From positions 1 to 39,817 of the forward strand of contig JACRPR010000065.1 of NCBI GenBank assembly GCA_016223105.1: 39,817 bases of DNA, read 5' to 3'. The position numbers and the translations under genes were made by a program. This document shows, piece by piece, positions 1 through 39,817 of the stretch. The notes beneath the pieces are model-generated. The model was not told the DNA's origin. It worked only from the letters and a program-made list of their open reading frames with translations, and made no database searches. Source of the DNA: Chloroflexota bacterium (GTDB taxonomy: Bacteria > Chloroflexota > Anaerolineae > UBA4142). The first letter of the stretch is position 1. Every line of letters begins with the position of its first letter.

Positions 1-85
1 AGCGTCGAATCCAGTAGATCAACAATTGGCGCGAATTTTTTCAGTACGCACCAACAAAAAAATCTGAAATCCAAAATGGTGTAAG

Positions 86-1774
86 ATGCCCAATCCAACT
101 CGCTTTTTTATCACGCATTCGTGGAACGACATTACGTTCGCAAAAAAATTGTGCGACGATTTGCACGCGAGCGGCTTGGACGGTTTTCTCGACGAGCGTT
201 CGATTCGCCCGGGCGAAAGCATTCCGTCGCGCATCGAGCGCGGCTTGGAAGACTGCGATGTGTACATCCCGATTCTTTCGCCCGCCGCGCTTGCATCGCC
301 CTGGTGCGATTGGGAAATTGATATCGCGATCACACTCAGCCGCGACGCGACGCGCAACGAACGCCCGCGCATAATGCCGGTGATTGCGGAAAAATGTCGC
401 GTGCCATCGCGCTTGCGCCATTTGCTGTACGTGGATTTCGGGAATTGGCGTGATGAGCAAATTTATCACCACGCGTTAAATGTGGTGCTGGTCAACGGGT
501 TCGGCGTGCGCGCCAAGCCGATGCCGCCGGTTTATGCGCCATCGCCGTACTCTGTTCCGGCGCAAACACCATCGCTTCCGAACTGGCTTGTCCCGGTTGG
601 CGTAGTCGGCGTGGGAGTTATGCTGTTGTGCATCTTGATTGCGCTTGGCGTGAATAGTTTTTTGAATAGTCCCACCCCAACGCCAACCCAGGTTAGCGCG
701 CGCGCGCCGACTGTTCCCGCGCCGAGTCCACTGCCCCAGCCGACCGCGACACCGCGCGTAACTGCCACCCCGCGCGATGGCGACACGCGCGCGTTTCTGC
801 CCGATAATGCGCCGATGATGTTTGTGTCCGCCGGCGATTTCAAAATGGGAAGCGATGACGCGGACAAGGACGCGGCAAGCGACGAGAAACCACAACACAC
901 GGTTTACCTCGACGCGTTTTGGATGGACAAGTTTGAGGTAACGAACGCGCTGTACAAAAAATGTGTGGACGCCGGGAAATGTTCACGTCCAAGCGATACA
1001 AAATCGTACACACGCAGTTCGTACTTTGGCAACGCGCAGTTTGATAATTATCCGGTGATATACGTGAACTGGGATCAAGCCAAGACGTACTGCGAATGGG
1101 CAGGCAAACGTTTGCCGACTGAAGCCGAGTGGGAAAAAGCCGCGCGCGGTACGGATGGCAGAATTTATCCCTGGGTTGGCGCGTTCGACGGAACACGATT
1201 AAATTTCTGCGACAAGAATTGTGAATTCAGTTGGAAGGACAATAATTATGATGATGGATACGCGGATACATCACCGGTGGGAAATTATTCGCGCGGCGCG
1301 GGTCCGTATGGTATAATGGATCTTGCCGGGAATGTGTGGGAATGGGTTGCGGATTGGTACGATGAAAAATATTATGCGACTTCACCGCGCAACAATCCAA
1401 CGGGGCCGAGTTCCGGATCTTCGCGCGGTCTGCGCGGCGGCTCGTGGTACAACGGGCAACAGGACACGCGCACGGCGTACCGCCTCAGGTACGGCATAAC
1501 GTACTCGGGCTACGATGCTGGCTTTCGTTGTGCGAGGGGGCATTATTTGGCATTTGCATCGGTAGACGGACGCCGTTCCGTCTTGTTGTGGCGCGTGATG
1601 AACCGGGACGGAACGGCGTCCGTCGGCTACAATGTTCTTGGATTATGGATATGGGCAAAACTTTCAAACATCTCTATCCCGAAATCACATCCTTTGGAAA
1701 TTTGTACGAGTCATTTCACCGCGCGCGGCGGAATGGCAAACGCAAACAGCCGGAGGTCGCGACGTTCGAACTGA
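86..1774 (+). CDS. TIR - transmembrane - FGE/C-type-lectin protein, DGR target (variable protein)
   Basis: This 562-residue protein is the diversified target of the retroelement that follows. Residues 5-130 form a TIR domain (FFITHSW start; S71-x-W-C-x-x-E77, where E77 fits the catalytic glutamate of NAD-cleaving TIRs). Residues 168-190 are a hydrophobic membrane segment, preceded by R142/K144 and followed by a Pro/Thr-rich linker (195-230). Residues 238-484 are an FGE-sulfatase/C-type-lectin fold (FxMGSDD, PTEAEWEKAARG, GNVWEWVADWY, RGGSW, GFRCA). The last 38 residues of that fold (447-484) are the VR. The N-in/C-out orientation would place the variable domain outside the cell; this is inferred from charge bias. 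Known FGE-type DGR targets end just after GFRCA, but this frame runs 78 more residues and overlaps the RT start by 130 nt. The start ATG has only a weak ribosome site. Confidence 0.9.
   Translation: MPNPTRFFITHSWNDITFAKKLCDDLHASGLDGFLDERSIRPGESIPSRIERGLEDCDVYIPILSPAALASPWCDWEIDIAITLSRDATRNERPRIMPVIAEKCRVPSRLRHLLYVDFGNWRDEQIYHHALNVVLVNGFGVRAKPMPPVYAPSPYSVPAQTPSLPNWLVPVGVVGVGVMLLCILIALGVNSFLNSPTPTPTQVSARAPTVPAPSPLPQPTATPRVTATPRDGDTRAFLPDNAPMMFVSAGDFKMGSDDADKDAASDEKPQHTVYLDAFWMDKFEVTNALYKKCVDAGKCSRPSDTKSYTRSSYFGNAQFDNYPVIYVNWDQAKTYCEWAGKRLPTEAEWEKAARGTDGRIYPWVGAFDGTRLNFCDKNCEFSWKDNNYDDGYADTSPVGNYSRGAGPYGIMDLAGNVWEWVADWYDEKYYATSPRNNPTGPSSGSSRGLRGGSWYNGQQDTRTAYRLRYGITYSGYDAGFRCARGHYLAFASVDGRRSVLLWRVMNRDGTASVGYNVLGLWIWAKLSNISIPKSHPLEICTSHFTARGGMANANSRRSRRSN
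1426..1536 (+). repeat. DGR variable repeat (VR)
   Basis: This 111-bp segment aligns without gaps to the TR at 3113-3223. The 15 mismatches are at 1448, 1455, 1456, 1463, 1478, 1484, 1485, 1490, 1494, 1502, 1505, 1508, 1509, 1511 and 1514. Each lies opposite a template A: seven became T, seven G and one C. The final 22 bp (1515-1536) are identical to TR and act as the likely initiation-of-mutagenic-homing site. Similarity stops abruptly at 1537. Twelve of about 36 encoded residues differ from the template, mostly template Asn turned into Tyr, Asp, Gly or Leu. Confidence 0.96.
1565..1624. other. 18-bp perfect inverted repeat just downstream of VR (candidate DGR target hairpin/cruciform)
   Basis: The arms at 1565-1582 and 1607-1624 are perfectly complementary over 18 bp with a 24-nt loop. 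The structure begins 28 bp after the VR ends and stops 20 bp before the RT start codon. Hairpins or cruciforms just 3' of the VR are known to promote retrohoming in several DGRs, which makes that the first reading. A role as attenuator between target and RT, or a stray palindromic repeat, is also possible; the stem is longer than the short stems described for phage DGRs. Confidence 0.7.
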
Positions 1775-2838
1775 ACAGCGAAGACGAATTGTTCCGTTTG
1801 CAAACGGAACTGCGCGATAAAACATATCGCCCCGGCGCGTACCGGCATTTTTACATTTACGAACGCAAACGCCGCAAAATCAGCGCGGCGCCATTTCGCG
1901 ATCGCGTCGTGCATCACGCGCTTTGCAAGGTCATCGAACCGATTTTTGAAAAGCGCTTCATTGACGATTCGTACGCGTGCCGCAAAGAAAAAGGCACGCA
2001 CCGCGCGATTGAACGCGCGCAGGAATTTGCGCGCACGCGGCGGTATCTGTTGCAGTGCGATGTGCGCCAATTTTTTCCGAGCATTGATCACGCGGTATTG
2101 CGCGGCTTGCTCGCGCGCTCCATTGCCGACGCCGATACGCTGTGGCTGATTGACCAGGTTCTCACCTCCGGCGCGGACGCGCTGACCGACGAGTACGCGC
2201 TCGAATATTTTCCCGGCGATGATCTCTTCGCGGCAAATCGTCCGCGCGGTTTGCCGATTGGAAATCTCACCAGCCAATTCTGGGCGAACGTGTACTTGAA
2301 CGAACTCGATTATTTCGTCAAACACGAATTGCGCTGTCACTGCTACGTCCGCTACGCCGATGACTTTGTTTTATTTCACGACGACAAATCCATCTTGCGC
2401 GCGTGGCGCGCGCAAATCATCGTGTTTCTCGAAATCTTGCGTTTGCGCCTGCACGAAGAACGCGCGGTTGCATCGCGCACGCACGACGGATTCGACTTTC
2501 TCGGCTTTCGCGTTCTGCCGCATTATTTACGTTTGCGTAAAGCCAACGCGCGCGCGTTCGCGCGGCGCTTGGTCGCGCTGATGGAGCAGTCCGCGCGCGG
2601 CGAACTGACGTTGGACGACATCACGCCGCGCGTCCGCAGTTGGATCGCGCACGCGGAATTTGGCAACACCTATCGTTTGCGCCAGCAGATTTTTCGGCGC
2701 GCGTTTTTCCCAGGAGGCGGAGATGCTCAACTCGCCGGTGATCGTCAAAACGTTCGATCTGATCGCGTGGCTGATGCCGCGCACGCAGAAATTTCCCAAG
2801 AGCCAACGCTTTGTGATGGCGAAACGCGTCGAGGATAG
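1645..2838 (+). CDS. DGR reverse transcriptase
   Basis: This is the error-prone reverse transcriptase that copies the TR RNA into adenine-mutagenised cDNA. It shows the catalytic motif A aspartate (CDVRQFF, D139), the polymerase box YADD (237-240), and the DGR hallmark motif LPIGNLTSQ (203-211), where group II intron RTs have QGxxxSP. There is no maturase or endonuclease domain. Two start codons are possible, ATG 1645 or ATG 1651; the frame is open further upstream through the VR, but that reads the VR in a wrong frame. The core ends near RRAFF (about residue 358), after which about 40 residues run on and overlap avd by 116 nt. That tail may be real or may reflect a lost stop. The order is target-RT-avd-TR. 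Confidence 0.95.
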   Translation: MDMGKTFKHLYPEITSFGNLYESFHRARRNGKRKQPEVATFELNSEDELFRLQTELRDKTYRPGAYRHFYIYERKRRKISAAPFRDRVVHHALCKVIEPIFEKRFIDDSYACRKEKGTHRAIERAQEFARTRRYLLQCDVRQFFPSIDHAVLRGLLARSIADADTLWLIDQVLTSGADALTDEYALEYFPGDDLFAANRPRGLPIGNLTSQFWANVYLNELDYFVKHELRCHCYVRYADDFVLFHDDKSILRAWRAQIIVFLEILRLRLHEERAVASRTHDGFDFLGFRVLPHYLRLRKANARAFARRLVALMEQSARGELTLDDITPRVRSWIAHAEFGNTYRLRQQIFRRAFFPGGGDAQLAGDRQNVRSDRVADAAHAEISQEPTLCDGETRRG

Positions 2839-3064
2839 CGCGCTCGATGTGTACGCGCATCTCATCGCGGCGAGCAAACGCAAAGGCGCGGCGCGTGTCG
2901 CGGCATTGGCGGACGCGGATGTGGAGCTGGAAAAACTGCGCGCGTTCGTCCGGCTCTGCCGTGAGTTTCAATTGTTGAACTTGAAGCAACACGAACATAT
3001 CGCGCGGCAACTCTCCGAGGTGGGTAATTTGCTTGGTGCGTGGATCAAAAAACCGGACGCGTAG
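2723..3064 (+). CDS. avd: DGR accessory variability protein, four-helix bundle
   Basis: This 113-residue, helix-rich, basic protein has the usual Avd layout: a first helix with FDLIAWLMPRTQKFPKSQRF, then amphipathic helices ending HIARQLSEVGNLLGAWIKK. Avd proteins form pentameric barrels that bind the RT and TR RNA and are needed for cDNA synthesis. ATG 2723 is chosen because AGGAGG lies five bases upstream (2712-2717). The gene starts inside the 3' end of the RT frame, so the two are probably translationally coupled. Its TAG stop is the first part of a palindromic repeat (3061-3088), and the TR follows 49 bp later. Confidence 0.92.
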   Translation: MLNSPVIVKTFDLIAWLMPRTQKFPKSQRFVMAKRVEDSALDVYAHLIAASKRKGAARVAALADADVELEKLRAFVRLCREFQLLNLKQHEHIARQLSEVGNLLGAWIKKPDA

Positions 3065-3088
3065 AGACGTTGCACGCAACGTCTCTAC
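3061..3088. repeat. REP-like palindrome at the avd stop codon
   Basis: A perfect 13-bp inverted repeat (3061-3073 and 3076-3088, beginning GTAGAGACG) overlaps the avd stop codon. From memory, this palindrome resembles a dispersed repeat of cyanobacterial and Chloroflexota genomes. It lies between avd and TR, so it would fold at the 5' side of the template RNA or limit transcription into it. Confidence 0.75.
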
Positions 3089-3112
3089 GCGTTCGCAAGG
3101 GCAACGGTCGTT

Positions 3113-3223
3113 CGGTCTGCGCGGCGGCTCGTGGAACAACGAACAACAGAACACGCGCACGGCGAACCGCAACAGGAACGACATAACGAACACGAACAAC
3201 AATGCTGGCTTTCGTTGTGCGAG
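3113..3223 (+). repeat. DGR template repeat (TR)
   Basis: This is the invariant donor for VR mutagenesis. It holds 34 adenines in 111 bp, many in AAC codons, so the matching frame would read as an Asn-rich version of the VR (SWNNEQQNTRTANRN...). AAC-rich templates maximise amino-acid diversity without creating stops, a known DGR trait. The segment is not expected to be translated; its transcript primes and templates the mutagenic cDNA. Confidence 0.96.
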
Positions 3224-3411
3224 CGATTCCCCAGATTCGCTAAAATGTCGTGTGTTCGTAGGGGAACACGCGATTCCGGCGGAGGTGTTGTTGGGGAACC
3301 CCAGACTGCTTGTCCTGGTTCAAGTCGAGTGCTTGAACCGAAAACGTCGAGACCCGGCGCGAGGTAGTAGACGCGTGTCGAATCTTCGCGTCGGGTCGTC
3401 TTTCCACCGGC
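3224..3411 (+). ncRNA. Candidate structured spacer RNA downstream of TR
   Basis: No convincing gene lies in this stretch. It contains an 8-bp hairpin (3317-3324 with 3332-3339, 7-nt loop) and further GC-rich complementary pieces. In characterised DGRs a spacer 3' of TR is part of the RNA that RT and Avd bind for priming. Position alone suggests the same role here; no family motif was recognised. Confidence 0.35.
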
Positions 3412-3440
3412 TTGGCGAGCCGCGCGGAATGTTGTATAGT
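3412..3440 (+). promoter_or_regulatory. Putative sigma70-type promoter for the antitoxin gene
   Basis: TTGGCG (3412-3417) and TATAGT (3435-3440) are separated by 17 bp. An imperfect palindrome of the form AAATG-N5-CATTT (3450-3464) lies at the expected start of transcription and could be an operator for the ribbon-helix-helix protein encoded next. Confidence 0.4.
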
Positions 3441-3502
3441 GTGGCGAGCAAATGCACAGCATTTCAGTTGATGCGGATTTATCAAAAGATAGGAGAATCA
3501 AA

Positions 3503-3787
3503 ATGGCTGAACGACGGTATCGCACCAATATCGTGTTAGAACCAAAACAACGGCGCACGCTGACTCAATTAGCGGATCGCGAGGGGCGCGCGGTTGCCGA
3601 TGTTTTGCGCCAAGTTGTTCGTTTGGGTTTGGTTCAAATGCAAAGCCAAACCCAGCGTCCTCAACGCGCGCTCGAACGGTTGGCGCGACTGCGCGCGCGG
3701 GTGTATCGCGAACACGGGTTGTATCCCGGCAATCTGCTGGCAGAAACGCGAAGCGAACGTGAACGGCAAATCGCGAATATGTTATGA
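3503..3787 (+). CDS. Ribbon-helix-helix (CopG/VapB-like) antitoxin, orphan
   Basis: This 94-residue basic protein begins ERRYRTNIVLEPKQRRTLTQLADREGRAVADVLRQVV, a typical ribbon-helix-helix DNA-binding unit, followed by an Arg-rich helix and a C-terminal toxin-contact-like tail. AGGAGA at 3491-3496 supports ATG 3503. Its TGA stop overlaps an ATG in the ATGA manner usual for antitoxin-toxin pairs, but the downstream toxin is reduced to a nine-codon stub. The gene is therefore probably a left-over antitoxin. Similar proteins can also be free regulators. Confidence 0.75.
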   Translation: MAERRYRTNIVLEPKQRRTLTQLADREGRAVADVLRQVVRLGLVQMQSQTQRPQRALERLARLRARVYREHGLYPGNLLAETRSERERQIANML

Positions 3788-3813
3788 AAATCATCGTGGC
3801 TCTCAATCTCTGA
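3784..3813 (+). pseudogene. 5' stub of a PIN/VapC-type toxin gene
   Basis: ATG 3784 overlaps the antitoxin stop and opens MKIIVA, the usual beginning of PIN-domain toxins, then hits TGA after nine codons. The sequence from about 3801 is a tandem CTCAATCTCT-type repeat that runs to the next gene. A deletion joining repeat DNA to the toxin start explains this; the identification rests on only six residues and the overlap geometry. Confidence 0.45.
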
Positions 3814-3849
3814 ATCTCTCAATCTCTAATCTCCAATCCCCAATCCCCA
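3801..3849. repeat. Short tandem-text repeat (CTCAATCTCTGAATC type)
   Basis: Degenerate units of CTCAATCTCT, CTAATCTCC and CAATCCC fill the whole gap between the toxin stub and the EamA gene. An antisense relative (GATTCAGAGATTAGAGATTGG) lies at 25759-25783, upstream of lysA. Confidence 0.7.
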
Positions 3850-4737
3850 ATGCGTCCCTATCTCATTCTCCTCCTCGGCATTCTCGCCGTCTCGTCCGCC
3901 GCGATTTTGATTTCGTTCGCGCGCGCGGAAGGAATGCCGGCGGTTACGATTGCCGCGTTGCGACTCACACTCGCGTCGGTCGCGCTCGCGCCGTTCGCGA
4001 TCACGCGCGCGCACAGCGAGTGGCGCGCGTTATCGCGGCGCGATCTCGCGCTCGCGATTTTATCCGGCATTTTTCTCGCGTTGCATTTCGCGTTTTGGAT
4101 CTCGTCGCTCGATTATACCTCGGTGATGAGTTCGGTCGTGTTCGTCAGCACGAATCCACTTTTTGTTGGACTCGCGTCTGTCCTGGTTTTGCGCGAATCG
4201 CTCACGCGCGGCACGATTGCCGGGATCGCGGTTGCGGCAATCGGCGGCGCGATCATCGGCTGGAACGATCTGCGCGGCGCGGGCGCGGAATCACTGCAAG
4301 GCGATTTGCTCGCGCTTGCCGGCGCGGTAACGGTGTCCGGCTATTTGTTGATCGGACGACGACTGCGAAAACATTTGTCGCTGATCGCGTACATCGGTTT
4401 GGTGTACTCGACCGCCGCGATCTTTTTGCTCGCGCTTGCGTTTGTGATGAACGCGAGTTTGTTCGGCTATTCGTGGCAAGCATACGCGCTGATCGCACTG
4501 CTCGCCGCGGGACCGCAGTTGATCGGACACACGTCGTACAACTGGGCGCTGAAATATCTGTCCGCGACATTTATCACGGTAACACTTCTCGCGGAACCAA
4601 TCGGCGCGACGCTTCTCGCGATCCCACTGCTCAATCAAAATCCCGATCCAATCCAGTTGCTCGGCGGCGCGTTGATCCTGGTTGGCATTTATCTCGCCGC
4701 GCGCGAAGAAAGTCAAACAGTTAACAGTGAACAGTGA
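3850..4737 (+). CDS. EamA-family (DMT superfamily) transporter
   Basis: This 295-residue inner-membrane protein has about ten hydrophobic helices and two internally similar EamA halves (first half ending near GGAIIGW, second near GGALILVGIYLAAR). The family exports small metabolites, but the substrate cannot be read from sequence. Length matches the family. ATG 3850 follows repeat DNA with no clear ribosome site. The last eight residues (SQTVNSEQ) and the TGA stop come from the CAGTTAACAGTGAACAG palindrome at 4718-4769. Confidence 0.88.
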   Translation: MRPYLILLLGILAVSSAAILISFARAEGMPAVTIAALRLTLASVALAPFAITRAHSEWRALSRRDLALAILSGIFLALHFAFWISSLDYTSVMSSVVFVSTNPLFVGLASVLVLRESLTRGTIAGIAVAAIGGAIIGWNDLRGAGAESLQGDLLALAGAVTVSGYLLIGRRLRKHLSLIAYIGLVYSTAAIFLLALAFVMNASLFGYSWQAYALIALLAAGPQLIGHTSYNWALKYLSATFITVTLLAEPIGATLLAIPLLNQNPDPIQLLGGALILVGIYLAAREESQTVNSEQ

Positions 4738-4769
4738 ACAGTTGACTGTTCACTGTTCACTGTTAACTG
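4718..4769. repeat. Perfect 25-bp palindrome of CAGTGAACAG units
   Basis: The arms at 4718-4742 and 4745-4769 are exactly complementary with a 2-nt centre. It supplies the EamA stop and could terminate transcription. A related element lies at 9854-9919. Confidence 0.9.
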
Positions 4770-4785
4770 CTCACTAATAACTGAT

Positions 4786-5427
4786 ATGCTACGCTACATT
4801 CTTTTCGATCTCGACGATACACTCTACCCGACTTCCGCCGGACTGATGGACGAGATCAGTCAACGGATGAACGAGTTTATGATCACGCGGCTCGATGTGC
4901 CCGCGCATGATGTCGCGCGCCAACGCAAAGATTACTGGGAACGGTACGGCACAACTTTGCGCGGGTTGTACATCGAACGCCACATTGATCCGCAAGCGTT
5001 TTTGAATTTTGTTCACGATGTCGCGATTACGAAATACTTGGGCGCGGACGCGCGGCTCGATCAAATGCTCGCGCAGATCGCGCAAACGAAAAGTGTGTTC
5101 ACAAACGCGCCCGGCGATTACGCGCGTCGCGTGCTGGATGCGCTCGGCGTCGCGCATCACTTTGAAAAAATTTTCGACATCAATTTTATCGAGTACCAAA
5201 GCAAGCCGAACGCGTTTGCATACGATAAAGTTTTGTCCGCTCTGCCGGTGCGCGCGAACGAGTGCGTGATGATTGACGATACGCCGCGCAATCTCGCGCC
5301 CGCGCAAAAACTGGGCATGAAAACGATTTTGCTCAATCGCGAAAATCATCGCACGCTGCCGAGTGGTGTGGATGCAATCGCGCAAACGATTTACGATGTC
5401 GCTCAAGTGGTTCAAGACCTGGACTAG
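4786..5427 (+). CDS. HAD-superfamily phosphatase (pyrimidine 5'-nucleotidase-like)
   Basis: The 213-residue cytosolic protein has the HAD motifs: DLDDTLYP with nucleophile D8 and acid/base D10, a TNA motif II, SKPNAFAYDKVL for motif III lysine, and MIDDTPRNL for motif IV. The LDDTLYP start and length match the HAD-IA variant 3 group that includes SDT1-like pyrimidine 5'-nucleotidases; other phosphomonoester substrates are possible. ATG 4786 follows the palindromic repeat and has no strong ribosome site. Its 3' end overlaps the MFS gene by 32 nt, suggesting coupled translation. Confidence 0.82.
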   Translation: MLRYILFDLDDTLYPTSAGLMDEISQRMNEFMITRLDVPAHDVARQRKDYWERYGTTLRGLYIERHIDPQAFLNFVHDVAITKYLGADARLDQMLAQIAQTKSVFTNAPGDYARRVLDALGVAHHFEKIFDINFIEYQSKPNAFAYDKVLSALPVRANECVMIDDTPRNLAPAQKLGMKTILLNRENHRTLPSGVDAIAQTIYDVAQVVQDLD

Positions 5428-6598
5428 ATTTTTTCCGGTCGCGATCCTCGCGCTGTACGGCGTCGAACTGCTTGACGAATTTGTGTACGGCTTGGGCGGC
5501 GCGGTCATTCCAAAAATTCGCAATGATCTCGCGCTGACGTACACGCAAATCGGTTTGCTCACGACGATCCCAGGTCTCGTCGGCATCGTCGCCGATCCGC
5601 TGATCGGCTTGCTCGCGGACACGCGCTATCGCCGCGTGATCGCGCTCGGCGGAATCAGCGCAACCGCGCTCGGCTTGTGGCTCACCGGCATCGCGCCAAC
5701 GTTCGCGATTCTTTTGATCGCGTTCAGCATTTTGTTCATCGCCAGCACTGCGTACGTCAATCTCGCGGAAGCGACATTGGTGGATCGCGATCCGAATCGC
5801 GCAGAGCAAACGATGGCGCGCTGGACGGTGCTGGGGTACATCGGCGCAATCGTTGCACCGTTGAGCGTTACCGCGCTGTTCGCGTTCGACCAGGATTGGC
5901 GCGGCGTGTACATCGCGGCGGGGTTTGTCGCGATGCTGTACGCGATTTTGCTCGCGCGGCAACGCTTTGATCTGCACGCCGGCGCAGAGCACGCGATCGC
6001 GCCGCGCAAAATTTTGCGCGATCTGCTCGCGGCATTGCGAACGCCGGAACTCGTGCGCTGGATCGTGTTGACCGAGTGCGCGGATTTACTGCTCGACAAA
6101 TTGTTCGAAGTCACCGCGCTCTATTTTCACGATGTCGCCGGCGTCGAACTCGCGATGGCGAGCGGCGCGGTCGCGGTGATGACGATTGCCGGGTTGATCG
6201 GCACGCTCGCGCTCGTGCCTGCGCTCGAAAAAATCAACAGCGTGCGCGTCCTGCGCGTGACCGCGATCATCGCGCTGATCGTTTTCGTCGCGTTCTTGCT
6301 CATTCCGAATGTCTGGATTAAATTCGCGTTGATCGCGATGCTCAGTTTTTGCACATCGTCCTGGTTTCCGATTTTGCGCGGCAAAACATTCGCGATTTTG
6401 CCTGGACAATCGGGCCTTGTGATCGCGATCACGTCGGTCGGCAACGTGTCGAGCATTTTCGTGCCGTTCATTCTCGGTAGTATCGCGGACGCGCTCGGTC
6501 TGCAATCGGCAATGTGGTTGCTCGCGCTCGGTCCGATCGCGTTGTTGATCGGATTACCTCGCAAACGCGCGACAGAAATCGAACATCGAAAATCATAA
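5396..6598 (+). CDS. Major facilitator superfamily transporter
   Basis: This protein of 400 residues has about twelve hydrophobic segments. The loop after helix 2 (PLIGLLADTRYRR) fits the MFS motif A region (GxLaDrxGrr). Substrate is unknown. ATG 5396 is preferred over an in-frame ATG at 5363 because it starts just before the first membrane segment; it lies within the 3' end of the phosphatase gene. The 3' end is followed by a short ATCGAAAATC text repeat and then the M55 peptidase. Confidence 0.85.
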   Translation: MSLKWFKTWTRFFPVAILALYGVELLDEFVYGLGGAVIPKIRNDLALTYTQIGLLTTIPGLVGIVADPLIGLLADTRYRRVIALGGISATALGLWLTGIAPTFAILLIAFSILFIASTAYVNLAEATLVDRDPNRAEQTMARWTVLGYIGAIVAPLSVTALFAFDQDWRGVYIAAGFVAMLYAILLARQRFDLHAGAEHAIAPRKILRDLLAALRTPELVRWIVLTECADLLLDKLFEVTALYFHDVAGVELAMASGAVAVMTIAGLIGTLALVPALEKINSVRVLRVTAIIALIVFVAFLLIPNVWIKFALIAMLSFCTSSWFPILRGKTFAILPGQSGLVIAITSVGNVSSIFVPFILGSIADALGLQSAMWLLALGPIALLIGLPRKRATEIEHRKS

Positions 6599-6621
6599 AT
6601 CGAAAATTATGTGGAGGTGCG

Positions 6622-7443
6622 ATGAAAGTTTACATTTCCGCGGATATGGAAGGCACGAGCGGCGTCGTCCATTCCGATCAAACCGATCCCGCGCATCCCG
6701 AGTATCAACCCGCGCGGCGTTTGATGCTCGCCGAAGTGAACGCGGCGATTGAAGGCGCGCTCGCGGGCGGCGCAACCGAAATTCTCGTGAACGATTCGCA
6801 CTGGGATATGCGAAATCTCGCGATTGAAGATTTGCATCCGGCGGCGCAGTTGTTGAGCGGCACACCCAAACCGGACTCGATGATGACCGGGATCGACGCG
6901 AGTTTCGACCTGGTATTTTTTACCGGCTATCACGCGCGCGCCGGCTCGACATCGGGAATTCTTGATCACACGTACAACGGACCGAACACGGTGCAAGGCG
7001 TGTGGCTCAACGGCGTCGAGGTGGGCGAGTCCGGGATCAACGCCGCGCTCGCCGGCTATTTCGGTGTGCCGGTCGCGCTGATCACCGGCGATCAAACCGC
7101 GTGCGCGCAGGCGAAAGAATTGCTCGGCGCGGATCTCGAAACCGTGATCGTGAAAGAGGCAGTCGGGCGCGTCGCCGCGAAAAATTTGCACCCGACGAAA
7201 GCGCGCGATCTGATTCGCGCTGGTGCGGAACGCGCGCTCAAAATCAAACGCGCACCGTACGTTGTGAATCCGCCGATCACCTTGCGACTCGCGTTCGCGC
7301 GTTCGACGCAAGCGGAGCAAGCATCGTTGATCCCAGGTGTGCAACGCGTCGCGTCGCGCGTCGTCGAACTCACGCTCGACGATTACGCGATCTTGTTCCG
7401 CGCGTTTCGCGCAATGCTGACGCTGGGAAGCATTCAATCGTAA
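6622..7443 (+). CDS. M55-family D-aminopeptidase (DppA-like)
   Basis: This 273-residue protein begins MKVYISADMEGTSGV; D8 and E10 are the first metal ligands of M55 zinc aminopeptidases. Further conserved His-containing segments, NDSHWDMRNL and FTGYHARAG, follow in the usual order. The family releases N-terminal D-amino acids from peptides, for example in cell-wall peptide recycling. GGAGG at 6613-6617 fixes the start. It may be cotranscribed with the upstream MFS gene (23-bp gap) and the downstream membrane protein (10-bp gap). Confidence 0.9.
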   Translation: MKVYISADMEGTSGVVHSDQTDPAHPEYQPARRLMLAEVNAAIEGALAGGATEILVNDSHWDMRNLAIEDLHPAAQLLSGTPKPDSMMTGIDASFDLVFFTGYHARAGSTSGILDHTYNGPNTVQGVWLNGVEVGESGINAALAGYFGVPVALITGDQTACAQAKELLGADLETVIVKEAVGRVAAKNLHPTKARDLIRAGAERALKIKRAPYVVNPPITLRLAFARSTQAEQASLIPGVQRVASRVVELTLDDYAILFRAFRAMLTLGSIQS

Positions 7444-7453
7444 AACGTGAAAC

Positions 7454-9859
7454 GTGATGCGTGATTCGCTCCAACATTTTTTGATTTTAATTGCATACAC
7501 GGTCATCGCCGTCGCGCTGTCATTTCCACTCGCGCTGAATTTCGCGACGGCGATCCCAGGTGTCGAAGGCGACGCGCCCAGTTTTGTGTGGGCGTTGGGC
7601 TGGATGCAACGCGCGCTCGAACTCGGCGAAAATCCATTTCGCACCGATTTCGTTTTCTATCCGCTCGGCGGCGCGACGCAATTGATGTGGGCGATTTCGC
7701 TGATCGCGATCCTGGCATTGCCATTGCAAGCCGCGTTCGGCTTGATTGTCGCGCACAACGCGATGTATTTGATCGCGACGGTGTTGACCGCGTACGGAAC
7801 ATTTCTACTCGCGCGCGAAGTTCTCGCGTCGAGAATTCCAAAACCAAAATTCGCGCCCGACCGCGCCACGCTTCCGCCGTTTCAAACCTTGCTCATCGTT
7901 CAGTTCATCGCGCAACAACGCGCGCTCGCAAATCTAAAATCTAAAATCGAAAATCAAAAATTGATCTTTGCCGCGTTCGTCGCCGGACTCGTGTTCGCGT
8001 TCGCGCCGCTCCGCCTCGGCTACGGACTCGCGTTCTTAAATCTGTTCAACACGCAATTCATTCCGGTTTACGTTTTGTTTTTGATTCGCGCGACGCGCCG
8101 CGCGCATCGGCGCGATGCGTTGATTGCCGGATTATTTTTAGGATTGAACGCGTACATTGATTTTCAGATCGCGGCGTTTTTGATTTTGTTCACCGCGCTG
8201 TACGCGACGTACGTTTTGATCGCGGGCTGGCGCGAGGCGCGATCAAAGTTCGTGGGCTGGATCGTCGGTTGGTTGACCACCGGCGCGCTTGCGCTCGCGA
8301 TTGCCGCGCCGATGCTCGCGATTCTCGCAAACGATTTTGCGTTGGAGGGCGGCAATTACATTCGCGTTTTTCCGATCAAGTACTCGGCGGATCGCTCGTA
8401 CGATTTGCTTTCGTACATCGCACCGCACGCGCAGAGCGCGCTGTACGCGAACACGCCGCTAAAAGTGATCGGCGTCAACGCGGGCGCAAACGCGAACGAC
8501 ACGAGCGCGCTGTCGCCGGATCGTCAAGCGTTTATCGGCTACGCCGCTCTCGCGCTCGCGCTGTACGCGACGATCACACGTTGGCGGCGCGCGCGCTTTT
8601 GGTTTTTCGTTGCGCTCGCGTTCGCGCTGTTCAGTCTTGGTCCCTCGCTTCACGTATTCGGTCGCGATGTTGGCGTCCCACTTCCATTTCTCGCGCTCCA
8701 CGAAATTCCGATCATCAATCACATTCGGATTCCGATGCGGTACGGCGTCATCGTCGCGTTTGCAATCGCGATGCTCGTGGGGATTGCGATTTCAGATTTC
8801 AGATTTCAGATTTCAGATTGGCGGACCGCGCGCAATGTATCACGCATCACGCATTACGTTTCGCGTTTTACGTTTTTGCTCATTCCGATTTTTATTTTAC
8901 TCGAATTCGCATTTTTCCCATACCCGATCCAGTCGTTCACAATTCCAAAAATTTACGAAACGCTCGCGCGCGCGCCGGGCGATTTCACGGTTTTGGAAAT
9001 TCCGACATTCAACTGGCGCGCGGCGGCGACGTTCGAAGCGTATCAACCGATTCACGGCAAACGCATTTTGCGCGCGTACACAAATCGCATTTCGCCGGGC
9101 ATTGCCGAGTATTTCGCGTTTCGCGGCACGCCGATTGTGATGCGCTCTCTGCGCGTGCTTGAAGGCGCGGAAAAAGCCCCGCTCGATCCGGCGGACATCG
9201 CGGAAGACAAAAGTGTGCGCGATGAGGTTCTGCGCTTTTTCGATTTGCGCTACGCAATGGTGCATCGTGATTTTCTCAAAGCAGATGAGGCGCGCGCGAT
9301 TGATCTCTACTTGCGCGAGGTTTTGGGCGCACAGATTGTGGACGACGATGGCGCGATGATTTCCTACGAATTTCCCTTATTTCCCTCCCATCCCCCTGAA
9401 TTGCGGATTGATCTGCGCGAAAATATCGGGCAGATGTACGCCGGACGCGGTTGGCAATTTGAATATCCAAAAGCAAACTGGGAAGGGCAGTTTGATTTTG
9501 TGTGGACAAAGGGCGCGCAAGCGGAAATTTATCTCGTCGCGGATGAAATGTCATTGCGCGGAGCGAACGCGACGAAGCAATCTTCGAGCAACAATGTGGA
9601 GATTGCTTTGCACGCGGAGCGTTCGACTGCGCTCAGGTCGCTCGCAATGACCATTCACGCGTTCGCGGAAACGCCAACGCGCGTCCTGGTTTATCTCAAC
9701 GACGCGCGCGTCGGTGAAATCGCACTGACAAACGCGTGGCAAGATCATCGCATCGAATTGCCCGCGCGCGTACTCAAGTCGGGAATGAATCGCGTGCGTT
9801 TGGATTTCGGCGCGGAGTTGCACGAGACAGTGGGCGTTACGGCAATCAGTATTCAGTGA
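7454..9859 (+). CDS. Large polytopic membrane protein, GT-C glycosyltransferase-like
   Basis: The roughly 800-residue protein has ten or more hydrophobic helices up to about residue 490, then a soluble C-terminal half. The loop after helix 1 (PGVEGDAPSFVWALGW) and the NPFRTDFVFYPLGG region resemble GT-C type membrane glycosyltransferases, but no catalytic motif is certain. The start is GTG 7454 or ATG 7457, inside an ACGTGATGCGTGAT repeat. At least three dispersed repeats are read in frame: 7931-7963, 8788-8819 (encoding SDFRFQISDF) and 9550-9651 (encoding SLRGANATKQSS). The stop codon comes from the CAGTGAACAG repeat. The gene is intact over all of these, so it either tolerates them or is decaying. 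Confidence 0.65.
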   Translation: MMRDSLQHFLILIAYTVIAVALSFPLALNFATAIPGVEGDAPSFVWALGWMQRALELGENPFRTDFVFYPLGGATQLMWAISLIAILALPLQAAFGLIVAHNAMYLIATVLTAYGTFLLAREVLASRIPKPKFAPDRATLPPFQTLLIVQFIAQQRALANLKSKIENQKLIFAAFVAGLVFAFAPLRLGYGLAFLNLFNTQFIPVYVLFLIRATRRAHRRDALIAGLFLGLNAYIDFQIAAFLILFTALYATYVLIAGWREARSKFVGWIVGWLTTGALALAIAAPMLAILANDFALEGGNYIRVFPIKYSADRSYDLLSYIAPHAQSALYANTPLKVIGVNAGANANDTSALSPDRQAFIGYAALALALYATITRWRRARFWFFVALAFALFSLGPSLHVFGRDVGVPLPFLALHEIPIINHIRIPMRYGVIVAFAIAMLVGIAISDFRFQISDWRTARNVSRITHYVSRFTFLLIPIFILLEFAFFPYPIQSFTIPKIYETLARAPGDFTVLEIPTFNWRAAATFEAYQPIHGKRILRAYTNRISPGIAEYFAFRGTPIVMRSLRVLEGAEKAPLDPADIAEDKSVRDEVLRFFDLRYAMVHRDFLKADEARAIDLYLREVLGAQIVDDDGAMISYEFPLFPSHPPELRIDLRENIGQMYAGRGWQFEYPKANWEGQFDFVWTKGAQAEIYLVADEMSLRGANATKQSSSNNVEIALHAERSTALRSLAMTIHAFAETPTRVLVYLNDARVGEIALTNAWQDHRIELPARVLKSGMNRVRLDFGAELHETVGVTAISIQ
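7931..7963. repeat. AATCTAAAATC-type tandem text inside a coding region
   Basis: Units of AATCTAAAATC/AATCGAAAATC interrupt the membrane-protein gene in frame, encoding NLKSKIENQKL between two hydrophobic stretches. The same text occurs between genes at about 6582-6610. Confidence 0.7.
8788..8819. repeat. ATTTCAG x4 tandem repeat inside a coding region
   Basis: Four tandem ATTTCAG units encode ISDFRFQISDF in frame. It is followed to about 8877 by an ATCACGCATCACGCATTACG text repeat, the reverse complement of the one at the start of the same gene (7441-7465). Confidence 0.85.
9550..9651. repeat. GTCATTGCGAG-family palindromic element, intragenic copy
   Basis: It starts GTCATTGCG and ends CGCAATGAC with internal GAAGCAATC / GATTGCTTTG complementarity. 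It has 102 bp, divisible by three, and is read through in the membrane-protein gene. Other copies are at 10561-10666, 22553-22653 and 35013-35086, with a half copy at 39678. Confidence 0.9.
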
Positions 9860-9919
9860 ACAGTAAACGGTGAACAGTGAACAGTGAACTGTTGACTGTT
9901 GACTGTTCACTGCTCACTG
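9854..9919. repeat. CAGTGAACAG-type imperfect palindrome
   Basis: Tandem CAGTGAACAG units face GTTGACTGTT/GTTCACTGCT units. The element includes the stop codon of the upstream gene and fills most of the gap to the thioesterase. Confidence 0.85.
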
Positions 9920-9935
9920 ACCCCTAGGGGTAACA

Positions 9936-10340
9936 ATGGGTAAAGTGATCGAAACAACTTTTCGCGTGCGCTACGCGGAGACGGACGCGAGCGGCGTGGT
10001 GTATCACGCGCATTACATCGTTTGGTTCGAACTGGGACGCGGCGAGTGGTTCTGGCAACAAGATCGCGACTATCATCGCGACGTGGAAGCGCGCGGGCTG
10101 AATTGGCCCGTCGTCGAATTATCGTCGCGCTATCTCGCGCCGGCGCGGTACGGCGACCTGGTCACGGTGCGAACCTGGTTCAAGGAAAGCAAAAGCCGCG
10201 AATTTACACTCGCGTATGAAGTGGTGAACGCGGCGACGCGCCAAAAATTGTGCGAAGGGTGGACGAAACATTTGAACGTGGACGCGCAGTGGCATGTGGT
10301 AAAAATCCCGGACGAGTTGCGCGAATTGATGAGCGGATAA
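9936..10340 (+). CDS. Hotdog-fold acyl-CoA thioesterase (YbgC/FadM-like)
   Basis: This 134-residue protein matches the 4-hydroxybenzoyl-CoA/YbgC thioesterase family in length and in the signature RYAETDASGVVYHAHYIVWFE, with D17 as the catalytic aspartate. It hydrolyses acyl-CoA thioesters in the cytosol; chain-length preference is not evident. AGGGG at 9926-9930 precedes ATG 9936. A hairpin right after the stop (10346-10364) probably ends the transcript. Confidence 0.9.
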   Translation: MGKVIETTFRVRYAETDASGVVYHAHYIVWFELGRGEWFWQQDRDYHRDVEARGLNWPVVELSSRYLAPARYGDLVTVRTWFKESKSREFTLAYEVVNAATRQKLCEGWTKHLNVDAQWHVVKIPDELRELMSG

Positions 10341-10345
10341 AAAAA

Positions 10346-10364
10346 GGGCGGGAGTTTCCCGCCC
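10346..10364 (+). terminator. Rho-independent terminator of the thioesterase gene
   Basis: An 8-bp GC-rich stem (10346-10353 with 10357-10364, 3-nt loop) is followed by CTGTGTTTTT, six bases after the stop codon. Confidence 0.75.
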
Positions 10365-10387
10365 CTGTGTTTTTAATTGATCCACGC

Positions 10388-10543
10388 GCTGTCATTTCGA
10401 GCGAAGCGAGAAATCTCCGCCGATGGATGTTCGATGTTGGAAATTGGCGGTTGGAATGTCATCGAATGTCCAACGTCCAATTTCCAATCGGAATTGTAAT
10501 TGCACAGCCAGCGTTATTTGATCCGCGAATTACGCGAATCTTC
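10388..10543. repeat. Gene-free repeat region
   Basis: It contains a GTCATTTCGAGCGAAGCGAG half element (10391-10410), an inverted pair of GTTGGAAATTGG/CCAATTTCCAA text (about 10435-10490), and the left arm of a 23-bp inverted repeat (10517-10539; right arm 10707-10729, one mismatch). No gene is supported. Confidence 0.65.
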
Positions 10544-10772
10544 GTAACTGCTCAGCCCATGTCATTGCGAGCCGCGAAGCGTTTGCGAAGCAATCCCCAA
10601 TCTGGTCGTTCCGGCATTGTCGCACGGAGATTGCTTCGTCGGCAAAAAACGCCTCCTCGCAATGACAGGGTGAGTAGTAACGAATCTTTGCTAATTTTCG
10701 ATTTATATTCGCGTTATTCGCGGATCAAAATGATTGTTTCGGCTTTCGAATGACGGTGGGCTGAGCAGTTAC
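10544..10772. repeat. Nested palindromic element enclosing a GTCATTGCGAG copy
   Basis: A perfect 16-bp inverted repeat, GTAACTGCTCAGCCCA (10544-10559) with its complement at 10757-10772, bounds 229 bp. Inside lie a 106-bp GTCATTGCGAG element (10561-10666) and the right arm of the neighbouring 23-bp repeat. The outer arms recur around the elements at 22536-22785. Confidence 0.85.
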
Positions 10773-10778
10773 TCGGAA

Positions 10779-11093
10779 TTACGCTAATTTGCGCGCGAGC
10801 GCTTCGGCGGTGCGTTCGCGATGTTCGCCGTGAAATGAAACGAACGTGAGCGGCTCGAAAAATTCGCGGAGCCGGTTGCACGCGCGCGGATTGAGTCGTT
10901 CGGGATTGCCGTCGGCAGTCCAGATCAGCAAATTGCCCCACGCCTTTTCGATCCGATACGGTTCGCGATCGCGATGTTCATTGTCCACCATCGCTTTGAT
11001 CAGTTGCGCGGCAGAATCAAAAATTTTGTCCTGTTCATCGAGCGATTTCGTTCGCAAATCGGTGCGCGATTTCCAGATTTCGACCTGTGGCAT
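10779..11093 (-). CDS. Conserved-looking small protein of unknown function
   Basis: This 104-residue soluble protein is charged, with a central segment KAMVDNEHRDREPYRIEKAWGNLLIWTADGNPERLNPRACNRLREF. No family was recognised. ATG 11093 has GGAGG seven bases upstream on its strand, which supports a real gene. It is transcribed divergently from the NB-ARC ATPase gene, sharing a 160-bp region, and its stop lies seven bases from the end of the nested repeat element. Confidence 0.6.
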   Translation of the reverse strand: MPQVEIWKSRTDLRTKSLDEQDKIFDSAAQLIKAMVDNEHRDREPYRIEKAWGNLLIWTADGNPERLNPRACNRLREFFEPLTFVSFHGEHRERTAEALARKLA

Positions 11094-11134
11094 CTTCGAC
11101 CTCCGGGCGCGCGCTAGCATCCGCGCGCGGCGAG

Positions 11135-11162
11135 ATGACAAAACACACGGTTGTAGTATAAT
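11135..11162 (+). promoter_or_regulatory. Putative promoter of the NB-ARC gene
   Basis: ATGACA (11135-11140) and a perfect TATAAT (11157-11162) are 16 bp apart, 92 bp before the ATPase start codon. Confidence 0.45.
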
Positions 11163-11253
11163 GGAAATGGTTACGATTTATTCACCGAGTACTCACCGGA
11201 AAATCGCCAACTATTCACCGACCGAAAACCGACGCGCGTCTTGACAAACTCGC

Positions 11254-12741
11254 ATGAACAAATTTACGCCTTCGCAAGTCGAAACGCTCCTCAAGTTGGT
11301 GCGCGCGGAATCTATCGAAGCGCTCGCCAATCACATCCACACCCTGCCCGCGCTCAACCACACGTTCACGCTTTTGGCATCGCCGTCCACGCGCGCGGAC
11401 GCGCCGCGCGAACGCGGCTTGTTCGTCAAACAGTTGATCGAACAAGCCATTCATTCGCTCCAGTCCGCCGAACGCGATAGCGATCCGCGCGTTGCGCGCG
11501 GACACACCTTGCTCAGCGCGTTTTACCTCCAACACAAAACCCGCGCCGAAACGCTCGCGCTGATGCAAGTCGCCGGCGGATCGTTTGACCGCGCCAAAGT
11601 GTACGCCATCGCGCGCCTCACCGACGCGCTCAATCAACTCGCCGCGCGCGCGCGCCCGGCAGTGGCAAGTGTTTCCAGCGCGAGCGCGGACGCGCACAAA
11701 TGCCGCCACTTGCCGTACCGACCTTATCGCATTTTGTGGGGACGCGAAACCGAAGCCGATGAGATTTTAACCTGGTTGACCCAAGCCAATGCCCACGCGG
11801 TCGTGTGCATCAGTGGCATGGGCGGCAATGGCAAAACCGCGCTCGCGCGGCACATCGCCGAAATGTGGTGCGCTCTGCCGACGCTGGCGGACGCGCTGTG
11901 GGTCAGCGCGAAACGCGAAGCGCTCATCGGCGCGCAAATTCATTCCGCGCACACGGAACGATTAACCTTTCCCAATTTTGTAGACCAATTGATTTTTCAA
12001 ACCAGGCGCGCGGAGGTCGCGCATAAACCGCTCGCCGAAAAAATTCTCGCGTTGAGCAATTTATTTCGCGAGCAAACGTATTTGATCGTGTTGGATAATT
12101 TAGACGAGTGTGAAAATGAAGTTGCTTTCACACAACAAGTGTTGAACATCCTGGGCAACAGTCGCCTGCTGATCACGAGCCGGCATCAACACACCGACGT
12201 GTTGCCGGTCGTGCGCCCCGCGCATCTCGGCGGACTGCGCGCAGACGATAGTATTCAACTATTGCGCGCGGAATCCGAGTTTCGCAATTTGGCGGAAATT
12301 ACGCGCGCCACGCCGGAGACTCTGCGCGAAATTCACGCGTACACCGGCGGCGCGCCGTTGGCACTGCATCTCGTCATTGGGCAGGCGCACATTTGGCCCC
12401 TGCCGACCGTGCTTACGCATTTGCGGCAGGCGCGCGAACTCGACACGGAATTTTACACTTTCTTGTTCAAGCAGGATTGGCTCTCGTTATCCGACGCGGC
12501 GCAACGCATTTTGATTTACATCGGGCGAATGATTCGCACGTCGGTTACGCACGCGCAATTGCGCTACACGCGCATCGTCAAAAGCGATGTGAACGCCGCG
12601 CTCGAAATGTTGATTCAATTTTCACTGCTCGAGACGAACGGGCTGTTGCTCGAAACGGAAAAACGGTACAGTCTGCATCCGCTCGTGCGGCATTTTGTCG
12701 TCAGTGAATTGCCCAAGTTATGGACAGCGCAAACGATCTGA
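11254..12741 (+). CDS. NB-ARC/STAND ATPase
   Basis: This 495-residue protein has a helical N-terminal region (1-130), then a STAND ATPase core. The core has an NB-ARC entry motif GRETEADEI near 163, Walker A GMGGNGKT (188-195), Walker B LIVLDNLDE (277-285), a LLITSRH sensor and a GGAPLAL motif near 370. A winged-helix-like segment (about 395-490) follows. STAND proteins are signal-gated switches used in regulation, cell death and anti-phage immunity. The sensor repeats expected at the C-terminus are instead encoded by the overlapping TPR gene at 12720. The N-terminal domain type is unrecognised; RAETLALMQVAGGSFDRAKVYAIARL could be a small helical adaptor. No ribosome site is obvious. Confidence 0.88.
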   Translation: MNKFTPSQVETLLKLVRAESIEALANHIHTLPALNHTFTLLASPSTRADAPRERGLFVKQLIEQAIHSLQSAERDSDPRVARGHTLLSAFYLQHKTRAETLALMQVAGGSFDRAKVYAIARLTDALNQLAARARPAVASVSSASADAHKCRHLPYRPYRILWGRETEADEILTWLTQANAHAVVCISGMGGNGKTALARHIAEMWCALPTLADALWVSAKREALIGAQIHSAHTERLTFPNFVDQLIFQTRRAEVAHKPLAEKILALSNLFREQTYLIVLDNLDECENEVAFTQQVLNILGNSRLLITSRHQHTDVLPVVRPAHLGGLRADDSIQLLRAESEFRNLAEITRATPETLREIHAYTGGAPLALHLVIGQAHIWPLPTVLTHLRQARELDTEFYTFLFKQDWLSLSDAAQRILIYIGRMIRTSVTHAQLRYTRIVKSDVNAALEMLIQFSLLETNGLLLETEKRYSLHPLVRHFVVSELPKLWTAQTI

Positions 12742-13682
12742 TCGAATTTTATTCCACCGGGTGTGTGCAATCTGCCGCGCAAAGTTGGTGGGAGTTGTAT
12801 CAAGCGGACGCGCAAATTTTGCGTCAGCCGGATGAACGCGCCAACATTTTATTTTGCATCGAAGAGTGTTCCGCGCAGGAAAACTGGGACTGGGTCGCGC
12901 AGTTTTGGAATCTTACCGAAGATTTGTACAACCTGGGTTATTGGAACGAGTACGAGCAAGTGGATCGCGCGTGTCTGGCGGCGGCGCAAGCATTGGGCAA
13001 CGCAGATATGCAAGCCGCGATTCACGGCGAACTTGGTTGGCTCGCGATTCAGCGCGGCGAATTTCAACGCGCGCGCGCGTGGATCGAATCGTCCCAGCGT
13101 ATTTATGCGCGACTCGGCAACGTGCGTGGGCAGTTGATCGCGCGGCGGTACATCGCGACCATTGCCATGGCGGGACAGGAGTGGTCATCCGCGCGCACGC
13201 AGTTGGAAGAATTACTCGATTCACTCCGCGCGCTGATCGAAACCGGCGATCCTGAATGGCGCGCGTTCGGTGTGCGCCAGAGCGATATCATTCATGACAG
13301 TTTGGGCATCGTTCTGCAACAATTGAATGATTACGCGCGCGCGGAACATGAACTGCAATTGGGATTAGCCGGCGCGCGCGCGCGTGGACCGTTGGCGGTG
13401 GCGACTTCACTCCTCAATCTGGGCAAACTGCGTCTGCGGCAGGCGCGCAATGATGAAGCAGAAAAACTTTTCGCCGAGTGTTGGGCGACTTGTCGCGCGC
13501 ATGAATTTCGCGCGATTGGCGCGGAAGCGCAATTTTATTTGGCGCAGTTGGCGCGCGCGCGCGGCGAAAAACACACCGCGCTCGAACTCGCGCGCGACTG
13601 TTGGCGCGTGTACCAAGCGCTCGGAATGACGACGAGCGTTCAAAAAACCGCGGAGTTTATCGCGACACTCCTCGACAGTTGA
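12720..13682 (+). CDS. TPR-repeat protein, partner or detached sensor half of the NB-ARC ATPase
   Basis: This 320-residue protein consists of tetratricopeptide-type helix pairs (for example AIHGELGWLAIQRGEFQRARAWIES, DSLGIVLQQLNDYARAEHELQLGLAGA, SLLNLGKLRLRQARNDEAEKLF). It begins 22 nt inside the ATPase gene, in another frame. In many STAND proteins the TPR array follows the ATPase in one chain, so this looks like a split two-gene form with coupled translation. A frameshift splitting one gene is the alternative. The reading frame is intact throughout. Confidence 0.82.
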   Translation: MDSANDLIEFYSTGCVQSAAQSWWELYQADAQILRQPDERANILFCIEECSAQENWDWVAQFWNLTEDLYNLGYWNEYEQVDRACLAAAQALGNADMQAAIHGELGWLAIQRGEFQRARAWIESSQRIYARLGNVRGQLIARRYIATIAMAGQEWSSARTQLEELLDSLRALIETGDPEWRAFGVRQSDIIHDSLGIVLQQLNDYARAEHELQLGLAGARARGPLAVATSLLNLGKLRLRQARNDEAEKLFAECWATCRAHEFRAIGAEAQFYLAQLARARGEKHTALELARDCWRVYQALGMTTSVQKTAEFIATLLDS

Positions 13683-13705
13683 ATCGCGCAAGCAGAGGTA
13701 CAACT

Positions 13706-14115
13706 GTGGAAAATGCAAAAAGAAAACGACTTGAACAAAAAGGGTGGAAGCTCGGGAGTGTCGCCGAGTTTCTCAAACTCACTCCCGAAGAATCCGCATA
13801 CAGCGAATTGAAAATCGCGTTAGAAAGTGTTTTGAAATTGACGGTGGTGCGGTTTTTCCAAGCCGCCGATGCGGGCTGGAAAGCCCGCCCCACAAATTTC
13901 AAAACGCTCTCTTAGGTAAAAGTGTTCGCGCGCGTCGTGAACATAATCGCTTGACTCAAATCGAAATGGCGCGCATGCTCAAATCCAGTCAATCTCGTGT
14001 TGCCAAAATCGAAGCGGGCGATGCGTCGGTTTCGCTCGATGTGCGCGTGCATTCGTTGATCGCGCTTGGCGCGACGCGTCGCGACCTCGCGCAAGAGATT
14101 GCCGGGCGCGCCTAA
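13706..14115 (+). pseudogene. XRE-family regulator/antitoxin interrupted by a small inverted-repeat element
   Basis: The GTG at 13706 opens ENAKRKRLEQKGWKLGSVAEFLKLTPEESAYSELKIAL in one frame. The rest of the helix-turn-helix protein, GKSVRARREHNRLTQIEMARMLKSSQSRVAKIEAGDASVSLD, continues at 13915 in another frame. Removing 13823-13914 joins the two exactly into a typical XRE protein of about 105 residues. As it stands, translation shifts and stops at 13915. The intact family is often the antitoxin of HigBA-like pairs; no toxin gene is adjacent. Confidence 0.85.
13823..13911. mobile_element. 89-bp MITE-like element inserted in the XRE gene
   Basis: Its terminal inverted repeats (13823-13839 and 13895-13911) match at 15 of 17 positions. 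It is flanked by a TTA direct repeat (13820-13822 and 13912-13914), consistent with target duplication. A central GCGGGCTGGAAAGCCCGC hairpin lies at 13871-13888. It is too small to encode a transposase. An 8-bp direct repeat (13824-13831, 13919-13926) allows a second, less favoured boundary model. Confidence 0.75.
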
Positions 14116-14128
14116 ATCGCAAAACAAA

Positions 14129-14160
14129 AACCAGGTTTCCCCGAAGGGAGAAACCTGGTT
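14129..14160. terminator. Bidirectional hairpin terminator
   Basis: A 14-bp stem of the ACCAGGTTTC type (14129-14142 with 14147-14160, one mismatch, 4-nt loop) lies between the converging XRE pseudogene and GH18 gene. It is A-rich on the left and T-rich on the right. The same stem sequence recurs at 17765 and 25847. Confidence 0.75.
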
Positions 14161-14161
14161 C

Positions 14162-15283
14162 TTATTTCAGCACGTTCCAAATCTCCGGGTCTTCGCCGCC
14201 CGGACGCCACAGCACAATGCCGCCGAGTTTGTAATCCTGAACGATTTGCCACGCCGCCGCGACATAGCGCGCATCCACAAACCAAACGGTGTGCTTTTCT
14301 TCCGGCGGTGGCACACATTCCGGCTTCGAGCGCGCGCACGCGCGTCCCAACGGAATCGCGTACGTCAGTTCGCTTTCGCCGACGATGCCGCGCGCGTCCG
14401 CCTCGACATAGCGCACCGACCCGGCGTAACGATTTTTCAAGTCCATCACGTCGTTCCACCAGATCGCGCGCGTTTCTTTGCCGCCCCAATCGTAGCCGTA
14501 CAAATGCACGCCGAGAATAATTTTTTCGCGCGGAATTTGCGTCGCGGCGTACTCGGCGACCTGGCGCATCCACCAAATCGGCGCGTTCGCGCCGGGCGCG
14601 CCAGTGCGTCCGTGATATTCGTACGCCATAATGCGAACCTGGTCAACGCTATGCCCGAGCGCGGCGTAATCCGCAAAGCGGCAAACGACACACGCGTCAT
14701 CGTTGCGAATTTTTGGCGGCACGGTAACGCTCAACACTTTGCCTTCGCGATGCAAGCGCGTGCCGAGCGCGGTGATAAATTCGGTGAACGGTTGGCGCGC
14801 TTCGGGCGGCAGATTTTCGTAATCAATGTCAATGCCATCAATCAACGGCGAACGCGCGACGCGCAACAGCGCCTCGATATGGCGCGTGCGAATCGTCGGA
14901 TCGCTCATCATTTGCAAAATGTGGCGCGAATCCCAGGTGCTCGAAATCGTGGGGATGACGCGAATGTTGTTCGCGCGCGCGTAATCAATCAACACCGCGT
15001 CGCTGACCGGATTGCTCGCGATGAGCGAACCGTCGCGTTCGACGGTGTAACTAAACGCGCTGAGGTGACTGTATGTGGTGATGCGCGGCGCGATGATCAC
15101 CGCGAGCGGAGTGGGTCCGCCGTACGGACTGCGAAGCCATGCCGCGATGACGCGCGGAACGGCGGAGAGATCGGTTTCCATCACCGGCTCATCCGCCAGC
15201 GGCGGATCCGCCGCGACGAGCGTGAGGAGCGCGAGGATGCTCCAGATGAGCGCGAGCGTTCGTTTCCAATTTCGTCTTGCCAT
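14162..15283 (-). CDS. Secreted GH18-family glycoside hydrolase (spore-germination YaaH-like)
   Basis: This 373-residue protein has an N-terminal signal peptide (basic start, hydrophobic run to about residue 25, possible cleavage after AAD). Its catalytic motif DGIDIDYE (149-156) has E156 as the GH18 proton donor. Surrounding blocks SHLSAFSYTV, QVRIMAYEYHG and KIILGVHLYGYDW match the cell-wall-active YaaH/SleL type branch better than chitinases. It likely cleaves N-acetylglucosamine-containing glycans outside the cell. The stop is next to the hairpin at 14129-14160. Confidence 0.85.
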   Translation of the reverse strand: MARRNWKRTLALIWSILALLTLVAADPPLADEPVMETDLSAVPRVIAAWLRSPYGGPTPLAVIIAPRITTYSHLSAFSYTVERDGSLIASNPVSDAVLIDYARANNIRVIPTISSTWDSRHILQMMSDPTIRTRHIEALLRVARSPLIDGIDIDYENLPPEARQPFTEFITALGTRLHREGKVLSVTVPPKIRNDDACVVCRFADYAALGHSVDQVRIMAYEYHGRTGAPGANAPIWWMRQVAEYAATQIPREKIILGVHLYGYDWGGKETRAIWWNDVMDLKNRYAGSVRYVEADARGIVGESELTYAIPLGRACARSKPECVPPPEEKHTVWFVDARYVAAAWQIVQDYKLGGIVLWRPGGEDPEIWNVLK

Positions 15284-15308
15284 TTATAACTCGGCGGCAT
15301 TATAACAC

Positions 15309-15342
15309 AAACCCGAAGGGTTTCCAAAAACCCTTCGGGTTT
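15309..15342. repeat. ACCCGAAGGGTTT hairpin between divergent genes
   Basis: A perfect 15-bp stem (15309-15323 with 15328-15342) lies upstream of both the GH18 and the DUF1232 gene, so it cannot terminate either. The same stem follows genes at 16384 and 35810. It is better seen as a dispersed palindrome, sometimes used as a terminator. Confidence 0.8.
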
Positions 15343-15348
15343 ACCATT

Positions 15349-15376
15349 TTGCAAAAATCGCAAGGCGTGGTAGAAT
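15349..15376 (+). promoter_or_regulatory. Putative promoter of the DUF1232 gene
   Basis: TTGCAA (15349-15354) and TAGAAT (15371-15376) are separated by 16 bp, 20 bp before the start codon. Confidence 0.4.
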
Positions 15377-15395
15377 CAGCGCAAAGGAGTAGAGG

Positions 15396-15764
15396 ATGAG
15401 TGAAGAACGTAAATCAATCGTCGCCCCCGAACGGGTCGGCGCGATCGCGCAAGTGATGCGAACGCTCCAACTGGTTTGGCGTCTACTCAACGATGCGCGC
15501 GTTTCGCTGTTTCCCAAATTGATTGTCCCCGCCGCGCTCGTGTATGTCATCTCCCCAATTGATGTGCTTCCCGATGTGATTCTCGGTTTGGGTCAACTGG
15601 ATGATCTCGGCGTGATCGCGCTCGGCATCGCGCTCTTTATCGAATTTTGTCCGCGCGCGATTGTCGAAGAGCATCGCCGTATCATTGCCGCGCAAGCCGC
15701 GCCGCCGCCGACTGAATCGGACGAGGTGATTGACGGTTCGTACCGCGTGGTGGATGACAAGTAG
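15396..15764 (+). CDS. DUF1232 (YkvA-like) membrane protein
   Basis: This 122-residue protein carries the DUF1232 signature KLIVPAALVYVISPIDVLPDVILGLGQLDDLGVIALGIALFIEF in two hydrophobic segments, flanked by charged tails. Function of the family is unknown; it is usually membrane associated. AAAGGAG lies just upstream of ATG 15396. Confidence 0.88.
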   Translation: MSEERKSIVAPERVGAIAQVMRTLQLVWRLLNDARVSLFPKLIVPAALVYVISPIDVLPDVILGLGQLDDLGVIALGIALFIEFCPRAIVEEHRRIIAAQAAPPPTESDEVIDGSYRVVDDK

Positions 15765-15784
15765 GGCAAATTTGCAAATTTGCC
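15765..15784. repeat. 20-bp perfect palindrome (GGCAAATTTGC type)
   Basis: The sequence equals its own reverse complement and lies directly after the DUF1232 stop codon. Related GCAAATTTGC or GCAATTT palindromes occur at 30701-30744 and 35168-35195. Confidence 0.75.
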
Positions 15785-15810
15785 ACACAATCTTTTCGAA
15801 AGGTGGATGA

Positions 15811-16380
15811 ATGTCCGACGGTTTCAAAACTTTTCAACAAGCCGCGACCGAATTGAACGTGTCCGCGAGTACGCTCAAACGCTGGACGAAAGATTTCGCC
15901 CAGTTTCTTTCGCCCGCGCCGACGAGTAGCGATGGCGCGTCGCGCCGGTTTGTTGAAGAGGATGTGATCGTTTTGCATCGGATCAAAGAACAACTTTCTG
16001 CCGGGCTTTCAACCGAAGAAGTTGTTGAGCAATTGTTCGCGGAAGGGCGCGGCGAAACCACCGCGATAGCATTGTCGCCGCGCGAGGGCAGTCAATCCGC
16101 CGGCTTTGTCGTGCTCACCGACACTCTGCGCGCGATGATCGAAAATCAGCAGACGATCCAAAACAGTTTGCAGGTCAATCGTAATTTGCAAGGCGTGATC
16201 ATTCAAGATAATTTCAATCTCAAAGAAGAGAATATGAAACTGCGCGAGCGGATGCAAAAACTCGAACACGACTTGTCGGAATTGCGTCAACGCGATTCGG
16301 ATTATCGTTTGACGCTCGAACAACGGCTGGCGCGCGTCGAGCAAGAAGCGCGCAAGGGTCTGTTGGATAAATTATTCTAG
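15811..16380 (+). CDS. MerR-like HTH protein with C-terminal coiled coil
   Basis: Residues 6-70 (FKTFQQAATELNVSASTLKRWTKDF ... RRFVEEDVIVLHRIKEQLSAGLSTEEVVEQL) are a MerR-type winged helix. Residues 105-185 are rich in heptad-like Leu and charged residues (LKEENMKLRERMQKLEHDLSEL) and predict a coiled coil for dimerisation. No effector domain or cysteine pair is seen, so the signal is unknown. ATG 15811 follows AAAGGTGG. A strong terminator follows the stop. Confidence 0.82.
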   Translation: MSDGFKTFQQAATELNVSASTLKRWTKDFAQFLSPAPTSSDGASRRFVEEDVIVLHRIKEQLSAGLSTEEVVEQLFAEGRGETTAIALSPREGSQSAGFVVLTDTLRAMIENQQTIQNSLQVNRNLQGVIIQDNFNLKEENMKLRERMQKLEHDLSELRQRDSDYRLTLEQRLARVEQEARKGLLDKLF

Positions 16381-16383
16381 CCA

Positions 16384-16416
16384 AGACCCGAAGGGTTTCA
16401 AAAACCCTTCGGGTCT
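16384..16416 (+). terminator. Rho-independent terminator after the MerR-like gene
   Basis: A perfect 15-bp stem (16384-16398 with 16402-16416) of the ACCCGAAGGGTTT type is followed by GTTTTAATTTT. Confidence 0.85.
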
Positions 16417-16443
16417 GTTTTAATTTTCCCAAGGAGAACCCCA

Positions 16444-17472
16444 ATGCGACAGGTGCGCTTGTCCATCGCCGGTCTCGGCAACGTGGGACGGCGATTGCTC
16501 GAACTGATGGATTCGAAACGCGATGTGTTGAAAGCGCGGTACGATCTCGAATTGCGCGTCGTCGGCGCGTGCGATTCGACCGGCGGCGCAGAGTATTTCA
16601 CCGGCTTGGACACTGCACAAATCATCGCGCTCAAGCGCGCGAAAAAAGGCATCGCCGCGTATCCCGGCGGAATCGCGCGCGGCGAAATGCGCCCGGTGGA
16701 TTTGGTGCGAACGGTTGACGCGGATATCCTGGTCGAGTTGACGCTGACGAATTTGCAAAACGGTGAACCAGGGTTGACCGCGATCCGCGAAGCGTTGGCG
16801 AAAAAAATGAATGTTGTTACCGCGAACAAAGGTCCCCTGGTTTTGGCGTATCCCGAACTGTCCGCGCGCGCGCGCGCGCACGGCGTGCGCTTGTTGCACA
16901 GCGCGACCGTCACCGGCGGTTTGCCCACGCTTAATCTCGGTCTGCGCGATCTCGGCGCGACCATGATCGAAAAATTTGAAGGCGTCGTCAACGGCACGAC
17001 GAATTACATCTTGTCGCGTATGAGCGAAGGGCAAGCGTACGATCAAGCGCTCAAGCACGCGCAAGACATCGGAATGGCGGAAGCCGATCCGTCGCTCGAT
17101 GTGGATGGCTGGGACGCCGCCAGTAAACTCGCGATTGTCGCGAACGCGGTGTTGCGGCGACCGACGAAATTAAAAGACATTACGGTCGAAGGGATTCGCG
17201 GTGTAACGCCGGAACAATTGCGCTTGGCGACCGAACACAAAAAAGTGATCAAGTTGATCGCGCTCGCGGAACGCGCGGGCAACGATTATGTGTTAAGCGT
17301 GCGCCCGACCGTGTTGGAGCGTTCGCATCCCTTGTCGAAAATTGGCGCGGGAATGATGGGCGTGATGTATCACACCGACATCAACGGCGTCATCTTCGCG
17401 GCGATTGAGGAAGAGAATCCGTACCCGACCGCCGCGGCGGTTCTGCGCGACATTGTGAACGCGGTTGTGTAA
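16444..17472 (+). CDS. hom: Homoserine dehydrogenase
   Basis: This 342-residue cytosolic enzyme reduces aspartate semialdehyde to homoserine with NAD(P)H on the way to threonine and methionine. It shows the Rossmann motif GLGNVGRRL (residues 9-17), TANKGPL for substrate and cofactor contact, NGTTNYIL, and EADPSLDVDGWDAASKL with the catalytic acidic and lysine residues. There is no C-terminal ACT domain, so threonine feedback through ACT is not expected. AAGGAG precedes ATG 16444. It stands alone between two terminators; no thrB, thrC or aspartokinase is adjacent. Confidence 0.93.
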   Translation: MRQVRLSIAGLGNVGRRLLELMDSKRDVLKARYDLELRVVGACDSTGGAEYFTGLDTAQIIALKRAKKGIAAYPGGIARGEMRPVDLVRTVDADILVELTLTNLQNGEPGLTAIREALAKKMNVVTANKGPLVLAYPELSARARAHGVRLLHSATVTGGLPTLNLGLRDLGATMIEKFEGVVNGTTNYILSRMSEGQAYDQALKHAQDIGMAEADPSLDVDGWDAASKLAIVANAVLRRPTKLKDITVEGIRGVTPEQLRLATEHKKVIKLIALAERAGNDYVLSVRPTVLERSHPLSKIGAGMMGVMYHTDINGVIFAAIEEENPYPTAAAVLRDIVNAVV

Positions 17473-17475
17473 TGT

Positions 17476-17513
17476 AAACCTTCCAGGTTTCGCGCAAGCG
17501 ACCTGGAAGGTTT
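17476..17513 (+). terminator. Rho-independent terminator of hom
   Basis: A perfect 13-bp stem (17476-17488 with 17501-17513), closed by CGCGCAAGCG pairing in the loop, is followed by TTGTTTTTG four bases after the hom stop. Confidence 0.85.
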
Positions 17514-17566
17514 TTGTTTTTGTTACTGATTGACACGGCATACAATCAGTAGTAAGATTTTTCGCG

Positions 17567-17731
17567 GAGGTCGCGGCGAATCGCGTCGTCACGTTGACCG
17601 GCGTTGGCGGGTGCGGCAAAACGCGTCTCGCGATCCAGGTCGCGCGCGATCTTTTCGACGCGCAAATGTTTCCCGATGGCGTGTGGCTCGTCGAACTCGC
17701 GACGACGATGGATGTCGCCGATGTGCCGTGA
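17567..17731 (+). pseudogene. Fragment of a STAND/LuxR-type ATPase
   Basis: About 54 codons read EVAANRVVTLTGVGGCGKT... and ...FPDGVWLVELATTMD, which match the Walker A region of AfsR/LuxR-type regulatory ATPases (Walker A GVGGCGKT). There is no start codon or upstream domain, and the frame stops at TGA 17729. The remaining gap to murE (17732-17764) holds nothing else. Confidence 0.8.
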
Positions 17732-17764
17732 ACGCAATGTTCGCTTCGGCGGAGTGTTGAATAA

Positions 17765-17799
17765 AAGAAACCAGGTCTCGCCGAGAGACCTGGTTTCTT
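17765..17799. terminator. Hairpin terminator of murE
   Basis: A perfect 15-bp stem (17765-17779 with 17785-17799, 5-nt loop) of the ACCAGGT(T/C)TC type lies six bases beyond the murE stop and has T-rich flanks on both strands. Confidence 0.8.
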
Positions 17800-17804
17800 T
17801 GTTT

Positions 17805-19328
17805 TTACTTCAACGCCGCGATCACCGCCTCCTGATCGCTCCACGGAAACTCGGTCGTTCCAAAACACATCGACCGCTCGTGCCCCTTGCCCGCGATCAA
17901 AACGACATCGCCCGCGCGCGCGATTTGGATCGCGCGCGCAATCGCGTCGCCGCGATCATTGATGATGAAATAATCCGCGTGTTCGCGGCGTCCCGCGCGT
18001 TGCAATCCTTCGATGATCTGCGCGTTGATCGCATCGAGCGATTCGGTGCGCGGGTCTTCGGCGGTGAGGATGATCTGATCCGCGAGTTGCCCGGCGATTT
18101 CGCCCATCATTGCGCGTTTCGCGACATCACGCAAACCCGCGCAACCGAACACGACGATCACGCGCCCACGCGAAATTTCACGCGCGGTGTCGAGCGCGGC
18201 GCTCAACGCGTTCGGCGTATGCGCGAAATCCACAATCACCGCGAACGGTTGCCCGCGTTGAATCAATTCCATTCGCCCTGGCACGCCGCGCACGCGCGCG
18301 ATTCCCGCGCGCATCGCGTCGAACGGCACGCGCCGCGCCATCCCCACACCGATTGCCGCGAGAATGTTCGCCACGTTGTAGCGTCCGATCAACGGCGATT
18401 CGATTTCGAGTTCGCCGAACGGGGTCTCGACGGTGAAGGCGAGACCGCGCGGCGAGTGAATTGCCTCGCGCGCTTGAATGAATGTGCAAGTAAGTGGTAA
18501 GTGGTAAGTGGGGTTTGCGCTGTAAATAATTTGTTCATCCGCCGGAATCGCGCGCAAAAAATCAAACACGCCGCGCGCGGTGTCGTCCGCGTTCAGCACC
18601 GCGATTTTTGCCGTGCGCGGTTTGCGAAACGCTGTCGCGAGCGAACGAAACAACATTGCTTTCGCGTCGCGATAATTTTCCCAGGTCTTGTGATAATACA
18701 AATGCTCGTGCGTGATATTCGTGATCACCGCGACATCGAACTCGACCGCATCGAGCCGGTTCTGCGCGAGTCCTTCCGAAGTCGCTTCGATGATCGCGTA
18801 CTCGGTTTCGGCTTCGATCATTTGCGCGAGATAATTTTGCACGGCGGGCGAGTCCGGCGTCGTCGTGTGAAAACCGGTGTCGAGCGTGTCATCGCCAATC
18901 GTCGCGCCGACCGTCGTGATCGCGCCGACCGTGTGTCCCGCCGCCGCGAGAATCGAAGCCGCGAGCGTGCACGTCGTCGTTTTGCCGTCCGTACCAGTGA
19001 TGCCGATCACGCGCAGTTTGCGCGACGGAAAATCGTGGAACGCGGCGCAGAGGTGCGCGAGCGCGGTGCGCGCGTTGGGAACGCGAATCAGGTTGGAAAG
19101 TGACAAGTGGTAAGTGGTAAGTGGAGATTGGGTGACGACGGCAACCGCGCCGCGTTGGATCGCATCGGGGATGAATTGCGCGCCGTCAACGTTGATGCCG
19201 GGAATCGCGACAAAGAGCGCGCCGGGGATGACCTGGGAGGATTTGTCGGTTACGCGCGTGATCCCACAATCACGCGCGTTTTCGATTTGATACGCGGGGA
19301 GCGCGGGAAGAAGCGTCGAGAGATTCAT
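17805..19328 (-). CDS. murE: UDP-N-acetylmuramoyl-tripeptide synthetase (MurE-type ligase)
   Basis: This 507-residue cytosolic Mur ligase adds the third amino acid to the UDP-MurNAc-dipeptide. It has the N-terminal substrate domain, ATP loop GITGTDGKTTT, carbamylated-Lys region, HTPNALSAAL and GKGHE motifs. The specificity loop reads AEDPRTES, differing from the DNPR of meso-diaminopimelate enzymes at its Asn, so the third residue is not certain. Two GGTAAGTGGTAAGTG text repeats lie in frame (18489-18513, encoding TYHLPLT; 19095-19130, encoding TTYHLSLSN). The neighbouring lysA makes lysine from diaminopimelate. The 3' end of the upstream PIN gene overlaps the murE start by four bases. Confidence 0.88.
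   Translation of the reverse strand: MNLSTLLPALPAYQIENARDCGITRVTDKSSQVIPGALFVAIPGINVDGAQFIPDAIQRGAVAVVTQSPLTTYHLSLSNLIRVPNARTALAHLCAAFHDFPSRKLRVIGITGTDGKTTTCTLAASILAAAGHTVGAITTVGATIGDDTLDTGFHTTTPDSPAVQNYLAQMIEAETEYAIIEATSEGLAQNRLDAVEFDVAVITNITHEHLYYHKTWENYRDAKAMLFRSLATAFRKPRTAKIAVLNADDTARGVFDFLRAIPADEQIIYSANPTYHLPLTCTFIQAREAIHSPRGLAFTVETPFGELEIESPLIGRYNVANILAAIGVGMARRVPFDAMRAGIARVRGVPGRMELIQRGQPFAVIVDFAHTPNALSAALDTAREISRGRVIVVFGCAGLRDVAKRAMMGEIAGQLADQIILTAEDPRTESLDAINAQIIEGLQRAGRREHADYFIINDRGDAIARAIQIARAGDVVLIAGKGHERSMCFGTTEFPWSDQEAVIAALK
18489..18513. repeat. TAAGTGG tandem repeat inside murE
   Basis: Three TAAGTGG units are read in frame as part of a loop. A sister copy lies at 19095-19130. 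Confidence 0.8.
19095..19130. repeat. TAAGTGG tandem repeat inside murE (second copy)
   Basis: GAAAGTGACAAGTGGTAAGT-type units encode TTYHLSLSN in the N-terminal domain of MurE without breaking the frame. Confidence 0.8.
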
Positions 19329-19834
19329 TCGTCCGCTTGATCTGTATTGGCGTCGCGCAAAACGCGTTGATACAGTTGGTCGCTGATTCTAAATCCTTGT
19401 TCTTTCAATCGCGCTAGCGCGGACGCGACATCGACGTCCAATCCCTTCCGATGTGCTAGTAAAATAATTCCAACTGTCCCTGTGATATCGAGTCCAAGCG
19501 CTTTGGCTTTTGCGCGCGCCTTGCGTTCGTCCAAGAGAACCAGGTCTGCTTTAGTTTGCAAAGCCAGTGCAATCGCTTCGGCTTCGCCGTCATCCAAATC
19601 AACTTTGAGCGTAATCAATGTGTTACTCGGATGAACCGCTTCGACCCGAATCCACCCATTGGTTATACCGTGTAACATTTCCGCCGCGCCCGGGCGCGTC
19701 GCGCCGGCAACAATCATTTCTTGATAAACGGCCTCTGGAATTTTAATTTCGCCAAACAAGGTTTTCAGTGATTCAAAATTGCCGGTAATTGATAATCCAA
19801 CGAATGGCGTGGTATTGGAAATCACAACGGTCAT
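19325..19834 (-). CDS. PIN-like DUF3368 toxin
   Basis: This 169-residue protein has the DUF3368 layout: VISNTTPFVGLSITGNFESLKTLFG at the start, then LDDGEAEAIALALQTKADLVLLDERKARAKAKALGL with the acidic residues of a PIN nuclease core. It is the likely RNase toxin of a type II pair with the UPF0175 gene, whose stop overlaps its start by four bases (ATGA). Its own 3' end overlaps murE by four bases, placing murE in the same transcript. Confidence 0.87.
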   Translation of the reverse strand: MTVVISNTTPFVGLSITGNFESLKTLFGEIKIPEAVYQEMIVAGATRPGAAEMLHGITNGWIRVEAVHPSNTLITLKVDLDDGEAEAIALALQTKADLVLLDERKARAKAKALGLDITGTVGIILLAHRKGLDVDVASALARLKEQGFRISDQLYQRVLRDANTDQADE

Positions 19835-20124
19835 GATCGTTCTCTGTCCAGCCAGCGCTCAACCAGGGCGCGATCTTCCGCATAATCTTGTTCGGTATAA
19901 TCAAACACCGGCAATCCGCGTTGAACGAGGAGCAACCAAAAACTTGGCACGGACAATTCCGCCAAGTTGGCGGCTTTGCCAAAAGACAGCCGTCCTTCCG
20001 AATAGAGTTGCACTGCCAGGTCGCGCGCGGCGTGCGCGCGCAACTCGTCTTGTCCCAGCCCGGCGGATTGAAGAGCCAATGAAATGTCTTCAGGCACTTT
20101 GAGTTCAAGTATTATTGCGCTCAT
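19831..20124 (-). CDS. UPF0175-family antitoxin
   Basis: This 97-residue protein has ELKVPEDISLAL, then RDLAVQLYSEGRLSFGKAANLAELSVPSFWLLLVQRGLPVFDY, the usual UPF0175 helix-turn-helix block. ATG 20124 has GGGAGA eight bases upstream; the in-frame start 66 nt earlier lies in the intergenic region. It probably represses its own operon and neutralises the DUF3368 partner. Confidence 0.87.
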   Translation of the reverse strand: MSAIILELKVPEDISLALQSAGLGQDELRAHAARDLAVQLYSEGRLSFGKAANLAELSVPSFWLLLVQRGLPVFDYTEQDYAEDRALVERWLDRERS

Positions 20125-20190
20125 CAAATTTTTCTCCCAGTCGTGAGTTCCAGTTGGCGCAAGTGTAGCATAGACGATTTTCCAAGTCAA

Positions 20191-22470
20191 TCAAGGGGTG
20201 TTTGTGATTTCGATCTCCACCACCGCGCGCTCATCCAATTTCAATCCAACCGCGATGATGCCCGCGCCCGCGCGCTGATGCGGCGATTTGCGCCCGTCCA
20301 CGCGCGTCGCGATTAATTTCCAATCGCGCGCAAGCGCGAATAAAACCTGTCCGCGCTGAACACCGGATTTTTCCAACTCAACGCGCAAAACGCTCCGGCG
20401 AGCGTTGTCTTCACGCGTTACATTTTTCACTTCGCACATCCCCTGCGCGAGATGAAATGTCGTCGTCAACAACTCGACGCGATCCGAAACCGGCTTGAAC
20501 AACAATACGCGCGTCTCGTGCGGCTGATGGCGCGCGAGTTTGATTTTTTCGCGCGCGATGCCGACGTACCGGCGATGCCAAAAATTGTAAACGTGATACG
20601 CGCGATCCGGATCAAGCCCGAGTTGTTCCAACGCGATTTCGGTCACGCGCGTTTTGTCGTCCCAGTTCATTATCCCGGCGACGAGCCACGCGCCCCAATC
20701 CGTTTTCACCGGCAGAGCAAAAATTTGCGCGCGTTCATTCGCAAACAGATCGAGCGCGCGCGCCGGTTGATTCGTCGGCGGCAAAATTTGCTTGAGATAT
20801 TTTTGGCGTCCGCGCCGGAGCGAGGGCAAGTTATCGCCGGACAAGACCACGCCGCCGGACAAGCCAATCGCGGAAACCATCGCGCGCATTTCGTTCAGCA
20901 CGAGATTGCTTTCGTCATCGCGTCGCCGTACCAGGACGCAATCGGGATCATTGATCCACCACTGCCGATGTAAAAACGCGCGCGCGACCGTGTTGCGAAT
21001 CGCGTGCGCCGTCGCGGGCGCGGTCGGATCGCCGGCAAAAAACGGTTCCCAATTCACGGACGCATCGGGACCGATTCGCATCGCATCCACGATGCCGACG
21101 CATTGACCCAGCGGCGCGAGACAACCCAGGATCGTTTTTTCGCCGACGACCTCGCGAATAATTTCCAAGCCGCGCCGGATCGCGCGCGCGCGTGTCGCGG
21201 CCGGATCGTGCCACGCGCCGCGCGCCGCGCCGGTGTAGAGAAAATCGAGTTTGAAAAATTCAAAACCCCATTCGGCGCTCAACACGCGGAACGTTGCGCG
21301 CAACCACTCCTGGACATCCGCGCGCGTGAGATCGAGCGAATAACATTTGTCGTTCCAATGCGCCCACGAAAAAATCGGCGCGCCGGTTTCATCGCGCAAT
21401 AAAAATTCGGGATGCTCGCGCAACAAATGCGAATGTTCGTTCACCGCGAACGGCGCAAGCCAAATGCCCGGCGTAAACCCGGCGCGTTTGATTTCATCCG
21501 CGAGCCATTTCATCCCGCGCGGAAATTTTTCCACATTCACGCTCGTCCAATCGCCGTCGGACGTTTGATACCCGTCGTCAATCACGATCACGTCGAGCGG
21601 CAAACGTTCGGCGCGAATCCGTTCGAGATTCGCGATCACATCGCGTTCATTGTCCTCTCCGAAAAAATAATACCACGAACACCAACACGTTGGCGACGCG
21701 CGCGGCACGCGCGCGCGCATCCCTTGACCGACGCGCGCCGCGTACCGATCGAGCAGAGCGAGTGGATCGCGATCCGACGCGATCAACAATTGTTCCGACA
21801 CGATCGTTTGTCCTGGTTCGACGCGTTGTCCGTCCGCGTAACAAATCGCGGCGAGACAATGAAACGCGCCATCGTTCAACTGCAAACGAATTTCACTGAG
21901 TTGATCCGTCGCGGTGATGAATCCCAGCAAGAGCGATTGCGCGGGCGTGGCGATCACGGAAAACATTTCACTGCCGAGTGTTTTCGGCGAATGGGGGAGC
22001 GAATGGGGTTGATGTTTGACGCGATACAATTCGGTGGAGAGTTCGGTGTGCACGCCGTTGCCCGCGCGGCGCACGAACGCCGCCGACGCGGTTTGCCAAC
22101 CGTTCTGATAAAACCGCCACGCGCTCGCGGGCGCGGCGAGATGGACGCGCGCATCGCGCGTCGCGTCGAGCGCGAGCACGCGCAGTTCGTCGAGCCGGAT
22201 CGGTGCGTCGCCACGATTTGTGATCTCAAGCCACACGCGCGGCATTGCATCGAGGATCGCGTGCCACGCGATTTCGATTGGCGCGACGCGGCGGCGTAAA
22301 GTTACGCGTCCGTCTTCAGTTTCGGTTTCGACATTTTCACCGGCAAGCGCGACGCGTTGCGCGTTTCCAAATTCATCGCGGAATAAAACTTCGGCGGTCG
22401 CGTGTTGAAACAGCGCATCGAGATCGAATGTGCCGCGTGCGCGGTGGATGACAAGATGGTTTTTGTTCAT
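20191..22470 (-). CDS. GH36-family alpha-galactosidase-like glycoside hydrolase
   Basis: This 759-residue protein has an N-terminal beta-sandwich (1-250), a TIM barrel (260-600) and a C-terminal beta domain. The barrel holds WCSWYYFFGEDNE, VIVIDDGYQ, nucleophile D409 in FFKLDFLY and acid/base D469 in RIGPDAS, in GH36/GH-D order. It should hydrolyse terminal alpha-galactosides or related sugars. There is no signal peptide, so action is cytosolic. No sugar transporter sits beside it; the binding protein upstream (22813-24456) is of the peptide type. It starts at ATG 22470. Confidence 0.88.
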   Translation of the reverse strand: MNKNHLVIHRARGTFDLDALFQHATAEVLFRDEFGNAQRVALAGENVETETEDGRVTLRRRVAPIEIAWHAILDAMPRVWLEITNRGDAPIRLDELRVLALDATRDARVHLAAPASAWRFYQNGWQTASAAFVRRAGNGVHTELSTELYRVKHQPHSLPHSPKTLGSEMFSVIATPAQSLLLGFITATDQLSEIRLQLNDGAFHCLAAICYADGQRVEPGQTIVSEQLLIASDRDPLALLDRYAARVGQGMRARVPRASPTCWCSWYYFFGEDNERDVIANLERIRAERLPLDVIVIDDGYQTSDGDWTSVNVEKFPRGMKWLADEIKRAGFTPGIWLAPFAVNEHSHLLREHPEFLLRDETGAPIFSWAHWNDKCYSLDLTRADVQEWLRATFRVLSAEWGFEFFKLDFLYTGAARGAWHDPAATRARAIRRGLEIIREVVGEKTILGCLAPLGQCVGIVDAMRIGPDASVNWEPFFAGDPTAPATAHAIRNTVARAFLHRQWWINDPDCVLVRRRDDESNLVLNEMRAMVSAIGLSGGVVLSGDNLPSLRRGRQKYLKQILPPTNQPARALDLFANERAQIFALPVKTDWGAWLVAGIMNWDDKTRVTEIALEQLGLDPDRAYHVYNFWHRRYVGIAREKIKLARHQPHETRVLLFKPVSDRVELLTTTFHLAQGMCEVKNVTREDNARRSVLRVELEKSGVQRGQVLFALARDWKLIATRVDGRKSPHQRAGAGIIAVGLKLDERAVVEIEITNTP

Positions 22471-22535
22471 TGGATTTAGGATTTTCGATTTAGGATTGCC
22501 GCGCGTTTCCGAACGCGAACAATAAATCTGAAATC

Positions 22536-22665
22536 GTAACTACTCAGCCCATGTCATTGCGAGCGGTTTTTGCGAAGCAATCCCCGACCTGGTCGATCCG
22601 GATTTGCAACGCGGGGATTGCTTCGTCGGCAAAAACCGCCTCCTCGCAATGACACCTGAGTAGTT
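22536..22665. repeat. GTCATTGCGAG-family element with 10-bp terminal inverted repeats
   Basis: AACTACTCAG (22538-22547) and CTGAGTAGTT (22656-22665) are perfect terminal inverted repeats around a GTCATTGCG...CGCAATGAC core (22553-22653). The copy at 10561 has the same left flank. No coding capacity. Confidence 0.85.
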
Positions 22666-22785
22666 TGGCAATGTCAGATTAGCCACAGAGATCACGGAGA
22701 TCACAGAGAAATAATTTATTTTCCTTTGTGTTCCCTGTGCCCTCTGTGGCATGAAAATGAAATCTGACATTGCCAAAGTAGTTAC
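22664..22785. repeat. TTTGGCAATGTCAGATT palindromic element with CCACAGAG core
   Basis: A perfect 17-bp inverted repeat (22664-22680 with 22761-22777) encloses inverted CCACAGAG/CTCTGTGG text. GTAGTTAC (22778-22785) completes an outer inverted repeat with 22536-22543. The remaining gap to 22812 is TGAAATC tandem text. No gene is present. Confidence 0.85.
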
Positions 22786-22812
22786 CTGAAATCTGAAATC
22801 TGAAATCTGAAA

Positions 22813-24456
22813 TTACTTGACGCCTAATTGATTGAGATTCCAAAAATCGCCGGCGAACGAACTAGGCGCGACGCCGAGCACGCGGTCGCGCGCGACGAGA
22901 TATTTTTTCGGCGCGAGCAAAAAAACGGCGGGCGCATCAATCGCGAGCTCGCGCTGAATGTCGCCAAAGATCGCGGCGCGCTTGGACGGCTCGCACGCGT
23001 TCACGCGTAACGAATCTTTGATCAGCGCGTCGACGCGCGCGCTCGCGTACGATCCAAAATTAAATCCGTTGCCTTTGACATTTTCGGACGCTTGCCAATA
23101 CCAGCGTTGATCGGGATCGAGCGGGAGCGCGCGGGTGATGAGCAGTAAATCGAACCGATGCGCGAACGCGCGCGTCATCCAACCGGGGCGATCATTCAAT
23201 TGGAGTTGCGTTTGAATCCCAACCGCCGCGTACATTTCGCGCAGACGAAACGCGAGCGGTTCGAGAATCGGATCATCGGCTTCCATCCACAGATCGAGTT
23301 TGAGCGGCTTGCCATTTTTTTTCGCGATGCCATCACTCGCGATCACCCAGCCCGCGTCCGCGAGAATTTGTTTGGCTTTTGCCGGATCATACGCATAGCG
23401 CGGCAACGTGTTTGGGTTCGCCCAAAATCCCGGCAGAGTCGCGGCGTCAATCACGCGCGCTTGCCCGGCGAGATCGCTAATTAGGATGTTGCGATCAATC
23501 GCATAGTTGAACGCCTGGCGCACGCGCGCATCGTTGAGCGGAAGCGTGTCCGCGTTGAGAATGAGCATCACGATTTGCCGCGCGTCGGTCGCGCTGATTT
23601 GCGCGTCGGCGAAATTTTTGATCGCGCGATAATCGCCCGGCGCGGCGGGCAGGAGATCGATTTGCTTTTCGATAAACGCGGCGCGCGCCGTCGTAAAATC
23701 GGGGAACACGCGCACAGTCCAGGTTTCGATGTGCGGCGCGCCGCGAAAATAATCGGCGTTGCGTTCAAGCGTGAACGCGTCGCCGTTGCGCGCAACGAAT
23801 TTCAGCGCGCCGGTGCCGATCAATTGCGCGGTGGTGAGGCGCGGAAAATTCGCGCTCAGCGCAAGCATTTGAACCGTTTGATTATCGAGCGCGGTCGCGC
23901 GCGGGTTCGCGCCGAAATCGGTAACGGGCGCGCCGCGAAAACTCGGCGACGCGAACGCGTTGATCGTCGCGATCACATCGTCCGCGGTGAACGGCGCGCC
24001 GGTGTGCCAGCGCACATCCGCGCGCAAGCGAAATGTGAACGTCGTCGCGTCCGCGGAAACCTGGAACGCTTCCGCGAGACCTGGTTTTAGCGCGCCGGTC
24101 GCCGGATCAATTTGCAAAAGCGAATCGAACAGCGCGTCTTGCAAAAATTCCGGCATCACGTTCATTTCGAGCGTGTTGCTTCCAACGACGCCGAGTGTGA
24201 TCGCGCCGCCATCCGGGATTTCGAGCGTCGGCGTCGGTTGCGGCGCGCGCGCGGTCGCCGATGCGGACGTGGGCGCGGATTTCGTGATCGGTGTTGGCGG
24301 CGGCGGGTTGGTCGCGTCTTGTACGCGCGGGATCGTGATCGGTTCGCACGCAGTTAGCGCGAGCGCGAGTAGAATGACGCGGAGACGCGGAGACACGGCG
24401 ACTCGGTGAATTTGCTGTTTCCGTGTCTCCGCGTCGCCGCGTCGCCGTGTCATCAT
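22813..24456 (-). CDS. Extracellular solute-binding lipoprotein, ABC transporter family 5 (oligopeptide type)
   Basis: This 547-residue protein is an SBP_bac_5 type binding protein: LTAC lipobox with lipid Cys at residue 37, a Pro/Thr/Ala-rich linker, then ALFDSLLQIDP...LKPGLAEAFQVS...FTFRLRADVRWHTGAPFTADDV and the C-terminal lobe. It would deliver peptides or similar solutes to a permease not found here. The long basic n-region (RRRGDAETRKQQIHRVAVSPRLR) is encoded by a palindromic repeat (24375-24450). ATG 24456 lies one base after the lysA stop; a GTG at 24468 is a second option. Confidence 0.88.
   Translation of the reverse strand: MMTRRRGDAETRKQQIHRVAVSPRLRVILLALALTACEPITIPRVQDATNPPPPTPITKSAPTSASATARAPQPTPTLEIPDGGAITLGVVGSNTLEMNVMPEFLQDALFDSLLQIDPATGALKPGLAEAFQVSADATTFTFRLRADVRWHTGAPFTADDVIATINAFASPSFRGAPVTDFGANPRATALDNQTVQMLALSANFPRLTTAQLIGTGALKFVARNGDAFTLERNADYFRGAPHIETWTVRVFPDFTTARAAFIEKQIDLLPAAPGDYRAIKNFADAQISATDARQIVMLILNADTLPLNDARVRQAFNYAIDRNILISDLAGQARVIDAATLPGFWANPNTLPRYAYDPAKAKQILADAGWVIASDGIAKKNGKPLKLDLWMEADDPILEPLAFRLREMYAAVGIQTQLQLNDRPGWMTRAFAHRFDLLLITRALPLDPDQRWYWQASENVKGNGFNFGSYASARVDALIKDSLRVNACEPSKRAAIFGDIQRELAIDAPAVFLLAPKKYLVARDRVLGVAPSSFAGDFWNLNQLGVK
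24375..24450. repeat. GACGCGGAGACACGG palindromic repeat read as a signal peptide n-region
   Basis: A perfect 15-bp inverted repeat (24384-24398 with 24421-24435) with extra GACGCGGA/CGCGTCGC units covers codons of the lipoprotein from about residue 3 to 27. Confidence 0.85.
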
Positions 24457-24457
24457 T

Positions 24458-25750
24458 TCAAAAATCACTCTCGCACCTCAACATATCCTCAATCGTCTCG
24501 CGGCGGCGGATGATGCGCGCGTCGCCCGCGCGTACGGCGATCACGGCGGGACGCGGAATCAAATTGTAATTGCTCGCCATCGGAATTTGATACGCGCCCG
24601 CGTCGGGAATCGCGATCAGATCGCCGACCTGGACGCGCGGCAGATCAACGTTTTCGATCAAAACGTCGCCCTGCTCGCAAAATCGTCCGGCAATCGCGAC
24701 GCGTTGCGCGGGCGCGTCGTTCATTCGATTCGCGACGCGCGCGGAATAGCGCGCGCCGTACAGCGCGGGGCGAATGTTGTCGCCCATTCCGCCATCCACC
24801 GCAACGTACGTGCGAACGCCGGAAATTTCCTTGATGCTCCCGACGGTGTAGAGCGCGATCGCGGATTGCGCGACGAGCGCGCGACCGGGTTCAAAAAGTA
24901 ATTTGGTAATTGGTAATTGGTAATTGGTAATTTCGCGCGTGATCGTTTCGGCAACTGTCTCAATGTCGAGTGTGGTTTGATCGGCGGTGTACGCGACGCC
25001 CCAGCCGCCGCCGAGATCGAGTTCGCGCAAATCAAAGCCGACCGCGTCGCGCAGTTCGGCGGCGAAATCGCACACGGCGCGAAGCGCGTCGCGGTACGGA
25101 TCGAGATCGAAAATTTGCGAGCCGATGTGAACGTGCAAGCCGACGAGTAGCAAACGCGAATGTTGCATCACGCGTCGCGCGGCAGTGATTGCCGCGCCGG
25201 TCAGCATCGGCAAACCGAATTTCGATTCGGCGACGCCGGTCGCGAGATAGCGATGCGTGTGCGGATCAATCGCGGGCGCGAGGCGCAGTAACACTTGCGG
25301 ACGCGCGTCCAGTTCATCCGCGATCTGCGCGAGCAGATCAATTTCGTCGAGATTGTCCACGATGATGTGCGCGACGCCGAGCGCGAGCGCGGCGCGTATT
25401 TCGGCGGGCGTTTTGTTGTTGCCGTGCAAATAAATTTTTTCCGGCGCGAGTCCAACGCGGCGCGCGATTTCGAGTTCGCCTTCGGAGGTAACATCAATGC
25501 CGAGTCCGGCGTCTTTGAAAATGCGCGCGAGGTACGGCGAATAGTACGCTTTGGTCGCGTACAGCACGAGCGCGTCGCGCCAGCGCGTCGCGAACGCGTT
25601 GTGCAGCGCGCGCGCGCGCGCGCGGAGATGCGCGTCATCGTAAATGTACAGTGGTGTGCCAAACGCGCGCGCGAGCGCGGTGGCATCGCATCCGCCGATT
25701 TCGAGATGACCGCGCGAATTGATCTGGGCTGAGATGGGGAAGAGGTTCAT
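24458..25750 (-). CDS. lysA: Diaminopimelate decarboxylase
   Basis: This 430-residue PLP enzyme converts meso-diaminopimelate to lysine. The PLP lysine sits in YATKAYYSPYL, the phosphate loop in LGGGWGV, with HVHIGSQIFD, EPGRALVAQS and GRFCEQGDVL (Cys-Glu of the partner active site) all in order. ATG 25750 is a reasonable start for the family length. An AATTGGTAATTGGTAATTGG text repeat is read in frame (24898-24933, encoding ITNYQLPITK just before LLFEPGRA). The binding-protein gene follows directly and is probably cotranscribed. Confidence 0.93.
   Translation of the reverse strand: MNLFPISAQINSRGHLEIGGCDATALARAFGTPLYIYDDAHLRARARALHNAFATRWRDALVLYATKAYYSPYLARIFKDAGLGIDVTSEGELEIARRVGLAPEKIYLHGNNKTPAEIRAALALGVAHIIVDNLDEIDLLAQIADELDARPQVLLRLAPAIDPHTHRYLATGVAESKFGLPMLTGAAITAARRVMQHSRLLLVGLHVHIGSQIFDLDPYRDALRAVCDFAAELRDAVGFDLRELDLGGGWGVAYTADQTTLDIETVAETITREITNYQLPITKLLFEPGRALVAQSAIALYTVGSIKEISGVRTYVAVDGGMGDNIRPALYGARYSARVANRMNDAPAQRVAIAGRFCEQGDVLIENVDLPRVQVGDLIAIPDAGAYQIPMASNYNLIPRPAVIAVRAGDARIIRRRETIEDMLRCESDF
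24898..24933. repeat. GGTAATT tandem repeat inside lysA
   Basis: Four to five GGTAATT units encode ITNYQLPITK in frame in a surface-loop position, next to the conserved EPGR motif. Confidence 0.85.
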
Positions 25751-25846
25751 TGGGATTGAGCGATTCAGAGATTAGAGATTGGAAATTGGCGCGACTGTAG
25801 CATAGGAAAGAATGAATGTCAATTTGTTTTGTGGCGTACCGTCGCC

Positions 25847-25879
25847 AAAATCCAGGTTTCTCGCAGAAACCTGGATTTT
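25847..25879. terminator. Hairpin terminator, ATCCAGGTTTC type
   Basis: A perfect 15-bp stem (25847-25861 with 25865-25879, 3-nt loop) has A-rich and T-rich sides. It lies about 260 bp beyond the diguanylate cyclase stop and upstream of lysA, so it would insulate lysA from read-through. Confidence 0.75.
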
Positions 25880-25924
25880 TTATCGCATCGTCACTAACGA
25901 CGCGTCTAGACCAGATTCCAATTT

Positions 25925-26015
25925 GGTTTACGGCGATGTCACCCCGAGCGAAGCGAAGGGTCGCGCGTTCCGACCGAGACGCTTTGCGTTCGCTACGCTC
26001 AGAAGGACACCGTAA
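25925..26015. repeat. GTCACCCCGAGCGAAGCG palindromic repeat
   Basis: TTTACGGCGATGTCACCCC on the left faces GGACACCGTAAA on the right, with inner GAGCGAAGCG / CGCTACGCTC complementarity. Short open frames crossing it are repeat artefacts. Confidence 0.7.
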
Positions 26016-26033
26016 ATAGATTCGGAATTCGCT

Positions 26034-26143
26034 CTAGTAGTCCGCCACACAAATTTTGAGGGGTCGTAGCATAGCTCCTCGTGGGTTTCTAACGCGCACA
26101 AGGCGCTATGCTACCCCTCAAAACTTCTGTGGTGAACTACTAG
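26034..26143. repeat. 110-bp palindromic element with about 40-bp arms
   Basis: CTAGTAG (26034) and CTACTAG (ending 26143) are the outer ends; the arms, containing TTTTGAGGGG and CCCCTCAAAA, pair imperfectly inward to the AGCATAGC/GCTATGCT region. The right end contains the stop codon of the diguanylate cyclase gene. MITE-like; no gene inside. Confidence 0.85.
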
Positions 26144-29100
26144 TGCGAACGTTTTGCCGCCTTGTCCGCGTACATCGCGGCGTCCGCGTCGAGCAAGACC
26201 TGGTGGAGCGGCGTCCCGGTTTCGCCGGTCGCCGCGCCGAGCGATAAACTCAGCGCGGTCTCTTGGGTTTGCGTGTTGTCTTGCGCGAGCGCGGCGCGCA
26301 CGCGCGCCAGACATTCCTGGGTCGTGTGCGCGTCCGCGCCCGGCAGAATCACGACAAATTCATCACCGCCGCTACGCGCGATCATATCGTCGGCGCGAAA
26401 TGCTTTTTTGAGGACGCGCGCGACGCGGCGCAAGAGTTCATCGCCCGCGGCGTGTCCTTGCGTGTCATTCGTGATTTTCATATTGTCCGCGTCCGCCACG
26501 ACGATACTAATCGGATAGCGCGCGGTTTTTTCCTGCCGCGCCATTTCGATTTCAAAATACGCGCGATTCCGCAAGCCGGTCAGCGCATCGTGCATACTCA
26601 AGTATTCCAAGCGTTCTTCGACGACTTTGCGTTCGGTAATGTCTTGCACTTGGACGAGATAATGCGCGGGCGTGCCGTGTTCGATCCGATTCAATGGCGT
26701 AATCAGCACGTCGAGATAAATCGTACCCGAGCGGTTAGTGGCGTAGAGATTGCGCGTATGCACGTTGCCAAAATCAAAGGGCGCTTCGAAATGCACGGTT
26801 TTGCCTTTGTGCAATTGCTGTTTGATCTCGTCCGAGACCATCGGATCGTCAAACAGCTGGAAACCTTTGATCGCTTCAAAACTGGCGATACCGAATAGAT
26901 CGAGGCACGCGCGATTGGCATCCATCAATTCGCCTTCCGCATCGTACACTTTAATTGCGATCGGCGACGATTCGAAAATGTTCCGAAAGCGCGCTTCGCT
27001 TTCGCGCAATTGTTCTTCCATTTGCAAGCGTTCGGTAATGTCGCGCGCGATGCCAAAGAGCGCGGGCGCGCCATTCCACTCGCCGGGCGTTATTTTGGTC
27101 TCAACTGGAATGAGTGCGCCATTTTTGGCAAGGAGTGGAATCGGACAAGCCGTTTCCGTGCCGGCGATCATCGCCGCGACAATCGTCGCGGTTTCGGCGC
27201 GACGCGCCGGCGGATGCAGTTCAAGCACATTCATCGCGCGCAATTCATCCGCCGAGTACCCCAGACGCCGCGCGATTTCGGGATTGCCGTGCACGATGCA
27301 ACCCTGCGCGTCGAGAATGAAAACGAAATCGCTGATCGTATCGAAGAGCGATTGTAAATTGTGTTGGCTGGAACGCAACGCGTCTTCGGCGCGGACGCGC
27401 GTGATGACGCCGCCAATCTGCGCGGCGATGGTTTCGAGCGCGCGGCGCGCATAGACCGGAATATCGTCGTGCGTGTGCGACGCGAGATTGAGCGCGGCGA
27501 TCACCGCGCCTTCGTGTAAAACCGGGATCGTCGCGAACGCGCGCAATCCTTCGGGCGCGCGTAAAGCGGTGGTGATGATGCCCAGACGATCATACTGCGT
27601 GTACGTCGGTTTACCGGTCATCACCAAGCGCGTTTGCGGCGCATCCGGTTCGAAATGGCGCGCGGTTTGAATGAACTCGGCGGGCAAGCCCTGATGCGCG
27701 GCAAGCTCGAGCGCGCCGCCGCGCGGATCAACGATGTACACGCCGCCGCAATCTACGCCGTGAATGTTGCGCGCGGCGTGTAAAATCTGCGTGAGCGCGT
27801 CGTTCAAACTTGGTGTGTTATTGAGCGCGATGCCCAGGTCGCGTTCGATTTCGAGAAACGCTTCCGCGCGTTTGCGATCGGTGATGTCGAAACACGCGCC
27901 GATGTAGCCGGTAAATTCGCCGGCGGGCGTAACGCGCGGCACGCCGGTATCGTGGACCCAGCGATACGCGCCGTCCGCGCGACGAAGCCGGTATTCCATC
28001 CGAAATCGCTGACGCGTGTGGAACGCGGTGGTATACGTATCAAGGCACCGCTGGAGATCGTCGGGATGCACCCCCTCTGCCCAGCCATTGCCCAGTTCTT
28101 GTTCCAATGTTCTGCCGGTAAATTCGAGCCAGGGTTGGTTAAAATAATTGCACAACGCGTCCGCGTTGGACATCCACACCAAAACCGGCGCGGTGTCCGC
28201 GAGCAACCGAAAACGCTTTTCGCTTTCGCGCAATGCTTCTTCGGCGTGTTTGATTTCGGTGAGATCGGTGATGACCGCGATTGCGCCGGCATAACGCCCA
28301 TCCATCCAACGCGGCGCGCCGGTGATCAAGACGTGCGCGTACGTGCCATCTTTACGACGCAAACGATTTTCGTACCGTGTCACTTTGCCCTGCATCCGTT
28401 CGACGCGCGCTTGTGCCAACACGGTTTGATCTTCGAAGGCGGTTACATCCGCCGGATGTTTACCGAGCAAATCTTCCGGCTGATGCCCAAAGAGGCGCGC
28501 GTACGCCGGGTTGACCAGGATGAACCGGCTTTCGGCGTCGGTAACGGTCAAGCCCTGTCCCATTGTGTTGATGATCTGCAAAGCAAAATCGCGTTCGTTT
28601 TGCAATTCGCGTTCGAGGCGTTTGCGTTCGGTAATATCGCGAAAACTCCACACGCGTCCAATGTCATAGCCGCCCAAACGATACGACGTCCCGGCGCGTT
28701 CCAAAATTCTGCCGTCTTTCATCGCGATGGTATCGAACACAACTTGATACGGATGGGCTAACAGTTCGCGAAGCCGCGCGAGAAATTCTTCGGGAGCTTG
28801 AACCTGGCTCGCATAATGCGCGAGTCGTTCTTCGCGCGGGCGCGTCATCAATTCCTCGGGGGCGCGCCACATTTCGAGAAATTTTTGATTGTACGTCGCG
28901 ACCGCGCCGTCTTCCCCAATCGCTTGAATGCCATCGGCGGTCGAATCGAGCGTCGCGCGCAAGAGCGCGTTCATCCGCGCGCGTTCGACCTCGTACTGTT
29001 TGCGCGCGGTGATCTCGTGGTGCACGGCGACGAAATGCGTGATCGTGCCGCGCTCCAAGCGCACCGGGGTGATCGTCGTTTCTTGCGTAAAAATACTGCC

Positions 29101-30033
29101 GTCTTTTTTGCGATTGACGATTTCGCCGTGCCAGACACGTCCGGCAAGCAGGGTGTCCCACAGTGTTTTATAGAACGATTTGTCTTGTTTCCCGGATTTG
29201 ATTAGGTCGCGCGGATTTTTACCGATGGCTTCGCGCGGCGTATAGCCGGTCAGCGCGCAGAACGCGGCGTTGACGAAAACGATCGTGCCAGCGCGATCGG
29301 TGATCAGCACGCTATTCGCGGCGGTTTGCAACGCGACCGTTTGGAGGGAGAGTTGTTGCTCGACCGCTTTGCGCTCGGTAATGTCACGATTGCTGACGCG
29401 ACTGCCTTGAAATTTTTGCGCGTCATCGTACACGGCTTGACAGACGTGATTGAGCCAGCGTGTTTGCCCGTCGGCGCGCGTGATCCGAAAATCAATCGGG
29501 GTAACGTGAACATCGGTGAGTGCATCGTGCATGTGATCAATCACAAAGGGCAGGTCGTCGGGGTGAACGATGCGATGGAGCAAACCGGGATCGGCGCAAA
29601 AGTGTTGGGAGGTGTAACCGGTGATACGTTCGCATGCCGGCGAGCAATAGAGGAGTTTTCCATCGGGGGCGCGCCAGTACTCCCAATCCACAGTAAAATC
29701 GGCGATGACGCGATAGCGCGCTTCACTCGCGCGCAAAGTTTCGACGGTTTGATCGCGCGCGTGTTTGCGCCGCCGACCCACGCGCCAAAATCCCAGGATG
29801 CCGATGCCGCCGATAAGCCAGAGCGCGCCGAGCGAGATGAGGTTCAACGCGCGAAAGATTTGCGCTTGCTCCCACAGTGTCGCCGCGTCGAACCGATTCG
29901 CTTCGACCATCTGGAGCGCGAATTGATTCCACGCGAACAGTCCGGCAACGACACCCGTCCACGCAAAAATCAAAAGCCAGCCATACCGCTCCAGACGGGC
30001 AAAGAGCCCGGGAGGATTTGCGAGCTTGTTCAT
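26140..30033 (-). CDS. Membrane multi-PAS/GAF diguanylate cyclase
   Basis: This 1297-residue signalling protein has two N-terminal membrane segments (about residues 17-37 and 65-90). Five PAS domains follow, then a GAF domain (about 745-895), two more PAS domains and a C-terminal GGDEF domain. The active-site motif SGGDEF (GGDEF at 1222-1226) is intact and an RxxD inhibitory site (RADD) lies five residues before it, so it should make cyclic di-GMP with product feedback. There is no EAL domain. ATG 30033 has GAGGA seven bases upstream. The TAG stop falls in the palindrome at 26034-26143. Confidence 0.93.
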
Positions 30034-30196
30034 TATTTTTCTCCTCGGCGCTGAGGCATAGTGCGGCAATTATACTGCAGATTTATGCTGAACCCAAAAT
30101 ACCGTTAGCGAAAGTATATGCGACCGGTGTCCAGGATTCAATAGGACGATCAGATTCACGCGATTAATTCGAGTGGACGGACACCGCGAATTGACC

Positions 30197-30288
30197 TATA
30201 ATCGAATTAGAGTGTGGACGTTGGAGGTTGGAAGTTGGACGAGCCACATCTTCCAACTTCCAACTTCCAATTTCCAACATCCAACTTC
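30197..30288. repeat. TATAAT box and CCAACTTCCAA inverted repeat before archease
   Basis: A TATAAT at 30197-30202 is followed by an 18-bp inverted repeat (30221-30238 with 30253-30270, one mismatch) and more CCAACTTCCAA text up to the archease ATG. There is no Shine-Dalgarno sequence. The 5' leader would fold into a hairpin near the start codon. The preceding region 30034-30196 shows nothing else. Confidence 0.6.
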
Positions 30289-30292
30289 CAAT

Positions 30293-30700
30293 ATGAAACT
30301 CTTTGAAGAAATTCCGCACACTGCCGATTGGTCGTTTCGCGCGTTCGGGCGCGATCTGCGCGAATTGTTCGCGAACGCGGCGCACGCGATTTTCGCGATG
30401 CAAGGCGCGCGCGCGGACGATGCCGCGAACGAAATCGAGCGCGTGATCGAACTGAACGCGATGGATCGCGAAGCGCTCTTCGTAACCTGGTTAAGTGAAT
30501 TGTTGTGGTTGCAGGAAGCGCATCGCGAAGTGTACACGCACTTTGAAATCGAATCGCTTTCGGAAACTGATTTGCGCGCGACCGCGTTCGGCAAGCCGCG
30601 CGTCGCGATGGACAAGATCATCAAAGCGGCAACATATCATAATTTGAAAATTGAGCAGACCCAGGACGGCTGGCAAGCGGTCGTCGTGGTGGATGTGTAA
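30293..30700 (+). CDS. Archease
   Basis: This 135-residue protein begins MKLFEEIPHTADWSFRAFG, with the conserved HTAD metal-binding motif, and ends with MDKIIKAATYHNLKIEQTQDGWQAVVVVDV, the typical archease C-terminus. Archease activates RtcB by speeding its guanylylation, and the gene directly precedes rtcB. ATG 30293 directly follows repeat text and lacks a ribosome site; an upstream in-frame ATG (30173) would add repeat-encoded residues and is rejected. Confidence 0.93.
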   Translation: MKLFEEIPHTADWSFRAFGRDLRELFANAAHAIFAMQGARADDAANEIERVIELNAMDREALFVTWLSELLWLQEAHREVYTHFEIESLSETDLRATAFGKPRVAMDKIIKAATYHNLKIEQTQDGWQAVVVVDV

Positions 30701-30744
30701 CGCAATTTTCTAAATTGCGATTGGGCATTTGGAAAATTGCCCAA
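30701..30744. repeat. Two small hairpins between archease and rtcB
   Basis: CGCAATTT/AAATTGCG (30701-30719) and TTGGGCA...TTGCCCAA (30721-30744) are adjacent hairpins filling the gap. They may tune read-through or stability in the operon. Confidence 0.65.
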
Positions 30745-30755
30745 CGAGGTGAACA

Positions 30756-32168
30756 ATGATTCACAAAGCAAATCTCGAACGAATTGACGAAAATATTTGG
30801 CAAGTGCCGCAATCTTTTCGCGGCGATATGCGCGCGCCGGCGCGTTTGTACGCGGACGAAGCATTGCTCGACGACGCGTTGCAAGATGAATCGGTGAATC
30901 AACTGATCAACACCGCGACGTTGCCCGGCATCGTCAAGTACGCGATTGCAATGCCGGACGTGCATCAAGGGTACGGCGCGCCGGTCGGCGGCGTGTTTGC
31001 GACGCGAATTGAAGATGGCGTGATTTCGCCTGGAGCCATCGGTTATGACGTAAATTGTGGGGTCCGCCTCCTCGCCTCGCGCGTGCGCGCGGATGAAATC
31101 GCGCCGCACATTCAAGACCTGGCAACCGCGCTGTACAAAAATTGTCCGAGCGGTGTGGGCAGTGAAGGCAGTGTGCCACTCAATGCGAAACAACTCGATG
31201 ACGTTCTCGAAAGCGGATCCGAGTGGGCGTTGAAAAACGGTTACGCTAAACAAGACGATTTGCAACGCACCGAAGAGCGCGGGCGAATGTCCGGCGCGGA
31301 CGCGGCGTTCGTTTCCAAACGCGCGAAAGATCGCGGCAAGGATCAACTCGGCACGCTCGGCGCGGGCAATCACTTTATCGAGGTGGATCGCGTCACGGAA
31401 ATTTTCGACGCGGCGACCGCGGACGCGCTCGGCTTGTTCCCGGATCAAATCGTCGTGCAGATTCATTGCGGCTCGCGCGGCTTGGGTCACCAGGTCTGCA
31501 CCGATTACGTAAACGATTTTCAACGCGCCGCGCGCGATTACAAGATCGCGCTCCCCGACCGCGAACTTGTGTGCGCGCCGTTCGATTCCGAACCAGGTCG
31601 AGCATATTTCAAAGCGATGGCGTGCGCCGCGAATTTTGCGTTTGCGAATCGCCAGGTGTTGGCGCACCACATTCGCCGCGCGTTCGAGCAAACGCTCGCG
31701 GGCAAGGTTCGCAATTGGCAACTCGCGCAGGTGTACGACATCGCGCACAATATGGGCAAGGTCGAAGAACACATCGTTGATGGCGCGCGGATCAAAGTGT
31801 GCGTGCATCGCAAAGGCGCGACGCGCGCGTTCGGTCCGGGTTCGCCGGTTCTGCCCGGCGATCTGCGCGACATTGGTCAGCCGGTTTTGATTCCTGGCTC
31901 GATGGGCACCGCGTCGTACGTGTTGATCGGCACGGCTGGCTCAATGGAGCAGACATTCGGATCATCGTGCCACGGCGCGGGGCGCGTGATGAGTCGTTCG
32001 CGCGCCAAGCGCGAAGTGCGCGGCGATCAACTGCGCGACGAGTTGAACGCGCGCGGGATCGCGATTCGCGCGGGATCATTGCCGGGTCTCGCGGAAGAAG
32101 CGCCGCAAGCGTACAAAGATGTGTCGCGCGTCGTCGAGATGGAAATGAGGGAAATGTGCAGTTACTAA
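30756..32168 (+). CDS. rtcB: RNA-splicing ligase RtcB
   Basis: This 470-residue enzyme joins RNA 2',3'-cyclic-phosphate and 5'-OH ends using GTP and manganese. Metal and catalytic residues are in place: D98 and C101 (YDVNCGV), H206 (GAGNHF), H238 (QIHCGSRG), and the guanylylated H407 (SSCHGAGR). It is translated after archease in the same operon. In bacteria RtcB serves RNA repair or tRNA ligation; no RtcR-type activator gene is adjacent. ATG 30756 follows GAGGTGA. Confidence 0.96.
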
Positions 32169-33115
32169 ATGTTCCACCTGATCGCGCGCTTGGCGCGATC
32201 CTGGTTCACAACATCACCGGCGCGGATGGGCGCAAAGTTTTTTCAAAAGGGCGCGCGTTGAACGCGGACGATCTTGAAAAATTGCGCGCGCTGAAAATCG
32301 AAACGGTGTACGTCGCGATGCTTGAGCCGGGCGATGTGCGCGAGGACGACGCGGCGGCGCGACTCGCGCGCACGGTCGCGGGCGATGGGATCGAGCTGAG
32401 CAAGCCGAGCGGCGGACGCGTCAATCTGTACGCGACGCGACCTGGTTTTTTGCGCGTGGATCGCGACGCGTTGCGACGCATCAACGAATTGCCGGGCGTA
32501 ACGCTCGCGACGATTCCCGGCTTTGCGCGCGTCGCGCCGAAAAAAATGATCGCGACGCTCAAGACAGTTGGACTCGCGTTGCCGGAAACGATGATCCACG
32601 CGGCGGAGCAAATCGGCGCAGTATTGAACATCGCGAGCGTGATCAATACGCGGGTTGCGATCATCTTGACCGGGAACGCGAACGCGCGCGCGCGTGTGCA
32701 AGAAATTTTCGCGCCGCCGATTCGCGCGCGGATCGAGGAACTCGGCGCGCAGGTGATCGCGGAAGAATTTATCGCGGAAGATGAACGCGCGATTGCGGAT
32801 GCCATCGCGCGCACGGACGCGCAAATAATCATCCTTGCCGGTGAAACTTCGATTATGGATGCGGACGACATCGTGCCGCGCGGCATTACGCGCGCGGGCG
32901 GACGCATCGAACTGTACGGCGCGCCGGTCGAGCCGGGCAATTTGCTTTTGCTCGCGTATCGCGACGCGGTTCCGATCATCGGCGCGCCGGGGTGCATCAA
33001 ATCGCGCGAAACGAATGTCGTGGATTTGATTCTGCCGCGTTTGTTGATCGGCGAACGCGTAACGCGCGCGGAGGTGATCGCGCTCGCGGAAGGTGGATTG
33101 CTGGTTCACAATTAA
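32156..33115 (+). CDS. Molybdopterin-binding (MoCF/MoeA-like) domain protein
   Basis: This 319-residue protein begins at GTG 32156 (GAGGGA upstream), overlapping the rtcB stop by 13 nt. Its N-terminal part ([19 protein letters not shown]) resembles swivelling entry domains of MoeA-like proteins. Residues about 170-310 form a MoCF_biosynth-like fold with [33 protein letters not shown] and [26 protein letters not shown]. The usual role is binding molybdopterin, but no molybdenum gene is near, so its function in this operon is open. Confidence 0.82.
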
Positions 33116-33132
33116 TCCAAAAAGGAGCCCCG

Positions 33133-35007
33133 ATGATTCCAAAACGAATGAACGATTATTTGCGCGACAATTTGCCCGAACATCTTTTGCAATCGCGCCG
33201 CATCGAAGACGACGGTCTCGTCTATTTGGAATTTACATCCCAGGATGTCGAACTGTTGCACCGGCTCGGCATCGAAGTGGATAACCTGGGTCCGCGTCTC
33301 GTCGTGTGTTTGTGGAACGAACGCTCGCCGCTGGAGATCGGCGGCTATCTCATCGTGGATAATGTCGCGATGGGTTTGCCTTCGATGGGCGGAATTCGAA
33401 TGTTGCCGGAGGTTACGCCCGCGGCGATTCACAATCTCGCGCGCGGGATGACGTTGAAAAATGCCGCGGGCGATTTGCCGTACGGCGGCGGCAAATCCGG
33501 GATCGTCGCGCCCGCGAATCTTTCCGCCGCGCATCACGCCGAGGTCATTCGCGGCTTTGCACAGTTGCTTCGCCGGTACGTGCGGCTCTACAATCCCGGT
33601 CCCGATGTCGGCACGAACGATCAAGATATGAAAACGATCGCGATTGAAAACGGTCTCGACGCGGCAGTGTCGAAACCGGTGGAGATGGGCGGTAACCGGA
33701 TCGATCAACTCGGCGCGGCGGCGGGCGGCTGTGTGATCGCGCTCGAAGCGTTGTATCGCGAAGCGGAACGTTTGCGCGGCTTGCCGCAATTTCGCAACTT
33801 GCAAATTCCATCCTGGGATCAAGTGTCAGTGATCGTGCAAGGATTCGGCGCGGTCGGCGCGAACGTCGCGAAATTTTTATCGGAACAAAATCCGAGTCCG
33901 CGCATCGTCGGCATCAGCGACGCGACCGGTTATTTGTATTGCGATTCCGGTCTCGACGTTGGTTTGCTCCTCGCGCTTCGCAAACAAACTCCGTTCATCG
34001 CGAAACCGTACTATCTCGCGCATCCCGAAGGACAAGACTCGGGTTGTCCCGCCTTGAAATTTTCGAGCGCGCGCGATGATCTTCTGCGCGAGTCCGCGTT
34101 CGCGCTGATTCCCGCCGCGCCGCAAGCGAATTATCTCGACGTGGACGAATCGTCCAAGCCCTCGATGACGGTGGACAAGATGGGACGCTGGACGATGGTG
34201 ATCGAAGGCGCGAACACGTACTCGCCCGATCCGAAACGCAAAGCCGCGCGGCGACGGATGGAACGCAAAGTGTATCAGGAACGCGGCACATTGATCGCGA
34301 CCGATTACCTGGTCAATTCCGGCGGCGTGATTTTCGCGGCGCACGAGCGATCGATTCCGACGCCGCGCGATTTGCGAATCCCGGATGCAATGCTCGGCAA
34401 TCGCGACGCGGTGGAGCAGTGGTTGAAAGATCACGCGGCGCAATTCGCGGAACTCGCGGAGAAACGGCGCGTCGCCGCCGAGAAAAAACGTAACGAGGTG
34501 ATCCGCCGGAATATGATCGAACTCGTGGATGGTTTGATCGCGGACGAGGACGCGTTGCCGTGCCAGGTCGCGGAGAGCATCAGCATTCGCCGCATCGCGC
34601 GCAATGAAAGTTTGCGCGTCGCGTCGGATGTGATGATCGAGATGGCGACGACCCAGGTTACGTGCTCGGTGCAAGATGCCGCGCGCACGCTCATCGAAAA
34701 AAATACGGACATTCTTTCGGTCGTTACGCCGGAGGGCAAGGTCGTCGGCATCGTTACCGATTGGGATATTACGCAAGCCGCGGCGCGCGGACAGATCGCC
34801 GGCGCGCGCGTGGACGCGGTGATGACGCGCGACCTGGTCAGTTGCGCGCCGACGGATAACATTTTGGAAGTGGTAACGAAACTCGAACAGCACGACATCT
34901 CCGCGTTGCCGGTAATTTCGCCGGAAGGTCAATTGCTCGGCGCGATCACGGCGAACCTGCTCGCGACGCGGACGTTGTATCGGTTGTTGTTGGGCGAGCA
35001 ACAGTAG
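33133..35007 (+). CDS. Glu/Leu/Phe/Val dehydrogenase fused to C-terminal CBS pair
   Basis: This 624-residue protein has the dehydrogenase dimerisation domain ([36 protein letters not shown] with catalytic K121, GPDVGTND) and a Rossmann domain ([17 protein letters not shown]). A C-terminal region (about 490-620) has two CBS motifs ([63 protein letters not shown]). It would deaminate an amino acid with NAD(P). The GGIRM site lacks the lysine of true glutamate enzymes (PYKGG) and looks leucine-dehydrogenase-like. CBS pairs bind adenosine ligands, suggesting energy-state control. AAAGGAG (33121-33127) fixes ATG 33133. Confidence 0.9.
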
Positions 35008-35012
35008 AGATT

Positions 35013-35086
35013 GTCATTGCGAGCGAAGCGAAGCAATCCCCAATTGGTTGATCGAGGATTGCTTCGCAAACTGCGCTCGCAATGAC
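35013..35086. repeat. GTCATTGCGAG-family palindromic element, short copy
   Basis: A 74-bp copy starts GTCATTGCGAGCG and ends CGCTCGCAATGAC, with GAAGCAATCC / GGATTGCTTCG inside. It lies six bases after the dehydrogenase stop and could end the transcript. Confidence 0.9.
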
Positions 35087-35092
35087 AGCCCG

Positions 35093-35121
35093 TTGCGCGA
35101 GTCATCAAGTCGTGCTAAAAT
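35093..35121 (+). promoter_or_regulatory. Putative promoter of the superoxide dismutase gene
   Basis: TTGCGC (35093-35098) and TAAAAT (35116-35121) are separated by 17 bp, about 100 bp before the start codon. Confidence 0.4.
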
Positions 35122-35167
35122 CCTAAACCAGCAATCCCGGTGTCCGGGAAAATCGGATGATGAAATG

Positions 35168-35195
35168 TCCGACGTGGCAAATTTGCCGCGTCGGA
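35168..35195 (+). promoter_or_regulatory. Hairpin in the superoxide dismutase leader
   Basis: A near-perfect palindrome (TCCGACG...CGTCGGA around GGCAAATTTGCC) followed by TTTTC lies between the putative promoter and the gene. It resembles a terminator and could attenuate expression or simply be a GCAAATTTGC-family repeat. Confidence 0.5.
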
Positions 35196-35227
35196 TTTTC
35201 TTTCCAAATTTTTTCGAGGAGGAAACG

Positions 35228-35803
35228 ATGGAACACAAATTGCCCGAACTGCCGTTTGCCAAAGACGCGCTCGCGCCGATCGCTTCGGCGGAGACGCTCG
35301 AGTACCATTACGGCAAACATCACGCGACGTACGTGGCGAACTTGAACAAACTGATCCCAGGAACCGAATTTGAAAATCTGTCGCTCGAAGAAATTGTGAA
35401 AAAAGCGAGCGGCGGAATTTTCAACAACGCGGCGCAAATCTGGAATCACAGTTTTTATTGGAACTGTCTCGCGCCGAACGCGGGCGGCGAGCCGAGCGGC
35501 GCGCTCGCGGACGCGATCAACCAAACATTTGGATCGTTCACGGCGTTCAAAGAAAAATTCAGCGCGACCGCGGTCGGCACATTCGGATCGGGCTGGGCGT
35601 GGCTCGTGAAAAATCCAGATGGCTCGCTCGCGATTGAAAGCACGAGCAACGCGGGCTGTCCGCTCACAACCGGCAAAACGCCTCTGCTCACTTGCGATGT
35701 GTGGGAGCACGCGTATTACATTGATTATCGCAACGCGCGCGCCAAGTACGTCGAAGAGTTTTGGAAGCTCGTCAACTGGAAATTTGTCGCGGCGAATTTC
35801 TAA
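35228..35803 (+). CDS. Iron/manganese superoxide dismutase
   Basis: This 191-residue cytosolic enzyme dismutates superoxide. It shows LPELPF, the ligand His in [28 protein letters not shown] with the second ligand His, GSGWAWLV, and [13 protein letters not shown] with the last Asp and His ligands. The Gln in NAAQIWNH and [10 protein letters not shown] favour the iron type, but cambialistic use cannot be excluded. AGGAGG just upstream supports ATG 35228. A terminator follows. Confidence 0.94.
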
Positions 35804-35809
35804 CGACCG

Positions 35810-35842
35810 AGACCCGAAGGGTTTTCAAAACCCTTCGGGTCT
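35810..35842 (+). terminator. Rho-independent terminator after superoxide dismutase
   Basis: A 16-bp perfect stem (35810-35825 with 35827-35842) of the ACCCGAAGGGTTTT type lies seven bases after the stop. It overlaps the -35 box of the next gene. Confidence 0.8.
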
Positions 35843-35852
35843 GTGTTATAAT
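35824..35852 (+). promoter_or_regulatory. Promoter for a probably leaderless mRNA
   Basis: TTCAAA (35824-35829) and a perfect TATAAT (35847-35852) are 17 bp apart. The start codon at 35861 lies where transcription would begin, and no Shine-Dalgarno sequence fits between. Confidence 0.55.
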
Positions 35853-35860
35853 CAGCCCCG

Positions 35861-37189
35861 ATGAAAAATTCGATTGCCCTGCCGCCCGGGCTGATCGGGC
35901 GCGATGATGATCTGGAGTACATTCGCAAGCGCGCGCGCGCCGGCGAATGTTGTTCGCTCGTCGGCATCAGCAATCTCGGCAAGTCCGCGTTTCTGCGCCA
36001 CCTGTGCGAATCCTCAAACGATCACGCGTGCGTGTACGTGGATTGCAACGCGATGCCCGAACGCAACGCGCGCGCGTTTTACGTCGCGGTCTGGCGCGCG
36101 CTTGCGGACGCGATCGCGACGCGCGCATCGAACGCGCAAACACGCGCGCGCGAAGTCTTCGACGCGTTGTGCGCCGCGACCAACGCGACCGACCTGACGC
36201 TCGCGTTCGACGAGGGCATCGCGCTCGCGCTCAAACATCTACCGCATCCGCTCGTCCTCTTGCTCGACGATTTCGACGAAGCGTACAAACATCTCGAAGC
36301 GCAAACGTTTCTGAATTTGCGCGCGTTCAAAGATCGGCACGGCGCATCGCTCGCGTATGTTGCCGCTACCGAACGCGAACTCGCGCGCATGACGACGACG
36401 CGCGAGCAGGGCGAATTTCTCGAACTATGCGCGCCGCGCGTGCGCTTTCTCCATTTCTGGCAAGCCGACGACACGCGCCGATTTTGCGAGTACTTTGCCG
36501 CGCGCGAAAAAGTTACGTTCAGCGCGGATGATCTCAAATTCATTCACGATCACGCGGACGGGCATCCCGGTCTCACGCAGGCGATTTGCTACGCGCTTGG
36601 CGCGATCACCGGCGCGCCGCAACGCAACGCGCAACAAGATCGGATGATTCACCAAGCCGTGCAGAAAAATCTCGCGACCGATGCCAACGCGCAGAGCGAG
36701 TGCGAAAAAATCTGGGATGATCTCGACGCGGACGAACGCGACGCGTTGCTCGATCTGACGCGCGCGGACGACGCGGCGGCGCACCGTTTGCGCGCCAAGT
36801 TTATTCTGCGCGAGGATGGCGATGACACGATCATTTTTTCGCGCGTCTTTGCCGATTTTGTGCGCCGCCAAAAATTGATGCGGAATCCGCAAGCGCGCGG
36901 CATTTACATTGACGCGGACGCGGGCGCGGTGTGGATGGATGGCAATGCGGTCGAAGCGCTCACCGATTTAGAGTACCGTTTGTTGTTGTATCTCTATGGT
37001 CGGATCGATCGCGTGTGCGACAAGTACTCGATTGTCAAAAATGTCTGGGGCGAAGAATTTATTGATGAGGTGGACGACGCGCGCGTCGAAAAATTGATCA
37101 GCCGCGTGCGCGCGAAAATCGAACCGGATGCAACCAAACCGCGCTATGTGATCAGCGTGCGCGGGCGCGGGTACAAGTTAGTGCGATAG
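35861..37189 (+). CDS. STAND-type ATPase with C-terminal OmpR-like winged helix
   Basis: This 442-residue protein has an N-terminal ATPase (GRDDDLEYIRKRA; Walker A GISNLGKS at 35-42; Walker B VLLLDDFDEA near 130). Residues 345-442 form an OmpR/PhoB-type DNA-binding domain (LTDLEYRLLLYLYGR...YSIVKNVWGEEF...VEKLISRVRAKIEPD...YVISVRGRGYKL). It is a one-component regulator in which ATP state probably controls DNA binding; the signal is unknown and no receiver domain is present. The gene seems to be expressed from a leaderless transcript. Confidence 0.86.
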   Translation: MKNSIALPPGLIGRDDDLEYIRKRARAGECCSLVGISNLGKSAFLRHLCESSNDHACVYVDCNAMPERNARAFYVAVWRALADAIATRASNAQTRAREVFDALCAATNATDLTLAFDEGIALALKHLPHPLVLLLDDFDEAYKHLEAQTFLNLRAFKDRHGASLAYVAATERELARMTTTREQGEFLELCAPRVRFLHFWQADDTRRFCEYFAAREKVTFSADDLKFIHDHADGHPGLTQAICYALGAITGAPQRNAQQDRMIHQAVQKNLATDANAQSECEKIWDDLDADERDALLDLTRADDAAAHRLRAKFILREDGDDTIIFSRVFADFVRRQKLMRNPQARGIYIDADAGAVWMDGNAVEALTDLEYRLLLYLYGRIDRVCDKYSIVKNVWGEEFIDEVDDARVEKLISRVRAKIEPDATKPRYVISVRGRGYKLVR

Positions 37190-37228
37190 TGCAATAGTTC
37201 GATGGTTTGATAGTTGATAGTTCCGCCA

Positions 37229-37257
37229 TTGACAGCGCGGCGTCAATTATGGATAAT
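37229..37257 (+). promoter_or_regulatory. Promoter of the Phd/RelE operon
   Basis: A consensus TTGACA (37229-37234) and GATAAT (37252-37257) are separated by 17 bp, about 47 bp before the antitoxin start. Confidence 0.6.
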
Positions 37258-37303
37258 ATAGCCAAGTTAGCCATTATGACTTTTAGGCGAGAGGGAGGCA
37301 CGA

Positions 37304-37582
37304 ATGGGAAGAACCGTTAGCGTCGCGCAAGCCAAAAATCAGTTTTCGGATTTGCTGAACCGGGTAATTTATCAGCACGAACGCGTCATCGTTTCCAAAC
37401 GCGGCAAACCGGTCGGCGCAATCGTCAGCGCGGACGATCTCAAGCGGTTGGAGGAAATCGAGAACGCGCGCGACCTTGCGCTCGTGCGGCAGTTGAAAAA
37501 ATCGAAAAAACGTTTCGTGCCGCTCGCGCAAGTGATCGAAGCGCACGAAAAAAAGTGGGGCGTGCCGTTCACCAAAGCATAA
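37304..37582 (+). CDS. Phd/YefM-family antitoxin
   Basis: This 92-residue protein begins MGRTVSVAQAKNQFSDLLNRVIYQHERVIVSKRGKPVGAIVSADDLKRLEE, the Phd/YefM DNA-binding fold, followed by a C-terminal toxin-binding helix. It has the GGGAGG ribosome site and a strong promoter, and the RelE toxin starts 12 bp downstream. It should repress the operon and neutralise that toxin. Confidence 0.92.
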   Translation: MGRTVSVAQAKNQFSDLLNRVIYQHERVIVSKRGKPVGAIVSADDLKRLEEIENARDLALVRQLKKSKKRFVPLAQVIEAHEKKWGVPFTKA

Positions 37583-37594
37583 GGACAGCCGCGA

Positions 37595-37840
37595 ATGTAC
37601 AGCATCCAAGTCGAAGACGATGTTAAAGCACAACTCGTTGAATTGCACCCCAAGCGATTCAAACAAGTTGTGCTTTGCATTTACTCTCTCCAACACAACC
37701 CGCGCCCGCCGGAATGTACCATCCTGGATGCTGAAGCGTGCCGGATCAGTGCCGGTCCCTATCGCATTTTGTATTACGTTGACGATTCCGCGCGCCGTGT
37801 GCACATCGTCGCGATTCGAGAACAGATTGGAAGCGAATAG
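37595..37840 (+). CDS. RelE/ParE-family toxin
   Basis: This 81-residue protein has the RelE fold pattern MYSIQVEDDVKAQLVELHPKRFKQVVLCIYSL, then CRISAGPYRILYYVDDSARRVHIVAIREQ. RelE members cleave mRNA in the ribosome; ParE members poison gyrase. GPYRILY favours the RelE branch but does not prove it. A GNAT gene starts three bases after its stop. Confidence 0.88.
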   Translation: MYSIQVEDDVKAQLVELHPKRFKQVVLCIYSLQHNPRPPECTILDAEACRISAGPYRILYYVDDSARRVHIVAIREQIGSE

Positions 37841-37843
37841 CCC

Positions 37844-38359
37844 ATGTTGCTCGAAACCGCTCGTTTGATTTTACGATCACTGCGCGCCGACGATGCGCCC
37901 GCGCTTGCGACGCTCTGGACTGATCCCGACGTTACACGTTTTATGGGCGGACCGCGCGAGTACGCCAAGCTGATCGCGATTTTTGATCAAGACGCGCGCG
38001 TCGATCCGCCGCCGCAATTCGATCTGTTCCCGGTGATTGAAAAAGCGAGTGGCGCGATCATCGGACATTGCGGCTTGCTCGATAAAGAGATCGCGGGCGC
38101 GACCGAGATCGAGTTGGTGTACGTCTTTGCAAAATCCGCTTGGGGCAAGGGCTATGCGACCGAGATCGCAATCGCGTTGCGCGATTACGCGTTCGATGTG
38201 ATCGAACTAGATCGCATCGTCGCGCTGATCGAACCAGAAAATCGTGCATCGCAACGCGTCGCGGAAAAAATCGGAATGACGCGCGAGAAGGATGTCGTAC
38301 GCCCGGGCGGCACGGTGCGAAGGTTGTATGTGATGCACGCGGATCGAACAAATGAGTAA
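37844..38359 (+). CDS. GNAT acetyltransferase (RimJ/RimL-like)
   Basis: This 171-residue protein starts MLLETARLILRSLRADDAPAL and has the acetyl-CoA loop SAWGKGYATEIAIALRDYAF, then ENRASQRVAEKIGM near the C-terminus, all typical of RimJ/RimL N-acetyltransferases acting on protein N-termini or small amines. The substrate is unknown. Three bases separate it from the RelE gene, so it is likely in that operon. Confidence 0.9.
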   Translation: MLLETARLILRSLRADDAPALATLWTDPDVTRFMGGPREYAKLIAIFDQDARVDPPPQFDLFPVIEKASGAIIGHCGLLDKEIAGATEIELVYVFAKSAWGKGYATEIAIALRDYAFDVIELDRIVALIEPENRASQRVAEKIGMTREKDVVRPGGTVRRLYVMHADRTNE

Positions 38360-38389
38360 TCAATTGTCACTTGCAGGAGTTGGATTGAG

Positions 38390-39628
38390 ATGAGCATGAA
38401 AGATGAAAACTCGCAAAAGATAGCAACTCTAATCAGTGGGTTGTTTGATCACATATTGATTGGAGATTTACTCCGGGATTTGCCATATAAAAGCTTGCTG
38501 TCTGTACGGGAACCATTTGGGTTAGACGAGCAAGGATATTATAAGTGGTATGCTGATCTTTTCAGTAGCGTATTGAATCGTCCCGGTGTCGGTGAAAAAT
38601 GGTCTGAGGATGGAATCAGAAATAAGATACAAGAACTATTAGCCCAGTTAGCAACAGCCAAGACCCAATCTACACAAAGCGCTCGATTTTCGATAGACTT
38701 TTCTGAAATTGCCGAATCTTGGATTACCAATATTGATGTTCAGTTCGGTGAAAATGTGTGTTACGTCCCGGTAATTGGACTTGCACTTGTCGAACCATTG
38801 AGCATGGGTGCCGTCACCTTCTGGCCACTCGAAGCCAAAAAACGAGAATTGAAAGACAAGATACGCCCCGAATTTTTTGATAGACTTCATCCAAACATGT
38901 GCTGTGTTGCAAGTTCGACTATTAAGGCAGAGCCTCAAAAATCAGTGGAGGTTTTGAACGAACGAGTCGATAATGTGTTGAATTCCCTCAGGTACATTAG
39001 TTCGCTTATCTGGCAAGATGAGCCGGCAATGCAGATGTATATCGCTGGAAGGGATCCAAACCGGATTGCCTCCGCTGTGGCTATCAATCTAAATGGGACG
39101 GTTTCAACATACAATAATTCATTCGTTAATCCGCTCCCATTTGTGCTTAACTCGATGAATCTTCAGATCGCGAAATCATGGGGTTTAGAACATTTGCAAT
39201 CTATTCTCAGCAAGAGAGTACATTCTCCTCTGGAAGACATTTTGCTGACCGCCATAAGATGGTTCGGTGATGCCTGCCAAGATCCTTCCACTCTTTATTC
39301 TTTCATCAAGTACTATATTTCACTTGAAGTCCTGCTTAAGAAAAAAGAAGAAAGCGCCATGCACACTATTCCCGTGCGAGTGAGTACATTGCTTGAGCAA
39401 TTCGATTTGGCAAAGCGGAAAAGATTCAATGCCTCCGCCAAAACAATTGTTCGGGAACGTAATTCGATTTTCCATTCGGGGAAACCGGAAAAAGAGTCTC
39501 TCGATTATTTGGTGTGGGTTGTTCATCGTTTGGCAAGGAATACCATCCACGAATTGCGATATAAAATTCTGTCCGAAGGATTTGAAACACAAGAGGATGT
39601 AATTGATTGGGTCAAGCGTCACGGGTAA
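38390..39628 (+). CDS. HEPN-motif protein, ApeA-like, AT-richer than its neighbours
   Basis: This 412-residue soluble protein has no clear N-terminal family. Its C-terminal third (about 300-400) is helical with SFIKYYISLEVLLKKKEES, then RERNSIFHSG, which fits the R-x4-H catalytic motif of HEPN ribonucleases and the Apea-type HEPN layout. HEPN RNases act in anti-phage defence and toxin systems, so a defence role is plausible but unproven. Codon use is visibly different: it lacks the gcgcgc runs of the rest of the window. AGGAG at 38375-38379 precedes ATG 38390; ATG 38396 is a second choice. An IS110-like gene lies just downstream. Confidence 0.7.
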   Translation: MSMKDENSQKIATLISGLFDHILIGDLLRDLPYKSLLSVREPFGLDEQGYYKWYADLFSSVLNRPGVGEKWSEDGIRNKIQELLAQLATAKTQSTQSARFSIDFSEIAESWITNIDVQFGENVCYVPVIGLALVEPLSMGAVTFWPLEAKKRELKDKIRPEFFDRLHPNMCCVASSTIKAEPQKSVEVLNERVDNVLNSLRYISSLIWQDEPAMQMYIAGRDPNRIASAVAINLNGTVSTYNNSFVNPLPFVLNSMNLQIAKSWGLEHLQSILSKRVHSPLEDILLTAIRWFGDACQDPSTLYSFIKYYISLEVLLKKKEESAMHTIPVRVSTLLEQFDLAKRKRFNASAKTIVRERNSIFHSGKPEKESLDYLVWVVHRLARNTIHELRYKILSEGFETQEDVIDWVKRHG

Positions 39629-39677
39629 GTCAAGAACGCACCTGCTAAGGGTTCGTAAAAAAATAACTTCCCGAATT

Positions 39678-39690
39678 GTCATTGCGAATA
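39678..39690. repeat. Half copy of the GTCATTGCGAG element
   Basis: GTCATTGCGAA appears without its partner arm, ending at the transposase stop region. It may be cut by the insertion sequence. Confidence 0.5.
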
Positions 39691-39695
39691 CTTTG

Positions 39696-39817
39696 TCAAG
39701 TTGCACTGGCGGGTAACGCTTTGACCGAGCGGTAATCGGCATCGTAGGGGGTCTGCGTGGTCACCACGGCACAGATGATCTTGAGCAACTTATTCGCGAC
39801 ATTGTTCAACGCGACTT
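39696..39817 (-). mobile_element. 3' end of an IS110/IS116-like transposase gene (partial)
   Basis: On the minus strand the last 39 codons read ALNNVANKLLKIICAVVTTQ...YDADYRS...LPASAT and stop at 39696. The pattern AxNKLLKIxxAVxxxxxPYD resembles the C-terminus of IS110-family DEDD transposases. The rest lies beyond the window, so the family call is tentative. Confidence 0.65.

Follow-up and report, generated by a model that had tools for sequence, protein, structure and literature searches.

Does the start of this contig carry a diversity-generating retroelement (DGR) that has been used, and if so, what kind of protein does it vary? The window analyzed is the entire contig C23 (39,817 nt) of a Chloroflexota metagenome-assembled genome, and it starts 85 nt upstream of the ATG of the target gene. 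The original prediction held that a target gene, a DGR-type reverse transcriptase (RT), Avd, a variable repeat (VR), and a template repeat (TR) are all present, and domain matches together with alignment confirmed each of them. On the forward strand lie the target ORF (86–1774, 562 codons), which encodes a TIR domain, a predicted transmembrane (TM) helix, a Pro/Thr stalk, and an FGE-type C-type lectin containing the VR; the RT ORF (1645–2838, 397 codons), matching RVT_1; and the bAvd-type Avd (2723–3064, 113 aa) with AGGAGG directly upstream. The order VR-RT-Avd-TR is common to 42 of the 56 relatives possessing a TR/VR pair. The element is a cellular DGR, and the locus is very probably a chromosomal DGR belonging to those that vary the sensors of conflict systems, here acting on the lectin of a putative membrane TIR receptor.

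The TR/VR pair carries the case for use. The VR (1426–1536) and the TR (3113–3223), both on the forward strand and located by alignment and an A-pair scan, align ungapped over 111 nt with 15 mismatches, all 15 at template adenines (34 A in 111 nt), exactly as originally counted. The accompanying chance estimate of 0.306 to the 15th power, about 2 × 10−8, conveys the same message as the exact hypergeometric P of 1.4 × 10−9. Changes from TR to VR comprise seven A>T, seven A>G, and one A>C; a 116-nt alignment takes in two further mismatches, both at the 5′ edge and opposite template T (P = 6 × 10−8). None of the 77 non-A sites has changed, which by the rule of three places divergence since the last homing at about <4%. 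Most template adenines occupy the first or second position of a codon (17, 14, and 3 in positions 1, 2, and 3), and 12 of the 21 codons containing one are altered in the VR. When T, C, or G took the place of A as the privileged base, the scan found no pair within the window's first 8 kb. Comparison of VR and TR in related loci, which the prediction had proposed as a check, gave a concordant picture: the A-privileged scan of 80 relatives' loci found 56 with a pair and nearly A-only divergence, and control scans of the same loci found two with T (L107 and L114) and one with C/G (L074). The T pairs of L107 and L114 are probably real TRs, because Avd and the RNA match described below sit on the other strand. 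Because pairs with more than a few non-A mismatches do not pass the scan, totals such as 20 non-A among 901 mismatches are biased and do not represent a rate. The DGR is genuine, with past adenine-directed homing and recent use; the prediction had called it active, and the A-only divergence upholds the past homing, but present activity does not follow from it.

The RT contains both motifs originally named, LPIGNLTSQ at 2251–2277 and YADD at 2353–2364, corresponding to the DGR-type xGxxxSQ and YxDD; the SQ motif marks DGR RTs. It matched phrog_1423 "Reverse transcriptase" (E 1 × 10−123) and the solved RT structure 8ub7 (E 2 × 10−48), which we take to be the BPP-1 enzyme, and RTs of the 80 related loci are 51 to 61% identical to it. 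Across 81 RTs, including the window and the truncated paralogue L002 from the same genome, the window RT deviates at 4 of the 112 columns that ≥90% of RTs conserve, compared with 14 for L002, and at 12 of the 147 columns conserved in 80% (median 8). Avd matched the NCBIfam model DivGenRetAVD (NF033474) at 105.5 bits, with a cutoff of 80, and weakly matched Bbp7 (4dwl; E 0.026). L002 (contig C120) was rejected as a second working DGR and is considered decayed: its RT is truncated near residue 332 and followed by an apparent relic of a TR 3′ end, and a scan of the locus found no Avd and no TR/VR pair, yet the RNA described below scores 40.6 bits there. The RT of L003 was also rejected as a DGR RT, with 27% identity and an adjacent ORF that by eye looks like Cas1.

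The stop codons of the target and RT genes are both displaced. The target ORF continues 238 nt beyond the VR and into the RT gene, leaving 78 codons after the lectin, and the RT ORF overlaps Avd by 116 nt. In the comparison with relatives it extends 115 nt beyond the Avd start, as against ≤34 nt in the 66 whose Avd lies downstream on the same strand; untruncated RTs of relatives end at query position ∼351 to 392. A palindrome at 1565–1624 (forward strand; perfect arms of 18 bp around a loop of 24 nt), partially matched at many other places in the genome, occupies the site where many relatives carry a small-loop hairpin. Ranked by stem length with loops ≤30 nt, it is the first of 67 VR flanks; it was rejected as the usual DGR hairpin, its halves recurring widely across the genome. 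A second dispersed palindrome on the same strand (3061–3088; GTAGAGACGTTGC-AC-GCAACGTCTCTAC) contains the Avd stop codon and is found at 12 places in the genome with ≤2 mismatches, this copy counted, and dispersed palindromes adjoin both VR and TR. A small-loop hairpin 3′ of the VR was not found in the window, where the score of 5.5 was equalled or exceeded by 58% of 1,100 random stretches. Among 54 relatives, 32 reach at least the 95% control level (25 lie above it) and 22 lack such a hairpin. The hairpin is not defining for a DGR, because a partly available source reports that homing persists at a residual level without it.

Comparing relatives also revealed a covarying RNA of ∼150 nt 3′ of the TR, matched in 74 of 80 loci and in 32 of 38 loci held out from the model; no Rfam match was found where searched. 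In the window, an unfiltered search and folding point to a probable divergent copy at 3238–3399, with three predicted stems. Starting 14 nt after the TR on the sense strand, it is the top unfiltered match in the whole window on both strands. Its score of 13.0 bits (E 0.0028 for the searched 751 nt; E 0.15 for the whole window) falls below that of every relative with a match (28 to 108 bits), and default filtered scans of the window and of the genome missed it. The window sequence is probably at most a divergent copy of the relatives' RNA, and the idea that the RNA had been lost was dropped on the strength of the unfiltered search and these stems. The fit of a P2 stem (four pairs, 55 of 76 sequences) is no evidence, because a best-of search is biased.

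A serious possibility is that this DGR functioned until a short time ago but is by now dead or failing, the VR being frozen in its last state after inserted palindromes and lost stops broke expression or homing, although on balance we lean against it. RT and Avd show few deviations at the best-conserved columns, the non-A sites are unchanged, the RNA still has three predicted stems, and a small-loop hairpin reaching the 95% control level is likewise missing from 22 of 54 relatives; pulling the other way are the displaced stops, the dispersed palindromes flanking both sides, the missing hairpin, the weakest RNA, and the decayed L002 in the same genome, together with the erosion of DGRs by MITE-like repeats described in the available part of PMC10907252. 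We favor a genuine, recently used DGR that may now be weakened, as suggested by the two displaced stops, the palindromes inserted beside VR and TR, and the diverged RNA. The description of the element as complete holds for the parts list, and has to be qualified for the stops, for the palindrome in place of a small-loop hairpin, and for the lowest-scoring RNA.

The target is most likely a receptor anchored in the membrane by its TM helix, with the TIR in the cytosol and the variable lectin carried outside on the stalk. The TIR domain (104–457, residues 7 to 124) matched TIR_2 with E 1 × 10−25, and Glu77 (codon 314–316), part of WCDWE, lines up with the glutamate in WPQKEL (3h16) and WTEYEL (7uxr) of bacterial TIRs, presumably the catalytic residue of TIR NADases. 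A single TM helix is predicted from hydropathy at 587–655 (about residues 168 to 190; peak 2.84 at residue 171), followed by the Pro/Thr-rich stalk up to residue ∼238 and by the FGE-sulfatase type C-type lectin domain (809–1537, residues 242 to 484). Whole-target mean pLDDT is 68.6, with linker (residues 140 to 234) and tail below 50, and so the lectin alone was used from the predicted structure; it is mostly above 90, dipping to ∼50 near residue 385. Foldseek with the lectin retrieved FGEs and, at 2.8 × 10−13, Treponema denticola variable protein 1 (2y3c), which we take to be TvpA. It is improbable that the TM call is wrong and the lectin intracellular, with no receptor and the TIR in a cytosolic sensor like other TIR/NACHT conflict proteins: such a reading draws on the prevalence of NACHT proteins (34 of 50 scanned targets) and on L066 and L093, which combine TIR and lectin without a stretch above the hydropathy threshold, but the window and L104, L106, and L122, the 3 of 49 relatives' targets sharing the TIR-hydrophobic stretch-stalk-lectin layout, each have one strong hydrophobic stretch and a Pro/Ser/Thr-rich stalk.

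The genome contains 13 FGE-type matches, 8 of them with an RGG...GFR motif, the window target (L048) included. Remote targets in the genome were rejected, since none of the seven other motif-bearing matches is A-only relative to the TR; the five without the motif gave short local matches to the TR only. Chance or ordinary gene conversion within an FGE gene family, without retroelement action, has a negligible probability and is refuted as far as the scans go, because the pair is A-only, RT and Avd adjoin it, and L042, the paralogue closest to the TR after the target itself, differs from it at 38 of 110 nt, 17 of these at non-A sites.

On the preferred reading of a DGR acting on a membrane TIR receptor, RT-Avd would bind the TR transcript through the structured RNA just 3′ of the TR and make a cDNA from it with errors at adenines; replacement of the VR by this cDNA would alter as many as 21 codons on the lectin face. 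With the variable lectin outermost on a membrane TIR protein, diversification would therefore change the ligand, whether phage, kin, or neighbor surface, that triggers the TIR. The retroelement type was already known; the conserved RNA beside templates emerged from comparing relatives, and it may be a means of template recognition. In four stretches, TR, RNA, and VR occur together without an RT in view. A bolder proposal, which we regard as doubtful and offer tentatively, is that the outer lectin of a membrane TIR protein is continually rewritten by the cell as a hypermutating Toll-type receptor and that, in this DGR lineage, template identity resides in a portable three-stem RNA 3′ of the TR, recognized by RT-Avd in trans, so that RT-less TR-RNA-VR cassettes could spread, served by a distant RT. 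If the preferred reading is right, a membrane TIR receptor is being diversified by bacteria as they grow, which would amount to a simple counterpart of an evolving innate receptor. With the RNA, trans-acting templates become open to direct testing, and DGR templates far from RT genes, which searches of RT neighborhoods miss, can be looked for.

Animal Toll-like receptors and bacterial TIR proteins have TIR homology and a receptor-like order of parts in common with the target; unlike the former, it has a lectin rather than LRRs and its TIR is N-terminal, and the likeness is one of working, with no shared whole-protein ancestry claimed. Treponema denticola variable protein 1 has the same FGE-type variable lectin fold, the matched chain aligning with the lectin only. 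The Bordetella phage BPP-1 DGR (L176), as described in the available parts of PMC3240598 and PMC12875486, has the same RT, Avd, TR, and VR at the target 3′ end, a structured spacer 3′ of the TR, and an inverted repeat 3′ of the VR; its order is VR-Avd-TR-RT rather than VR-RT-Avd-TR, and its type of small-loop hairpin was not found in the window. Homology of the relatives' RNA to the BPP-1 spacer was rejected, as a search of 8 kb of BPP-1 with RNA model R1 turned up nothing convincing (best unfiltered score 12.0, presumably chance). Closer in kind are the clade 5 RT DGRs of multicellular bacteria, which according to the available part of PMC10907252 diversify CLec sensors in conflict systems; the window DGR is likened to them by kind of target alone. 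They likewise show A-directed TR/VR divergence and CLec targets, the effectors being TIR, NACHT, or peptidase domains; their hosts include filamentous chloroflexi, and MITE-like erosion and action in trans are described for them. The targets described there include a CHAT + TIR protein and N-terminal TIR effectors, but not a TIR-TM-stalk-CLec receptor. The word TIR is absent from the main text of the global survey PMC8144416, which in its available part reports an N-terminal TM domain or signal peptide for most cellular target clusters and takes their ligands to be extracellular, in keeping with a membrane-anchored target here.

The variable repeat (VR; 1426-1536) and template repeat (TR; 3113-3223) of the diversity-generating retroelement (DGR) align without gaps over 111 nt, and all 15 mismatches fall at template adenines (34 A; hypergeometric P 1.4e-9), bearing out the original prediction of strictly adenine-directed divergence. 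A repeat search extended the pair to start at 1421/3108 with 85% identity, adding two template-T mismatches at the 5′ edge, and no comparable pair was found in the first 8 kb of the window with T, C, or G as the privileged base. The 15 VR changes alter 12 of the 21 codons that include a template A, and most fall at the first or second codon position. The predicted DGR-type RT (1645-2838) and Avd (2723-3064) were likewise confirmed, as RVT_1 and bAvd by Pfam and by name in PHROGs (RT, E 1e-123; Avd, "Avd protein of DGR"). NCBIfam also named Avd (105.5 bits vs. a cut-off of 80), and none of its models exceeded cut-off for the RT or the target. By sequence, the RT matched solved structure 8ub7 ("Reverse transcriptase"; E 2e-48), which we take to be the enzyme of Bordetella phage BPP-1, and Avd matched Bbp7 (4dwl; E 0.026). 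At the 112 columns conserved in 90%, the RT deviates at 4 (median 2), and at the 147 conserved in 80% it deviates at 12 (median 8), among the higher counts; Avd has 3 at 30 columns (median 2) and 6 at 39 (median 5). Judged by conserved columns, both proteins look fairly sound.

The target (86-1774) carries a TIR_2 domain at residues 7-124 (Pfam E 1e-25) and an FGE-sulfatase domain at residues 242-484 (E 3e-58). Its structure is modelled well over the lectin, moderately well over the TIR, and poorly over the remainder; in a Foldseek search with this model, the top matches were formylglycine-generating enzymes, and 2y3c, variable protein 1 of Treponema denticola, was matched at 2.8e-13. For comparison we used the best 80 of 182 confirmed loci from one RT search of genome contigs, mostly titled as Chloroflexota and above all Anaerolineae. 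In 56 of the 80 loci, a TR and a VR align without gaps and diverge only, or almost only, at A, and two more (L107 and L114) have the template on the opposite strand; the control privileging C or G gave one locus of 80. No pair was found in the remaining 22, in many of which the contig ends near the RT. With the window included and the best pair taken per locus, the order VR-RT-Avd-TR holds in 43 of 57. Locus L003 has a reverse transcriptase ORF adjoining a Cas1-like ORF, recognized by eye, and is probably a CRISPR RT. Among 50 targets scanned (the window's plus 49 selected for being in frame), all contain the FGE domain, 34 NACHT, and 6 TIR_2 (the window, L066, L093, L104, L106, and L122). The window, L104, L106, and L122 have in common a TIR, a single hydrophobic stretch, a stalk rich in Pro/Ser/Thr, and a lectin; no hydrophobic stretch above threshold was found in L066 or L093.

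The window spans all of contig C23. Its metagenome-assembled genome (5.5 Mb, 250 contigs, 93% complete) is the only one of its genus, and 8 of 14 genomes of the family, itself included, encode such an RT at E ≤1e-60. Among 12 further window ORFs scanned, those matched are of chromosomal types (EamA, HAD, MFS, M55 peptidase, glycosidases, a PAS-GGDEF protein, and others). An ORF for an NB-ARC ATPase and, after it, one for a TPR protein (11254-13682) make up a STAND-like pair at a distance of 8 kb from the DGR. At 4701-4790 and 9844-9933 there are AACAGTGAACAGTG repeats in tandem and inverted arrangement, and other repeat families lie at 10582-10667 and 22569-22654 and at 15307, 16381, and 35807, ACCCGAAGGGTTT palindromes among them.

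The window departs from its relatives in where its frames end. In 51 of 55 relatives open over the VR (best pair each; several out of frame, not all checked), the frame ends 0-60 nt past the VR, the exceptions being L085 (108 nt), L083 (159 nt, out of frame), L096 (continuing into the RT), and L097 (masked bases). The window's target frame runs 238 nt past the VR, crossing a palindrome and entering the RT gene, and its RT stop lies 115 nt past the Avd start, vs. ≤34 nt in the 66 relatives whose Avd match lies downstream on the same strand. Partial matches to the palindrome at 1565-1624 are numerous across the genome, and another palindrome, at 3061-3088, occurs at 12 places. Small-loop hairpins (3-4 nt loop) 3′ of the VR reached the 95% level of a control of 1,100 random stretches in 32 of 54 relatives (25 above), and none did so in the window. 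When loops of ≤30 nt were permitted, 29 of the 67 VR flanks were better than shuffles at 0.05; because the window's palindrome has the longest stem of the 67, it might take the place of a hairpin. GNA triloops occur in 15 of the 54 best small-loop hairpins (2 of the 15 on 4-bp stems); the published phage DGR consensus is a GRNA tetraloop (PMC3240598, in its available text). Two types of small-loop hairpin seem to occur 30-95 nt past the VR, G-rich (L055, L057, and L133) and C-GNA-G (L076, L092, L106, and L109).

Aligning the sequence downstream of the TR revealed a common element. This RNA of ~150 nt, conserved and covarying, lies 3′ of the TR in this DGR lineage (L055-L134; e.g., L057:3348-3514 and L122:6570-6707). 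RNAalifold gave two helices totalling 13 pairs, with both-sided changes in 13 of 13. In a sequence-only alignment of 42 loci excluding the window, 150 cells changed on both sides vs. 47 shuffled and 33-50 slid; an alignment fitted to the model gave 305 vs. 82, a count that leans toward the model because of that fitting. The RNA model, R1, was built without the window and at E ≤0.1 matched 74 of the 80 loci (75 matches), comprising necessarily the 42 training loci and 32 of 38 others. At that cut-off nothing was found in L061, L069, L070, L075, L121, or L130; scores were low (28-31 bits) in L059, L071, L120, and L123, and matches partial in L059 and L101. RNA-bearing loci named outside Chloroflexota include L077 (Thiothrix) and L088 (Halieaceae). 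Rfam at gathering score, applied to the window plus 11 of the 80 loci, returned one RNase P and three tRNAs and no match at the element; at a loose threshold over window positions 1-5000, it had no match within 3100-3450.

The default R1 search did not detect the element in the window, alone or alongside the 80 loci, and genome-wide it returned a copy on contig C120 (40.6 bits) and four weak matches, missing the window's candidate. Unfiltered, over 39.8 kb and both strands, the top match was 3238-3399 on the plus strand (13.0 bits; E 0.15, or 0.0028 when 751 nt were given instead of the whole window), and folding this candidate predicted three stems (z -4.2). R1 scores 46-94 in 14 family loci, of which L140, L142, and L152 apparently coincide with L055, L062, and L117. 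The C120 copy belongs to a decayed DGR (L002:1160-2556) retaining hairpin and RNA with a truncated RT; no Avd or TR/VR pair was found there.

Across 301 genomes of the phylum, R1 (E ≤0.001, stricter filters) gave 23 matches in 19 genomes; 27 genomes encode the RT at E ≤1e-60. An RT or Avd lies within ~1.5 kb in 15 of the 22 matches taken as loci, and the 23rd is the C120 copy, adjoining its truncated RT. Neither RT nor Avd was found in the stretches of 5.7-14 kb around the other seven (L206-L212). In four, an A-directed TR/VR pair adjoins the RNA (P 2e-8 to 2e-13), forming TR-RNA-VR cassettes at L207:7005-7547, L208:6934-7546, L209:6564-7175, and L211:3501-5647; L211 is a 5.7-kb contig on which the RNA is terminal, so its RT may sit just outside. 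A TR-like stretch is present in L210. No TR/VR pair was recognized in the L206 and L212 stretches, where R1 matched at L206:7035-7199 (86 bits) and L212:6706-6861 (35 bits), and at the thresholds applied neither RT nor Avd was matched in the L206 genome. Three of the four cassette genomes encode RT and Avd elsewhere (G077, G085, and G261; the G085 RT match is partial), and the fourth, G282, has an Avd match below cut-off and nothing else. The cassettes are possibly served in trans, and DGR parts acting in trans are described for Thiohalocapsa (PMC10907252).

The window's element belongs to a known kind of DGR. CLec targets bearing TIR (PMC10907252) and membrane-anchored cellular targets (PMC8144416) are already published. 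A receptor with the TIR-TM-stalk-CLec layout predicted for the window target was not found in literature searches made for it, in the available portions of those two papers, or by word search of the accessible text of PMC10053308. Searches of mainly open-access papers turned up no comparative account of RNAs lying 3′ of the TR; PMC12875486 cites structural studies of the BPP-1 spacer RNA. R1 gave no convincing match in BPP-1, so we liken the RNA to that spacer in role, not by homology: it would most likely act as does the BPP-1 spacer, which, as described in the accessible part of PMC12875486, recruits RT-Avd and primes cDNA.
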